The translations under genes and the position numbers were made by a program. A stretch of 52,804 nt of DNA, taken from the NCBI RefSeq assembly GCF_000761485.1, contig NZ_JPMX01000077.1, positions 11,768 to 64,571 of the forward strand, given 5' to 3'. The notes beneath the pieces are model-generated. The model was not told the origin of the DNA. It saw only the letters and a list, made by a program, of their open reading frames with translations, and did not search any database. Source of the DNA: Modestobacter caceresii (GTDB lineage: Bacteria; Actinomycetota; Actinomycetes; Mycobacteriales; Geodermatophilaceae). Shown here piece by piece: positions 1 through 52,804 of this stretch; position 1 is the first letter of the stretch, and the number at the start of each line of letters is the position of its first letter.

Positions 1-941
1 TGCTGGAGCGCTTCCCGGCGCTGGCGGCCGGGTTCGTCAGCGGTGACATCGCCGCGGCGCAGGTGAACGTGGTCGCCGAGAAGATCGGGGCCGGTGAGGT
101 GGCCCGGGCCGAGGAGCAGGGCATCGACCTGGGCGCGTTCGATCGGGTGTGGGCGCAGGTAGCTGCAGAGTCCCCGCACGAGTCGCTGGCCGCCGCGGTG
201 CAGGCCTTCGACGACGCCCTCGACCCTGATGGCCCGGAGCCGGATTCGACCGAGGGGCGTCGGCTGACGATGGTCAAGCACGCCGATGGGAGTGTCACCG
301 GCCGGTTCGACCTGGATGCCGTCGGTGGGGAGAAGGTGCAGGCGGCGGTCGAGTCGATCGTGCAGGCCGACCGCCGCAAGGGGGACGACCGCACCCGCAC
401 CCAGCAGAACGCCGACGCGCTGGTGCAGCTGTGTGACAACCAGCTGGCCTCCGGGCAGCTGCCGATCCTGCGGACCGTCAAGCCGCACGTGGTCGTCGGC
501 ATCGACCTGAACGACCTGGTCGACCCGGCCACCGGCGCCGGTGCGGGGGAGATGGGCTTCGGGGCGACGATCTCCGCGGCGCGGGCCCGCTACCTGGCCT
601 GTGACGGCAGCATCTCCCGGATCGTGATGGGCCCCGACGGAGTCCCGCTGGACCTCGGCCGGGACCACCGGGTCGTCACCCCGGGCCTGCGCAAGGCCGT
701 CGAACGGCGGGACGAGTCCTGCGTGTTCGCCGGCTGCGGCGCCCTGAGTTGGTGGTGCGACGTCCACCACCTGATCCACTGGCTCCACGGCGGAGAGACC
801 TCGCTGCAGAACTCAGCCCTGTTGTGCGAACGGCACCACACCAAGGTCCACCACGGCTTCCGGGTGGAACGAGATCCCGGCGGACGATGGCGCACCTACC
901 GCCCCGACGACACCGAGATCCTCATCGGCCCACTGCTGTAG
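1..941 (+). CDS. DUF222/HNH endonuclease-domain protein, 5' end missing
   Basis: The reading frame is open from base 3, so the gene begins upstream of the window; 312 residues are visible. The fragment has the Ala/Val-rich helical DUF222-type region followed by a C-terminal HNH domain: a CVFAGCG zinc-knuckle half, WCDVHHL with the paired histidines, then GGETSLQNSALLC and a final HH. The family is highly multiplied in Geodermatophilaceae and other actinobacteria, and members may be nucleases of mobile or host origin; their role is not established. An internal GTG at 63 is not a credible start because the family sequence continues upstream without a break. Family assignment is firm, function is not. 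Confidence 0.9.
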   Translation, partial: LERFPALAAGFVSGDIAAAQVNVVAEKIGAGEVARAEEQGIDLGAFDRVWAQVAAESPHESLAAAVQAFDDALDPDGPEPDSTEGRRLTMVKHADGSVTGRFDLDAVGGEKVQAAVESIVQADRRKGDDRTRTQQNADALVQLCDNQLASGQLPILRTVKPHVVVGIDLNDLVDPATGAGAGEMGFGATISAARARYLACDGSISRIVMGPDGVPLDLGRDHRVVTPGLRKAVERRDESCVFAGCGALSWWCDVHHLIHWLHGGETSLQNSALLCERHHTKVHHGFRVERDPGGRWRTYRPDDTEILIGPLL

Positions 942-983
942 CGGCCTGCCCCCGAACGGTCCTGCACTCGGACGGACCGCTTC

Positions 984-1343
984 TCAGACGACTCTGCGCT
1001 CGGCGGTCAGCTCGCTGGGGGTGTCGCCGGTGTTCACCGTCGCGCTCGGCTCGACCAGCAGCACCTGGGCGCCGTCCGGGCTGTACGGCTGGTGCGGGGT
1101 GCCCTTGGACACGACGTACAGCTGACCGGGGGCGAGGGTGACGTCGCCGTCGTCCATCCGGATCGTGAGCGAGCCGGAGAGGACGAGGAACACCTCGTCG
1201 GTCTCCGGGTGGCTGTGCCGGGTGAACTCGCCGTGGGTGTGCACCACGCGCAGGTCGTAGTCGTTCAGCACGGCGACGGTGCGGGGCGACCACGGCTGGT
1301 CGACGGTGCTGAGGACGGCGGCGAGATCCACGGGTTCGGGCAC
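984..1343 (-). CDS. Small single-domain cupin protein
   Basis: A 119-residue protein with cupin motif 1 (HGEFTRHSHPETDEVFLVLSG, with two His and the Glu that bind metal) and motif 2 (KGTPHQPYS). It folds as one beta-barrel; substrate unknown, and the family includes dioxygenases, isomerases and sugar or metal sensors. I chose the GTG at 1343 because GAGGA lies about eight bases upstream. The same frame runs open far beyond this point antisense to ychF, but that extension is a high-GC shadow. The gene is divergent from ychF with 54 bp between the starts. Confidence 0.85.
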   Translation of the reverse strand: MPEPVDLAAVLSTVDQPWSPRTVAVLNDYDLRVVHTHGEFTRHSHPETDEVFLVLSGSLTIRMDDGDVTLAPGQLYVVSKGTPHQPYSPDGAQVLLVEPSATVNTGDTPSELTAERRVV

Positions 1344-1383
1344 CTGCTCATCCTCGCCCACCGGGGGAGCGCGCCGACGCCCG

Positions 1384-1389
1384 TAAGCT
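1384..1389 (+). promoter_or_regulatory. Leaderless-type -10 box (TAAGCT) of ychF
   Basis: TAAGCT fits the actinobacterial TANNNT -10 element and ends eight bases before the GTG start of ychF. No Shine-Dalgarno sequence lies in between, so the transcript probably begins at or next to the start codon. Confidence 0.5.
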
Positions 1390-1397
1390 GGTCTCCC

Positions 1398-2471
<1,074 letters not shown>

Positions 2472-2598
2472 CCATCGCTGGACGCTCGGCCCCTGACTGC
2501 GTCAGCCCGCGGTGGCGAACGATCGGTGCCAGGGTGAGCACCCGACGTGGCGACGGCGGTGGTGGCCGCGCCACTCCCCGTACCGGGAGGACCTGTTC

Positions 2599-3942
2599 AT
2601 GGTCGTGGCGCACACCGCGATAGCCATCGCGGTCATCGTCCTGCTCATCATCAAGGCCAAGGTCGACCCGGTGATCTCGCTGATCATCGGGTCGCTCTAC
2701 CTCGGCCTCGCGACGGGTGTCGGCTTCGCGGCGACGCTGGCGGCGATCGCGACCGGCTTCGGCGAGATCATGGCCGAGGTGGGCCTGCTCATCGGCTTCG
2801 GTGTGCTCATCGGGGCCCTGCTCCACGCGGTGGGCGCGTTCCGGAAGATGGTGGCGCTGCTCGTCGGCCGGGTCGGCGCGCAGCGGCTCCCGTACGCGTT
2901 GACGGCGGCGATGTCGACGATCTTCCCGTCGATCTACGTGGACGTGCAGGTCGTGCTGGCCTCGCCGGTGGCGCGTTCGACTGCGCCGTTCATCGGCCGG
3001 ACCGGCCTGCCCCTCATGTCCGGTGCGCTCGGCGCCGGGATCTTCGCCGGCTACGTCTTCGTGATCCCGGGGCTGGCCGCCATCTCCATCGCGGGCCTGC
3101 TGGGCGTCCCGCTCGGGACCTGGCTGATCTACGGCGTCGTGCTCGGGCCGTTGACTGCGCTGGTGACGACGGTCGTCTTCCGGCTGCTCCTGCGCGGCGG
3201 CTACTGGAACTCGGCCAGGGACGAGCAGGTCGACGAGGCCATGGTCGAGCAGGAGCGGGCTGAGCTGGTCGAGGAGGAGCGCTCGACGCCCCCGCTGGTG
3301 GTCAGCCTGCTGCCGATCCTGGTGCCGCTGGTGCTGATCGCGTTCGGCGCGTTCGCGGAGCTCCTGGAGTTCTCCAACGACTTCATCGCCTTCCTCGGCG
3401 ACGCCAACTTCGCGCTGTTCCTCGGCCTGGTCGGGGCCTATGTGCTCTGCCGGCGCACGCTGGGCCCGGAGGGCACGGACACGGCGATGAGCGAGGGCTT
3501 CCACACCACCGGCGCGATCCTCCTCATCACCGGCATCGGCGGGTCCCTCGGCGCCGTCATCGGGGAGACCGGGCTCGACGCGATCCTGGCCGGCCTCTTC
3601 ACCGCCGACGCGGGGGCACCGGTGATCCTCAGCATCCTGCTCGCCTGGGTCATCGCCGCGGTGCTGCACCTGGCGATCGGGTCGGTGTCGGTGGCGGCCA
3701 TCGCAGCCGCCGGGATCATCGGCCCGGTGCTCGGGTCGATCGACGTCGCGCCGATCGTCATCGGGCTCGCGATCGCCTCGGGCGCGATGTTCGCGCTCCA
3801 GGTCAACAGCAACTTCTTCTGGATGTACAAGTCGCTGCTGGGGCTGTCCACCCAGGGGAGCTTCAAGACCCTGACGATGGTCACCTCCATCGCCTCGGTC
3901 GTCTCGCTGCCGATGGTCATGGCAGCGGCGCTCATCGCATAG
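2599..3942 (+). CDS. GntP-family gluconate/organic-acid:H+ symporter
   Basis: A 447-residue integral membrane protein with about 12 hydrophobic segments. It has the GntP-typical VDPVISLIIGSLYLG stretch near the N-terminus, a GFGVLIGALL helix and a C-terminal AIGSVSVAAIAAAGIIGP region. The family imports gluconate, fructuronate, glycerate or related hydroxy acids with protons; the substrate here cannot be read from sequence. The ATG at 2599 is preceded by GGGAGGA at good spacing; an in-frame upstream extension (from 2512) lacks a membrane segment or ribosome site and is rejected. No catabolic kinase or dehydrogenase lies next to it. Confidence 0.9.
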   Translation: MVVAHTAIAIAVIVLLIIKAKVDPVISLIIGSLYLGLATGVGFAATLAAIATGFGEIMAEVGLLIGFGVLIGALLHAVGAFRKMVALLVGRVGAQRLPYALTAAMSTIFPSIYVDVQVVLASPVARSTAPFIGRTGLPLMSGALGAGIFAGYVFVIPGLAAISIAGLLGVPLGTWLIYGVVLGPLTALVTTVVFRLLLRGGYWNSARDEQVDEAMVEQERAELVEEERSTPPLVVSLLPILVPLVLIAFGAFAELLEFSNDFIAFLGDANFALFLGLVGAYVLCRRTLGPEGTDTAMSEGFHTTGAILLITGIGGSLGAVIGETGLDAILAGLFTADAGAPVILSILLAWVIAAVLHLAIGSVSVAAIAAAGIIGPVLGSIDVAPIVIGLAIASGAMFALQVNSNFFWMYKSLLGLSTQGSFKTLTMVTSIASVVSLPMVMAAALIA

Positions 3943-4065
3943 CCGTCGCCGCCGGGCCCGCTCAGCGGCTTCCGGACGACGTGCAGCTCGTCCTGCACGT
4001 CGTCCAGGAGCTGGTCGAGGAGCTGGAGCTGGTCGCCGGAGAGGGCCCGGACGAGACGACGCGGG

Positions 4066-4554
4066 TCAGCCCAGGGTCGCGGTCATGACGACGTTCTCGG
4101 GCGTGACGGTCGTGCACTCGAGGTTGAGCGGCCCGGCCGACACGCTCTCGCCCTCGCTGCAGGAGACCTCCTGGCCGGCGATGCCGACGGTGGCCCGGCC
4201 GTCCTGGACCTGCCCGAGGGTCACGGTCGTGCCGAGCACGTCCACCTCGGTGCCGTCGCCGGAGAGCGTGACCACGCAGGAGCTCCCGGAGCACTCCACG
4301 CCGGACTCGGTGCTCGTGGCGCCGCCGGTCCCGGTCGCCATGGCGTCGGTCTCGGTGGCGGTGGCGGTGGCGGAGTCGTCCGTCATCGTCGGCTCGCTCG
4401 TCTCCCCCTCGGCTGGGGTCTGGGTCGCGGTGTCCAGTGCGCTCGTGGCGTCGTCCACGGGCTCGTCAGAGCAGGCAGAGAGGGGGACGAGCAGCAGGCC
4501 GGCGGCGGCGAGGCCGGACGCCAGGCGGCGGGTGCGGGTCGGAGTAGTGGCCAT
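4066..4554 (-). CDS. Secreted lipoprotein of unknown function
   Basis: A 162-residue protein with an Arg-rich n-region, a hydrophobic stretch and a lipobox LSAC with the lipidated Cys at residue 28. A Thr/Ser/Ala-rich linker (about residues 33-80) follows, then a small C-terminal domain with four cysteines, two of them in the pair ECSGSSC. The linker plus compact domain fits an exposed cell-envelope lipoprotein anchored to the outer leaflet of the membrane. I do not recognise the family. A Crp-like dyad lies just upstream of the start. Confidence 0.75.
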   Translation of the reverse strand: MATTPTRTRRLASGLAAAGLLLVPLSACSDEPVDDATSALDTATQTPAEGETSEPTMTDDSATATATETDAMATGTGGATSTESGVECSGSSCVVTLSGDGTEVDVLGTTVTLGQVQDGRATVGIAGQEVSCSEGESVSAGPLNLECTTVTPENVVMTATLG

Positions 4555-4567
4555 GTCGGGAGCGTAA

Positions 4568-4583
4568 TGTGACCCAGATCACT
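4568..4583. promoter_or_regulatory. Crp/GlxR-like operator
   Basis: TGTGACCCAGATCACT matches the Crp/GlxR consensus TGTGA-N6-TCACA at nine of ten fixed positions. It sits 14 bp upstream of the lipoprotein start (4554, minus strand) and 120 bp upstream of the MscS gene, so it could serve either. At 51069-51084 the window has a related GTGA-N6-TCACT dyad. Confidence 0.55.
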
Positions 4584-4703
4584 TTGCGTCCGGTGCGCGG
4601 AAAGCTTCACGTCAGCGTGACCTGCCCGCCACCTGCGGCCCGGCCGGAGGGCGGGTCGCGGTGCGGATGACTGATCCGCAGCCTCCTGGAGCATCCTCCT
4701 CGC

Positions 4704-5555
4704 ATGCCGGTCGACCTGCACCTGCTCGACGTCCTGGCTGCGGCCGCGGTCGAGGACGTCGACGTCGTCGTCGAGGACGACATCACGCTCAGCGAGGTCC
4801 TCCAGGCGCTGGCGGTCTTCGTCGCCTCCATCCTGCTCGCGGTGCTGCTGCGGCGGCTGCTGGTCCGCGCCCTCGACCGCGACGCGAACCGGCACGTCGG
4901 GCTCGTCGCCGGTCGCTTCCTCGGGCTGCTCGCGGTCGCCGTCGGCATCGTCTACGCCCTGGACCTGCTCGGTGTGCAGATCGGCCCGCTGCTCGGCGCC
5001 CTCGGCGTGGGCGGCATCGCCATCGCGTTCGCCGCCCAGGACATGCTGCAGAACCTGATCGCCGGGGTCATGTTGCAGATCCGCCGTCCCCTGCGGCTGG
5101 GCGACCAGGTCGCCAGTGGCGACTTCGAGGGCGTCGTCACCGACGTCAACCTCCGGACGACGGTGCTGAAGACCTACGACGGCCTGATCGTGTACCTGCC
5201 CAACGCCGAGGTGCTGAAGAACCCGATCATCAACTACACCAGCACCCCGCTGAACCGGACGACGCTGACCGTCGGGCTGGCCTACGACACCGACCTGGTC
5301 CGCGCCCGCGAGGTGCTGCTGGCCGCCTGTGCAGCTGCGGACGGGGTCGCGGACGACCCGTCCCCGGAGGTGTGGGTGGAGGAGTTCGGCGACTCCTCGA
5401 TCAACCTCGCGGTGCGCTGGTGGCACGCTGCGGACATCGCCAGCCGCTGGCGGGTGCGCAGCGGCGTCGCCATCTCCGTGAAGTCCGCGCTGGACCAGGC
5501 CGGCATGACCATCCCGTTCCCCCAGCGGGTCCTCTGGTCGGGGGAGCAGGACTGA
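4704..5555 (+). CDS. Small-conductance mechanosensitive channel, MscS family
   Basis: A 283-residue membrane protein with about three transmembrane helices. The pore-lining third helix is clear (LGALGVGGIAIAFAAQDMLQNLIAG), followed by the MscS beta-domain (RPLRLGDQVASGDFEGVV, then NLRTTVLKTYDGLIVYLPNAEV). The C-terminal alpha/beta vestibule domain is complete. The channel opens under membrane tension on hypo-osmotic shock and releases solutes. The N-terminus carries an acidic stretch (VEDVDVVVEDD) before the first helix. It is divergent from the lipoprotein gene and convergent with the LmeA-like gene, ending 14 bp before that gene's stop. Confidence 0.93.
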   Translation: MPVDLHLLDVLAAAAVEDVDVVVEDDITLSEVLQALAVFVASILLAVLLRRLLVRALDRDANRHVGLVAGRFLGLLAVAVGIVYALDLLGVQIGPLLGALGVGGIAIAFAAQDMLQNLIAGVMLQIRRPLRLGDQVASGDFEGVVTDVNLRTTVLKTYDGLIVYLPNAEVLKNPIINYTSTPLNRTTLTVGLAYDTDLVRAREVLLAACAAADGVADDPSPEVWVEEFGDSSINLAVRWWHAADIASRWRVRSGVAISVKSALDQAGMTIPFPQRVLWSGEQD

Positions 5556-5568
5556 CCGGCGCCCGGGG

Positions 5569-6375
5569 TCAGGGCCGGATGACGACGTCGGTGCCCCGGG
5601 CGCGCACCACCAGACCCTCCGCTGCGCCCTCGATCGCGGTGAGGTCCTGGCCGAACGGCAGCGGGTCCAGCGGCACCCGCAGCGAGAACCGCTGCCCGAG
5701 CAGCAGCCGGCTGGCCGGGGCGAGGTCGGACTCGGTGTCCAGCGCGGTGGGGGCGATCGACAGCGCCCCGCCCTGCGGCGACAGCTCGGCCAGTGCGGAG
5801 GCCGACACGGACTGGCCGAGGAGGTCGACCGTGCCGGTCAGCAGCACCTCCTCCCCGGGCGCCGGCCCGAGGCTGATCAGGCGCCCGGTGACCTCGAGGT
5901 AGCGGTTGAGGTCGTCGTAGCCCAGGAACGCCTCCCCGACCGACCGCTCGATCCACACCGGCGCGGGCTCCTGGGTGAGGAGGTCGTGGAAGGAGACGTG
6001 CACGCCGGAGAGCCGGGCGTCCACCTCGTCGACCGACATCGGCCCCGACGACACCTCGCGGAGGCTGACCTCGACGTCGTCGTAGCGGCCGTCCACCGCC
6101 TGGAGGAGGAAGAACGCGCCGTGCACCTGGACCTGCGGACGGTCGGCGACGCCGGTCGCCTGCTGGATGTCGCGCGCCAGGAGTGACTCAGCGCCCCACC
6201 GGGCCAGCTGGTCGGTCCCCCACAGCAGCAGCAGGGTGCCCAGCACCACCGACACCCCCACGACCACGGTGCGCCGTGCTGGCCGAGTGCGTGGTGCGGT
6301 CTTCCCGTGGGCGGTCGCCCCGCCGACGTCCGAGTCGACCCAGCCGTCGTGCGCTGGCTCGCCGTCCGCGGTCAC
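5569..6375 (-). CDS. LmeA-like phospholipid-binding protein (DUF2993)
   Basis: A 268-residue protein: a polar N-terminus of about 35 residues, one transmembrane segment (TVVVGVSVVLGTLLLLW), then an all-periplasmic DUF2993 domain with the family-typical ARDIQQATGVADRPQVQVHG and the DVEVSLREV-MSVDEVDARLSGVHV strands. In mycobacteria LmeA supports lipomannan maturation; the role here is inferred from family only. Its GTG start overlaps the stop of the MMPL gene by four bases (GTGA), so the two are probably translated together and may act on the same envelope lipid. Confidence 0.85.
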   Translation of the reverse strand: MTADGEPAHDGWVDSDVGGATAHGKTAPRTRPARRTVVVGVSVVLGTLLLLWGTDQLARWGAESLLARDIQQATGVADRPQVQVHGAFFLLQAVDGRYDDVEVSLREVSSGPMSVDEVDARLSGVHVSFHDLLTQEPAPVWIERSVGEAFLGYDDLNRYLEVTGRLISLGPAPGEEVLLTGTVDLLGQSVSASALAELSPQGGALSIAPTALDTESDLAPASRLLLGQRFSLRVPLDPLPFGQDLTAIEGAAEGLVVRARGTDVVIRP

Positions 6376-8762
6376 CGTCGTCCCACGTCCGCGCCGACCG
6401 GCAGGCTCTCGCGTGCCTCGTCCTCCCGTGCCTGGTCCTCCAGCGACTCGTCCCGCACCACCTCCGGGCCTCCGCTCCGGGCTCCCGCGGCCCCGGTGCG
6501 GCGCAGCTCGTCGACCGGCACCGACTCGGTGCGGACCCGTCGGCTGGGCCAGCTGGACGCCCGCCCCAGCAGGGTGAGCACGGCCGGGGTGAGCACCGGA
6601 CGGATCAGGAAGGTGTCGATGAGCAACCCGGCGGCCATGGTGAACGCCACCTGCCGGAACGTCTGCAGCGGGATGATCGCCACCATCGCGAAGGTGAGGG
6701 CGAGGATCAACCCCGCCGCACTGATCGCCCGGGACGTGCTCGGCATCGCCAGCATGATGGCCTTGCTCAGCGGATGTCGGGTGGCCGCCTCCCAGATGGA
6801 GCCGACGGCGAACACGTTGTAGTCCGATCCCAGCGCCAGCAACAGCACCGCGGTCGCGAACGGGACGTAGAAGGCCAGCCCGGGGTCCCCGAGCACGACC
6901 TGGAAGACCAGGACGCTCAGCCCGAGCGCCGCCGCGACGCCCAGGGCGCTGCAGGCCATCAGGATCACCGGGGCGCAGAGCGCTCGGAGGTACACGAGCA
7001 GGATCAGCAGCTCCACCAGCAGCACCGCGGTCAGCGTGATCCGGAGGTTCTCCCGGGTGATCGCGGCGAGCTCACCGGCGATCGCGGTCTGCCCGGTCAC
7101 CGACACCTCGGCGTCCTGCAGCCCGGCCTCCGCGGCGAGGGTGTCCAGCTGGTCGGTGAGCCCGCGCAGGTCGCTGATCGCCGGTGCGGCCAGTGGGTCG
7201 CTGTCCAGGATCACGACGAAGCGGGCGGCGTCGCCGTCGGGGGAGAAGACGACGCCGAAGCCGTCGGGGAGCGGGTTCTGGGCCGGGCCGAGCACCTCGG
7301 CCACCCCGGGCTGGGCCGCGATGGCCTCCTGCAGCTCCTCCAGCTCCGCCCGCTGCTCGATGACCGCGTCGCCCTCGACGATCACCTCGGTGGGTGCGCT
7401 CACGCCCCGGACCTCGGACTCCTCGAGCACCGCGGCGCCCCGGCGCACCGGGTCCTCGGCCGGCAGCCCCGAGGTGAAGGACAGGTCCAGGCGCATCTGC
7501 AGCAGTGGCGCCGCGGCCAGGAGCAGCACACCGGTGGCCAGCAGCGTCGCCACCGTCGCGCCGCGCCGGTCGACGACGATCCGGAGCAGCCAGCCGTTCC
7601 CTCGGCGACTCGGCGGGCGGCGTGAGGTGCGCAGGGTCCCCAGCCCGAAGAGCCGCTCGCCCAGGATCGCCATCAGCGCCGGCACCAGGGTCAGCGACAC
7701 CAGCACCCCGATGACGACGGTCAGCGACAGCGCCGGCCCGAAGGCTTGGAACAGCTGGAAGTCCGCCGCCAGCAGGGCCGCGGTGCCGGCCGCGACCGTG
7801 ATCCCGGCGACGGCGATGATCGGCGCGTTGGTGCGCACCGCCCGCCGGGTCGCCTCCAGCCGCGGGAGCCCTCGGTCCAGCTGCTGCCGGAGGCCGGCGA
7901 AGAACAGCACGCAGTAGTCGGTGACCACCCCGATGAGCAGCGCGGCGATCAGCGGCTGCAAGAGGTCGGGGAGCGCGAAGCCCAGCGCCGCGGCGAGCAC
8001 CCCGAGGGTGCGGATGGCGACCAGGTAGCCCAGCCCGGCGGCCAGCAGCACGACGAAGGGCGCCACGACCGAGCGGAAGGTGAGCCCGACGACGACGGCG
8101 ATCAGCACCAGGGTCGCGATCTCGAACAGGTGCAGGTTCGACTGGAGGTGGTCGGCCTGGGCGACCTGGGCCGGGGCCACGCCGACGACGTAGGTCTGAA
8201 CCGAGCTCTGGTTGTGGAAGTGGGCGGCGTACTCCCGGGCCAGGTCCCTGGTCTGGGTCAGCGACGTGTCGTTGGAGACGTACAGGTAGGTGACGGCGGT
8301 CTCCGGCGTCGAGGTGGGCAGCGGGACGGCGGCCACGATCTGCCCGCGCCCGGGCGGCACGTCGCCGTCCACGTAGGCCTGGGTGTGGGCGGCCGCCCAC
8401 AGCGCGACGTCGGCCTGGGTGAGGACGCTCAGGCCGTCGGGGTCGTGCACCACGACCGAGGTCTGGGAGAGCACCGGCACCCGGAACAGCTCCAGGGACC
8501 GTTCCTGCACGGCGGCCGCCGGGCTGCCCTCCGGCAGCAGGTTGCCGATGTCCGCGCCGCCGCCCCCACCGGAGGTGGGGAGGGACGTCGACACCACCAC
8601 GGTCAGCAGGAGCCACCCCGCCACCACGAACCAGCGGGCCTTGACGACGGCGTCCCGGTAGACGCTGGCGGCCCGCCGTATCGCGTACCGGGCCGGTCGG
8701 GTCGCCCATCGGGCCGCGGCGGCCAGCGCGGTGAGCCAACGCGGGACGGCCGTGGCTGGCAC
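6372..8762 (-). CDS. MMPL-family RND lipid transporter
   Basis: A 796-residue protein with two repeats of one helix, a large extracellular loop and five helices, the usual MMPL/RND layout of about 12 helices. Segments such as GVVTDYCVLFFAGLRQQL in the first half and ALGSDYNVFAVGSIWEAA in the second carry the Asp-Tyr pairs that form the proton relay in mycobacterial MmpL proteins. These transporters export envelope lipids. I chose the GTG at 8762 because GGGAGG lies five bases upstream; a GTG at 8780 in the same frame has poor spacing. The frame stays open to 9782, but that stretch is antisense to another gene. The gene is translationally coupled to the LmeA-like gene. Confidence 0.93.
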   Translation of the reverse strand: MPATAVPRWLTALAAAARWATRPARYAIRRAASVYRDAVVKARWFVVAGWLLLTVVVSTSLPTSGGGGGADIGNLLPEGSPAAAVQERSLELFRVPVLSQTSVVVHDPDGLSVLTQADVALWAAAHTQAYVDGDVPPGRGQIVAAVPLPTSTPETAVTYLYVSNDTSLTQTRDLAREYAAHFHNQSSVQTYVVGVAPAQVAQADHLQSNLHLFEIATLVLIAVVVGLTFRSVVAPFVVLLAAGLGYLVAIRTLGVLAAALGFALPDLLQPLIAALLIGVVTDYCVLFFAGLRQQLDRGLPRLEATRRAVRTNAPIIAVAGITVAAGTAALLAADFQLFQAFGPALSLTVVIGVLVSLTLVPALMAILGERLFGLGTLRTSRRPPSRRGNGWLLRIVVDRRGATVATLLATGVLLLAAAPLLQMRLDLSFTSGLPAEDPVRRGAAVLEESEVRGVSAPTEVIVEGDAVIEQRAELEELQEAIAAQPGVAEVLGPAQNPLPDGFGVVFSPDGDAARFVVILDSDPLAAPAISDLRGLTDQLDTLAAEAGLQDAEVSVTGQTAIAGELAAITRENLRITLTAVLLVELLILLVYLRALCAPVILMACSALGVAAALGLSVLVFQVVLGDPGLAFYVPFATAVLLLALGSDYNVFAVGSIWEAATRHPLSKAIMLAMPSTSRAISAAGLILALTFAMVAIIPLQTFRQVAFTMAAGLLIDTFLIRPVLTPAVLTLLGRASSWPSRRVRTESVPVDELRRTGAAGARSGGPEVVRDESLEDQAREDEARESLPVGADVGRR

Positions 8763-8855
8763 CGGGGCCTCCCGCCTCACGGTCCTACCGGATGGGCTCA
8801 GCAGCCGTAGGCTACCGGCGGTTGTGCGCCCGCGCTCGACGGTGAGAGGACGACC

Positions 8856-9434
8856 ATGGCCGACCCCGAGACAGACGGCGGGACCAGCTCCCCGGACCCT
8901 GACGAGCGGTCCGGCCGTGCGGTGCGGTGGTGGCTGGCCGCGGCCACCTTCGTGCTCGGGCTCTTCGTCGGCGGGCTCGTCGTCGGGTTGCTGGACGACG
9001 GGTCGGCGCCGGTCCCGGTCGCCACCCCGGCCGGGCCGGCGACCGGCGTCGGCGTCCCGCTGCCGGACGCCCCGCCCACGGGGGAGACCGCCGAGGTGGT
9101 CGTCAACGCCGCCTGCCTGCGCGCGGTCAACGGGGCGCAGGACGTCGTCGCCGCCATCGACGACCTGGGTGAGGCGGCCGGCGAGTTCAACGCGGCCCGG
9201 CTGGACGAGGTCATCCGGCAGCTGCAGCCCCTGCAGGGGCGGCTGAGCGGCGACATCGCCGGCTGCCAGGTCGTCAGCGAGGTGGCGGAGGGGATACCCA
9301 CGGGGACGGCCCCCGGGGCGCCCACGGGGACGGCCCCCGGGGCGCCCACGGGGACGGCCCCCGGGACGCCCACGGGCACGTCGCCCGCGAGCCCGGCGCC
9401 GCCGCCGGCCACCACCGTCGCACCGCCGAGCTGA
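8856..9434 (+). CDS. Single-pass membrane protein with Pro/Thr-rich repeat tail
   Basis: A 192-residue protein: an acidic, hydrophilic 23-residue N-terminus, one transmembrane helix (WWLAAATFVLGLFVGGLVVGLL), an extracellular region with two conserved-looking cysteines (NAACLRAV and IAGCQVV) flanking a helical segment, and a C-terminal tail of PTGTAPGA octapeptide repeats ending in a Pro/Ala/Thr stretch. Topology is probably N-in, C-out, the tail spanning peptidoglycan. Function unknown. The gene is divergent from the MMPL gene, and TAGGCT upstream may be its -10 or that of its neighbour. Confidence 0.75.
   Translation: MADPETDGGTSSPDPDERSGRAVRWWLAAATFVLGLFVGGLVVGLLDDGSAPVPVATPAGPATGVGVPLPDAPPTGETAEVVVNAACLRAVNGAQDVVAAIDDLGEAAGEFNAARLDEVIRQLQPLQGRLSGDIAGCQVVSEVAEGIPTGTAPGAPTGTAPGAPTGTAPGTPTGTSPASPAPPPATTVAPPS
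9297..9368 (+). repeat. 24-bp coding tandem repeat, three copies
   Basis: Units at 9297-9320, 9321-9344 and 9345-9368 are identical except for one base in the third; a partial fourth follows. They encode PTGTAPG(A/T) and keep the frame, so copy number can change without breaking the gene. Confidence 0.95.
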
Positions 9435-9507
9435 CCAGGGGACGGTCCACAGGCTGGACACACCTCGGGCACAGCGGCGTGCCACCGAGCCTGACGAGGC
9501 TGGGGGC

Positions 9508-9801
9508 ATGACAGCGTGGACGGCACCCGGCTCCGACACGACCGGACCAGTCGGGAGGGCGCCGGACATGGACGACGGCGCCGGGGCGATCCGGCGGGAC
9601 TTCCCGTTCCCCGAGGCCGGCGACCACCACATGCGGGAGTGGCCGCTGGTCTGGCACCCGGCACGCGGCCACTTCGAGCGCACCTGCCCGCACGGCGTCG
9701 GGCACCCCGACCCCGACGACGTCCTGTACCTCCAGTCGGTCGGCGGCGTCTCCGGCGCGCATCCCTGTGACGGCTGCTGCATCGCGCCGCTGCGGGACTG
9801 A
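9508..9801 (+). CDS. Small Cys/His-containing protein of unknown function
   Basis: A 97-residue soluble protein. The C-terminal half holds a likely metal- or thiol-active cluster: FERTCPHGVGHPDPDD followed by HPCDGCC. It lacks a signal peptide or membrane helix. The N-terminal 20 residues look disordered, so the true start may instead be the ATG at 9568 or 9631, before the conserved-looking REWPLVWHPARGHFERTCPHG. I recognise no family with certainty. Confidence 0.6.
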   Translation: MTAWTAPGSDTTGPVGRAPDMDDGAGAIRRDFPFPEAGDHHMREWPLVWHPARGHFERTCPHGVGHPDPDDVLYLQSVGGVSGAHPCDGCCIAPLRD

Positions 9802-9809
9802 CCCGACGG

Positions 9810-10541
9810 TCAGCGCGGCTTCGTGCCCAGGTAGACCGTGTTGGTGGCCGGCCGGCCCTGCAGCGGGTTGGGGAAGCTGACGACCTCGGCGGCGACGTCG
9901 GTGAGGACCTCGGACAGCACGGCCAGGTAGCCGTCCTCGGGCGGGTCGTTCGACCACAGCGAGAACACCCCGCCCGACCGCAGGTGCCGGGCCAGCTGCT
10001 GGGTGCCGTCGACCCCGTAGAAGCCGGCGCTGCCGTCGGCGAGCAGGTGCTGCGGTGAGTGGTCGATGTCGACGACGACGGCGTCGAACACCCGGTCCGG
10101 CGCGACCGGGTCGAAGCCGGTGCCCGCGGCCATCGCGAAGAAGTCCCCGTGCACGAATCGGCAGCGGGGGTCGGCGGTGAGCGTCGGGCCGACCGGCACC
10201 AGGCCGCGTTCGTGCCAGTCGATCACCGGCTCGAGCAGGTCGACCACCACCAGTTCGGCCACCCGCGGGTCGGCCAGCACGGCCTCCGCGGTGTAGCCGA
10301 GCCCCAGCCCGCCCACCGCGACGGCCAGGCCGGGGGCATCCGGGGCAGGTGCGTCGAGGCGGGCCAGGGCCAGGCGGGCCACCGCCACCTCGGCCACGGT
10401 GAACTGGGTGGACATCAGGAACTCGTCGCCGAGCTTCACCTCGAAGACGTCCAGGCCGGTCGCCGGGTCCCGCCGCCGGCGCAGGCTCACCTCGCCGATC
10501 GGCGTGGGGCTCCAGTCGAGCTCCTCGAACCGGGCGCTCAT
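9810..10541 (-). CDS. Spermidine-synthase-like methyltransferase-fold protein
   Basis: A 243-residue Rossmann protein. AVGGLGLGYTAEAVL is the nucleotide-binding glycine loop, VVVDLLEPVI the acidic end of strand 2, and FDAVVVDIDHSP the aminopropyltransferase-like motif. The C-terminus has SLWSNDPPEDGYLAVL. Enzymes of this fold transfer aminopropyl or methyl groups; the exact reaction is not clear, and many actinobacterial members are only annotated as spermidine synthase-like. It starts 26 bp after the stop of the reverse transcriptase and on the same strand, so the two are probably on one transcript. A functional link is possible but unproven. Confidence 0.8.
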   Translation of the reverse strand: MSARFEELDWSPTPIGEVSLRRRRDPATGLDVFEVKLGDEFLMSTQFTVAEVAVARLALARLDAPAPDAPGLAVAVGGLGLGYTAEAVLADPRVAELVVVDLLEPVIDWHERGLVPVGPTLTADPRCRFVHGDFFAMAAGTGFDPVAPDRVFDAVVVDIDHSPQHLLADGSAGFYGVDGTQQLARHLRSGGVFSLWSNDPPEDGYLAVLSEVLTDVAAEVVSFPNPLQGRPATNTVYLGTKPR

Positions 10542-10567
10542 CGGGTGACCACGGTCATCGGCCGAGC

Positions 10568-11917
10568 CTACGAGTGAGCGGGTGCGGTCCAGTCGATCCG
10601 GTCGGCCAGGCGGTGCAGCCGCGCGCCGAACGCCGGGTCGACCGAGGCGGCCCAGGCCACCCGGCCCAGCACGTGGTCGCGGAAGGTGCCCGGGTCGCGG
10701 CCCCGGGTCTGCGTCGTCCAGCCGTGGACGGCGCAGTTGTGCAGCAGCGCCCGCAACGCGTCCCGCTCCGGCCTGGGCAGCGTCGGGTGGTCGTTGACCA
10801 CGGTGCCCAGCACCGCCTGCCGGCGGGCGGCGCTGGTGGCCGAGGTCTTCGCCGCGTTCACCCGGAAGCCCTCGTCGGTGACCACGTCGGTGACCAGGTC
10901 GGCGAACCGGTCGCGGGCGATCCGCCGGTCCCCGCTGAAGGTCAGGTCGTCGACGTACCGGGTGTAGGTGCCACCGGAGGCGGCGGCGAGGCCGGCCAGT
11001 CGGCGGTCGAGGCGGTGGCAGACCAGGTTGGCCAGCGCCGGGGACGTCGGGGCCCCCTGCGGCAGGTGCGGCACCGTCAGCCGCTGCTCCAGGCGCCGGT
11101 GCCGCTCCCGCGCCTCGATGCCGTCCGGGGGCGGGATGCGCCGCCACACCTCGGTCGGCAGCACCGTCGTCATCAGGCCGGTGAGCACGTGGGCCACCGG
11201 TTCGGGCAGCCCGGCGACGCCCAGCAGCAGGCCGTGCACCCGACCGGCGGCGACGCTGGCGAAGAACGCCTCCAGGTCCATCCGCAGCACGACCGCCGAC
11301 CCGGCGTGCGGGGCCACCGCGGTGCGCACCGAGCGGCCGGGCACGCAGCCGTGCGCGGCGTCGTGGGCCGGGACGCGGTCGAGCACGTGCCGCAGCAGCC
11401 GCCGCTGCGCCTCCTTGAGCCGCGGCTTGGGCGCGGCGAGCAGCCGGACCCCGGCCGGGCGCTGCACCACCCGCCACCGGTAGTGCCGCAGCGCCTCGCC
11501 GGCCGTGCGTTCCAGCCGGCGGGCGTCGGCGAACCACGCCAGCTCCCCGGCGTCGACGTCGAGCAGCCGGGCGACCGCGGCCTGGTCGGGGAGGTCGGCG
11601 ACCGGCCACCGGCGCCAGGCCAGCGCCGTCGGCACCGGCTCCCACCGCACGGCCCGGGCGAGTGGCCGGTGGGACTGCCCGCGCTCCCACCCCTGGGTCG
11701 TCCGGACGACGCGGGCCAGCTCCCGCGGCCGGTCGACCGGGGCGGTGGGGTAGACCGTCTGCACCTCGCCGACCAGCGTGCCCACCCAGGTGCGGGCGCG
11801 GGCCTGGCCCAGCGCCACCGCGACCCGGCGGACCATCTCCCGCCGTCGCCACGGGCCGGCCAGCAACGCGGTCGCGATCGCTGCGGCGGTGGCGGCGGCC
11901 TGCCGCTCGGCGGTCAT
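10568..11917 (-). CDS. Retron-type reverse transcriptase
   Basis: A 449-residue protein. About 140 N-terminal residues precede the RT core (HYRWRVV, then APKPRLKEAQRRLL). RT motifs are complete: the first catalytic Asp in RMDLEAFFASV (Asp214), LPQGAPTSPALANL (285-298), the active-site YVDD (321-324) and FRVNAAKTS (351-359). Positions that in retron RTs read NAxxH and VTG here read AVAPH (200-204) and VLG (369-371), recognisable but altered. The layout, with a long N-terminal extension, resembles the myxobacterial type of retron RT. GGGAG lies six bases before the ATG, immediately after a bounded, hairpin-rich region described next. No maturase or integrase domain is present, so a group II intron is unlikely. 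Confidence 0.92.
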   Translation of the reverse strand: MTAERQAAATAAAIATALLAGPWRRREMVRRVAVALGQARARTWVGTLVGEVQTVYPTAPVDRPRELARVVRTTQGWERGQSHRPLARAVRWEPVPTALAWRRWPVADLPDQAAVARLLDVDAGELAWFADARRLERTAGEALRHYRWRVVQRPAGVRLLAAPKPRLKEAQRRLLRHVLDRVPAHDAAHGCVPGRSVRTAVAPHAGSAVVLRMDLEAFFASVAAGRVHGLLLGVAGLPEPVAHVLTGLMTTVLPTEVWRRIPPPDGIEARERHRRLEQRLTVPHLPQGAPTSPALANLVCHRLDRRLAGLAAASGGTYTRYVDDLTFSGDRRIARDRFADLVTDVVTDEGFRVNAAKTSATSAARRQAVLGTVVNDHPTLPRPERDALRALLHNCAVHGWTTQTRGRDPGTFRDHVLGRVAWAASVDPAFGARLHRLADRIDWTAPAHS

Positions 11918-11930
11918 CGCAGCTCCCGAG

Positions 11931-12091
11931 GTGCACGGCGGGGCGGCCAGCCGCTCCTCGCTGGAGGCGCCGCCTGGTGCGCGGAGCGCACAGCGCGGCT
12001 CATGACGCGATGCCCGACCTGCTCACGATGCCCCGGGGTTGCCCCGGGGTGACCGGCTGCTGCCGGTCGTCCTGCCCGCCCCGTCGTGCAC
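11931..12091 (-). ncRNA. Candidate retron msr-msd RNA
   Basis: This 161-base stretch directly upstream of the RT is bounded by inverted repeats of 16 bases (12076-12091 and 11931-11946) that pair at 15 of 16 positions, like the a1/a2 repeats of retrons. Inside are, in transcript order, GACCGG/CCGGTC with a six-base loop (12051-12068), CCCCGGGG/CCCCGGGG with loop CAA (12031-12049), GTGCGC/GCGCAC with loop TCC (11977-11991) and CCAGC/GCTGG (11947-11964). A -10-like box ends six bases before the 5' repeat. The usual branching AGC next to a1 is not evident and there is no single long msd hairpin, so this remains a candidate. The alternative is a structured RT leader, possibly with a leaderless 21-codon peptide starting at 12091. 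Confidence 0.5.
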
Positions 12092-12097
12092 GCGGCC

Positions 12098-12103
12098 ACC
12101 GTA
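12098..12103 (-). promoter_or_regulatory. -10 box (TACGGT) for the RT transcript
   Basis: On the minus strand TACGGT matches TANNNT and ends six bases before the outer base of the inverted repeat at 12091. The RNA would then begin almost exactly at the repeat. No clear -35 is visible. Confidence 0.45.
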
Positions 12104-12211
12104 GTGGTGTGTGATGGCCGGCTGACCGCCGCCGGAGTCAGGTGCGGGACAGGTGGCCGCGGGATGCACCAGGATGGGCCCCCGTCGTCCCCGACCCCCT
12201 GGAGTGCCACC

Positions 12212-12832
12212 GTGACCTCTTCGCCGTCCGGCCAGCCGCCGGCCCCGATGGCAGTGCCGGCCTTCTTCGTCTCGCAGCGGGTCACCATGATGGTCAACCG
12301 CTACGAGATCCGGGCTGCCGCTCCCGACGGTTCCGAGGGGCAGCTGCTGGCCCTGGCCGAGCAGAAGCGGATGAAGCTGAAGGAGGAAGTGGTCTTCTTC
12401 GCCGACGAGGCCAAGAGCCGCCCGGTCTTCTCCTTCAAGGCCCGCCAGCGGCTGGACACCTCGGCCCAGCACGACGTGTTCGACGAGCACGGCGCGCCGC
12501 TGGGCATGTTCAGCAAGCAGTTCGGCGCCAGCCTGCTCCGCTCCACCTGGAACCTGGAGGTGCCGGGGCTCTCCGCCCGCGGGCAGGAGCGCCGCCCGGC
12601 GATCGCCGTCCTGCGCCGGGTCTGGGACCTGGTCCCCATCGTCGGTGACGTGCCGGTGCCCTTCGTCTTCCACTTCGACTTCGTCGACACCGCGACCGGC
12701 GCCCCGGTGCTCACCAGCGAGCGGAAGAAGTCCGTTCGCGACCGTTACACCGTCACGGTGCCGGACCCGCGGCTGGACTTCCGGGTCGCCGCCGCGATGG
12801 CCGTCGCCCTGGACGCGCTGCAGAGCCGCTGA
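12212..12832 (+). CDS. LURP-one/scramblase-like (Tubby C-terminal fold) protein
   Basis: A 206-residue protein. From FFVSQRVTMMVNRYEIR onward it shows the alternating strands of the LURP-one-related/phospholipid scramblase fold: FSFKARQRLDTSAQHDVFDEHGAPLGMFSKQFGASLLRSTWNL is characteristic, with later FHFDFVDTATGAPVLTSERKKSVRDRYTV. A bacterial function is not established. The GTG at 12212 has GGAG seven bases upstream. The reading frame stays open upstream to 12086, but that part overlaps the promoter of the RT unit and has no family similarity. The gene is divergent from the RT. Confidence 0.75.
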   Translation: MTSSPSGQPPAPMAVPAFFVSQRVTMMVNRYEIRAAAPDGSEGQLLALAEQKRMKLKEEVVFFADEAKSRPVFSFKARQRLDTSAQHDVFDEHGAPLGMFSKQFGASLLRSTWNLEVPGLSARGQERRPAIAVLRRVWDLVPIVGDVPVPFVFHFDFVDTATGAPVLTSERKKSVRDRYTVTVPDPRLDFRVAAAMAVALDALQSR

Positions 12833-12844
12833 GCCGGGCGGCCG

Positions 12845-13249
12845 CTACAGGTAGCGGCTCTCAAGCTCTGCGAAGAACGCCTTCGCCAGCGCGGTGAAGT
12901 CGGCCTCGCGGACGGCGATCTCGTCGCCCACCCGGTACTTGAGCACGGTGCGCGCCGGGTCCAGCCGGATGTGCTTGTCGGTGATCATCGTGCCGCCGTG
13001 CACCAGCGACTCGGCGATCAGCCGCACCTCGTTGAGCGCGTTGCCGTCCGAGCCCTCGATGCCCCGGCCGCGGTGCACGAACCAGTTCTCCAGCACCACG
13101 ACCAGGTCGTTGAAGAACACCGGTTCGAACTCCCGCAGGGCGGCCGGCTCGGTGGCGGCGGCCAGGGACCGGTAGGCGGCGACGCGGGCGTCGACCGCCG
13201 CACGCCGTCCGTCGATGTAGTCCAGTGCGTACGTGCTGTGACACAACAC
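12845..13249 (-). CDS. Conserved-looking hypothetical protein
   Basis: A 134-residue soluble protein with strongly protein-like composition: [35 protein letters not shown] is a helical segment rich in conserved-type residues, and [30 protein letters not shown] ends the chain. It has neither a signal peptide nor a membrane helix, and I do not recognise a domain. It converges with the LURP-one-like gene, the stops lying about a dozen bases apart. Confidence 0.7.
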
Positions 13250-13349
13250 GGCTGCTCCTCACCCGATCGCGACGCTGCGTTCCGGCTGGCACCTCCAGGG
13301 TCGCACTCCGTGCCGCGATCCGGAACCGGTCCGGGTCCAGGACCGTCGG

Positions 13350-13676
13350 TCAGGCCCAGCTGGTGTCGGGCTGCAGGCTGCGGGGGACCGGCAGCGGGGG
13401 GAGCGGTGTCAGTGCCCGCCGGGACCGCCCTGGGCCGGGGAGCTGCAGGTCCGGCCGGGTCCGCGGCTCCGGCGCTGGGGTCGCCCGGTCCGGCTGGGGA
13501 AGGCGCAGGTCGGCCAGGTGCACCCAGCTGGCGCGGCGCAGCCCGCCGACGACGGCCTGGACGCGTACCCAGCAGGTGCCGTCGGGCTCGTGTCGCCAGC
13601 CGAGCAGGACGGCGGGGCGCCAGTCGCCGTCGATCGGGAACTCCACCGGCAGCGGCTCACCCAGCAGTGACGTCAT
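13350..13676 (-). CDS. Hypothetical protein
   Basis: A 108-residue product from the ATG at 13676 (an upstream GTG at 13685 is also possible). The first 65 residues look structured, with VEFPIDGDWRPAVLLGWRHEPDGTCWVRVQAVVGG forming a beta-rich unit with three Trp. The remainder is a Pro/Arg-rich low-complexity tail. No family recognised. The structured half makes a real gene more likely than a shadow frame. Confidence 0.5.
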   Translation of the reverse strand: MTSLLGEPLPVEFPIDGDWRPAVLLGWRHEPDGTCWVRVQAVVGGLRRASWVHLADLRLPQPDRATPAPEPRTRPDLQLPGPGRSRRALTPLPPLPVPRSLQPDTSWA

Positions 13677-13807
13677 CTCCTGCACGACGGCGACTCTAGG
13701 TGCGCAGGTGATCACTGAAGGGCAGGCGCGCGTGCGCCGTCCCGGCCGGGAAGGGCCTCGGGGTGCGCTGCGTTGACCCGGACAACCAACGCGAAAGGCA
13801 CCACCCC

Positions 13808-14797
13808 ATGCACATCCCGCTGTCCGTCCTCGACCTCGCCCCGATCGCTCGCGGGGAGACCGTCAGCAGCAGCATCGCGGCCAGCGTCGCGCTGGCGCAG
13901 CGCGCGGAGGAGCACGGCTACCAGCGGGTCTGGTACGCCGAGCACCACAACATGCCGAGCATCGCCTCCTCGGCCACCAGCGTGCTCATCGCCCACGTGG
14001 GCGCGCAGACCAGCCGGATCCGGCTCGGTGCCGGCGGCGTCATGCTGCCCAACCACGCACCGCTCACCATCGCCGAGCAGTTCGGCACCCTCGACGCGAT
14101 GTACCCGGGCCGGATCGACCTCGGCCTGGGCCGTGCGCCGGGCTCGGACCAGAACACGATGTACGCACTGCGCCGGGACCCGAACTCCGCCGACACGTTC
14201 CCGCAGGACGTGCTGGAGCTGCAGGGGTACCTGACCGGCTCGAGCCGGGTGCCCGGCGTCGACGCGATCCCCGGCAAGGGCTCGGACGTCCCGCTCTACG
14301 TGCTGGGCTCCTCGCTGTTCGGGGCACACCTGGCCGCCGCGCTGGGCCTGCCCTACGCCTTCGCCAGCCACTTCGCACCGCAGGCCCTGGAGGCCGCCGT
14401 CGCCACCTACCGGCGGGAGTTCCAGCCCTCCACCCAGCTCGACGCCCCCTACGTGATCGCCGGGGTCAACGTCATCGCCGCCGACACCGTGCGTCAGGCG
14501 GAGGAGAACCTGCAGGCGGTGCGCCGGACCATGGCCGTGGGCCTGTTCGGCCGGGGCCGCAGCTTCACCGACGAGGAGGCCGACCTGCTGCTGGAGCAGG
14601 GGGCCGGGCAGCACGTCAGCTCGATGTTCACCTACGCCGCGATCGGCACCCCGCGCGAGATCGGCGACTACCTCGACGGGTTCCGCAAGCAGGCCGACGC
14701 CGACGAGCTGATCGTCGCCCACCAGGCCCCCACCACCGAGGGCCGGCTGCGCTCGGTGACCCTGACCGCCGAGGCCATGGCGGCCGTCGACGTCTAG
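13808..14797 (+). CDS. LLM-class flavin-dependent oxidoreductase (luciferase-like)
   Basis: A 329-residue protein of the bacterial luciferase-like family, F420- or FMN-dependent. [12 protein letters not shown] at the N-terminus, [25 protein letters not shown] and the [45 protein letters not shown] block are typical of the subgroup whose members are annotated as MsnO8-like or alkanal-monooxygenase-like. The natural substrate is unknown. I chose the ATG at 13808 because AAAGG precedes it and the family begins at this IPLSVLD motif; an upstream GTG at 13763 in frame adds nothing conserved. Confidence 0.93.
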
Positions 14798-14802
14798 CTC
14801 CG

Positions 14803-16122
14803 TCAGGCGGTGGGGCGGGTGCCGCCGATGAAGCCGCCCCACCGCATCGACGTGACGCGGATGACCGAGCCGCTCTGCGGCGCCTCCAGGATCTGGCCGC
14901 CCCCGAGGTAGATGGCCACGTGGTGGATGGTCGCGGGGCTGTTGGTGTCGGTGGCCCAGAAGACCAGGTCGCCACGCTGCAGCTCCGACCGGGAGACCTT
15001 GGGCAGGGCCGAGTACTGGGCGCGGCTGTTGCGCGGGATCGAGATGCCGGCCTGGGCGTAGGCGTAGCGGGTGAGCCCGGAGCAGTCGAAGCCGACGATG
15101 CCGGCGTCCACACCCCAGCCCATGCTCGGTCCGTTGAGCGAGCCGCCGCCCCAGGAGTAGATGGTGCCCAGGTGGCGCCGGGCGGCGGAGATCGCGGTCT
15201 CGACCGCGGAGGAGTCGCCGGTGCCGGCGGAGGTGCCGCCCTGCGGTGCGGAGACGAGGGGGCGGGTGGGAGCCGGCGTCCGCTCGACGGTCGCCCGCTC
15301 GGCCGCAGCGCGCTCCGCTGCAGCGCGCTCGGCGGCGGCCGCCTGCTGGGCGGCGTGCTGCTCGGCGGCGGCGCGGGCGCCCTCCAGGCCGAGGAGGGCC
15401 TGCTGGGCCTGGGCGAGCTCCTGCTCCAGGGTGTCCTGTCGGGCCGCCAGCCCGGACGCCTGCGCGCGGGCGCCGGCCTCCAGTTCCTCGGCGGCGGCCA
15501 GCGCGTCCTCGGCCTCCTGCTTCAGCGCCACGGCCTCGGCCAGGGTGGCGTGCGCAGCGGTCTCGGCGGTGCGGGCCCGCTCCTCGGCGGCCGTCACCTC
15601 GGTGACGACGTCACCCTGGTGGGCGCCCGCGGCCTCGAGGAGGGCGGCGCGCTCCAGCATCTGCGCCGGTCCGTCGGCGGTGGTCAGCGCCTGCAGCGTC
15701 GGGGAGGTGCTGCCCTGCTGGTAGCTCTGCCGGGCGAACGCGGCGATGGCCGTGCGGGCGGTCGCCAGCTCGGTCGCGGCGGCGTCGGCGGTGGCCGCGG
15801 CGGCGTCGGCGGCGGCCTGGGCGACCTCGTACTCGGCCTGCTCGGCCTGGAAGGTGTCCAGCGCGATCGCCGACCGGGCCCGGGCGGCGTCCACCTCGGC
15901 CTGGGCGGTGGCGAGCTCGGCAGACAGGGCGCCGACCTGCTGCGCAGCGGTGTCCTGCTGCTGCCGGGCAGCGCCGATCTGCTCGTCGGAGGGGTTGGTC
16001 GGGGTCGCCCCGGCGGTGCCGGGGGCCGCCACCAGGCAGAGGGTCGCCACGACGACCACCCCGGCCATGCGGCGCACCGGACGGCGGCCGGTCCGTCGCT
16101 GGGTCGTTGCCTCGGTGCCCAT
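14803..16122 (-). CDS. Secreted NlpC/P60 peptidoglycan hydrolase with coiled coil
   Basis: A 439-residue protein in three parts. A signal peptide with an Arg-rich start ends near TAGATP. A long Ala/Glu/Gln coiled coil (about residues 30-270) is of the type that holds such enzymes inactive or docks them on the divisome. The C-terminal NlpC/P60 domain has catalytic Cys347 in FDCSGL and the catalytic His in TIHHVAIYLGGG (about 400). The family cleaves D-Glu/mDAP bonds in the stem peptide, as RipA/RipC-type daughter-cell separation enzymes do. The ATG at 16122 follows GGAGGG and AGGA; the GTG at 16140 is an alternative. Confidence 0.92.
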   Translation of the reverse strand: MGTEATTQRRTGRRPVRRMAGVVVVATLCLVAAPGTAGATPTNPSDEQIGAARQQQDTAAQQVGALSAELATAQAEVDAARARSAIALDTFQAEQAEYEVAQAAADAAAATADAAATELATARTAIAAFARQSYQQGSTSPTLQALTTADGPAQMLERAALLEAAGAHQGDVVTEVTAAEERARTAETAAHATLAEAVALKQEAEDALAAAEELEAGARAQASGLAARQDTLEQELAQAQQALLGLEGARAAAEQHAAQQAAAAERAAAERAAAERATVERTPAPTRPLVSAPQGGTSAGTGDSSAVETAISAARRHLGTIYSWGGGSLNGPSMGWGVDAGIVGFDCSGLTRYAYAQAGISIPRNSRAQYSALPKVSRSELQRGDLVFWATDTNSPATIHHVAIYLGGGQILEAPQSGSVIRVTSMRWGGFIGGTRPTA

Positions 16123-16292
16123 GTCCTGGTGTCCCTCCACTGCCCTCGTTCACCCGATCAGGTGACCTGACAGAGAGTTCGGACGTTCCCGGACGGTGCT
16201 TGAGCATCTCGACACCATGAGTTGTGCAAAGCAACCCGGTGCCCGGGCCTGGTCGGCCGGGGCCCGAACAGCGCAGGGGAGACCATGGGGGC

Positions 16293-16490
16293 ATGAACGT
16301 CTTCACCGACTACGCCCAGACGCACTGGGTCCCGATCAACGGCGACATGGTGACCGTGCAGACCATCGACGACGCGGGGAAGCGGGAGACGCACGTGCTG
16401 TCGGTGCCGGACGCGCTGGCCCAGTTCAAGGTCAAGTACCCGTTCGTGGACGACGCCCAGGCCGCCGCGCTCTTCGCCCAGGGGGGCTGA
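16293..16490 (+). CDS. Small hypothetical protein, 65 residues
   Basis: A short soluble protein starting MNVFTDYAQTHWVPINGDMVTVQTID and containing HVLSVPDALAQFKVKYPFVDDAQAAALFAQGG. The balanced composition and strand-turn-helix pattern argue for a real gene. The ATG at 16293 has GGGGG-rich sequence upstream in place of a classical ribosome site. Family not recognised. It is divergent from the NlpC/P60 gene. Confidence 0.6.
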   Translation: MNVFTDYAQTHWVPINGDMVTVQTIDDAGKRETHVLSVPDALAQFKVKYPFVDDAQAAALFAQGG

Positions 16491-16550
16491 GTCGGCGCAG
16501 CGAGGTCCGGATCACGGCACACCGGGCGGCAGCAGGGCGTTGACCGAGGT

Positions 16551-17159
16551 GTGACGCTCCGCTTCCTCGTCCTCGGTGACTCCCTCGCGTTCGGCACCGG
16601 CGCCGCGACGGCGCGGGACACCATCGGCGCACGACTGACCCGTTCGCTGCAGGGGGCCGGGCACGACGTCGACCCGCAGGTGGTCGCGGTGCCCGGTGCC
16701 ACCTCGCTCGACCTCGCCGCCCAGGTCCGTCGGGTGACCGGGCCCGTCGACGTCGCGTTGCTCGTGGTCGGCGCCAACGACCTGACCCGGCAGGTGTCAC
16801 CGGTCCGGGCGGCCGCGGCGCTGGGTGCGGCCGTGCAGGACCTCCGGGAGGCCGGCGCGGCGGTGCTCGTGGTCCCCACGCCCGACCTGTCGTCGGTGGC
16901 CTGGGTGCCGCCGGCCTTGCGGGCGGTCGTCGCGGGCATCTGCGACCTGCTGCGCACCCGGCAGACCGTCGCCGCGGAGCGGGCCGGCGCCGTCGTCGCC
17001 CCGGTCGCCCCGGAGCTGGCCCGGCGGTTCGCCGCCGACCCCGCGCTGTTCTCCGCCGACCGGTTCCACCCGTCCTCGGCCGGCTACGCGCTGGTCGCCG
17101 AGGCCCTCGCCCCGCCCCTGCTCCGCCTGGTCGCCGAACGCACCGACGCCGCGGCCTGA
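16551..17159 (+). CDS. SGNH/GDSL-family hydrolase
   Basis: A 202-residue esterase/lipase-type protein. Block I is VLGDSLAFGTG with the nucleophile Ser in GDSL, block III is VVGANDLT with the oxyanion Asn, and block V is SADRFHPSSAGY with the catalytic Asp-x-x-His. It lacks a signal peptide, so it acts in the cytoplasm unless exported otherwise. Substrate unknown; relatives deacylate lipids, carbohydrates or thioesters. The GTG start is preceded by a GAGG at short spacing. Confidence 0.9.
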   Translation: MTLRFLVLGDSLAFGTGAATARDTIGARLTRSLQGAGHDVDPQVVAVPGATSLDLAAQVRRVTGPVDVALLVVGANDLTRQVSPVRAAAALGAAVQDLREAGAAVLVVPTPDLSSVAWVPPALRAVVAGICDLLRTRQTVAAERAGAVVAPVAPELARRFAADPALFSADRFHPSSAGYALVAEALAPPLLRLVAERTDAAA

Positions 17160-17160
17160 C

Positions 17161-17550
17161 TCAGCCGGCGCCCGGCGGGGGCACCCGGCAGGACGCCGTC
17201 CCGCCGGGGAGCCGGTGCCGGTTGGCCGCCACCAGCCGGTAGGCGATCCGGGCGACCCACCGCACCGGCGGCACGGAGAGGACGACGCCGGGCACCGACC
17301 ACGGCAGGCCCGCCGCCCGCAACGCCCGCGCGACCGCCGGTGCACCGCCGGACACCGCGCCGTCTCGGTCGAACCACAGCACCTCCGTCTGCGCCCGTGC
17401 GGCGCTCACCCCGGCCGCCGCCAGGTCGGTGGACTGCCACGGGACCACCTGCACGTCGGCCGGCAGCAGCCGCCGGGCGACGTCGGCGCAGCGGGTGCAG
17501 AAGGCGCAGTCGCCGTCGAAGACGAGCACAGGCCCGGTCACGTGTCCCAT
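17161..17550 (-). CDS. DCC1-like thiol-disulfide oxidoreductase (DUF393)
   Basis: A 129-residue thioredoxin-like protein. VLVFDGDCAFCTRCADVARRLL is the family signature with the redox pair DCAFC. Later VLWFDRDGAVSGGAPAVARAL and a C-terminal PPVRWVARIAYRLVAANRHRL complete the domain. Family role not settled. It converges with the SGNH gene, the stops being one base apart, and lies behind the sdh terminator on the same strand. Confidence 0.88.
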   Translation of the reverse strand: MGHVTGPVLVFDGDCAFCTRCADVARRLLPADVQVVPWQSTDLAAAGVSAARAQTEVLWFDRDGAVSGGAPAVARALRAAGLPWSVPGVVLSVPPVRWVARIAYRLVAANRHRLPGGTASCRVPPPGAG

Positions 17551-17574
17551 CGTCCGTCCCGTCTCCTGGAACGA

Positions 17575-17613
17575 CGAACGGGCCGGCATCCCCTGAGGGT
17601 GCCGGCCCGTTCG
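17575..17613 (-). terminator. Strong hairpin after sdhB
   Basis: Perfect 14-bp stem (17575-17588 with 17600-17613) around an 11-base loop, downstream of the sdhB stop. It lacks a T tract, as is common for actinobacterial hairpin terminators. It separates sdhCAB from the DCC1-like gene. Confidence 0.75.
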
Positions 17614-17626
17614 TTGGGTCCATCGG

Positions 17627-18406
17627 TCAGCTGGTCGGGACGCCGCCGGCTCGCAGCGCGCCGAGCAGGTCGTGGTTCAGCCGGGAGATGGTCTCCATCG
17701 AGATGCCCTTGGGGCACACGGCCGAGCACTCGCCGATGTTGCTGCAGCCACCGAAGTCCTCGGCGTCCTGCTGGGCCACCATCTTCAGCACCCGGCTGTC
17801 CCGCTCGGGCTGGCCCTGCGGCATGAGCCCGAGGTGGGAGACCTTGGCCGCGGTGAACAGCATGGCCGAGCCGTTCGGGCAGGCGGCCACGCAGGCACCG
17901 CACCCGATGCAGGTCGCGGCGTCGAAGGCGGCGTCGGAGTTCTTCTTCGGCACCGGGGTGGAGTGCGCCTCGGGAGCCGTGCCGGTGGGGGCGCTGATGA
18001 ACCCGCCGGCGGAGATGATCCGGTCGAACGCCGACCGGTCGACCGCGAGGTCCTTGACCACCGGGAAACCGCCGGCGCGCCAGGGCTCGATGTCCAGCAC
18101 GTCACCGTCGGAGAACGACCGCATGTGCAGCTGGCACACGGTGGTCTGCTCCGGGCCGTGCGCGATGCCGTTGATCATCAGACCGCAGGAGCCGCAGATG
18201 CCCTCGCGGCAGTCGTGGTCGAAGGCCACCGGGTCGTCGCCGTCGAGGATCAGCTTCTCGTTGAGCACGTCGAGCATCTCGAGGAACGACATGTCGGGCG
18301 AGACGTCGGTGACGTGGTAGGTCACCATCTTGCCCTTCTTGGTCCGGTCGCGCTGACGCCAGATGCGCAGCGTCAGGTTCATCGTCCGTGTCTCTGTGCT
18401 GGTCAC
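17627..18406 (-). CDS. sdhB: Succinate dehydrogenase iron-sulfur subunit
   Basis: A 259-residue subunit of complex II. The N-terminal plant-type ferredoxin domain binds [2Fe-2S] through [15 protein letters not shown] and a later Cys (TTVCQLH). The C-terminal domain carries [15 protein letters not shown] and [15 protein letters not shown] for the [4Fe-4S] and [3Fe-4S] clusters. It carries electrons from the flavin of SdhA to the membrane quinone site. The GTG at 18406 overlaps the sdhA stop (GTGA) and has GGAG upstream; an internal ATG at 18382 is the alternative start. Last gene of sdhCAB. Confidence 0.97.
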
Positions 18407-20349
18407 TTGTAGCTCCGCTGTGCGAGGTGGACGTACTCGTACTCGAGGGCCTCGCGGTGCAGCACCGGCGGCTCGCCCTCCGGGGTGTACTCCCACGCGG
18501 CGACGTAGGCGTAGTTCTCGTCGTCGCGCAGCGCCTCACCCTCCGGCGTCTGGCTCTCGGCCCGGAAGTGGCCGCCGCAGCTCTCGTTGCGGTGCAGTGC
18601 GTCGACGCACATCAGCTCGGCGAGCTCGATGAAGTCGGCGACCCGGCCGGCGTGCTCCAGGTTCTGGTTGAAGATGCCCTGCTCGCCGGAGACCTTGACG
18701 TTGGACCAGAACTCCTGGCGGATCTCCGGGATCCGGTCCAGCGCCTTGCGCAGGCCCGGCTCCGAACGCTCCATGCCGCACAGGTCCCACATCAGCTTGC
18801 CCAGCTCGCGGTGGAAGGAGGCCACCGTGCGGGTGCCGTTGATCGACAGCAGCCGCTCGGTCTGGGCGCGGACGGACTGCTCGGCCTCGACCGCCGCCGG
18901 GTGGGTGGCGTCGACCGCGGGGAACGGACCGTCGGCGAGGTAGTTGCTGATCGTGCTGGGGAGCACGAAGTAGCCGTCGGCCAGGCCCTGCATCAGCGCG
19001 CTGGCGCCCAGCCGGTTGGCGCCCTGGTCCGAGAAGTTGGCCTCACCGATGACGAACAGGCCTGGGATGTTGGACGACAGGTCGTAGTCGACCCACAGGC
19101 CGCCCATCGTGTAGTGCACGGCCGGGTAGATGCGCATCCCGGTCTCGTAGGCGTTCTCACCGGTGATCCGGTTGTACATGTCGAAGAGGTTGCCGTACTT
19201 CGCCTCGATGGCGGCCTGGCCGACCCGGGCGATGGCGTCGCTGAAGTCCAGGTAGACGCCCAGGCCGTTCGGCCCGACGCCGCGGCCCTCGTCGCAGACC
19301 GCCTTCGCCTGGCGGGAGGCGATGTCGCGGGGCACCAGGTTGCCGAACGCCGGGTACTTCCGCTCGAGGTAGTAGTCGCGCTCGTCCTCGGGGATGTCCT
19401 TGGGGTTGCGGGTGTCGCCGCGCTCCTTGGGCACCCACACCCGGCCGTCGTTGCGCAGCGACTCGCTCATCAGCGTCAGCTTCGACTGGTAGTCGCCGCT
19501 GACCGGGATGCAGGTCGGGTGGATCTGCGTGTAGCAGGGGTTGGCGAACAGTGCGCCGCGCTTGTGCGCCCGCCAGGCCGCCGTGACGTTGGAGCCCTTG
19601 GCGTTGGTGGAGAGGTAGAAGACATTGCTGTAGCCACCCGAGGCCAGCACCACGGCGTCGGCGAAGTGGCTGGTGATCTCGCCGGTGATCAGGTGCCGGA
19701 CGACGATGCCCCGGGCCTTCCCGTCGACGACGATCAGGTCGAGCATCTCGGTGCGCGGGTGCTGCTCGACGTTGCCCAGCCCGATCTGCCGCTCGAGGGC
19801 CTGGTAGGCGCCGTAGAGCAGCTGCTGGCCGGTCTGGCCGCGGGCGTAGAAGGTGCGCGAGACCTGGGCGCCACCGAAGGAGCGGTTGTCCAGCAGGCCG
19901 CCGTACTCGCGGGCGAACGGCACGCCCTGGGCCACGGCCTGGTCGATGATCGCGGCGCTGACCTCGGCCAGTCGGTACGAGTTGTCCTCGCGGGAGCGGA
20001 AGTCACCGCCCTTGACGGTGTCGTAGAACAGCCGGTGCACGCTGTCGCCGTCGTTGCGGTAGTTCTTGGCGGCGTTGATGCCGCCCTGCGCCGCGACGCT
20101 GTGCGCACGCCGCGGGCTGTCCTGGAACCAGAAGTTCTTGACCCGGTAGCCCATCTCGGCCAGCGTGGCCGCCGCCGAGCCGCCGGCCAGGCCGGTGCCG
20201 ACGACGATGACCGAGAGCCGGCGACGGTTGGCCGGGTTGACCAGCCGGGCGCGGAACTTGCGCTCGTTCCAGCGGTCGGGGAGCGGGACGTCGCGGGGTG
20301 CCGTGGTGTCGGCGATGGGCTCGCCGACGGTGAAGAGCTCGAGAGGCAT
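18403..20349 (-). CDS. sdhA: Succinate dehydrogenase/fumarate reductase flavoprotein subunit
   Basis: A 648-residue FAD enzyme. [22 protein letters not shown] is the dinucleotide fold, [15 protein letters not shown] contains the His that covalently carries FAD, and the substrate-binding [31 protein letters not shown] and C-terminal HFRAE segments are present. It oxidises succinate to fumarate on the cytoplasmic side of the membrane. The length and sequence type match the non-classical B. subtilis/actinobacterial enzyme. It starts 17 bp after the sdhC stop. Confidence 0.97.
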
Positions 20350-20366
20350 GACGGTGTCCTTCTCTC

Positions 20367-21077
20367 TCAGTCGATCAAGCCGAAGGCGACGGACAGCGGT
20401 ACGAGCAGGAAGCCCACGGTGATGACCCCTGCGACGAGGTAGGCGAGGCCGTTGACGGCGCGCTCGCGGCGCTTGTTCGTCTGGCCGAGGGTCTGCGTGG
20501 CGGCGAAGATGCCGTGCCGCAGGTGGAGGCCGAGCAGCACCATCGAGACCACGTAGAAGAGCGTGATCGGGATGTTGGAGAAGCTGGCGACCAAGCGGTC
20601 GTAGGGCGTGGAGTCGTGACCCACCGGGTTCACCGCGCCGAGCGTGAGGTCCAGGATGTGCCAGATGATGAACAGCGCCAGGATCAGCCCGCCCCAGCGG
20701 ACGGTGCGCGAGGCGAAGCTCTGCTGCACCCGCTTCTTGGTCACGTAGGGCACCGGGCGCGCGCGCCGGGCCTGGCGCCACAGCGAGATGGCCGCCCAGA
20801 AGTGCAGCACCACCGCGGCGAGCAGCACGAGCCGGATGATCCACAGCGCCGTCTGGGCCGGGAGCGCCGGCTCACCGATGGTTCGGATCCACCCGGAGTA
20901 GCTGTTGAACGACTCGGGACCCGAGAAGGCCTTCAGGTTGCCGACCATGTGGGCGAGCAAGTAGAGGATCATGATGATCCCGCTGACCGCCATGACGGTC
21001 TTCTTCACGACCGAGTTGTCGAACCGGCCGGTCTTGGGGGCCCTGCGCTGGGCCGGCTGCGTCGTCACTGTCGCCAC
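20367..21077 (-). CDS. sdhC: Succinate dehydrogenase cytochrome b subunit
   Basis: A 236-residue membrane anchor with five predicted helices and His residues placed as in the two-heme type-B cytochrome b558 subunits: [35 protein letters not shown] and [11 protein letters not shown]. It binds heme and quinone and anchors SdhAB. The GTG at 21077 starts at the usual family N-terminus before [25 protein letters not shown] seven bases upstream suggests a leaderless transcript, and an upstream in-frame extension is rejected. Confidence 0.93.
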
Positions 21078-21084
21078 AGGGCCA

Positions 21085-21133
21085 AAGGTAAGCCCAGTGC
21101 CCACGTGACACCCAGGTGAACGCACCGTGACAC
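21085..21133. promoter_or_regulatory. sdh promoter with repeated CGTGACAC element
   Basis: TACCTT (21085-21090, minus strand) is the likely sdhC -10. Upstream lie two identical copies of CGTGACAC, at 21104-21111 and 21126-21133, 22 bp apart, about two helical turns. They lie between the divergent sdhC and molybdoenzyme genes, so a regulator could bind here. Confidence 0.4.
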
Positions 21134-21282
21134 AGCTCATGTAAGGCGACCCTGACCGGCCCGAGGGTCGAATGGGGGACCGGTCCGGCCGGGGAGCCGT
21201 GTCGCCACCCAGGGGGACGGTGGCCTCGGGGGTGGAGGAAGATCGTCCTCGCCCCAGTCCGGTGCCCCGAGAGGACGACGAC

Positions 21283-21894
<612 letters not shown>

Positions 21895-21895
21895 T

Positions 21896-21952
21896 GAAGG
21901 ACCCCCTCCTCCTCACCACTCGCAAGCTCGCGGCGAGCCTCTGGACGGGGCC
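21896..21952. repeat. Structured, possibly repetitive intergenic element
   Basis: The bases between the molybdoenzyme stop and the GTG at 21953 contain GCTCG/CGAGC with a three-base loop, nested within complementary GGACCCC- and GGGGCC-type ends. This looks like a small REP-type palindromic unit rather than coding sequence, and is one reason for choosing the later start of the next gene. Whether it recurs elsewhere in the genome cannot be seen here. Confidence 0.35.
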
Positions 21953-22666
21953 GTGAGCGCGCCGGCGGGCGGCTGGACCACGGCGACGGTCGCCGGGCTG
22001 CGTCGGCCGATCGCCCGGGCGGTGGAGCTGCGGCTGGACGTGCACGACCGGATCGACCACCTGCCCGGCCAGCACTACGTCGTCCGGCTGACCGCCGAGG
22101 ACGGGTACACCGCGCAGCGTTCGTACTCGGTGGCCTCGGCGCCGGACGACCCGCTGGTGGAGCTGTTCGTCGAGCGGCTGGACGACGGTGAGGTCTCCAC
22201 CTACCTCGCCGACGTCGTGGAGCCCGGCGACGAGCTGGAGGTCCGCGGCCCGATCGGGGGCTGGTTCGTCTGGGACGGCGTCACGCCGGCACTCCTGGTG
22301 GGTGGTGGCAGCGGCGTCGTCCCGCTGGTCGCGATGGTCCGGCACGCCCGGGCGCTGGGGCGACTGGACCTGCTCCGGGTCGCCGTCTCGGCCCGCACGC
22401 TCGCCGAGCTGCCCTATGCCGACGAGCTGGTCGAGGCGGGGGCGTTGATCGCGCTCACCCGGGAGGCGCACGGCATCCGCCCGGGGGCCCGGCTGACCGA
22501 CATGGACCTGCTCCCGCTGTGGGAGCCCGGACAGACGGCCTACGTGTGCGGGTCCGCGGGCTTCGCCGAGTCGGCGAGCCAGCTGCTGGTCGGGCTGGGC
22601 CTACCGGCGGCGTCGGTGCGGGTGGAGCGGTTTGGGCCGTCGGCGCTGGAGCTCCCGAAGCGCTGA
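21953..22666 (+). CDS. FAD/NAD(P)-binding ferredoxin-reductase-family protein
   Basis: About 237 residues. The FAD domain has QHYVVRLTAEDGYTAQRSYSVAS, with the RxYS flavin motif, and the NAD domain has LLVGGGSGVVPLVAMVRHA and a C-terminal YVCGSAGFAESASQLL. There is no fused [2Fe-2S] domain. It probably feeds electrons from NAD(P)H to the upstream molybdoenzyme. A longer reading from the GTG at 21887 overlaps that gene's stop but adds only a low-complexity His/Pro segment encoded by a palindromic element, so I prefer 21953. Confidence 0.85.
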   Translation: MSAPAGGWTTATVAGLRRPIARAVELRLDVHDRIDHLPGQHYVVRLTAEDGYTAQRSYSVASAPDDPLVELFVERLDDGEVSTYLADVVEPGDELEVRGPIGGWFVWDGVTPALLVGGGSGVVPLVAMVRHARALGRLDLLRVAVSARTLAELPYADELVEAGALIALTREAHGIRPGARLTDMDLLPLWEPGQTAYVCGSAGFAESASQLLVGLGLPAASVRVERFGPSALELPKR

Positions 22667-22671
22667 CCCCG

Positions 22672-22690
22672 GCCGGCCAGCACGGCCGGC
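22672..22690 (+). terminator. Hairpin after the flavin reductase gene
   Basis: GCCGGCC and GGCCGGC form a 7-bp stem with a five-base loop six bases after the stop codon. It lacks a T tract. Confidence 0.5.
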
Positions 22691-22794
22691 GCGATCCCGG
22701 CCGACGGCTCGCCTCCGGCCCCCGGGCGGCTGCGCCGCGGCAGGGGCGTCGGAGGGCCGCATGGAGGTGGCTATCGTCGACCCGGACGCCGTGT

Positions 22795-22813
22795 TTAGGT
22801 GTGCCTTGCCTCA
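22795..22813 (+). promoter_or_regulatory. IdeR/DtxR-type iron box before the iron transporter
   Basis: TTAGGTGTGCCTTGCCTCA agrees with the 19-bp DtxR/IdeR consensus (TTAGGTTAGSCTAACCTAA) at 14 positions, including the whole TTAGGT half. It is centred about 80 bp upstream of the substrate-binding protein start. Iron-loaded IdeR would repress from here. Confidence 0.65.
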
Positions 22814-22882
22814 TACTGAGGGCGCCGTCATGGCTGTTGGCTCGCACCTACCTGTCTCATTACGACCTCGGAGGACTGACCC

Positions 22883-23902
22883 GTGAACCGGCCTGGGCGC
22901 TCCACCGCCACAGCGATCGTCGTCCTCACCGTCTCCGGCGTCCTGGCCGGCTGCGGCGGCGGCGCATCCGACGCCGAGACGCTCACCGTCTACAGCGCGC
23001 AGCACGAGAGCCTGGTCCGCACCATGCTCGAGGGGTTCACCGAGGAGACCGGCATCGAGCTGGAGTTCCGCGACGCCAACGACGCGGAACTGGCCAACCA
23101 GATCGTGCAGGAGGGGGAGGCCTCGCCGGCCGACGTCTTCCTCACCGAGAACAGCCCGTCGATCGACGTCCTGGACGACGAGGGACTGCTCGCCCCCCTG
23201 GAGCAGGCGACGCTGGACCAGGTCGGGGAGCGGTACCGACCGGAGTCGGGGAACTGGACCGGGTTCGCGGCCCGTTCCACCGTGCTCGTCTACAACCCCG
23301 CCGTCCTGCCGGAGGCGGAGCTCCCCGCGTCGATCCTCGACCTGGCTGACCCGGAGTGGGCCGGGCGCATCGGCATCGCCGCCGGCGGGGCGGACTTCCA
23401 GGCGATCGTGGCCGCCGTGCTCGCACTGCAGGGCGATGAGGGCACCCGCACCTGGCTGGCCGGGCTGGAGCGCAACGCCGACATCTACCAGAGCAACAGC
23501 GCGGTGATGAAGGCCGCCGACGAGGGCGAGATCGACGCCGGCGTCATGTACCACTACTACTGGTACCGCGACCAGGCCGAGGGTGGCCTGGTGGGCGACG
23601 ACGCCGAGCTGCACTTCTTCCGCAACCAGGACCCGGGCGCCTTCCTCAGCGTCTCCGGTGCCGGTGTGCTGGCCTCTTCCGACCAGCCCGAGCAGGCCCA
23701 GCAGTTGGTCGCCTACCTCACCGGCCCGGAGGCCCAGCAGCGGCTGGCGGAGAGCTCGGCGCTGGAGTACGCGGTCGGCACCGGCGTCGCCTCCGCCGAG
23801 GCGCTGCCCCCCCTGGAGGAGCTGGAGGCGCCCGACGTCGACCCCGGGTCGCTGGACCAGCGGCGGGTCACCGAGCTGATGCAGGAAGTCGGGCTGCTCT
23901 GA
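22883..23902 (+). CDS. Ferric-iron ABC transporter substrate-binding lipoprotein
   Basis: A 339-residue protein with lipobox LAGC (Cys24) and a class-F/type-II binding-protein fold. LTVYSAQHESLVRTMLEGFTEETGIELE is the FbpA/FutA-type start. The tyrosine run MYHYYWYRDQAEGG is the region that coordinates Fe(III) in this family. A possible synergistic-anion pocket is not readable. The GTG start follows GGAGG at eight bases. It is the first gene of a three-gene transporter and lies behind an iron box. Confidence 0.92.
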   Translation: MNRPGRSTATAIVVLTVSGVLAGCGGGASDAETLTVYSAQHESLVRTMLEGFTEETGIELEFRDANDAELANQIVQEGEASPADVFLTENSPSIDVLDDEGLLAPLEQATLDQVGERYRPESGNWTGFAARSTVLVYNPAVLPEAELPASILDLADPEWAGRIGIAAGGADFQAIVAAVLALQGDEGTRTWLAGLERNADIYQSNSAVMKAADEGEIDAGVMYHYYWYRDQAEGGLVGDDAELHFFRNQDPGAFLSVSGAGVLASSDQPEQAQQLVAYLTGPEAQQRLAESSALEYAVGTGVASAEALPPLEELEAPDVDPGSLDQRRVTELMQEVGLL

Positions 23903-25542
23903 CCACCACGGCGACCCCGCCCGCCCCGTCGGCGCGCCCGGGCTCGGGCCGGCCTGCCCGGAGGTCGGACGGCACTGCCCGGAGGTCGGACGGCACTGCC
24001 CGGAGGTCGGACGGCACTGCCCGGGTGAGCCGATCCCCGGCGGTGCTGGTGCTCGCGACGCTGGTCGCCGCACTGGCGTTGCTGCCCCTGGGGTACATCG
24101 TCGGGTACACCCTGGACATCGGCTGGAGCGGCGCGCGCGAGCTGGTGTTCCGCGCCCGGGTGGCCGACCTGCTGTGGAACACCGTCCGGCTGGCCGTGGG
24201 CACCGTCGTGTGCTCCGTCGTCCTCGGCGTCGGTGCGGCCTGGCTGGTGGAGCGGTCGTCGGTCCCGGCCCGGCGGCTGTGGCACGTGCTGCTCGTCGCC
24301 CCGCTCGCGGTGCCGGCCTTCGTGAACAGCTACGTGTGGATCTCGTTGCTGCCCTGGCTGGACACCTACGCCGGGGCGCTGCTGGTGGTCACGCTGTCCT
24401 ACTTCCCGTTCGTGTACCTCCCGGTGGCGGCGGCCTTCCGCGGGCTGGACCCGGCACTGGAGGAGACCGCCCGGGGGCTCGGGCTGGGGCACGGCGCGGT
24501 GTTCCGGCGGGTGCAGCTCCCCCAGCTGCGGGTCGCGGTGCTGGGCGGCAGCCTGCTGGTGGCGCTGCACGTGCTGGCGGAGTTCGGTGCACTGCAGATG
24601 CTGCGCTTCCCGACCTTCACCACCGCGATCTACGACCAGTACCGGTCGACCTTCAACGGCCCGGGCGCGACGATGCTGGCCGGTGTGCTGGTGCTGCTCT
24701 CCCTGCTGCTGCTGGTGGGCGAGCTGGGGATGCGCGGCCGGGCCGGCTTCGCCCGGACCGGTGCCGGAGCCGCCCGGCGGTCCCGCCCGGTGGCGTTGCG
24801 CGGCCTGACCGTCCCCGCCCTCCTGGCGCTGACGGCGCTGGTCGGGCTGGCGCTCGTCGTCCCGCTGGCCGGCGTCACCTGGTGGCTGGTGCGCGACACC
24901 GGCGGCGCTCTGGACCTCGCGAACCTGGCCAGCACCACCGGGACGACGCTCGCTCTGGCCGCCGTCGCCGCGCTGGGGACCACGGCCCTGGCGCTGCCCA
25001 CGGGCTGGCTCGCCGTGCGGGCCCGCACCCGGGTGTCCACCATGTTGGAGCGGAGCACCTACCTCGGCAGCTCGGTGCCGGGCATCGTGGTCGCGCTGGC
25101 GCTGGTGACGATCAGCATCCGTGCCACGCCGTGGCTCTACCAGACCACTCCGGTGCTGCTGGCCGCCTACGCGATCCTCTTCCTACCGCGGGCCATCGTG
25201 AACGTCCGCTCCGCGGCGGAGCAGACCCCCCGGTTGTACGACGACGTGGCCGCCTCGCTGGGCTCCTCGGGGCTCGACCGGCTGCGCCGGGTGACGGTGC
25301 CGCTGCTGGCTCCCGGCCTGGGGGCGGGCGCGGCGCTGGTGTTCCTGGCGGTGGTGACCGAGCTGACGGCGACCCTGCTGCTGGCGCCGACCGGGACGGC
25401 CACGCTGGCCACGGCGTTCTGGTCGGCGAGCAGTGCGCTGGAGTACAGCGCGGCGGCGCCCTACGCACTGGTGATGGTCCTGCTCTCGGCGCCGGTCACG
25501 GTGCTGCTGTCCCGCGACGCCCGACGAGGTCTGACCCCATGA
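23899..25542 (+). CDS. Ferric-iron ABC transporter permease (fused two-domain), probable CTG start
   Basis: An FbpB-type permease with two inner-membrane transport domains in one chain, each with an EAA-like loop (ALEETARGLGLGHGAVFRRVQLP and LYDDVAASLGSSGLDRLRRVTVP). No ATG or GTG occurs between the preceding stop and the GTG at 24025, which lacks a ribosome site. The upstream sequence in frame reads like a normal N-terminus (TTTATPPAPSARPG) if translation begins at the CTG at 23899, which overlaps the previous stop as CTGA and has AGGAAG ten bases upstream. That gives 547 residues, including three ARRSDGT heptads on the cytoplasmic side. The conservative start is 24025 (505 residues). Confidence 0.85.
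   Translation: MTTTATPPAPSARPGSGRPARRSDGTARRSDGTARRSDGTARVSRSPAVLVLATLVAALALLPLGYIVGYTLDIGWSGARELVFRARVADLLWNTVRLAVGTVVCSVVLGVGAAWLVERSSVPARRLWHVLLVAPLAVPAFVNSYVWISLLPWLDTYAGALLVVTLSYFPFVYLPVAAAFRGLDPALEETARGLGLGHGAVFRRVQLPQLRVAVLGGSLLVALHVLAEFGALQMLRFPTFTTAIYDQYRSTFNGPGATMLAGVLVLLSLLLLVGELGMRGRAGFARTGAGAARRSRPVALRGLTVPALLALTALVGLALVVPLAGVTWWLVRDTGGALDLANLASTTGTTLALAAVAALGTTALALPTGWLAVRARTRVSTMLERSTYLGSSVPGIVVALALVTISIRATPWLYQTTPVLLAAYAILFLPRAIVNVRSAAEQTPRLYDDVAASLGSSGLDRLRRVTVPLLAPGLGAGAALVFLAVVTELTATLLLAPTGTATLATAFWSASSALEYSAAAPYALVMVLLSAPVTVLLSRDARRGLTP
23955..24017 (+). repeat. 21-bp tandem repeat, three exact copies
   Basis: Three identical 21-bp units at 23955-23975, 23976-23996 and 23997-24017. 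The length is a multiple of three, and in the permease frame each encodes one ARRSDGT heptad, consistent with the repeat being translated. Confidence 0.95.
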
Positions 25543-26606
25543 GCTCCCTGACCGTGCAGCACCTGACCAAGTCCTTCGGGTCGACGCCGGTGCTCGCCGG
25601 CATCGACCTGACGGTGCCCAGCCGCAGCCTCACCGCTCTGCTGGGTCCGTCCGGGTGCGGCAAGACCACCCTGCTGCGGCTGATCGCCGGCTTCGAGGAG
25701 CCCGACGCGGGAACGGTCAGCCTGGGGGGTGCGGTGGTGTCCGGCGGCGGGCGCACGGTGCCCGCCCGCCGGCGTGGCATCGGCTTCGTCCCGCAGGAGG
25801 GCGGGCTGTTCCCGCACCTCACCGTGGCCGGCAACGTCTCCTTCGGGCTGCCCCGGCAGGAGCGCCGCGACCGGGAACGGGTGCGGGAGCTGTTGGCGCT
25901 GGTCGGCCTGGACGCCGCACTGGCCGACCGGCACCCGCACCAGCTCTCCGGTGGGCAGCAGCAGCGGGTGGCCCTCGCCCGGGCGCTGGCCCCCCGCCCG
26001 TCCCTCGTGCTCCTGGACGAGCCCTTTTCCTCCCTGGACGCCGCACTGCGGGAGGAGACCCGCCGGGAGGTTGTCGAGGCGCTGCGGGCCACCGGAGCCA
26101 CCGCCGTCCTGGTCACCCACGACCAGGCCGAGGCGTTGTCGATGGCCGACCAGGTGGCCGTTCTGCGCGGTGGTCGGCTGGTCCAGCTCGCCGACCCGCA
26201 GACCCTCTACCGCCGGCCCCGCGACCTGGACACCGCCGCCTTCGTGGGGGACGCCGTCGTGCTGGACGCCGACGTGCGCGGCGGGCAGGCGCACTGCGCA
26301 CTGGGCACGGTCCCGGTGGCCGAGGGGTGCCCCGACGGACCGGCCCGGGTCCTGCTGCGTCCCGAGCAGCTCCGGCTCGGGCCCCCCTCCGCCGGTGCCG
26401 TGCTCGCGGTGGTGCACAGCGTGGACTTCTACGGCCACGACGCGCGCGTGGTGCTCGACCTGGCCGCGGGGCTGCGGGTGGCGGCACGGCTGGACGGCGC
26501 CGACCTGCCCGCCGGCGGGCAGCAGGTGGCGGTGTCTGTCGCGGGTCCGGCGCTGGCCTTCCCGGGGGCCGACGCAGCCCTCGGCGAGGCCGTCCGCTCG
26601 CCCTGA
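25539..26606 (+). CDS. Ferric-iron ABC transporter ATP-binding protein
   Basis: A 355-residue ATPase. Walker A is GPSGCGKTT (36-44), the Q-loop follows in FVPQEGGLF, the signature is LSGGQQQRVALARAL, Walker B is LVLLDEPFSSLD and the switch is VTHDQAEAL. A C-terminal TOBE-like regulatory domain begins near residue 240, as in FbpC. Its ATG overlaps the permease stop as ATGA, so all three transporter genes are coupled. The frame is open far upstream, but those residues are a shadow of the permease gene. Confidence 0.95.
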   Translation: MSSLTVQHLTKSFGSTPVLAGIDLTVPSRSLTALLGPSGCGKTTLLRLIAGFEEPDAGTVSLGGAVVSGGGRTVPARRRGIGFVPQEGGLFPHLTVAGNVSFGLPRQERRDRERVRELLALVGLDAALADRHPHQLSGGQQQRVALARALAPRPSLVLLDEPFSSLDAALREETRREVVEALRATGATAVLVTHDQAEALSMADQVAVLRGGRLVQLADPQTLYRRPRDLDTAAFVGDAVVLDADVRGGQAHCALGTVPVAEGCPDGPARVLLRPEQLRLGPPSAGAVLAVVHSVDFYGHDARVVLDLAAGLRVAARLDGADLPAGGQQVAVSVAGPALAFPGADAALGEAVRSP

Positions 26607-26640
26607 CGGGGGCCCGTGGAGGGCGGCGGAAGGCAACTAC

Positions 26641-26659
26641 TTAGGAGTGCCTAAGCTCA
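26641..26659 (+). promoter_or_regulatory. Second IdeR/DtxR-type box overlapping a leaderless promoter
   Basis: TTAGGAGTGCCTAAGCTCA matches the iron-box consensus at 14 of 19 positions and is itself a partial dyad (TTAGG and CCTAA). The -10 element TAAGCT (26652-26657) lies inside it and ends six bases before the GTG of the aldolase gene. Bound IdeR would cover the -10, so the three downstream genes should be iron-repressed. Confidence 0.65.
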
Positions 26660-26663
26660 CCTC

Positions 26664-27482
26664 GTGGATCTCTTCGTCTTCACCGTGGACCCCGGCTGCG
26701 CCCGCGACGTCGTCGCCGGCGGGGCGGCCGGCATCGTCGTGGACTGGGAACGCCGGGGGAAGGCTCGTCGGCAACTGGGTGAGGGCACGCAGATCAACGC
26801 GGACACCCCCGCCGACCTCCGCCGGGTGCGGGCCGCGACCGACGGCCGGGTGCTGTGCCGGCTCAACGGCTTCGGCTCCTGGACCGCCGGGGAGGTCGAG
26901 GAGGCGCTCGCCTGCGGTGCCGATGAGATCCTGCTGCCCATGGTGCGCGAGCCCGGGGAGGTGGACCGCACCCTGGAGCTGGTGGCCGGCCGCTGCGGCG
27001 TCGGCATCCTGATCGAGACTCAGGACGCCGTCGAGCAGGCGGCCGCGCTGGCCGCCCGGCCGCTGAGCCGGATCTACGTCGGCCTCAACGACCTGCGCAT
27101 CGACCGCCGCTCGCGCGAGCTGTTCCGGCCCCTGGTCGACGGCACCGTGGACGCGGTCCGTGCGGTGGCCACCGTGCCCTTCGGCGTGGCCGGTCTCACC
27201 CTGCCCGGCGGCGGGTGGCCGGTGCCGACCCGGCTGCTCGCGGCCGAGCTGGTGCGGGTGGGTGCCGACTTCACCTTCCTCCGCCGCTCGTTCCACGCCG
27301 ACATGGTGGGCCGGGACCCGTTCGTCGAGGTGCCCCGGATGCTCGCGGGCCTGGCCGAGCTGCGGGCGGCCACGGCCGAGCAGGCCGCCGTCGACCGTCG
27401 CGCCCTGGTCGCGGCGATCGACGAGGCAGGGCGGCGGTCCGGTGAGCCGCTGGTCCCCGCCCCGATGTCCCAGCCCGCGTGA
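26664..27482 (+). CDS. HpcH/HpaI (CitE-like) aldolase-family protein
   Basis: A 272-residue TIM-barrel protein of the HpcH/HpaI aldolase and citrate-lyase-beta superfamily. Metal and substrate positions are recognisable: LCRLNGFGSW, GADEILLPMVREPGEV, GILIETQDAV with the Glu ligand (118), and RIYVGLNDLRIDRR with the Asp ligand (143). These enzymes cleave or form C-C bonds next to a pyruvate or acyl-CoA group. The substrate is unknown, and the context (iron box, epimerase, glycosyltransferase) is unlike aromatic catabolism. The transcript is probably leaderless from the GTG. Confidence 0.82.
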   Translation: MDLFVFTVDPGCARDVVAGGAAGIVVDWERRGKARRQLGEGTQINADTPADLRRVRAATDGRVLCRLNGFGSWTAGEVEEALACGADEILLPMVREPGEVDRTLELVAGRCGVGILIETQDAVEQAAALAARPLSRIYVGLNDLRIDRRSRELFRPLVDGTVDAVRAVATVPFGVAGLTLPGGGWPVPTRLLAAELVRVGADFTFLRRSFHADMVGRDPFVEVPRMLAGLAELRAATAEQAAVDRRALVAAIDEAGRRSGEPLVPAPMSQPA

Positions 27483-28378
27483 GGGCCCTGGTCACCGGAG
27501 CCGGCGGGTTCGTCGGCCGGCACTTGGTCCACCGGCTGCGCGCGGACGGCTGGGACGTCGTCGGGCTGACCCGGGTGCAGGTCGACCTGGCCGACCCGCG
27601 GGCCGGCGCGGCAGCCGTCGCCGCGGCCGATCCGGACGTGGTCTTCTCCTTGGCCGCGGGCCGAGCCAAGGGGAGTGCCGCGGAGCGGGCCGCGACCACG
27701 GTGGTGAACACCAGCCCCTGGCTCGTCGACGCGCTGCCCGAGCGCTGCCGGACGGTGGTCCGGCTTGGGTCCTCGACCGAGTACGCCGCCGCGCCGCACC
27801 CGCTGGCCGAGGACGCCGCCCTGGAGCCGCGGGGCTTCTTCGGCGCGACCAAGGCCGCCGGCTCGCTCCTGCTGCAGGCGGCCGCGGCCGAGCGCGGCGT
27901 GCGGGCAGCGGTGCTGCGCGCCTTCCAGGTGTACGGGCCGGGGGACCACGCGACCAGGCTGGTCCCCACGGTCCTGCGGGCCGCGGCCACCGGCGAGGTC
28001 GTCCCGTTGCCGGGCCGACTCAGCCGGCGCGACTGGGTGTGGGTGGAGGACGTGGTGGACGCCTGCGTCCGGGCGGCGCTGGCCGACGACCTGCCCCCGG
28101 GCGTGGTCCTCAACATCGGTACGGGGGTGCAGACCAGCACCGAGGAACTCGTGGCCATCGCCCGCGAGGTGACTGGCCGGGCGATCGCCACGGCCCCGGG
28201 GGCCCACCCCGGCCGCTCCTGGGACACCGCCGACTGGGTGTGCGACCCGGCCGCGGCCACCCGGCTCCTCGGATGGCGACCGACCGTCGACCTGGCCGCC
28301 GGCCTGACCCTGACCTGGGCCAGCTCCGGGGGCCAGGAGGGCCCGGCGGCCGGGGGCAGCGGGACCGCGGGTTGGTGA
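27479..28378 (+). CDS. NAD-dependent epimerase/dehydratase-like protein with Tyr-to-Phe active site
   Basis: A 299-residue extended short-chain dehydrogenase. VTGAGGFVGRHL is the NAD loop, DVVFSLAAGRAKG corresponds to the strand-4 region, and VRLGSSTEYA holds the active-site Ser. The catalytic YxxxK position reads FGATK (Phe121, Lys125), so the proton-transferring Tyr is missing. RAFQVYGPGD and SRRDWVWVEDVVDAC are standard for nucleotide-sugar members. It may bind but not turn over a sugar nucleotide, or use another base. Its GTG overlaps the aldolase stop by four bases. Confidence 0.85.
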   Translation: MRALVTGAGGFVGRHLVHRLRADGWDVVGLTRVQVDLADPRAGAAAVAAADPDVVFSLAAGRAKGSAAERAATTVVNTSPWLVDALPERCRTVVRLGSSTEYAAAPHPLAEDAALEPRGFFGATKAAGSLLLQAAAAERGVRAAVLRAFQVYGPGDHATRLVPTVLRAAATGEVVPLPGRLSRRDWVWVEDVVDACVRAALADDLPPGVVLNIGTGVQTSTEELVAIAREVTGRAIATAPGAHPGRSWDTADWVCDPAAATRLLGWRPTVDLAAGLTLTWASSGGQEGPAAGGSGTAGW

Positions 28379-29049
28379 CCCGATCCCGCGTCGCCGTCAT
28401 CGTCCCGGTGTACGGCAACGCCGCGACCCTCCGTCCGCTGGCGGAGCGGCTGGCCGGCGCGCTGACCGGGCGGGACTGGCGGCTGCGCCTGGTCGTCGAT
28501 GCCTCGCCCGACGACAGCCTGGCGGTGGCCGAGGAGTTGTCCCGGGCCGATCCGCGGATCGCGGTCACGGCCCTGTCGGTCAACGTCGGCCAGCACGCCG
28601 CCCTCACCCACGGCCTGGCGGACGAGCCGGAGGCCGACGCGTGGGTGTGCCTCGACGCCGACCTCCAGGACCCTCCCGAGGCGGTGCCCGAGTTGCTGGA
28701 CCGGCTGGCCCGCGGCGACGTGGGTGCGGTCTTCGCCGGGCGGCGGGGACGGTACGAGTCCCGGGTGCGTCAGGCCACCGGAGCGGTCCACCGCCGGCTG
28801 GCCGCCCGGCTGACCGGCCTGCCTCCCGACGCAGGGGCCTTCCTGGTGATGGGACGGGCTGTCCGCGCCACCGTCGTCACCGAGCGCGCCCCCAGCGTCG
28901 TGCTGGCCGTCGGCGCCTCCGGGCAGCCGGTCGCCAGCGTGCCGGTGACGCGGGATCCGCGGCCGGTCGGCGACTCGGCCTGGAGCGGACGGGCGCGGCT
29001 GGCGCAGTCGGTACGGTCGCTCGTCTGGGCCTTGCGCTCCCGGCGCTGA
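28375..29049 (+). CDS. GT2-family glycosyltransferase (DPM-synthase-like)
   Basis: A 224-residue GT-A protein. VAVIVPVYGNAATL and LRLVVDASPDDSL form the nucleotide-binding half, NVGQHAALTHGL is typical of polyprenyl-phosphate sugar transferases, and VCLDADLQDPPEAVPEL carries the DxD (94-96). It lacks the C-terminal membrane helices of ArnC-like enzymes, so it would act at the membrane surface. Its GTG overlaps the epimerase stop (GTGA), completing a rigidly coupled three-gene unit. Sugar and acceptor unknown. Confidence 0.85.
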   Translation: MTRSRVAVIVPVYGNAATLRPLAERLAGALTGRDWRLRLVVDASPDDSLAVAEELSRADPRIAVTALSVNVGQHAALTHGLADEPEADAWVCLDADLQDPPEAVPELLDRLARGDVGAVFAGRRGRYESRVRQATGAVHRRLAARLTGLPPDAGAFLVMGRAVRATVVTERAPSVVLAVGASGQPVASVPVTRDPRPVGDSAWSGRARLAQSVRSLVWALRSRR

Positions 29050-29086
29050 GCCGGCCCGAGGCTGCTGCTGCGCAGGCAGGCGCTGG

Positions 29087-30547
29087 TCAGCTCCGGCCCG
29101 GACGGTCCCAGCGCTGCACGACCAGATCGGTCTTCGCCGCTGGGAAGTCCCACTGCTCGGTCATCCGAAGGCCGGCCCCGATAAGCACGGCGTCGTCGTC
29201 GGTGGGGACCGGTTCGCCGTCGATCAACCGGCGGACCAGCCACACCCGGTCGGCGGAGCCGGGGGCGTCGTCCGGCGGTAGCACGACGTCGGGGCGGAGG
29301 CCCGGGGCCGCCACCCGGACGTAGTGGTCCAATCCGGTGGCCGAACGCTGGTCGGCGGCGACGACCGGCTCCCCGGCGCGGTGGAACTGCGCCAGCAGGG
29401 CCACCACATCGTCGGAACGTTCCCGCGGTCCCCGGTCGGCCAGCGGGGCAGCGGCCACCAGAGAGCAGCCCACCAGCAGCGCAGTCGCCGGGCCCCGCGC
29501 CTTCCGCGGCAGCGCCCACGCGCCGGCTGCGGCGAGTACGCCCAGCCCGATCAGCCCGACGAGCAGGTACCTCGGGTGGTACACCGGCCGCAGCTGCTCG
29601 GCGGTCATCAGCAGGGCCAGCGGCACCAGCACCCAGGACACGGCCACCAGCCGCACCCCGCGCGCCCGCACCGCGCCCACGAGCGCCAGACCGACGGTCA
29701 GGTAGAGCGCCGGCCCCCGCCCGCCCGCCCAGGCCGTCGCGGCCAGTGCGGCCAGTTCCCCGCCGGTGTCACGGAGGTGCTCGGCGTTGCGGCTGCCGGT
29801 GCCGTTCAGCAGGTTCACCACGATCAGCCCGACGGTCGGCAGGACGGCGACCGCGCCGACGACGGCCGGCCCGACCGCCCGGCGGCCGCGCAGCACCAGC
29901 GCCGCCAGGACGAAGGCGGCGAGCACGGTCGCGGCGTACCAGTGGGCCAGGCCCATGCCCGCGCCGGCGAGGCCGAACAGCACGAGGCCGGTGGGCGGGT
30001 CCTGCAGCCAGCGGGTCAGCCCCAGCAGCGCCCCGCCGGTCGCGAGCACCGCCAGCCCGTAGCTGCGTGCCTCCACCGCCTGCTCCAGCAGCAACGGGCT
30101 GCTGGCGACCACCACCCCGGCCAGGACGCCCGTCCCGGTGCCGGCCAGCCGGCTGACCGCCCGGGTGATCAGCGCCAGCCCGCCGGCGGCGGCCAGCAGT
30201 GACAGCACCCGCAGGGAGGTGTCCCCGCCCAGCCCGGGAAGTGCGCTCCAGGCCCAGGTGACCAGGTAGTAGGGGGCGTTGTAGGACGGCGGCACGTCGA
30301 CCAGATAGCTCGTGGTGCCCCGGCCCTGGACGACCGCGCTGACGATGGTGCCCAGCGATCGCCGGGAGACCTCCGCGGTGAACAGCTCGTCGAACCACAG
30401 CCCGTGGCCGGGGAGCAGGAGCACGGTGCCGAGGGCGAGCAGGAGAGCGGGGGGCAGCACCTCCCACGGTCGCCAGCGCCGGCCGGCAGGCCGCTCGGCG
30501 CCGGGTTCGACGCGGGGGCGGATCGTTGCCCCGGCCGCCTGCGTCAC
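29087..30547 (-). CDS. GT39/ArnT-like polytopic glycosyltransferase
   Basis: A 486-residue membrane protein with about 10-12 helices. The first extracellular loop has GLWFDELFTAEVSRRSL, whose Asp-Glu pair is the catalytic motif of GT-C enzymes, followed by NAPYYLVTWAW. A soluble C-terminal part (about 120 residues) lies outside the membrane. Such enzymes take a sugar from a polyprenyl-phosphate donor to an extracytoplasmic acceptor. It converges with the GT2 gene, which could make such a donor; that link is inference. The GTG at 30547 sits six bases behind TACGGT, a leaderless-type promoter. Confidence 0.85.
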   Translation of the reverse strand: MTQAAGATIRPRVEPGAERPAGRRWRPWEVLPPALLLALGTVLLLPGHGLWFDELFTAEVSRRSLGTIVSAVVQGRGTTSYLVDVPPSYNAPYYLVTWAWSALPGLGGDTSLRVLSLLAAAGGLALITRAVSRLAGTGTGVLAGVVVASSPLLLEQAVEARSYGLAVLATGGALLGLTRWLQDPPTGLVLFGLAGAGMGLAHWYAATVLAAFVLAALVLRGRRAVGPAVVGAVAVLPTVGLIVVNLLNGTGSRNAEHLRDTGGELAALAATAWAGGRGPALYLTVGLALVGAVRARGVRLVAVSWVLVPLALLMTAEQLRPVYHPRYLLVGLIGLGVLAAAGAWALPRKARGPATALLVGCSLVAAAPLADRGPRERSDDVVALLAQFHRAGEPVVAADQRSATGLDHYVRVAAPGLRPDVVLPPDDAPGSADRVWLVRRLIDGEPVPTDDDAVLIGAGLRMTEQWDFPAAKTDLVVQRWDRPGRS

Positions 30548-31096
30548 GGGTGCACCGTAGCCGGACGGCCGGGGGAGAAGTGAGGGGAGGCTTGCCTCCG
30601 GCGACGCCGGGCGGGGGGCGAGGCGACCGCAGCACCCCGCCCCTCGCCGTCCTCCTCCTGGCCCGCCGGTCAGACGGCGGGCGGTACCGCGCTCGCCGCC
30701 ACCAGACCGGCGCGCTCCCACACCCGGTCGCGGTCAGCACCTCGGCGCCGTCGCCCCAGGCGCCGATTGAGCAGTTGCATGAGATTGGCACGCGTGGAGT
30801 TGCCTGAGCTGCCAAGAGTTGCGCCTTGACAATCTCAGGTCGCGCGTTGCCAAACGCGTGCCGATTGGCACATGCAGCGATTGGCACAAGCAACTCTTGG
30901 CACACGCAACCCACGAGGCGAGGTCCTGGTCCGTGGCGGGGTCGGCTGCGCGGGGCGCTGGCTCCAGCACCCCGTCCGACGGCGCGAGAGCGACCCGTTG
31001 CCGTGTCCCCATCGGGGCGCCGAGTAGCGGAACGGAAGTGGGCGTCTACCGCGGTTCCGGGCCGCCCCTGCCCGAGCGCGTCCGGCACGATGGGGG
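30548..31096. other. Non-coding stretch between the GT39 gene and a gene remnant
   Basis: I see no credible gene in these 549 bases. The short open frames on both strands have shadow-like Arg/Pro composition. The first part is ordinary high-GC spacer holding the GT39 promoter (30554-30559, minus strand). The middle holds the repeat island at 30773-30909. The last part is again high-GC with no recognisable signal. Confidence 0.6.
30773..30909. repeat. Iteron-like island of TTGGCA words and nested inverted repeats
   Basis: Six copies of TTGGCA/TGCCAA lie within 120 bp (30785, 30810, 30848, 30865, 30881, 30897). Three imperfect 16-bp direct repeats run head to tail at 30862-30877, 30878-30893 and 30894-30909. 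Exact inverted pairs include a 12-mer (TGCCAAGAGTTG at 30810 with its complement at 30891-30902), a 7-mer (30781-30787 with 30830-30836) and a hairpin CGCGTT/AACGCG (30843-30858). A further pair, 30784-30795 with 30854-30865, matches at 11 of 12. AGTTGC recurs at 30773, 30798 and 30817. The stretch is clearly richer in A and T than its surroundings. Origin, recombination site, operator array and structured RNA are all possible. Confidence 0.6.
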
Positions 31097-31453
31097 TTGG
31101 GAGCCTTGGGCCTAGAGACGACGGGGACACCGAGCGGCAGGTCGGCACGGTGCGGGGCGGCCCGCACACCGACGGCGATCATCACGTTCCGCGGGCTGGC
31201 CGAGCAGGCCAGCCTTGGTCGGCGGATCCGGGTGGTCGGCGAGGTCGACTTCGGCACCACCGACGCTGACTGGCACGAGTGGCAGCGGTATGAGGCGGTC
31301 ATCAACTCCGCCTTCGCCGCCTCGCCGCTGTGGGGGTTGTGCGTGATGAGCACCGCGCTGCCCGAGCCGGTGCTGACCGCTGTCCGACGGACCCATCCGC
31401 AGCTGCTCGGCGCCGCAGGCCGGGCGGCCAACCCCGACTACGTCGACCCGTAG
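31097..31453 (+). pseudogene. Remnant of a MEDS-domain sensory protein
   Basis: The translated segment IRVVGEVDFGTTDADWHEWQRYEAVINSAF, then SPLWGLCVMSTALPEPVLTAVRRTHPQLL and NPDYVDP, matches the C-terminal half of MEDS (DcmR-type) sensory domains that occur with anti-sigma regulators. The N-terminal half, which would carry the nucleotide- or ligand-binding core, is missing. The 40 or so residues before the match look random and the start is a TTG without a ribosome site. I read this as a decayed fragment. Confidence 0.6.
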
Positions 31454-32144
31454 CCCCACCCACCTACCGTGTGGGTCAGCGGCCTGGCCTTCTTGTCAGC
31501 TGCTTCCGGTGGCGCACCGTCAAGGGCATGTGGTGGCCTTCGCGCGCGGCGCAGCAGCAGCGTCCTCCTCAGTCCGGGCCGCACGCCACCAGTACTCGCG
31601 GCCGGTCTGCACTGTTGCGCCGACTGGCGCTGGCCGAGCGGGATGTCCTAGCGCTGTGCCAGGCCGGCATCGGCGATCCCACCCTCACCCCCCTGCTCAC
31701 CTGGCCGAGCTACGGGACCGGCTGTGTGCGTGCACCACCGCGCCCACGCTCGACCCCGACCTTCGTCCGCGGCGATCGGGCAACGGCTACGGCGGCGTCG
31801 TGCTGCGTGATCCGTTCCGCCCCCCGGCCGGCGAGAACGCGGATGACGTGCCGGACCCCTACCGCCCGTAGGAGACCTGGCGGGTCTTCGCCGGCTACAT
31901 CACCCGACACAGCGACGACGGGACCCGGTGTTGGCCGACCCGGAGTTCGATCTGGCGGAGTGGCTCGTCAGCCTGTTGCAGGCCGTCGGCGCATGCGTGC
32001 CCACCGAGATGGCCCGTGCGCGCAGCCGACACCGGGCGACCTGCAGTGCGACCGTGCAAGCGAGAGGCCCGCACGCCTGACCTGTGGGTCACACGACCGT
32101 TGCCAGTGCCGTGGAGGGCGGCGGCGCTGCGTAGATCCAGGCCC
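31454..32144. other. Decayed sequence with no intact gene
   Basis: Protein-like phrases occur in changing frames, for example AELRDRLCACTTAPTLDPDLRPRRSGNGYGGVVLRDPF ending at 31871, and FDLAEWLVSLLQAVGAC near 31950-31995. Frame changes and in-frame stops interrupt them. This is what frameshifted remnants of one or two accessory genes look like; I cannot name the original families. Confidence 0.45.
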
Positions 32145-33137
32145 GTGTACGACAGCGTCACCACGTGGCGGCTCTACTCGGCCGAGCAGAGCATCCGGCT
32201 GGGGCAGCCTCTGACCGACGTCACTGCCGCCCGGGGTCTCGTGCGCCGGGTGGAGCGGTCAGCGTGGTGGCGGGACAACGTCGCCTACGACGTCCGAGTG
32301 GGCGTGCGGCTCGGAGGATGCGAGGCCGATGGGTGGGTCAGCTCGTTCGCGCGCCCGGGCGGTCTGGGGCAGTCCACGTCGTGGACCATCAGCCTGCACC
32401 CCTCGATGCTCAACGACATGATCGTGTTCCACGAGCTGGCGCACTGCATCGCACCCCGCTGGCAGCACTCCGGCCGGCCGCGCCGGAGCGGGGAGCTGCC
32501 CAACCACATCCGGTGCTCCGCACACGGTCCGGGGTTCGCCGCGGCGTCGGCCGAGCTGGCCGGGCAGTTCGGGACCGTCGAGCATCACGACGAGCTCCGC
32601 GTGGCCTACCACCACTTCCAGGTCCCGGTCCTGGCGTGGGAGGAGTACCTCGCTGCGGTGCAGGGCAGCCTGCTGGCCGAGCGGGACATCGTCGAGATGC
32701 ACCGGGAGGTCGACGAGCTGTTCTCCAGCCAGCCATCCACCCGCTCAGGGAGCGTCCCACAGTGGACGTGGGGCGACCGGCTCCGCAGCGTGCGGGGCAG
32801 CGCCGGCACCGGCCCGCGCCGTGGCATGAGCCGGGAGCACCTGGCCCAGCTGGTCTCGCGGGTGGAGCGGTGCTCACCGCGCGACGTGCAGCGCCTGGAG
32901 GCTGCCGCGCACCCGCCCGAGGATCCACGGCTGCGCCGGCTCGGCATGTGCATGGCCGTCGCCTTGGGCTTCGACCCGATCTACGCCCGCTTCCAGCTGG
33001 GGCTGGCGCGGTGGGACTGCGACGTGAAACTGGATGAGCTGGCGGCGATCAACCCCGAGTGGGTGCAGCTCGTGGAGACGATGAACGCCCAGCTGGCGGC
33101 ACGACCACCCCGCTGGGCAGTCGACGGGGACCGGTGA
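32145..33137 (+). CDS. HExxH zinc-metalloprotease-like protein of unknown function
   Basis: About 330 residues. VFHELAHCIAPRW (His96, Glu97, His100) is a zincin motif, followed 27 residues later by CSAHGPGF, whose His127 is a plausible third ligand; the HExxH...HGxxF spacing recalls SprT-like and actinobacterial metallohydrolase families. No signal peptide, so probably cytoplasmic. The C-terminal 80 residues, after SREHLAQLVSRVERCSPRDV, form a separate helical part. The GTG at 32145 is chosen because the upstream in-frame residues look random; TAGATC seven bases before it could be a leaderless -10. It lies at the edge of a scarred region. Confidence 0.7.
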   Translation: MYDSVTTWRLYSAEQSIRLGQPLTDVTAARGLVRRVERSAWWRDNVAYDVRVGVRLGGCEADGWVSSFARPGGLGQSTSWTISLHPSMLNDMIVFHELAHCIAPRWQHSGRPRRSGELPNHIRCSAHGPGFAAASAELAGQFGTVEHHDELRVAYHHFQVPVLAWEEYLAAVQGSLLAERDIVEMHREVDELFSSQPSTRSGSVPQWTWGDRLRSVRGSAGTGPRRGMSREHLAQLVSRVERCSPRDVQRLEAAAHPPEDPRLRRLGMCMAVALGFDPIYARFQLGLARWDCDVKLDELAAINPEWVQLVETMNAQLAARPPRWAVDGDR

Positions 33138-33317
33138 GGTCGCTGCCGTCGTCGCCGGCTGCTACCCGCACCCGCCGTGAAGCGCGGGGAGCTGGTCCGC
33201 GGGCCCGGCGGGGCAGCATTCGCTGACCATTGGTCGACAGAGCTGCTGACCGTTGCTCCCGGCTGCTGGCGCTGCTTCCAGTGGTCCGCCAGACCCCGGA
33301 CGGACTATCGCTCGATG

Positions 33318-33339
33318 ATACTATCCTGAAGGATAGTAT
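33318..33339. promoter_or_regulatory. Perfect 22-bp palindromic operator before the ATPase gene
   Basis: Arms ATACTATCCT and AGGATAGTAT are exact complements around a two-base centre. The sequence is strikingly AT-rich for this genome and sits 26 bp upstream of the ATPase start, overlapping TACTAT and TAGTAT, both usable as -10 boxes. It should be the target of a dimeric repressor. Its TACTAT/ATAGTA ends resemble the BlaI-type operator half-sites later in the window, but the spacing is longer. Confidence 0.7.
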
Positions 33340-33364
33340 ACTTCCAGGGTAGGCAGGTGGCGGC

Positions 33365-34786
33365 ATGGGCGTCTTCATCGGGCGGGACGAGCAGCTGCGG
33401 CTGCTGGACCACCAGCTCGATCTGGTCCGCGCCGGCGGCGACCGGCCGGGCCGTGCGCTGCTGGTCCGCGGCCGTCGCCGGGTGGGCAAGTCCCGGCTGA
33501 TCGAGGAGTTCATCGAGCGGGCCGGGGTGTCGCACGTGTACTTCACCGCCTCGATGCAGTCGCCGGCCGAGGAGTTGCGGCTGTTCGCCCAGGAAGTCGC
33601 CGACTCCGACCTCCCCGGTGCGGAGACCTTCGCCGGTGTCGTCCCGGGCACCTGGGAGGCCGCGCTGCGGTTGCTGGCCACCGCCGTGTCGACCGATGGG
33701 CCGAGCATCGTCGTGATCGATGAGCTGCCGTACCTGACCGGCGCTGACACGGCGTTCGAGGGCACGCTGCAGAAGGTGTTCGACCGGGTCATCGCTCGCC
33801 ACCCGGTGCTGCTCATCGGCGTCGGCTCGGATCTGGCGATGATGGAGGCGCTCAACGAGTACGGCCGCCCCTTCCACCAGCGCGCTACCGAGATGGTCGT
33901 GCCGTCGCTGAGCCCCCGGGAGGTCGGCGCCATGCTCGATCTCGACCCGGCTGCCACCTTCGATGCCTACCTCGTCACCGGCGGCCTGCCGCTGATCTGC
34001 CAGGAGTGGCCCCGTGGCCTGTCCCTGTGGGAGTACCTTGAGGGGGCACTGTCGCACTCCACATCGGCGCTGCTGGTCAGCGGCGAACGGGCACTGGCCG
34101 CCGAGTTCCCCACTGAGACCCAGGCCCGGCGTGTGCTGTCGACGATCGGTTCGGGCCAGCGCACCTTCACCACGATTGGGCGGAAGGCCGGCGACCTTCC
34201 CCAGCCGTCCCTGAATCGGTCGCTGACGCTGCTGCGCAGCAAGCGCGTCGTGGCCGCCGACATCCCGCTGTCGACCGCAGCCTCCCGGGAGACCCGCTAC
34301 CGGGTCGCGGACCCCTACCTGCGGTTCTGGCTCAGCTTCCTCGGCCCGCACCTCGCCGAGATCGACCGCGGCCGCGGCGACCGGGTGCTCGGGCGCATCC
34401 AGTCCGCGTGGACCTCCTGGCGCGGCCGCGCCATCGAACCGGTCATCCGGGAGACCCTGTCCCGGCTGCCGGCCGAAGCCCGCGGCGGGGCCGGCGGCGT
34501 CGTCGGCGGCTTCTGGACCCGCACCAACAACCCCGAGATCGACCTGGTCATCGCCGACCGCGAGCCGGTCGCCCAGCGCATCCAGGCAGTCGGCTCCATC
34601 AAGTGGCTGGAGAACCAGCCGTTCGACGATCGCGACTTCGCAGCACTGGTCACCCACCGCGGCCAGCTGCCGGGGGCGTCGGCCAGCACCCCACTGCTGG
34701 TGGTGTCCCGCTCCGGAACGACGTTCGAGGGCGTCCCGGTGCTGGGGCCCGAGCAGCTACTCGACGGCTGGCGCCGACCCCACTGA
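33365..34786 (+). CDS. Archaeal-type ATPase with C-terminal DUF234 nuclease-like domain
   Basis: A 473-residue STAND/AAA-type protein. It opens FIGRDEQLRLL, has Walker A GRRRVGKS (36-43), Walker B in SIVVIDELPYL, and a sensor-like VLLIGVGSDLAMM. A winged-helix middle (about 260-310, TFTTIGRKAGDLPQPSLNRSLTLL) precedes the DUF234 part, where NNPEIDLVIA and AVGSIKW resemble a PD-(D/E)XK core (Glu-Ile-Asp followed by a Lys strand). Such genes are mobile and scattered among prokaryotes; defence or toxin roles are suspected but unproven. It is monocistronic behind a perfect palindrome and converges with the metal operon. Confidence 0.88.
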   Translation: MGVFIGRDEQLRLLDHQLDLVRAGGDRPGRALLVRGRRRVGKSRLIEEFIERAGVSHVYFTASMQSPAEELRLFAQEVADSDLPGAETFAGVVPGTWEAALRLLATAVSTDGPSIVVIDELPYLTGADTAFEGTLQKVFDRVIARHPVLLIGVGSDLAMMEALNEYGRPFHQRATEMVVPSLSPREVGAMLDLDPAATFDAYLVTGGLPLICQEWPRGLSLWEYLEGALSHSTSALLVSGERALAAEFPTETQARRVLSTIGSGQRTFTTIGRKAGDLPQPSLNRSLTLLRSKRVVAADIPLSTAASRETRYRVADPYLRFWLSFLGPHLAEIDRGRGDRVLGRIQSAWTSWRGRAIEPVIRETLSRLPAEARGGAGGVVGGFWTRTNNPEIDLVIADREPVAQRIQAVGSIKWLENQPFDDRDFAALVTHRGQLPGASASTPLLVVSRSGTTFEGVPVLGPEQLLDGWRRPH

Positions 34787-34870
34787 CCCCACCGGCGGCG
34801 AAGACATCGCCGGGTGCCCGGCCCGCCGCAGTGCGATCGACGTGACCGCCCTGGGGTGGACGTACGCCGG

Positions 34871-35797
34871 TCAGTCGTGGGCGACGAGCTCGTGGTCGGC
34901 GTGCGTGGCGGCCTCCAGCTGGAAGGTCGAGTGCTCGACGCTGATGTCGAAGTGCTCGGCGAGGCAGGCCTGCAGTCGGTCGAGCACCTGCGGGGCGTGC
35001 CCGTCGTAGAAGCAGGAGTCCTCCACGACGACGTGCGCGGTGAGCACCGGCAGCCCGGTGGTGATCTGGGAGGCGTGCAGGTCGTGGACCGCCAGCACGC
35101 GGGGTTGGGCGAGCAGGTGGGTGCGCACGGCGTCCAGATCGAGTCCCGGTGGGGCGCTCTCCAACAGCACCGACACCGTTTCGCGCAGCAGCTTGAGCGT
35201 GCGCGGCACGATGAGCGCGACGATCACCAGGGAGGCGATCGCGTCGGCCTGCTGCCATCCGGTGAGCGCGATGACGGCGGCGGAGACCAGCACCGCGACC
35301 GAGCCCAGCGCGTCGTTGACGACCTCGAGCAGCGCCGCGCGCATGTTGACGCTGCCCTCGCGGGCGCCGCCGCGGGTGAGCACCAGGATGCCGATGATGT
35401 TGGCGGCCAGGCCGAACGCGCCGAAGACCAGCACGGAGGTGGAGGCCACCTCGGTCGGCTCGAACAGCCGGCCGACGGCCTCGATGCAGATCCAGCTGCC
35501 GACGGCCAGCAGCACGGCGGCTTGCAGGGTGGCGCCGAGCACCTCGGCCCGCCGGTACCCCCAGGTGCGCCGGGCCGTGGCCGGGCGCAACGCCAAGGTG
35601 GCCGCAAGCAGTGCGATGACCAGGCCGGCGGCGTCGGTGGCGGCGTGCGCGGAGTCCGCGGCGAGCGCCAGGGATCCCGAGACCAGCGCGCCGACCAGTT
35701 GCAGGACGAGCACGCTGACGGTCAGGGCGAGCACGATGAGCAGGCGGCGGCGGTCGGCTCCGGCCCCGCCGTGCGCGTGGTCGTGTCCGGCGCTCAT
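34871..35797 (-). CDS. Cation diffusion facilitator (CzcD/ZitB-type)
   Basis: A 308-residue CDF exporter. It starts with a His-rich loop (MSAGHDHAHGG), has six helices, and shows the transport-site pattern in LALAADSAHAATDAAGL (helix 2, Asp and His) and LLEVVNDALGSVAVL (helix 5, Asn-Asp). The cytoplasmic C-terminal metallochaperone-like domain ends with several His. Likely substrate Zn(II) and related divalent ions. AAGGAG precedes the ATG, which overlaps the previous gene's stop as ATGA. It is the last gene of the ArsR-led operon. Confidence 0.92.
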   Translation of the reverse strand: MSAGHDHAHGGAGADRRRLLIVLALTVSVLVLQLVGALVSGSLALAADSAHAATDAAGLVIALLAATLALRPATARRTWGYRRAEVLGATLQAAVLLAVGSWICIEAVGRLFEPTEVASTSVLVFGAFGLAANIIGILVLTRGGAREGSVNMRAALLEVVNDALGSVAVLVSAAVIALTGWQQADAIASLVIVALIVPRTLKLLRETVSVLLESAPPGLDLDAVRTHLLAQPRVLAVHDLHASQITTGLPVLTAHVVVEDSCFYDGHAPQVLDRLQACLAEHFDISVEHSTFQLEAATHADHELVAHD

Positions 35798-36429
35798 CTG
35801 GTGCTCCTTCCCTGGGAGGCGAGAGGGGCCGCCGCGGTGAGACGTCCGACGCCGGGCAGGAACCGGCCGGTCCGCTCGGCGTAGGCGGCGTACGTCCCGC
35901 CGTGGACGGTGCGCAGGTAGGGCTCCTCCACGGCCCGGACCTGCAGCTGGATCGCGGCCACCAGCGCGACCACCGCCAGGATGCTCACCCAGGTCGGGAC
36001 CATGAGCACCACACCGGCCTGGGCGACGGTCATCGCCGTGAAGATCGGGTTGCGGACGTGGGCGAACACGCCCGTGGTGACCAGATCGGTGCGCTCGCCC
36101 GGGTCGACACCGATCCGCCAGGAGGCACCCATGCCGGTCTGCCCGGCCAGCGTCGCGGCGAACCCGGCCAGGGCCAGCACCAGCCCGGCCAGCTGCACGG
36201 CGGCTGGCGCGGCGGCGGGAACGACGCCGAGGACGGCCAGCAGCAGGCCGGCCAGCCCGGCGACCAGGGCAGCGAGGAACAGGACCCCGCCCCACCAGCC
36301 GGCCTGCGCCGGCGTGCCGGAGATCCCGTGGAAACCGGCCGAGCCGGTGCGGCGGTACTGGACCGCCGACCGGACACCGAACAGCACGACGAGCGCCACG
36401 ACGTAGAGAACGAGTGCGGCGGTGGTCAT
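35794..36429 (-). CDS. Isoprenylcysteine carboxyl methyltransferase (ICMT)-family membrane protein
   Basis: A 211-residue integral membrane methyltransferase. The SAM-binding C-terminal signature is present: TTGVFAHVRNPIFTAM and AVEEPYLRTVHGGTYAAYAERTGRFLP. Bacterial members often sit beside metal exporters, but their substrate is unknown; nothing here suggests prenylated proteins. The gene is tied to the CDF gene downstream by an ATGA overlap and starts 5 bp after the stop of the upstream CDF gene, so it is an integral part of the operon. Confidence 0.88.
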   Translation of the reverse strand: MTTAALVLYVVALVVLFGVRSAVQYRRTGSAGFHGISGTPAQAGWWGGVLFLAALVAGLAGLLLAVLGVVPAAAPAAVQLAGLVLALAGFAATLAGQTGMGASWRIGVDPGERTDLVTTGVFAHVRNPIFTAMTVAQAGVVLMVPTWVSILAVVALVAAIQLQVRAVEEPYLRTVHGGTYAAYAERTGRFLPGVGRLTAAAPLASQGRSTR

Positions 36430-36434
36430 CGGAG

Positions 36435-37211
36435 CTACTCCCGGGGCGTGATGGTCAGGGTCTGCGGTGCCGGCGCATCGTGGGCACAGCACGCGTCGCT
36501 GCAGCCGTCACCGCAGCAGCCCGACCCGCCGGCACTCCCCGCGTCGTGTCCGTCGGCCCCCGGTCGGGACGGCGCGCAGCAGCCCTCGCCCCGCCACGCC
36601 TGCACCGCTTCGCGGGCGGCGACGGCCGCAATCACCAGGCCGGCGACCGGATCGGCCCAGCTCCACCCGAGGGCCGCGTTCAAGATCAGGCCGATGGCGA
36701 CGGCCGCTGAGAGCCAGGCACACAGCGCGGTCTGCGTGCCGTCGGCCACGACGGCGTCGGAGCCCAGCGCTCGCCCGGTGCGCCGCTGCGCCCAGGACAG
36801 GAACGGCATGACGATCAACGAGGCGACCGTCAGCGCGATCCCGACCGGCGAGGCCTCGGGCTCGGCGCCGGCGGCCAGCGCCCGCACCGACTCCACGCCA
36901 ACGACCACCGCCAGCGCGGCGAACGCCACCGCCATCGCCCGCTGCGCAGCCCGCTCCCGGGTCTCGGGCAGCCGGTGGGAGAACTGCCACAGGACGATCA
37001 GCCCGCTGGACACCTCGATGATGCTGTCGGCGCCGAAGCCGACCAGCGCCACCGACCCGGCGACCAGCCCCGCGGTGATCGCCACGACCGCTTCCACCGC
37101 GTTGTAGGACACACTGACGCCGGCCAGCAGCCGCGCGCGGCGGCCGAGCCGGGCCCGCTCGGTGACGGGCAGGCCCGCGGGTGCGGGGGCATGGGCGTGG
37201 GCGGCGCTCAT
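36435..37211 (-). CDS. CDF-type cation transporter with Cys-rich C-terminal tail
   Basis: A 258-residue transporter. Helices carry LVGFGADSIIEVSSGLIVLW (Asp and Glu in the transport helix) and LGSDAVVADGTQTALCAWLSAA. The usual cytoplasmic C-terminal domain is replaced by a roughly 40-residue tail with CCAPS, GCCGDGC and ACCAHD clusters, eight or so cysteines in all, likely to bind soft metals such as Zn, Cd or Cu. It is the second CDF protein of the operon and directly follows the ArsR gene with an ATGA overlap. Confidence 0.88.
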   Translation of the reverse strand: MSAAHAHAPAPAGLPVTERARLGRRARLLAGVSVSYNAVEAVVAITAGLVAGSVALVGFGADSIIEVSSGLIVLWQFSHRLPETRERAAQRAMAVAFAALAVVVGVESVRALAAGAEPEASPVGIALTVASLIVMPFLSWAQRRTGRALGSDAVVADGTQTALCAWLSAAVAIGLILNAALGWSWADPVAGLVIAAVAAREAVQAWRGEGCCAPSRPGADGHDAGSAGGSGCCGDGCSDACCAHDAPAPQTLTITPRE

Positions 37212-37558
37212 CGGGCCACCGCCTCGCCGGTCACGGCGCTCAGCAGCCGGTGCCCGACATCGGTGAGCCGGTACATGACCAGCTTCCCTTGCCGCTGGGA
37301 CTGGGCAAGGCCTGCTCCGCGCAGCACGCCGCAGTGGTGGCTGACTGTCTTCTCCGGCAGCTCGGTGACCCAGGCGAGATCGCACACGCACAGCTCGGCC
37401 AACCCCAGTGCCGCAGCGATCCGGAGTCGCGTCGGGTCGGCCAGCGCCTTGGCCCGCGTTGCTTGCGCGCGGGCCTGCTCCTGCCCGGTCAGCCGGGCAC
37501 GGACGGCCTCGGCCTGCGCCAGGTCCAGGCACAGCAGGTCGCAGCTGTCGTCGGTCAT
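37208..37558 (-). CDS. ArsR/SmtB-family metal-sensing repressor
   Basis: A 116-residue winged-helix repressor. ALADPTRLRIAAALGLAELCVCDLAWVTELPEKTVSHHCGVLRGAGL is the DNA-binding core, with CVCDLA at the start of the recognition region as in CmtR/CadC-type alpha-3 metal sites. The N-terminal SCDLLCLD adds two cysteines that can complete a thiolate site for Cd, Pb or Zn. It heads the operon ArsR-CDF-ICMT-CDF and should repress it from the dyad at 37594-37619. GGAGGA precedes the ATG. Confidence 0.92.
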   Translation of the reverse strand: MTDDSCDLLCLDLAQAEAVRARLTGQEQARAQATRAKALADPTRLRIAAALGLAELCVCDLAWVTELPEKTVSHHCGVLRGAGLAQSQRQGKLVMYRLTDVGHRLLSAVTGEAVAR

Positions 37559-37593
37559 CGGTCCTCCATCTTCGCCGCGAGCCTGACGTCTCA

Positions 37594-37619
37594 TCCCAAC
37601 ATACCAACGGCCATTGGGA
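37594..37619. promoter_or_regulatory. ArsR-type operator and promoter
   Basis: TCCCAA and TTGGGA form the outer arms (37594-37599, 37614-37619) and CCAA/TTGG an inner pair. TATGTT on the minus strand lies between them as a likely -10. The dyad is 36 bp upstream of the repressor start, which fits autoregulation. Confidence 0.6.
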
Positions 37620-37958
37620 CGACACGCATCGAGCGCACGGATCCGCAGTTGATGTCGGCGGCACCGAGCAGGTCGGTCAGCTGTGCCAGCGTCACCTCGA
37701 GCGCGTCCGCCGACGCGGTCTCGGTCTCCCCCCTCCCGCGGGGTGCCGGCCACCGGCCCGATCCCGATGGTGTGCCACCCGGTGAGGACGGCCCGTTCGG
37801 TCTCGGTGCAACCACGACCGGGGCGCCGCGTCGGACGACAGAGACCACCCCGCCTTCCGCGCGGTCCAGGGTCCGCGCCAGTGGTCGCGAGTCCTGAACT
37901 GATGGGTCAGCTGAAAGCCCGCACTGGCCAGGCCCCGGGAGAGGGGGTCACGTTCTGC

Positions 37959-37987
37959 GACGGTCCCAGTGGTGCCACTGGACCGTC
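37959..37987. terminator. Hairpin in the ArsR-CcdA gap
   Basis: GACGGTC plus CAGTGG pair with CCACTG plus GACCGTC, 13 base pairs with one bulged base and a two-base loop. It could terminate transcription from the ccdA side, although it lies about 140 bases past the ccdA stop. Confidence 0.4.
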
Positions 37988-38129
37988 GGCATCTCGACTG
38001 GCGCTCGTCGGCGCGTTCCAAGGCGCTTGCCGTTGGGCTGCGCCCGAGCTCGATGAGCATGCTTGTTCGGCGGAGATGCCGGGGTGGCCGGCGATCGGTA
38101 CGTCGGCGCCGGCCAGGTCGGCATGGAAG

Positions 38130-39005
38130 TCACACGATCGAGGTGCCGAGCCCGGTGGCGCCCAGCCACGCTCGCAGCCAGATCATCAACGCCTCCCACC
38201 AGCCGGTGACCAGCAGGATCCCGAGCAGGATGAGCAGCGCGCCCCCGACTCGCATGACGGTGGGGGCGTGGCGGCGTGCGAGGGCGGAGAAGGTCAGTGC
38301 GCGGCGGGCGCCGAGGGCGACGAGGACGAAGGGGACGCCCAGGCCCAGGCAGTAGGCGGCGGCGAGGATCGCGCCGCGGCCGGCCGAGGCCTGGGTGTAG
38401 GCCAGCGTGTTGACCGCGGCCAGGGTCGGGCCGAGGCAGGGCGTCCACCCGAGCCCGAACACGACGCCCAGCAGCGGCGCGCCGGCCAGCCCCGCCGGGG
38501 GACGTCGGTGGATGCGTCGTTCCCGCATCAGCCACGGCAGGACGCCGAGGAACGACAGGCCCATCGCGATGACGACCACACCGGCGACCCGGGTGAGCAC
38601 CGGGGACCACTCCAGCAGCAGCCGGCCCAGGCCGCCGAAGAGGGCGCCGAAGGAGATGAACACGGCGCTGAACCCGGCGATGAACAGCAGCGATCCGGCC
38701 AGCACCCGGCCGCGGCCGGCAGCTGCCGCGGCGGCGGGAGGCGAGCTGTCCGCAACGGCCTCTGTGTCGTTCTCGGTGGCGCAGCCGGGTGCTGGCGTCC
38801 CCGGCGCCCCTGTTGGGACCCGGACCCGGCCGGCGGTGGCCTGGGATCCGGTGAGCCCGGCGACGTAGCTGACGTAGCCGGGGATCAGCGGCAGGCAGCA
38901 GGGGGAGGCGAAGCTGATCAGCCCGGCCAGGGCGGCCACCGCCATCGCCAGTAGCAGCGAGCCGTCGGTGACGACGTCGGCGAAGGTGGTGCCGAGGTCG
39001 CTCAC
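38130..39005 (-). CDS. ccdA: CcdA-type thiol-disulfide transporter
   Basis: A 291-residue membrane protein with six helices. The two redox cysteines stand in SFASPCCLPLIPGYVSYVAG (helix 1) and FGLGWTPCLGPTLAAVNTLA (helix 4), the DsbD/CcdA pattern with Pro next to Cys. It carries electrons across the membrane to reduce extracytoplasmic thioredoxins. A low-complexity insert (about residues 62-98) separates helices 1 and 2. The GTG overlaps the tlpA-like stop by four bases, so the lipoprotein is its likely partner. Confidence 0.92.
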   Translation of the reverse strand: MSDLGTTFADVVTDGSLLLAMAVAALAGLISFASPCCLPLIPGYVSYVAGLTGSQATAGRVRVPTGAPGTPAPGCATENDTEAVADSSPPAAAAAAGRGRVLAGSLLFIAGFSAVFISFGALFGGLGRLLLEWSPVLTRVAGVVVIAMGLSFLGVLPWLMRERRIHRRPPAGLAGAPLLGVVFGLGWTPCLGPTLAAVNTLAYTQASAGRGAILAAAYCLGLGVPFVLVALGARRALTFSALARRHAPTVMRVGGALLILLGILLVTGWWEALMIWLRAWLGATGLGTSIV

Positions 39006-39595
39006 GCCCGGTCCTCGGCCAGGAGGAGCTCGACGGCGGTGCGTAGGTCATCGCCGCGGACCTGGCCGGTGTAGACGGCGGCCACCCGCCCGGTGCGGTC
39101 GAGCAGGATCGTGGAGGGCACCACGTTGGCCGGGAAGCCGCGGAAGGCCATCGCCACCTCACCGCGCGGGTCGAACACCGACGGGTAGGCCACCCCCAGC
39201 TCCTCGACGAAGGCGACTGCCAGCTGCCGCTGGTCCTTGACGTCGATGCCGAGGAACTGGACCCCGCGGTCGGCGACGTCGGCGTGCACGGCCTGGAACT
39301 CCGGGGTCTCCACCCGGCAGGGCACGCACCACGACCCCCAGGAGTTGATCACCGCGACGTCCCCGGCAAGGGAAGAGGAGTCGAACGGGCTGCCGTCCAG
39401 CAGCTCACCGGAGAAGGCCGGCGCCGGCGCCCGCCGGCCCTCGGCGATCACCGTCGCCGCCGGCGTCGGCTCGGTGAACTCGTACTCCTGGGTGGCCGCA
39501 GCGCCACCGCCCTCCCCGGCGGAACAACCGGCCAGCGCCCCAGCGGCTGCCCCGGCGGCCAGCAACAAAGTCCGGCGGCTGAACGGCCGGCTCAT
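39002..39595 (-). CDS. TlpA/ResA-like thioredoxin lipoprotein
   Basis: A 197-residue protein. The N-terminus combines a twin-Arg-like SRRTLLL with a lipobox LAGC (Cys24), then a short linker and a thioredoxin fold. The redox motif is WGSWCVPC (Cys90, Cys93) and the cis-Pro loop is FPANVVPSTILLD. It should reduce or exchange disulfides or deliver metal on the outer side of the membrane, powered by the overlapping ccdA gene. Two BlaI-type dyads lie about 90-130 bp upstream of its start. Confidence 0.92.
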   Translation of the reverse strand: MSRPFSRRTLLLAAGAAAGALAGCSAGEGGGAAATQEYEFTEPTPAATVIAEGRRAPAPAFSGELLDGSPFDSSSLAGDVAVINSWGSWCVPCRVETPEFQAVHADVADRGVQFLGIDVKDQRQLAVAFVEELGVAYPSVFDPRGEVAMAFRGFPANVVPSTILLDRTGRVAAVYTGQVRGDDLRTAVELLLAEDRA

Positions 39596-39683
39596 CGACG
39601 CCTCCGCGGCCGAACCGTCGTGACCGAGCCCGAACGCCTGCGACGGCGAGCCGTGCGACAGAAATGCTCCCTCACCACGAGAC

Positions 39684-39701
39684 CTACTATGACAGGTAGC
39701 A
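39684..39701. promoter_or_regulatory. BlaI/CopY-type operator, copy 1
   Basis: CTACTATGACAGGTAGCA agrees with the best copy at 42491 in 14 of 18 positions without gaps. It lies in the divergent promoter region of the tlpA-ccdA unit and the small membrane protein/lgt unit, 89 bp from the tlpA start. Confidence 0.6.
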
Positions 39702-39709
39702 GCAGGCGT

Positions 39710-39727
39710 CTACTATCGACCGTAGTG
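39710..39727. promoter_or_regulatory. BlaI/CopY-type operator, copy 2
   Basis: CTACTATCGACCGTAGTG agrees with the copy at 42491 in 15 of 18 positions. Its TACTAT is a good -10 for the rightward unit whose first ATG is at 39765. The centres of copies 1 and 2 are 26 bp apart. Confidence 0.65.
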
Positions 39728-39764
39728 GTTCGCCGTCGGGGCGTCCCGCATCCCTGGAGGGCCG

Positions 39765-39977
39765 ATGTCCGAGCTGCTCTACCTGCTGGCGCTGCTGGCC
39801 TGCCCGATCGGCATGGGCGCGATGATGTGGATGATGAACCGCGGCCACAGGTCGCGGCCGCAGGCGACCGAGGACAAGCAGATCGAGCTCGCCGGCCTGC
39901 GCGCCGAGATCGACCAGCTGCGCGCCGAGCGCTCCGATGCCGGTGGGCACCCGCGGCTGGCCGAGCCGCGCCGATGA
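39765..39977 (+). CDS. Small membrane protein with coiled-coil tail
   Basis: A 70-residue protein: one N-terminal helix ([21 protein letters not shown]) with a Cys and five Met in or next to it, then a charged region [19 protein letters not shown] predicted to form a coiled coil. The Met/Cys-rich helix in a copper-type operon suggests a metal link, but this is inference. GGAGG precedes the ATG. The ATGA overlap with the next gene couples the two. Confidence 0.75.
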
Positions 39978-40162
39978 GCGAGTGGGTGGTACCGGTCCTC
40001 GTCCTCGCCGTGGCCCTGGCCGTGGCCTATCGGTGCTGCCTGCGGCCGCTGCGCAGCGGAGCCTGCCACCTCAGCCCGGCCAGAGATCGGGCTGGGATCG
40101 AGGGTCTGGACCGGCAGCTGCGCCAGTCGCGCGCTGAGCGGGACCAGCTGCGCGCCCGGTAG
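39974..40162 (+). CDS. Small membrane protein, 62 residues
   Basis: One N-terminal transmembrane helix ([18 protein letters not shown]) ending in a vicinal Cys pair, then a helical tail [19 protein letters not shown] that resembles the tail of the preceding protein. The two may pair through these tails. The start overlaps the previous stop as ATGA. Function unknown. Confidence 0.7.
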
Positions 40163-40252
40163 TCCAACCCCCCGGCTTCCGGTGAGGGCGCCGGGTGCCC
40201 CGCGCGATCGTCGGGCCGCCCGGGACTTCCAGTACCAGAGAGGAATCGATCG

Positions 40253-41005
40253 GTGAGACCGATCCTGTTCGAGGTCTTCGGCTTCCCCATCCACAGCTAT
40301 GGGGTCAGCAAGGCCGCCGCCGCCCTGGTCGCCGGCTACCTGCTGGCCCGGGAGTTCCGCCGCCTGAACTGGGAGCCCGACCGTGCCTGGTCCATCGTGG
40401 CGACCGCCACGGTCGTCGGGTTCGCCGGGGGCAAGCTGTACTTCCTGGCCGAGCACGCCGACAACCTGTCGGCGCACTCCTTCGGGGGCTCGGGGTTCAC
40501 CTGGTACGGCGGCCTGATCGCCGGCGCCGCCACGGTGATGGTGATGGCCCGCCGCTACCGGCTGCCGCTGGCGCAGCTGGCCGGTGTGGCGGCCGCACCG
40601 CTGTCGGTTGCCTACGGGATCGGCCGGATCGGCTGCTTCCTGGCCGGGGACGGCTCCTACGGTCAGCCCTCGGACCTGCCGTGGGCGACCGCGTTCCCCA
40701 ACGGCATGGTGCCCACGGTGGTGCCGGTGCATCCGGCGTCCCTGTACGAAGCCGCCGCCGCACTCGCCGTCGGCGGGCTGCTGTGGGCGCTGCGAACCCG
40801 GTGGTCACCGCTGGCCGTCGTGGGGCTGTACGCGGTGCTCAGCGGAACGGCGCGGTTCCTGGTGGAGGAGATCCGGATCAACCCCGAGGTACTGGTCGGG
40901 TTGACCCAGCCGCAACTGTGGTCGGCACTGCTCGTCGTGGGCGGCGCGGCCCTGCTGGTCGCCTCCTCAGCGCGTCGAGTCCGTCCTGCCCCCGTGCCCG
41001 GGTGA
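40253..41005 (+). CDS. lgt: Lgt-like prolipoprotein diacylglyceryl transferase (metal-island paralogue)
   Basis: A 250-residue membrane enzyme with seven predicted helices. FGFPIHSYGVSKAAAALVAGYLLARE, TWYGGLIAGA, VAYGIGRIGCFLAGDGSYG and PVHPASLYEAAAAL follow the Lgt order. In the signature GRIGNFxNGE of housekeeping Lgt, this protein has Cys for Asn (128) and Asp for Glu, a variant that defines a paralogue type. It would add diacylglycerol to lipobox cysteines; at least four lipoproteins are encoded around it. GAGAGGA is upstream of the GTG. Confidence 0.88.
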   Translation: MRPILFEVFGFPIHSYGVSKAAAALVAGYLLAREFRRLNWEPDRAWSIVATATVVGFAGGKLYFLAEHADNLSAHSFGGSGFTWYGGLIAGAATVMVMARRYRLPLAQLAGVAAAPLSVAYGIGRIGCFLAGDGSYGQPSDLPWATAFPNGMVPTVVPVHPASLYEAAAALAVGGLLWALRTRWSPLAVVGLYAVLSGTARFLVEEIRINPEVLVGLTQPQLWSALLVVGGAALLVASSARRVRPAPVPG

Positions 41006-41036
41006 CCCGATCGGGTGGTCGGCGCGGCGGCCTCGC

Positions 41037-41054
41037 CCACTACGTGCGGTAGTA
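41037..41054 (+). promoter_or_regulatory. BlaI/CopY-type operator, copy 3 (before the repressor gene)
   Basis: CCACTACGTGCGGTAGTA matches the copy at 42491 in 14 of 18 positions and contains the exact arms ACTAC and GTAGT. It lies about 90 bp upstream of the repressor ATG, which fits autoregulation. Confidence 0.6.
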
Positions 41055-41145
41055 CTGTGGCCGGAAGTTCCGCCGACGTCGGCGGGTTGCCCAGGCGACA
41101 CGGTGCAGCACCCGGTCGTGCGCTGGAACGGTGATGGAGGTGGCG

Positions 41146-41514
41146 ATGCGACCCTTCGGCGAGCTGGAAGCCGCGGTCATGGACGTGCTGTGGCGACGTG
41201 GGACCCCGGCGACGGTGCGCGAGGTCCTCGAGGAGCTGAACACGACCCGGTCGCTGGCCTACACCACGGTGATGACCGTGTGCTCGAACCTGGCCGGCAA
41301 GGGCGCGCTGCGGCGGGAGATGGAAGGCCGCGGCTGGCGGTACAGCCCCACCCGCACCCGGGCCGAGCACTCCGCGGTGCAGCTGCGTGACGTGCTCGGC
41401 GCGGCCGGGGACCGCGACGAGGTCCTCATGCACTTCGTCGCCGATCTGGACCCCGAATCGGTCGCGAGCCTGCGCAGTGCGGTCGAGGCCGCCCGGCAGG
41501 CGAAGAACGCGTGA
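41146..41514 (+). CDS. BlaI/MecI/CopY-family repressor
   Basis: A 122-residue winged-helix repressor of the penicillinase-repressor family. FGELEAAVMDVLWRRGTPATVREVLEELNTTRSLAYTTVMTVCSNLAGKGALRREMEGRGWRYSP is the family core, with the VxTxLxxLxxKGxL recognition helix region, and the C-terminal dimer part is short. GGAGG lies just before the ATG at 41146. In BlaI and MecI, repression ends when the partner M56 protease is activated; CopY releases DNA on Cu(I). The CxC-type copper hook of CopY is absent, so the protease partner next door probably signals. Confidence 0.93.
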   Translation: MRPFGELEAAVMDVLWRRGTPATVREVLEELNTTRSLAYTTVMTVCSNLAGKGALRREMEGRGWRYSPTRTRAEHSAVQLRDVLGAAGDRDEVLMHFVADLDPESVASLRSAVEAARQAKNA

Positions 41515-42470
41515 CCACCGCGGTCGGGCTGCTCGCCTTCGCCGCGGTCATGGCGGTGCTGGCGCCGCGGGCGCTGGGTGCCGGCTGGTCGGCGCGGTCT
41601 CCACGGCTGGCGCTGGCCGCATGGCTGGCGGCCTCGGCCGGGGTCCTGGTCTCGGTGGTGCTGGCCGGGTTGACGCTGCTGGTGCCGGCGACCGCGGTCA
41701 GCCAGGGACTGGCCGCGATCCTCGACGCCTGCGCGATGACGATCGCCGGGGTGTACCGCTCACCCGGACAGCTGGCCGCCGTGCTCACCGGCGTCGCGCT
41801 CACCGCCGGCACGCTGCTGCGCCTGGGCTGGGTGGCAGTCGGCGACATGAGGCGCACCCGCCGGGAACGCCACCGGCTGCACGCCGCCATCGCCACCGGC
41901 GCACGCACCGAGCCGTCCCTGGGTGCGGCGGTGCTGGACTCCGACCGGCCGGCCGCGTTCTGCTTGCCCGGGCGGCGCCGCAGCGTCGTGGTGACCACCG
42001 CCGCCCTCGATGCGCTCACCGGCGACGAGCTCGCCGCCGTGCTCGCCCACGAGCGGGCCCACCTGCGCGGCCGTCACCACCTGGCCGCGGGCGCGGTGCG
42101 AACCCTCGAGCGAGCCTTCCCCGGTGTGCCGCTGTTCACCCAGGGCCGGGCGGAGGTCGAGCGGCTGGTCGAGCTGCTCGCCGACGACGCCGCCGCCCGG
42201 CGCGTGGACCGGGTCGAGGTCGCCTCCGCGCTGGTGACCCTCGCCGGCATGCGTGCTCCGGCCGCTGCACTGCCGGCCGCCCAGGGTGCCGGTGCGTTCC
42301 GGGTGACCCGGCTCCTACGCCCGGGCGCCCCACTGGGCCTGCTGGCCCGGCTGAGTGCCGGGTTTGCCGTCGTCGCGGTGGTGACCGGGCCGGTGGCGCT
42401 GGCCACGTGGCCGCTCGCTGATGCGGTGGCCAGTGGCCTGTGCCTGCTCCCCGGGGCCGACTGGGTCTGA
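41511..42470 (+). CDS. M56 (BlaR1-like) membrane metalloprotease
   Basis: A 319-residue membrane protein. Three N-terminal helices lead to a cytosolic zinc-protease loop with VLAHERAHLRGRHHL (HERAH, residues 180-184) and a downstream ERLVELLADDAAAR providing the third ligand. One more helix pair closes the C-terminus. There is no penicillin-binding sensor domain, so the signal is not a beta-lactam recognised in the BlaR1 way. The GTG overlaps the repressor stop, as in other BlaI-M56 pairs. It should cleave or inactivate the repressor when triggered. Confidence 0.92.
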   Translation: MTTAVGLLAFAAVMAVLAPRALGAGWSARSPRLALAAWLAASAGVLVSVVLAGLTLLVPATAVSQGLAAILDACAMTIAGVYRSPGQLAAVLTGVALTAGTLLRLGWVAVGDMRRTRRERHRLHAAIATGARTEPSLGAAVLDSDRPAAFCLPGRRRSVVVTTAALDALTGDELAAVLAHERAHLRGRHHLAAGAVRTLERAFPGVPLFTQGRAEVERLVELLADDAAARRVDRVEVASALVTLAGMRAPAAALPAAQGAGAFRVTRLLRPGAPLGLLARLSAGFAVVAVVTGPVALATWPLADAVASGLCLLPGADWV

Positions 42471-42490
42471 CCGGCGGCTGGCCGCACCGG

Positions 42491-42508
42491 CTACTATGGA
42501 CGGTAGTA
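42491..42508 (+). promoter_or_regulatory. BlaI/CopY-type operator, copy 4 (best copy)
   Basis: CTACTATGGACGGTAGTA has arms TACTA and TAGTA separated by seven bases. Its TACTAT serves as a -10 box, so repressor binding would block RNA polymerase directly. The BNR lipoprotein ATG is 26 bp downstream. Confidence 0.75.
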
Positions 42509-42534
42509 AGCACTGTCCGGCCCTTGGGGAACTG

Positions 42535-43488
42535 ATGCTGTCGTCCGTCCTGCCCGTCCACACCACCCGTTCGACCCGACCCGGGATGCCGGGCCGCAGC
42601 TCACGGCGCTGGAACGCACTGGGCGTGGCCGCGGCCGGCGCGCTGCTCCTCGCCGGCTGCGGCACCGACGGCGAGGCTGCCGCCGGCGAGGCTGCCGGCG
42701 GTGAGACCCACAGTCACGAGGGCGACGCGCATGCCTCCGGCGAAGAGGTCACCCTCGAGCACGTGCACGGCCTCGGCGTCGACCCCGGCGACGGGGAGCT
42801 GTACGCCGGCACCCACTACGGGCTGGTGCGCATCTCCGAGAGCGGGGAGCTGACCCGGATCGCTGACCGGGTGCAGGACTTCATGGGCTTCACCGTTGCC
42901 GGCCCGCAGCACTACCTGGCCAGTGGCCACCCCGGCGCCGGACAGGGCGGGCCGGGCAACCTCGGCCTGATCGAGACCACCGACGGCGGCCAGACCTGGG
43001 AGACGCTGTCACTGCCCGGCGAAGCCGACTTCCACGCCCTGGACGCCGCCGACGGCACGATCTACGGCTACAGCGGCGGCCAGCTGCTCGTCAGCGAGGA
43101 CGGCGAGGAGTGGGCCGACCGCGGTGACATGCGCATCGCCGACCTGGCCGCCGACCCGGCCGACCCCCAGCGGGTGCTGGCCACCACCGAGGCCGGTCTG
43201 GTGGTCAGCGAGGACGCCGGGGGGACGTTCACCGCCGTTGAGGGTGCGCCGCTGATGGTGCTGGTCGACATCGCCGCCGACGGGGGACAGGCCGCCGGGG
43301 TGGCTCCCGACGGCACGGTCTTCAGCAGCACCGACGCCGGGGAGACCTGGGCCGAGGCCGGGAACGTCGGCGGCGCGCCGGCGGCGCTGACCGTCGAGGA
43401 GAACGAGGTCTACGTCGCCGTGGACGGTGCGGTGCTGGCCTCGACCGACGGCGGTGCGACCTTCACCGAGCTCTACCGGGAGCGCTGA
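42535..43488 (+). CDS. BNR-repeat lipoprotein (F510_1955-type glycosylhydrolase-like)
   Basis: A 317-residue lipoprotein with lipobox LAGC (Cys42, or Cys25 if translation starts at Met18). A His/Glu linker (ETHSHEGDAHASGEE) precedes a beta-propeller of sialidase-like Asp-box blades: TTDGGQTWE, SEDGEEW, SEDAGGTF, STDAGETWAE and STDGGATFTE. The first blade begins EHVHGLGVDPGDG. Proteins of this kind are annotated as glycosyl hydrolases but occur with copper genes and lack shown enzymatic activity. The linker histidines suggest metal binding. The stop overlaps the next start (TGATG). Confidence 0.85.
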   Translation: MLSSVLPVHTTRSTRPGMPGRSSRRWNALGVAAAGALLLAGCGTDGEAAAGEAAGGETHSHEGDAHASGEEVTLEHVHGLGVDPGDGELYAGTHYGLVRISESGELTRIADRVQDFMGFTVAGPQHYLASGHPGAGQGGPGNLGLIETTDGGQTWETLSLPGEADFHALDAADGTIYGYSGGQLLVSEDGEEWADRGDMRIADLAADPADPQRVLATTEAGLVVSEDAGGTFTAVEGAPLMVLVDIAADGGQAAGVAPDGTVFSSTDAGETWAEAGNVGGAPAALTVEENEVYVAVDGAVLASTDGGATFTELYRER

Positions 43489-44072
43489 TGGCGGTCCGGC
43501 TGGCCGGCGGGCTGCTCGCAGCCACCCTGCTGGCCGGCTGCACTACCGGACAGCAGGGTGCGCCGGATCGGGAGTCCGCGGCCGGAGAGGCAGTGCCGGC
43601 CGCACCGGCCTGCGAGCAGCTCCCCGAGCGGCCGGCGGAGGCCGACCAGTTGCCCGCGCTGACCCTGCCGTGCCTGGGGCCAGGTCCCGACGTGGCCCTG
43701 GACCGGCTGACCGGCCGACCGACCCTGGTCAACCTGTGGGCGACCTGGTGCGGCCCGTGTCGGGAGGAGATGCCGCTGCTGCAGGACGCCCACGCCCGCC
43801 ACGGCGAGCAGATCCGGTTCCTGGGTGTCGACGTTCAGGACGATCCCGAAGCTGCCCGGTCGTTCCTGGCCGAGCTCGGGGTCGGCTATCCGCACGCCGT
43901 CGACGCCGACGGGGAGCTGCTGCGCGAGCTGGGCGGCCGTGGGCTCCCGATCACCCTCGCAGTGGACGCCGAGGGGCGCGTTCTCGAGCAGGTGATGGGG
44001 CAGCTGAGCGCCGAGGAGCTGGAGCGGCTGACCGACACGCTGCTCTCCTCTGACTCACCCGGCGGTTCGTGA
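43488..44072 (+). CDS. Second TlpA-like thioredoxin lipoprotein
   Basis: A 194-residue protein with lipobox LAGC (Cys18), two further cysteines in the linker (Cys42, Cys62) and a thioredoxin domain with WATWCGPC (Cys88, Cys91) and cis-Pro loop RGLPITLAVD. It differs from the first TlpA-like protein in the WCGPC motif and the extra Cys pair. It probably keeps exported copper proteins reduced or transfers metal. It starts one base inside the stop of the BNR lipoprotein gene and so shares its operator. Confidence 0.92.
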   Translation: MAVRLAGGLLAATLLAGCTTGQQGAPDRESAAGEAVPAAPACEQLPERPAEADQLPALTLPCLGPGPDVALDRLTGRPTLVNLWATWCGPCREEMPLLQDAHARHGEQIRFLGVDVQDDPEAARSFLAELGVGYPHAVDADGELLRELGGRGLPITLAVDAEGRVLEQVMGQLSAEELERLTDTLLSSDSPGGS

Positions 44073-44243
44073 CCGCGCCGCCTGCAGGTGGGCGTCGCCG
44101 CAGCCGGCCCCCCACCGCCAGGCGGCGAGGAACATGTCGAACTGCTGTTCTCCGTACGACTGCACGGGTATGCCGACGCCATCGGCGTCAGTCCCGGCCG
44201 GCGGCGTGAGCCGGCCGGCGCCGCGCAAGACCGAGGAGTTCCC

Positions 44244-44651
44244 ATGACCGTGGCCGCCCAGATGCTCGACACGTACCCGAAGGACCTCGGTGGGGTGGAC
44301 AAGCAGAAGCTGCTGGAGTGCATCGAGGCGTGCTTCGAGTGCGCCCAGGCGTGCACCGCCTGCGCCGACGCCTGCCTGTCCGAGGACATGGTCGTCGAGC
44401 TGACCAAGTGCATCCGCACCAACCTCGACTGTGCCGACGTCTGCGCAACGACCGGGCGGGTGCTGTCCCGGCACACCGGCTACGACGCCAACCTGACCCG
44501 CGCGGTCCTCGAGGCGTGTGCCGCCGCCTGCAAGGCGTGTGGGGACAACTGCAGCGAGCACGCCGAGATGCACGAGCACTGCCGGGTCTGCGCCGAGGCC
44601 TGCCGTCGCTGCGAGGCCGCCTGCCGCGACCTCATCAGCTCCCTGGGCTGA
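44244..44651 (+). CDS. Four-helix-bundle copper-storage-type protein (Csp-like, DUF326)
   Basis: A 135-residue all-helical protein with 18 cysteines, nearly all in CxxC or CxxxC spacing along helices (LECIEACFECAQACTACADAC; LEACAAACKACGDNC; HCRVCAEACRRCEAACR). This matches the Csp family, whose tube of Cys thiolates stores many Cu(I) ions. It lacks a signal peptide, so it is a cytosolic Csp3-like form. GAGGAG precedes the ATG. It is the third gene after the operator at 42491, with 170 bp of spacer before it, and a very strong hairpin follows. Confidence 0.93.
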   Translation: MTVAAQMLDTYPKDLGGVDKQKLLECIEACFECAQACTACADACLSEDMVVELTKCIRTNLDCADVCATTGRVLSRHTGYDANLTRAVLEACAAACKACGDNCSEHAEMHEHCRVCAEACRRCEAACRDLISSLG

Positions 44652-44721
44652 CGCCGGCCCTCCGGGCGTCGAGCAGGGGGGCCTCCAGCAGGGCCTCCTG
44701 GCTCGCGTCTGCAGTCGCACC

Positions 44722-44777
44722 ACCGATCACGCCCGGCCGCAGGTGGCCAGGGCCACCTGCGGCCGGGCGTGATCGGT
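44722..44777. terminator. 27-bp perfect inverted repeat after the copper-storage gene
   Basis: 44722-44748 and 44751-44777 are exact reverse complements with only AG between them. The cruciform or RNA hairpin is unusually long and perfect. It lies 70 bp after the copper-storage stop and about 105 bp before the next operator, so termination, insulation or a duplicated terminator are all possible. There is no T tract. Confidence 0.75.
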
Positions 44778-44883
44778 CACGGGGTAGCGAGGTCGCAGCA
44801 CGACACCGCTGAGAACGACGACGACCTGACTGAACGCACGTCCGCCGATGCTGCCGTGCACCCGCGCTGGCGACCCGACCGAG

Positions 44884-44901
44884 GTACTATGGAAGGTAGT
44901 A
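44884..44901 (+). promoter_or_regulatory. BlaI/CopY-type operator, copy 5
   Basis: GTACTATGGAAGGTAGTA differs from the copy at 42491 at only two of 18 positions. TACTAT again forms the likely -10. The Met-rich peptide ATG lies 34 bp downstream. Confidence 0.75.
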
Positions 44902-44935
44902 GTTTGACAGGTCGACGCAAGCGAAGGAGTGGATC

Positions 44936-45175
44936 ATGGTCAGGTCGCTGGTGGTAGCCGTGCTGGTCGCCGGAGGAGTCGCCGTCCCCGCCGGGGTCGC
45001 CCAGGCGCACCCGGGCAGCGGCGGGCAGTCGCAGGGCCCAGGGATGGCGCAGATGCACGAGCTGATGGAGCAGGGGAACCCCGGCATGGCGCGGATGCAC
45101 GAGCTGATGCAGGCCGAGAATCCCGGCATGGCGCAGATGTGCGAGCGGATGCACGCCGACGCCGATCAGGCCTGA
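44936..45175 (+). CDS. Met/His-rich secreted peptide, probable Cu(I) binder
   Basis: A 79-residue precursor with a signal peptide ending AQA (cleavage after residue 24). The mature part of about 55 residues is built from three near-identical 14-residue repeats of the form (G/N)PGMA(Q/R)MHELM; the last has Cys in place of His (QMCERM). Such Met-x-x-Met-His clusters bind Cu(I) or Ag(I) outside the cell. GAAGGAG precedes the ATG. It has its own BlaI-type operator and is probably co-transcribed with the SHOCT protein. I know no named family for it. Confidence 0.85.
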   Translation: MVRSLVVAVLVAGGVAVPAGVAQAHPGSGGQSQGPGMAQMHELMEQGNPGMARMHELMQAENPGMAQMCERMHADADQA

Positions 45176-45259
45176 TCCGCACCAGGGGCCAGTGGTCACC
45201 GAACATCTGCCGCCGGGCGCTCGCAGCGAGCTCCCGGTGGCCCGAGGGAAGGACAACCG

Positions 45260-45532
45260 ATGGGCGACGGCGGCACGATGATGGGCACGATGATGGGCGG
45301 CTGGATGCTGCTGTGGGCCTTGCTCGGGCTCGCCGTACTCGTCCTGGCGGCGCTGGGTGGAGTCTGGTTGGCCCGCCGACTCGGCCGGGATCGGGACGAG
45401 CAGACCCGCGGCACGTCCGGGCCCTCGGATGCGGCTCCCGGCGCCCAGGAGCTGCTCCGTCGGCGCTATGCCGCCGGCGAGATCGACCGTGAGGAGTACC
45501 TGCGCACGCAGCGAGACCTCGCCGAGGGCTGA
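45260..45532 (+). CDS. SHOCT-domain small membrane protein
   Basis: A 90-residue protein. A Met-rich start (MGDGGTMMGTMMGGWM) enters one transmembrane helix, followed by a charged linker and a C-terminal SHOCT motif (AQELLRRRYAAGEIDREEYLRTQRDL). SHOCT pieces mediate oligomerisation. The Met-rich lip at the outer membrane face suggests a copper contact in line with the neighbours. GGAAGGA lies upstream of the ATG. Same direction as the Met-rich peptide, 84 bp behind it. Confidence 0.85.
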   Translation: MGDGGTMMGTMMGGWMLLWALLGLAVLVLAALGGVWLARRLGRDRDEQTRGTSGPSDAAPGAQELLRRRYAAGEIDREEYLRTQRDLAEG

Positions 45533-45595
45533 CCGTTCCCGGCGGGAGCCTCCACATCGCCGGCGCCGGTTGACCCGGTTGGCGCCCGGGCGGGG

Positions 45596-46390
45596 TCAGC
45601 CGGCGGCGGCCAGGCGGCTGAGGTCCTCGGCGTACTGGCCCGGCGTCGTTCCGCCGGTGTAGATGACTGCCTGACCGCCGGGGCCCCAGACGTACACGGT
45701 GCCGGCGTGGTCGACGCCGTAGTCGCCGTGCGTGTGCCCGTCTGGCTCGTGCGCCTCCTCTGCTTCGTGCACCTCCTCCGCCTCGTGCGCCTCCTCCGCA
45801 TTGCCGTCCTCGACGTCGTGGGGGTGGACGATCGCCGTCGACGGGTCGGCGATTTCAGCGCTCTCAGGCAGGTGCAGCTCGGTCAGCACGGTGGCGGTGG
45901 CCTCGGTGCCGCCAATGAGCCCGGTGAACGCCGGATCGAAGCGGCCCAGCCACTCGCTCAGCAGCTGCGGGGTGTCCCGGGCCGGGTCTTCGGTCACGAA
46001 CACCACCTGCACCCGGTCACGGACCTCTGGCGCCAGCATGTCCCGGGCGAGGGCGAGGGCGAGGTCGGCCATCGTCGTCGGGCACAGGTCCGGGCAGTGG
46101 GTGTAGCCGAAGAACAGCACCGTGACCTCGTCGGCCGGCCGGTCGCCGAGGTCGAACAGCTCCCCGCCGGTCGTGGGCAGCACCAGCTCCGGGCGCGGTG
46201 GTGCCGGGTCCAGCCGCGTGCCGTGGAAGCCGTCCTCGGCACCGCTGACGGTCACCTCAGCACCGCTGATGGTCACCCCGGCCCCGGAGACGGCATCGCC
46301 CTGCGGGGTCTCCTCGCCGCAGCCGGCCAACACCAGCCCGGCTGTCACCACGACCACGCCGATTGCGGCGCGACCTGACACTGTGCGCAC
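45596..46390 (-). CDS. SCO1/SenC-type copper chaperone lipoprotein with His/Glu insert
   Basis: A 264-residue protein with lipobox LAGC (Cys24). The thioredoxin-like domain carries YTHCPDLCP (Cys99, Cys103), and the copper-binding His follows late in GVDHAGTVYVW. Between them sits a non-standard insert of about 25 residues built from AEEAHE/AEEVHE repeats and ending GHTHGD, able to bind extra metal. SCO proteins load copper into cytochrome oxidase or buffer thiols. GGAGG is six bases before the GTG at 46390; an upstream in-frame GTG at 46435 is less likely. A BlaI-type operator lies 46 bp upstream. Confidence 0.93.
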   Translation of the reverse strand: MRTVSGRAAIGVVVVTAGLVLAGCGEETPQGDAVSGAGVTISGAEVTVSGAEDGFHGTRLDPAPPRPELVLPTTGGELFDLGDRPADEVTVLFFGYTHCPDLCPTTMADLALALARDMLAPEVRDRVQVVFVTEDPARDTPQLLSEWLGRFDPAFTGLIGGTEATATVLTELHLPESAEIADPSTAIVHPHDVEDGNAEEAHEAEEVHEAEEAHEPDGHTHGDYGVDHAGTVYVWGPGGQAVIYTGGTTPGQYAEDLSRLAAAG

Positions 46391-46435
46391 CAGACCTCCT
46401 GAGCTTGCTGACCGGGATGAGCGCCGGCCCCACAC

Positions 46436-46453
46436 TACTACCGAGCATCGTAG
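46436..46453 (-). promoter_or_regulatory. BlaI/CopY-type operator, copy 6
   Basis: On the minus strand CTACGATGCTCGGTAGTA matches the copy at 42491 in 15 of 18 positions. Its orientation and distance to the SCO1 start mirror the other copies. Confidence 0.65.
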
Positions 46454-46605
46454 TCGCTGGCGGGTGTGTGCCCGCGCCGACGGTCGGGGTCACCCCCGCA
46501 GCCCCCGGCCGCACCTCCTGACCCCCAGCTGCGGACCAGGGGGCGCTGGCCACGCATGTAGGCCGCGCGGCCGGCGTCGTTGCGCGCGCCGTGCACGTGG
46601 CGCGG

Positions 46606-47265
46606 TCAGGTGTGGGTCGCTGTCCCCAGGATCTGCGGCTTCGTCGGGAGCGGGATGCGGGCGTCGGGGAAGGCGAAGTGCTCGATGCGTTCGATGGTGA
46701 ACCCGGCCTGCTCGATCGTCGCGGCTGTGTCGCGGGCGGTGTGGCAGCCTCCGCCGAGGATCGGCCAGACCGTGGCGTCCAGTGCGCGCTGCGCCTGCGC
46801 CGCGGCGCGCCCGCTGGCGCGCACGTGCTCCCAGAAGAACAGCCGGCCACCCGGCCGCACCACCCGCCGCAGCTCACCGAGCGCTGTGGCCTGGTCCGGC
46901 ACGCTGCACAGGACCAGTGAGCTGACTGCAGCGTCGAATGTGCCATCCGGCGACGGGAGCCGATCGGCGACCCCGTCGACCACGGTGATCGGTACCGCCG
47001 CACCGGAGGTAGCGGCCTCGGCCAGGGCGCGCAGGCGTGGTTCGGGCTCGACGGCAACCAGCTCGGTCACCGCCGGCGGGTAGTGCGGAAAGTTCGCGCC
47101 GGACCCCGCCCCGACCTCCAGAACGCGCCCGGAGATGTCGGCGAGCAGGCGCTGTCGGTGCTTGGCGGCGCCGTGGCGCTCCATCGCAGCCGCGGTGCGT
47201 GCGTACATCCAGGCAAACACCGGGTGGCTGACCTCTAGGGTCCCGCGAGGCCGCTCAGCCTTCAC
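46606..47265 (-). CDS. Class I SAM-dependent methyltransferase
   Basis: A 219-residue Rossmann methyltransferase. VLEVGAGSGANFPHY is motif I, LVAVEPEPRLRALAE gives the acidic ribose ligand, FDAAVSSLVLCSVPDQATALGELRRVVRPGGRLFFWEHV is motifs II-III. The type (MxxSHPVFAWMY start, GCHTARDT) resembles phospholipid or ubiquinone/menaquinone methyltransferase relatives; the substrate is unknown. The GTG at 47265 has AGGAGG at seven bases. It lies outside the visible BlaI-type operators. Confidence 0.88.
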   Translation of the reverse strand: MKAERPRGTLEVSHPVFAWMYARTAAAMERHGAAKHRQRLLADISGRVLEVGAGSGANFPHYPPAVTELVAVEPEPRLRALAEAATSGAAVPITVVDGVADRLPSPDGTFDAAVSSLVLCSVPDQATALGELRRVVRPGGRLFFWEHVRASGRAAAQAQRALDATVWPILGGGCHTARDTAATIEQAGFTIERIEHFAFPDARIPLPTKPQILGTATHT

Positions 47266-47359
47266 CGGGCCCACCTCCTGGTCCGGCGTAGGACGGCTGG
47301 CATCACACCGTCACCGTAGGGGCATCGCAGAGTGTCAGCGCGACGCAGACGGGTCGTCA

Positions 47360-48019
47360 CTACCGGCGGTTGGGTTCCAGCCGTGAACGAGCACAAGGGG
47401 CTGTCCACGGATACGGAGCTGCCCGAACGCCTCGTTCGGCCCAGGTGTGCAGCGTGACGAAGTCCCAGAACGTGTCGTGCGCCGACTGTGCCGGCGGGAT
47501 CTCCCGGTCCGGATGCGGCTTCCCGGCGTGGATGATGTCCGAGAACTTGATCGCGTCCTGGATGAAGAAGACCGGCATGTTGTCGCCGACCAGGTCCCAG
47601 GTGCCTTCCTTCGTGTAGGACTTCGTCGCGAAGCGGCGGGTGTCGCGCACGGTGTCGGCCGAGCCGCGCGTGCCCAGCACCGTGGAGAACCGGACGAACA
47701 CCGGCGTCTCCAGGCCCTCCTCCGCCCGCACCGCCGCCCGGGTCACCCCGGCCGCGTTGCCGTAGGCGGTGAAGACGCCGTGCGCCCCGGCGCCGCGGGC
47801 GTGCACCACGCGCTCCGGGATCCGCTCGTGGTCGAAGTGCATGATCTTCTCGCGGAGGTGGAAGTCCTCCAGCAGCACCGGCCCGCGGCGTCCCGCCTTC
47901 AGCGAGTGGTCGGTGTCCGGGATGCGCACGCCGTTGGGCGTGGTGAGGAACTCGCCGGCCCGGGCGCGGGGGTCCCGCCCCTTCTCGGGGCCTTCGTGGA
48001 CCACGCCGGTGGCGCTCAC
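47360..48019 (-). pseudogene. Truncated catalase (N-terminal third)
   Basis: Residues 1 to about 190 match a monofunctional heme catalase: [56 protein letters not shown] with the distal His, then [18 protein letters not shown] and [16 protein letters not shown]. Homology stops after [11 protein letters not shown] near position 47450, and the last 30 residues are unrelated. The part with the proximal heme-ligand Tyr is missing, so no active catalase can be made. The N-terminus and GTG start are intact, so the loss was at the 3' end. Confidence 0.85.
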
Positions 48020-48240
48020 GGTGGCCGGGGCGGGAGTGGTCGGGCTGGCGCTTCGGGGGCCTGCGGGAGCTCCTGTGCTCGGAGAACGGGTCGGGGTCCG
48101 CTACCCGGTCCTCGGCGGTGGGGAAACGGCGCCCGACGACGTGTGACGTGGTCGGTGTCGGGTGTGGTCGGCCCGGCAGCGGGTAGCCCGGCGCAGGACC
48201 GTGGCGCCCGACTGCCCGGCCGTCGTGGCAGGAGAGCACC

Positions 48241-49110
48241 GTGGGCACCACCCGTGAGGACCTCGGGGAGACCAACCCCTCGAACGAGGAGTTCGGCGAC
48301 ACCGACTCGGCGCGTGAGGAGCTCGGCGACGCCGACGGCGCCACCGAGGACGAGCTGCAGGAGGCCTTCGACGCCATCGTCAGCGACGGGGCGCAGCGAC
48401 TGCACCGGAACTGGCGCGAGGTGCTCACCACCGGGTTCGCCGGCGGGCTCGAGGTCGGCACCGGGGTGCTGCTGCTCTTCGCCGTCTACGCCGAGACGGG
48501 CAGCCACCTGCTCGCCGGGCTGGCCTTCTCGGTGGGCTTCATCGCCCTGCTGCTGGCCCGCAGCGAGCTGTTCACCGAGGGCTTCCTCGTCCCGGTGACC
48601 GCCGTGGCTGCCGGTCGGGCCAGCTTCGCGCAGCTGGGCAAGCTGTGGGGCGGCACCCTGGTGGCCAACCTGCTGGGCGGCTGGCTGTTCATGTGGCTGG
48701 TCGTCCGGGCCTTCCCGGACCTGCGGGCCACCGCGATCGAGAGCGCCGTCCACTTCGTGGAGTCGCCGCTCGACCTGCAGTCGGCGTCGCTGGCCTTCCT
48801 GGCCGGGATCGCCATCACGTTGATGACCCGGATGCAGCACGGCACCGAGTCCGACCCCGCCAAGATCGTGGCTGCGATCGGTGGCGCCTTCGTGCTGGCC
48901 GGGCTGCAGCTGTTCCACTCGATCCTGGACTCGCTGATCATCTTCGCCGCACTGCACGCCGGGGCGCCGTTCGGCTACGGCGACTGGCTGGCCTGGCTCT
49001 GGTACACGGTCCTGCTGAACATGGCCGGTGGGCTGTTCGTGGTCACCCTGCTGCGGCTGGTCCGCAGCAAGGACATGATCAAAGAGGAGCGGGCGAAGGC
49101 AGGGGCCTAG
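48241..49110 (+). CDS. Formate/nitrite transporter (FNT) family channel
   Basis: A 289-residue protein. About 50 acidic, repeat-like N-terminal residues (EDLGETN, EEFGDTD, EELGDAD) precede the six-helix FNT domain: TTGFAGGLEVGTGVLLLF, LLARSELFTEGFLVPVTAVAAG, the GGTLVANLLGGWLF helix and late AGLQLFHSILDSL with the central His. The family passes formate, nitrite or other small acids. AGGAGA precedes the GTG. The N-terminal heptads (E-x-x-G-D/E-T/A-D/N) are unusual. Confidence 0.9.
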   Translation: MGTTREDLGETNPSNEEFGDTDSAREELGDADGATEDELQEAFDAIVSDGAQRLHRNWREVLTTGFAGGLEVGTGVLLLFAVYAETGSHLLAGLAFSVGFIALLLARSELFTEGFLVPVTAVAAGRASFAQLGKLWGGTLVANLLGGWLFMWLVVRAFPDLRATAIESAVHFVESPLDLQSASLAFLAGIAITLMTRMQHGTESDPAKIVAAIGGAFVLAGLQLFHSILDSLIIFAALHAGAPFGYGDWLAWLWYTVLLNMAGGLFVVTLLRLVRSKDMIKEERAKAGA

Positions 49111-49111
49111 G

Positions 49112-49660
49112 TCAGCCCTGTCGGGCGGCTCGGCGGATCGCCACCACGTAGCGGTCCAGGGCCAGCCGCTGCGCCCGCCGGCTGACCGGAGCGCCCAGCC
49201 GAGCCAGCGGCGTCGCCAGCCGGGAGAACGCCCGCAGCGTGTACACGACGTCGCCACCGGGCTCCAGCGTGACGACGAAGGACTCCTCGCCGCTCTCCGG
49301 GTGCCCGGGCAGCGTGCCGTAGCCGAACCCGCGTCGCCGGGGCTCGTCGACCGCCCACACCACCCGGCAGGGGACGTCCAGCCCCAGCCGGCGCAGCCCC
49401 GCGGTCATCAGCACGACCGTGCCCGGGGTGCTGGCCGGCCCGTCGGCCAGGACCCGCAGGCCCGCGCCGCGCTGGGCGGCCCAGCGGAACACCGCGGCCG
49501 CGGCCCGGTCGAACTCCGCCCGGCCGGAGCCGACGACGGCGGACCGCTCGACGTGGTGGTAGCCGGCGGGCAGCGTCGGGTCCTGCGTGGCCCCGACCTC
49601 GGGGTAGGTGAACGGCGCGTCGGCCAGCTGCAGCAGCGTCGTGCGGCGGAGGAGTCCCAC
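49112..49660 (-). CDS. DUF1990-family protein
   Basis: A 182-residue soluble protein with the DUF1990 features TYPEVGAT, GYHHVERSAVVGSG near the start, VVWAVDEPRRRGFGYGTLPGHPESGEESFVV in the middle and RYVVAIRRAA at the end. Bacterial and plant members have no established function. Several in-frame GTGs exist; 49660 places the start just before LLRRTTLLQLADAPFTYPEVG. It is divergent from the HipA-like gene and ends one base from the FNT stop. Confidence 0.85.
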   Translation of the reverse strand: MGLLRRTTLLQLADAPFTYPEVGATQDPTLPAGYHHVERSAVVGSGRAEFDRAAAAVFRWAAQRGAGLRVLADGPASTPGTVVLMTAGLRRLGLDVPCRVVWAVDEPRRRGFGYGTLPGHPESGEESFVVTLEPGGDVVYTLRAFSRLATPLARLGAPVSRRAQRLALDRYVVAIRRAARQG

Positions 49661-49712
49661 GTCGTCAGTGTCCCCAGCCGTGCCCCGGCCCGCCGGTAGG
49701 GTGCGCAACACT

Positions 49713-50570
49713 GTGCTCCCCGCCGTCTCCGCCACCCGTTACGTCACCCCGCTGCGCGAGGGTGGCTCGCTGCCGGGGCTCATGGAGGCCGACGACCTCG
49801 GCACCTACGTGGTGAAGTGGCGGGCCGCCGGGCAGGGCGTGAAGGTGCTGGCCGCCGAGGTGGTCTGTGCGGAGCTGGCCCGCCGGCTCTCCCTGCCGGT
49901 GCCCGCGCTGGTGACGGTGGACGTCGTCCCGGAGCTGGCGGTGGGGGAGCCGGACCAGGAGGTCCAGGAGCTGCTGCGCAACTCCGCCGGGACCAACCTC
50001 GGCATGGACTACCTGCCCGGTGCGCTGGACTTCGAGGCGGGGGCGGCCCAGGTCGACCCGGAGCTGGCCGGGCGGGTGCTCTGGTTCGACGCGCTGATCG
50101 GCAACGTCGACCGGTCATGGCGCAACCCGAACATGCTCTTCTGGCACGGGCGGCTGCACCTGATCGACCACGGTGCCGCGCTGACCTTCCACCACAACTG
50201 GCCGGGGGCGCCCGCCGCCGTCTCCCGCGCGTACGACGCGGCCCAGCACGCCCTGGTGGAGTGCGACCCCGACGTCCTGGCCGCCGACGCCGCGCTGGCC
50301 GCGCAGGTCACCGGCTCGCTGCTCACCGAGGTGCTGGCCCAGGTGCCCGATGCGTGGCTGGAGGGACCGACGGCCGAGGAGCCCGCCGACGAGGTCCGCG
50401 CCCGCTACGTCGGCCAGCTGCTGCAGCGCCTGGCCGCTCGTGAGGCCTGGCTCCCCGGCGTCGTCGCGGCCGCTGCGGCGGGAGGGGCGGGACGACGGAC
50501 CGCGCCGCGGGGGCAGAACCGGCCGACCTGGCTCGGGCCGCCCCCGCCGGAGGGCGTGACCCAGCGATGA
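49713..50570 (+). CDS. HipA-like kinase-domain protein
   Basis: A 285-residue protein with the minimal HipA-type kinase core: YVVKWRAAGQGVKVLAAEVVCAELARRL (Lys of the ATP site), WFDALIGNVDRSWRNPNMLFW (catalytic Asp and metal-binding Asn) and LHLIDHGAAL. It is much shorter than HipA toxin (about 440) and lacks a HipB-like partner. It overlaps the DUF3037 gene by four bases, a frequent pair in actinobacteria. Either GTG (49701 or 49713) could start it; TAGGGT ten bases before 49713 resembles a leaderless -10. Confidence 0.85.
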   Translation: MLPAVSATRYVTPLREGGSLPGLMEADDLGTYVVKWRAAGQGVKVLAAEVVCAELARRLSLPVPALVTVDVVPELAVGEPDQEVQELLRNSAGTNLGMDYLPGALDFEAGAAQVDPELAGRVLWFDALIGNVDRSWRNPNMLFWHGRLHLIDHGAALTFHHNWPGAPAAVSRAYDAAQHALVECDPDVLAADAALAAQVTGSLLTEVLAQVPDAWLEGPTAEEPADEVRARYVGQLLQRLAAREAWLPGVVAAAAAGGAGRRTAPRGQNRPTWLGPPPPEGVTQR

Positions 50571-50962
50571 CCGGCCGGGACACCTTCGAGTACGCGGTGC
50601 TCCGGGTGGTGCCGCGGGTCGAGCGTGGGGAGTCGTTCAACGCCGGGGTGCTCGTCTACTGCCGGCAGCGGGACTACCTGGGCTCCCGGCTGCACCTGGA
50701 CGTCGACCGGCTGCGCGCACTCGACCCGACCGCGGACCCGGTGGCGATCACCGCCGCGCTGCAGGCGGCCGCCGACGTCTGCTCCGCCGCGGTCGGGGCG
50801 GGCGCCGCCGGGCGGGAGGCGCTGGGGTCGCGGTTCCGCTGGCTGACCGCGCCGCGCAGCACCGTCGTCCAGCCCAGCGCCGTGCACACCGGGCTCACCG
50901 CCGACCCGGACGCCGAGGCCGACCGGCTGCTGCGACTGCTGGTCCTCCCCGTCGAGGTCTGA
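50567..50962 (+). CDS. DUF3037-family protein
   Basis: A 131-residue protein with the DUF3037 core FEYAVLRVVPRVERGESFNAGVLVYCRQRDYLGSRLHLD, and a C-terminal VHTGLTADPDAEADRLLRLLV. It has no catalytic motif that I can read. The ATGA overlap with the HipA-like gene indicates co-translation and a probable partner role. Confidence 0.88.
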   Translation: MTGRDTFEYAVLRVVPRVERGESFNAGVLVYCRQRDYLGSRLHLDVDRLRALDPTADPVAITAALQAAADVCSAAVGAGAAGREALGSRFRWLTAPRSTVVQPSAVHTGLTADPDAEADRLLRLLVLPVEV

Positions 50963-51068
50963 CCTCCTGGCCCGGAGCTACCCCCCGGCTACGCTTCGAC
51001 ACGACACGCCCAGCCGCCCCGCCGGAGTCCCGCGGGTCGCCGAGCATTCGTCTCCCGCTCGCCTGAAA

Positions 51069-51084
51069 GGTGAGCAAAGTCACT
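51069..51084 (+). promoter_or_regulatory. Crp/GlxR-like dyad before phoX
   Basis: GGTGAGCAAAGTCACT contains GTGA-N6-TCAC, 46 bp upstream of the PhoX start. It shares the GTGA/TCACTT frame with the site at 4568. Confidence 0.45.
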
Positions 51085-51129
51085 TAACGTCCCCGGTCCG
51101 GACCTTCCCAGCCGACCAGAGGACTCCCC

Positions 51130-52804
51130 ATGACGGACATCGCCCCGCCCCGTCGTCGTCTCCTTCTCCCGCTCCTGAACTCCGTCCGCCATGGCAGTCG
51201 CACGCACACGACGTGCCACTACAAGTGCGGGAACGCCTGCGATGCTGCGGTGCCGAACAAGTCGGTCAACCCGACCATCGGCGAGGTCGTCGAGTCTGCG
51301 TTCAGCCGGCGGACCCTGCTGAAGGCCGCCGGCGCCGGGGCGCTGGTCGTGGCGGTGGGGCCGTTGCGCACCACGCCTGCGCTGGCCGCCGAGAGGCCGG
51401 GCGGAGGCTGGCAGCCGCACCCGGAGGCACCGCTCACCTTCGAGCCGGTCGAGCAGAACTTCCTCGACGAGCTCGTCACCGCCACCGGCTACGAGTACGC
51501 CGTCGTCCTGCGCTGGGGCGATCCGGTGGAAGCGGGTGCCCCGGCGTTCGACGTCGACAACCAGACGCCGGAGGCCCAGGCGAAGCAGTTCGGCTACAAC
51601 TGCGACTACATCGGGGTGCTGCCCCTGGACCGGAGCGGGCACCGGGCGCTGATCGTGGTCAACCACGAGTACACCAACGAGCAGCTCATGTTCGCGGGCG
51701 TGGCGGACGAGGACGCGCCCACCACCGACCAGCAGAAGCGCATCGCGATGATGGCCCACGGGCTCTCGGTCGTGGAGCTGCACCGGGACGGGGACTCGGG
51801 CAACTGGCGACCGGACCCGCAGGGGAAGCGCAACCGTCGGCTGACGCCGGCGACGACCTTCGAGCTCACCGGGCCGGTGGCCGGTTCGGAGTACGTGCAG
51901 ACCCACGCCGACCCGGCGGGCCGCCACGTCCTCGGGACACTGAACAACTGTGCCGGCGGCACGACGCCGTGGGGCACCACCCTGCACGGGGAGGAGAACT
52001 TCAACCAGTACTTCGGGCCGTCGACGCCGTTCGCGGAGGACCCGAGGGAGCCGCGGTGGTCGCGTTACGGCATCTCCACGGATGAGCCCGGCGGCCGCCG
52101 GTGGGACCAGGTCGATCCCCGCTTCGACGTCACCCAGGAGCCCAACGAGCCCAACCGCTTCGGGTACATCGTGGAACTCGACCCGTACGACCCCACCTCC
52201 ACGCCGAAGAAGCGGACGGCGCTCGGGCGGTTCAAGCACGAGGGGGCCAACGTCCAGATCGCCGAGGACGGACGCGTGGTGGCCTACTCCGGCGATGACG
52301 AGCGGTTCGACTACATCTACAAGTTCGTGTCGAAGAAGTGCTACCGGCCCGGCTTCGACCGCGCGTCGCGCGCGCACAACATGACGCTGTTGGAGGAGGG
52401 GGACCTCTACGTCGGACGCTTCACCGGCGACTCGCCGCCCGAGCAGATCGACGGCCTCGCGACGTTGCCCGCCGACGGTGAGTTCGACGGCACCGGCCAG
52501 TGGCTCCCGCTGGTCAAGGACGGGCAGTCGATGATCCCGGGCAAGTCGGTGCCCTGGGTGCTCACCTTCACCCGGCTGGCCGCCGACCGGCTGGGCAAGG
52601 AGCTGGACGCCAACGGCGACTTCCCCGACCCGGCCGCCCCGGTGGTCCTCGACCCGTCCCAGCTGCCGACCCGGATGGACCGGCCCGAGGACATCCAGGT
52701 CAACCCGGTCAACGGTCGCGTCTACGCCGCGCTGACCAACAACTCGCAGCGTGAGGTCGCCGACGAGCCCAACCCGGTGTCCCGGTCCTTCGCCTTCGAC
52801 CTCG
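51130..52804 (+). CDS. PhoX-family alkaline phosphatase, 3' end missing
   Basis: 558 codons are visible and the frame is still open at the window edge. After an N-terminal extension with a Cys cluster (TTCHYKCGNAC) comes a twin-arginine signal (SRRTLLKAAGAGALVVAVG, residues about 60-78), then the PhoX/DUF839 propeller: GYNCDYIGVLPL, ALIVVNHEYTNEQLMF, NNCAGGTTPWGTTLHGEENFNQYFG, EPNEPNRFGYIVELDPYDP and FKHEGANVQIAEDGRVVAYSGDD. These carry the Glu and Cys residues known to bind the Ca/Fe cofactor. It is a Tat-exported phosphomonoesterase for phosphate scavenging. AGAGGA precedes the ATG. A Pho box is not obvious; a Crp-like dyad is. Confidence 0.93.
   Translation, partial: MTDIAPPRRRLLLPLLNSVRHGSRTHTTCHYKCGNACDAAVPNKSVNPTIGEVVESAFSRRTLLKAAGAGALVVAVGPLRTTPALAAERPGGGWQPHPEAPLTFEPVEQNFLDELVTATGYEYAVVLRWGDPVEAGAPAFDVDNQTPEAQAKQFGYNCDYIGVLPLDRSGHRALIVVNHEYTNEQLMFAGVADEDAPTTDQQKRIAMMAHGLSVVELHRDGDSGNWRPDPQGKRNRRLTPATTFELTGPVAGSEYVQTHADPAGRHVLGTLNNCAGGTTPWGTTLHGEENFNQYFGPSTPFAEDPREPRWSRYGISTDEPGGRRWDQVDPRFDVTQEPNEPNRFGYIVELDPYDPTSTPKKRTALGRFKHEGANVQIAEDGRVVAYSGDDERFDYIYKFVSKKCYRPGFDRASRAHNMTLLEEGDLYVGRFTGDSPPEQIDGLATLPADGEFDGTGQWLPLVKDGQSMIPGKSVPWVLTFTRLAADRLGKELDANGDFPDPAAPVVLDPSQLPTRMDRPEDIQVNPVNGRVYAALTNNSQREVADEPNPVSRSFAFDL

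Follow-up and report, generated by a model that had tools for sequence, protein, structure and literature searches.

BlaI and BlaR1 are the textbook beta-lactam switch. In the soil actinobacterium Modestobacter caceresii, genes for copper and thiol handling surround those for a repressor and a membrane protease of this kind, and the locus raises the question of which genes the pair controls and to which signal it responds. The window, i.e. the whole stretch of DNA analysed, comprises 52,804 nt (assembly GCF_000761485.1, NZ_JPMX01000077.1, positions 11,768-64,571 of the forward strand). Going by the sequence, the pair most likely switches the whole set on together (Table 1).

Table 1. Genes and dyad sites of the island, numbered by position in the window
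Feature	Position	Strand	Remarks
CcdA/DsbD-like membrane protein	38130..39005	-	PF02683
TlpA-like thioredoxin lipoprotein	39002..39595	-	PF00578/PF08534
Dyad site 1, TACTATGACAGGTAGCA core	39684..39701	+	divergent gap tlpA / small membrane protein
Dyad site 2, TACTATCGACCGTAGTG core	39710..39727	+	38 bp upstream of small membrane protein start
Small membrane protein, 70 aa	39765..39977	+	no Pfam family; kept in relatives
Lgt-like prolipoprotein diacylglyceryl transferase	40253..41005	+	PF01790
Dyad site 3, CACTACGTGCGGTAGTA core	41037..41054	+	~92 bp upstream of blaI
BlaI-family repressor, helix LAYTTVMTV	41146..41514	+	PF03965, E 7e-25; nearest solved relative 2g9w
BlaR1-like membrane zinc protease without sensor domain	41511..42470	+	Pfam Peptidase_M48; HERAH 180-184; Cys74, Cys311
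Dyad site 4, TACTATGGACGGTAGTA	42491..42508	+	27 bp upstream of BNR lipoprotein
BNR-repeat lipoprotein, F510_1955 family	42535..43488	+	NF045728 over cut-off
Second TlpA/ResA-like thioredoxin lipoprotein	43488..44072	+	profile matches
Cys-rich Csp-like copper storage protein	44244..44651	+	PF03860; TIGR04401 under cut-off
Dyad site 5, TACTATGGAAGGTAGTA	44884..44901	+	35 bp upstream of Met-rich peptide
Secreted Met/His-rich peptide, 79 aa	44936..45175	+	no family; kept in 8/9 syntenic genomes
Small SHOCT-like membrane protein	45260..45532	+	PF09851 under cut-off
SCO1/SenC copper chaperone lipoprotein	45596..46390	-	PF02630
Dyad site 6, TACGATGCTCGGTAGTA read on -	46436..46453	-	46 bp upstream of SCO1 (more likely start, 46390)

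An earlier note had described six copies of an 18-bp dyad across this set, and a direct position check together with a pattern search bore out all six with their positions and strands. Identity to the reference 18-mer CTACTATGGACGGTAGTA, which is the site at 42491 itself, was 14, 15, 14, 18, 16 and 15 of 18 for the sites at 39684, 39710, 41037, 42491, 44884 and 46436. With up to two mismatches TACTAYNNNNNRTAGTA has six matches in 52.8 kb, precisely these dyads, as compared to a mean of 0.08 and a maximum of 2 in 100 shuffles of the window. Written as TACTAY-N5-RTAGTA, the dyad has no further copy in the window within two mismatches. A weight matrix built from 31 sites, all of them in relatives, also put these six on top (18.7-27.8 bits); the runner-up in the window scored 10.1 bits (31857), and 14.3 bits was the best among 20 randomised windows. 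The sites do precede the genes named for them, with the correction that 39684 and 39710 share one divergent gap, 26 bp apart, from which tlpA runs leftwards and the small membrane protein rightwards. Site 3, upstream of blaI, is a predicted site of autoregulation. It should be noted that the window pattern search gave the copper-storage-protein gene no dyad of its own.

It had been proposed that the regulon could be judged by whether the motif is common outside regulated promoters. The genome-wide scan found that it is not: allowing up to one mismatch, 9 places in the 4.95-Mb genome match, of which 6 are inside the 6.8-kb island stretch, and the reversed pattern used as control has 3 matches. 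Of the remaining three, two lie inside coding frames (C44 and C75, from the reading frames) and one before a ribbon-helix-helix/toxin-like (antitoxin-like) pair on C73. No dyad was found at the main Cu-ATPase of the genome (C9) by genome scan or weight matrix. Across the 112 genomes compared within the family, this one among them, an exact copy of the dyad is present in 22 of the 41 with an island-type BlaI and in none of the 71 without, the two types being separated at a best E of about 2e-25 or better per genome, a cut set post hoc at the gap; the compared sequences share kinship, and p-values therefore overstate.

The island is also found in Blastococcus saxobsidens DSM 44509 (L184). Across nine syntenic islands the dyad stands before the first genes of transcription units and before none of 39 internal genes, the null set for this comparison being 176 genes that include neighbours of class-1b islands. 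Sites 1 and 2 recur 26 bp apart, at up to one mismatch each, in 4 of 8 syntenic relatives (L067, L070, L074, L080). Site 4 is kept at up to one mismatch in 9/9 genomes, and site 5 in all 8 that possess the Met-rich peptide gene. For site 3 the figures are 5/9 at up to one mismatch and 8/9 at up to two, and for site 6 they are 5/9 and 7/9, where L068 adds a sixth site within one mismatch that the unit-start count missed. Thus the dyad tracks the island-type BlaI across the family and precedes unit-starting genes in syntenic relatives, which favours the reading of the dyads as BlaI sites.

At BlaI loci in general, the dyad within one mismatch gave 84 sites in 40/80 loci and the reversed control 18 sites in 15/80; exact copies numbered 24 and 0. 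In a survey of BlaI proteins with a YxxxM recognition helix, 73 of 119 had no site at up to two mismatches in the 200 bp upstream that were searched; 152 rows were kept, leaving out those with no helix pattern, late-starting matches, short upstream DNA and duplicates. Islands of class-1b (e.g. L090, L095, L100, L102) have weak or absent dyads at blaI, and a simple palindrome search of their promoters gave no clear common dyad. At the class level the exact dyad occurs in 109 of 394 genomes, but the reversed control is frequent there too, and beyond the family the pattern taken alone therefore carries little weight. A dyad or a strong BlaI match was what led to the choice of most of the 40 fetched regions, and the synteny, spacing and promoter comparisons are therefore not blind; such selection touches less the own-genome scan, the 112-genome count, the YxxxM survey, the weight matrix and the control comparison at BlaI loci.

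The island BlaI matches PF03965 with 88.1 bits (cut-off 22.6) over residues 5-114 of 122, and its frame overlaps that of the protease by 4 bases (41511-41514). The genome has a second, housekeeping BlaI, which is divergent from a cydA-like gene here and in 20/20 relatives, and whose predicted operator TTCTAC-N5-GTAGAA is found in 21/21 promoters (own and 20 relatives). The recognition-helix residues differ in step with the operator, YxxxM in the island protein and LxxxH in the housekeeping one. Binding of the island sites by the housekeeping BlaI is disfavoured, because the only two exact copies of TTCTAC-N5-GTAGAA in the genome both sit in its own promoter. The dyad fits a separate actinobacterial operator class that would be used by BlaI with the YxxxM helix. 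The assignment of the dyads as predicted BlaI operators is strong; computed directly were the sites and how specific they are, how well they are kept where units start, their association with island-type BlaI, the split in operator and helix from the paralog, and the cysteine pair of the protease.

The protease (319 aa) is a zinc protease with a HExxH motif, set in a membrane frame of four helices. The suggestion of an M56 protease in the middle of the set held as far as a BlaR1-like protease goes, whereas the Pfam family assigned is Peptidase_M48. Its structure model resembles BlaR1 over the membrane and protease part, and ZMPSTE24 scores level with BlaR1 in this fold comparison. The lower rows of the comparison are PDB chains unrelated to proteases. 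The C-terminal beta-lactam sensor domain is absent: the protein stops 12 residues past its last membrane helix, and no such Pfam domain was found. It has instead Cys74 in the first outer loop and Cys311 in the short C-terminal tail. One comparison of the protease sequences took 30 hand-picked ones. In the count of loci with and without the pair, every Cys falling within the loop and the tail as aligned was accepted, and L207 was left out as its gene is cut by the contig end. Copper genes are nearby at 45 of 61 loci with the pair (the marker is missing at the other 16) and at 2 of 18 without. The dyad is no commoner with the pair (30/61) than without it (9/18), and operator and signal are therefore separate claims.

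We consider it likely, on these comparisons, that the dyads are operators of the 41146-41514 BlaI and that a copper/thiol signal makes the protease cut it; the binding of BlaI, its cleavage and the identity of the inducer are what we infer. At five promoter regions a BlaI dimer on TACTAY-N5-RTAGTA would cover the -10 and the area of the start: the two-site region shared by tlpA-ccdA and, on the divergent side, the small membrane proteins with lgt, and those of blaI-protease, the BNR-tlpA2 unit, the Met-rich peptide unit and SCO1. The protease would pick up an extracytoplasmic signal via the first outer loop (Cys74) and the tail (Cys311), and would then cut BlaI inside the cell; the likeliest signal is Cu(I) or thiol oxidation driven by copper. 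Copper storage and delivery, outer thiol reduction and lipoprotein maturation would thus be derepressed together.

That the dyads are bare promoter sequence or chance can be given next to no credence. It was claimed that TACTAT doubles as the -10, and one-sided conservation supports this for the present island type: TACTAT fits TAnnnT -10 boxes and faces the gene direction at 4/6 window sites, with no recognised -35 element at dyad promoters, relatives included. The second half-site is however kept as well, and scrambled dyads are missing from BlaI loci. Spacing is fixed, with 61 exact cases of TACTA-N7-TAGTA, 7 of N10 and 0-1 of others, many of the loci having been fetched for their dyad. In relatives, many of the sites before c15 (DUF6153-like) and c1 clusters read TACTAC in either half, and overlap with the -10 is thus a trait of this island type and not of all sites.

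With the operators accepted, the signal could still be another. Respiratory control (failure of a copper-dependent oxidase, oxygen or membrane redox state rather than copper itself) is doubtful, though it has some chance: besides the housekeeping BlaI at its cydA-like gene, other Mycobacteriales have the dyad before cydA-like genes (L275, L281), qcrB (L272) and ctaE (L283), and SCO1 serves the CuA oxidase. Yet the housekeeping pair has a separate operator and lacks the protease Cys pair, and in relatives the genes that adjoin the island are those of copper export and oxidation. There is a small chance that the inducer is a beta-lactam or comes from the cell wall, following the staphylococcal and mycobacterial pattern. 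Sensing of beta-lactams by the island pair is unlikely despite the family likeness to BlaI and BlaR1 and the helix type common to Rv1846c; the one signal is not taken as beta-lactam because the protease has no penicillin-binding sensor domain and the genome's PF13354 matches (the sole beta-lactamase family searched) lie on other contigs, 0/7 on that of the island. The targets, moreover, handle copper, thiols and lipoproteins. Smaller still is the chance that BlaI binds copper directly like CopY, the protease being secondary: the match to the CopY/TcrY model TIGR02698 is weak (36.6 bits, cut-off 121.95), a CxC motif is missing, and the one cysteine (position 46, counted on the translation) is Met or Leu in most orthologs. 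The likeness to staphylococcal BlaI/MecI operators (TACA/TGTA) that had been noted is weak, and a staphylococcal or CopY-type operator was rejected, as KACANNTGTM has 0 matches in the window (mean expected 0.94).

If the copper/thiol reading is true, BlaI/BlaR1 parts would be at work in the extracytoplasmic homeostasis of copper and thiols, and a minimal receptor of two cysteines would stand where the sensor domain would sit. This would give a function to many actinobacterial BlaI-protease pairs so far unassigned and a simple receptor for asking how an outside signal activates an inside protease; one regulon would join copper delivery to genes of lipoprotein maturation (lgt, lnt), and the operator code would become readable, half-site base 2 against helix residues 39 and 43. 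A wider reading is more tentative, and we would put it somewhat below an even chance. A large actinobacterial BlaR1-like branch would have replaced the beta-lactam sensor by two outside cysteines (EL1 loop and short tail), forming a Cu(I)/disulfide switch that triggers BlaI cutting. One half-site base (TACTAY or TTCTAC), matched by two helix residues (Tyr/Met or Leu/His), would separate the copper/thiol from the cytochrome-bd branch, and feedback could close the switch because the induced CcdA-TlpA reductases could reset the cysteines.

The island shares features with several known systems. In the open-licence papers searched nothing united BlaI, M56 and copper; excerpts on Streptococcus CopY-BlaI proteins do join the BlaI family and copper. 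CopY/CopR repressors belong to the BlaI-like fold family and, as here, are found in a copper context, but the island BlaI has no CxC metal site and has a protease partner, and the CopY operator RNYKACANNTGTMRNY (excerpts of PMC7253601) is missing from the window. The YxxxM helix is that of M. tuberculosis BlaI, Rv1846c (LAYTTVMAVL in 2g9w), whose targets, according to Sala 2009, are reportedly beta-lactam response and ATP synthase genes. Mycolicibacter/Mycobacterium loci with the same BlaI type (L251, L253, L257, L262) have a one-mismatch TACGAC-N5-GTAGTA-like site 72-77 bp upstream, and their protease, unlike that of the island, has no Cys pair. By EMSA, M. tuberculosis BlaI binds the Rv1303 and Rv2151c promoters (excerpts of PMC12565901). 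S. aureus BlaR1-BlaI is likewise a repressor with a BlaR1-like zinc protease; excerpts of PMC9834060 describe direct cleavage of BlaI by BlaR1, an N-out/C-out topology and an outer loop, EL1, that joins helices 2 and 3 (residues 56-96). The island differs from it in operator and targets, and in place of the sensor domain its protease has an outer-loop cysteine and a short cysteine tail.

All six dyads that the earlier note had placed in the copper island are present at their positions. At up to two mismatches, TACTAYNNNNNRTAGTA was found only at these six sites in the 52.8-kb window (0.08 expected), and the same sites rank as the top six by a weight matrix, built from 31 sites of relatives with the window excluded, with a clear gap to the remaining matches. 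Nor is the motif common elsewhere: at no more than one mismatch the organism's own genome (4.95 Mb, 139 contigs) has nine dyad places including the six, and the reversed-pattern control gave three. Two of the other places lie within coding frames; the third, on contig C73, is probably an unrelated autoregulatory site. The window scan found no dyad belonging to the Csp-like protein gene, which follows the second tlpA. The inverted repeat beside that gene may be read as a terminator or a cruciform, and the catalase frame looks truncated.

Layout of the island and coordinates of associated features
Feature	Position (strand)	Arrangement
Two cation-efflux transporters, ArsR-type regulator	34871-37753 (-)	adjoin island; no dyads there
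ccdA, tlpA		left end of island; leftwards
Two dyads, 26 bp apart		gap after tlpA
70-aa membrane protein, lgt		right of two-dyad gap, then a dyad
blaI, membrane protease	41146-41514 (+), 41511-42470 (+)	after dyad, then next dyad
BNR lipoprotein, second tlpA		after dyad
Perfect 27-bp inverted repeat, 2-base loop	44722-44777	between Csp-like gene and Met-rich promoter; without T run
Met-rich peptide, small SHOCT-like protein		after dyad
SCO1		leftwards; own dyad upstream
Catalase frame	47360-48019 (-)	spans profile positions 1-163 of 383 only
One-mismatch dyad, own genome	G000:C73:2858-2874	before ribbon-helix-helix/toxin-like pair
Second BlaI, own genome (L099)	C75:69151-69582	
CopA-type P-type ATPase frame, relative's island	L067:9110-11959 (-)	N-terminal cupredoxin-like domain, HMA domain (Pfam)

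Among 112 family genomes, own included, 41 carry an island-type BlaI (class 1 or 2, best BlaI match at about 2e-25 or better). The exact dyad occurs in 22 of these 41 versus 0 of the 71 others (p 2e-12, overstated as the genomes are related). Exact sites share a contig with island-type BlaI in 37/39 cases, and lie within 10 kb of it in 31/39 and within 20 kb in 35/39. In nine genomes with a syntenic island, a dyad was sought within 160 bp upstream of each gene. At one mismatch or fewer it precedes BNR in 9/9, the Met-rich gene in 8/8, TlpA in 8/9, the small membrane protein in 6/7, BlaI in 5/9 and SCO1 in 5/9; at two mismatches the counts are 9/9, 8/8, 9/9, 7/7, 8/9 and 7/9. Unit-internal genes (Lgt, protease, TlpA2, CcdA, SHOCT) gave 0/39 even at two mismatches, and the remaining genes, taken as comparison set, 4/176 at the stricter and 14/176 at the looser limit. 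Sites keep their distance to the start codon: 27-32 bp for BNR (a single outlier at 128 is a start misplaced by the gene caller), 36-50 bp for SCO1, 35-46 bp for the Met-rich gene, and 36-41 and 62-65 bp for the two sites of the small membrane protein. The 26-bp two-site gap occurs, at one mismatch or fewer, in the own genome and four relatives. Most of the relatives' regions used for these distances, for the two-site gap and for the -10 comparison below had been chosen for a dyad or strong BlaI match. Comparison across genomes thus strongly supports the earlier note's proposal that the six dyads would form a single regulon.

It had also been suggested that TACTAT doubles as the -10 box, and the sequence indeed reads as TAnnnT. 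Of 53 gene-oriented sites, 25 have T as the sixth base in the left half only and 1 in the right half only. In other island types, the sites that precede c15 and c1 gene clusters are mostly TACTAC, so the overlap belongs to the present island type, for which this one-sidedness favours it, though no -35 element was recognised.

A copper or thiol signal is proposed because of the genes in the window (SCO1, Csp-like protein, Met-rich peptide, two TlpA, CcdA) and in relatives' islands, where Pfam gave multicopper oxidase (L084), DUF305 (L094), DUF6153 (L092) and Lnt (L073), and CsoR- and CopZ-like proteins were identified by eye. In two relatives' loci (L067, L081) a dyad lies in the gap separating the Met-rich gene from a CopA-type ATPase; the own Cu-ATPase on contig C9 has no dyad. 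The chief alternative is a respiratory signal, since in other Mycobacteriales exact dyads precede qcrB (L272), cydA-like (L275, L281) and ctaE (L283) genes. A beta-lactam signal is disfavoured. In four further Mycobacteriales stretches (L267, L268, L276, L278) the exact dyad is followed after 4-21 bp by a glyoxalase-like gene (MRWRGVSHVEFAVL...), similar in all four. The new element is a receptor with two cysteines, put forward as a hypothesis.

The second BlaI of the genome is 43% identical, and its promoter carries TTCTAC-N5-GTAGAA repeats, whose exact form occurs at only two places genome-wide, both in that promoter. The housekeeping blaI promoter has the exact form in the own genome and in all 20 relatives examined (21/21). 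In the own genome and 20/20 relatives this blaI, which is paired with a protease gene in the own genome, and a cydA-like gene are divergently arranged. The own cydA-like gene scores below the cut-offs of the cytochrome bd subunit I models that it matches. The divergent arrangement suggests that cytochrome bd may be under BlaI control in the family. When 152 distinct BlaI were compared with their 200 bp upstream, 119 had the Y..M recognition helix, with the TACTAY dyad upstream in 22 (at most one mismatch) or 46 (at most two); four scrambled dyads gave 0 and 0-1 there. BlaI with the L..H helix had the TTCTAC operator in 21/21. The operator class named in the earlier note had to be corrected. 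M. tuberculosis BlaI (2g9w) has the Y..M helix, as does the island-type BlaI.
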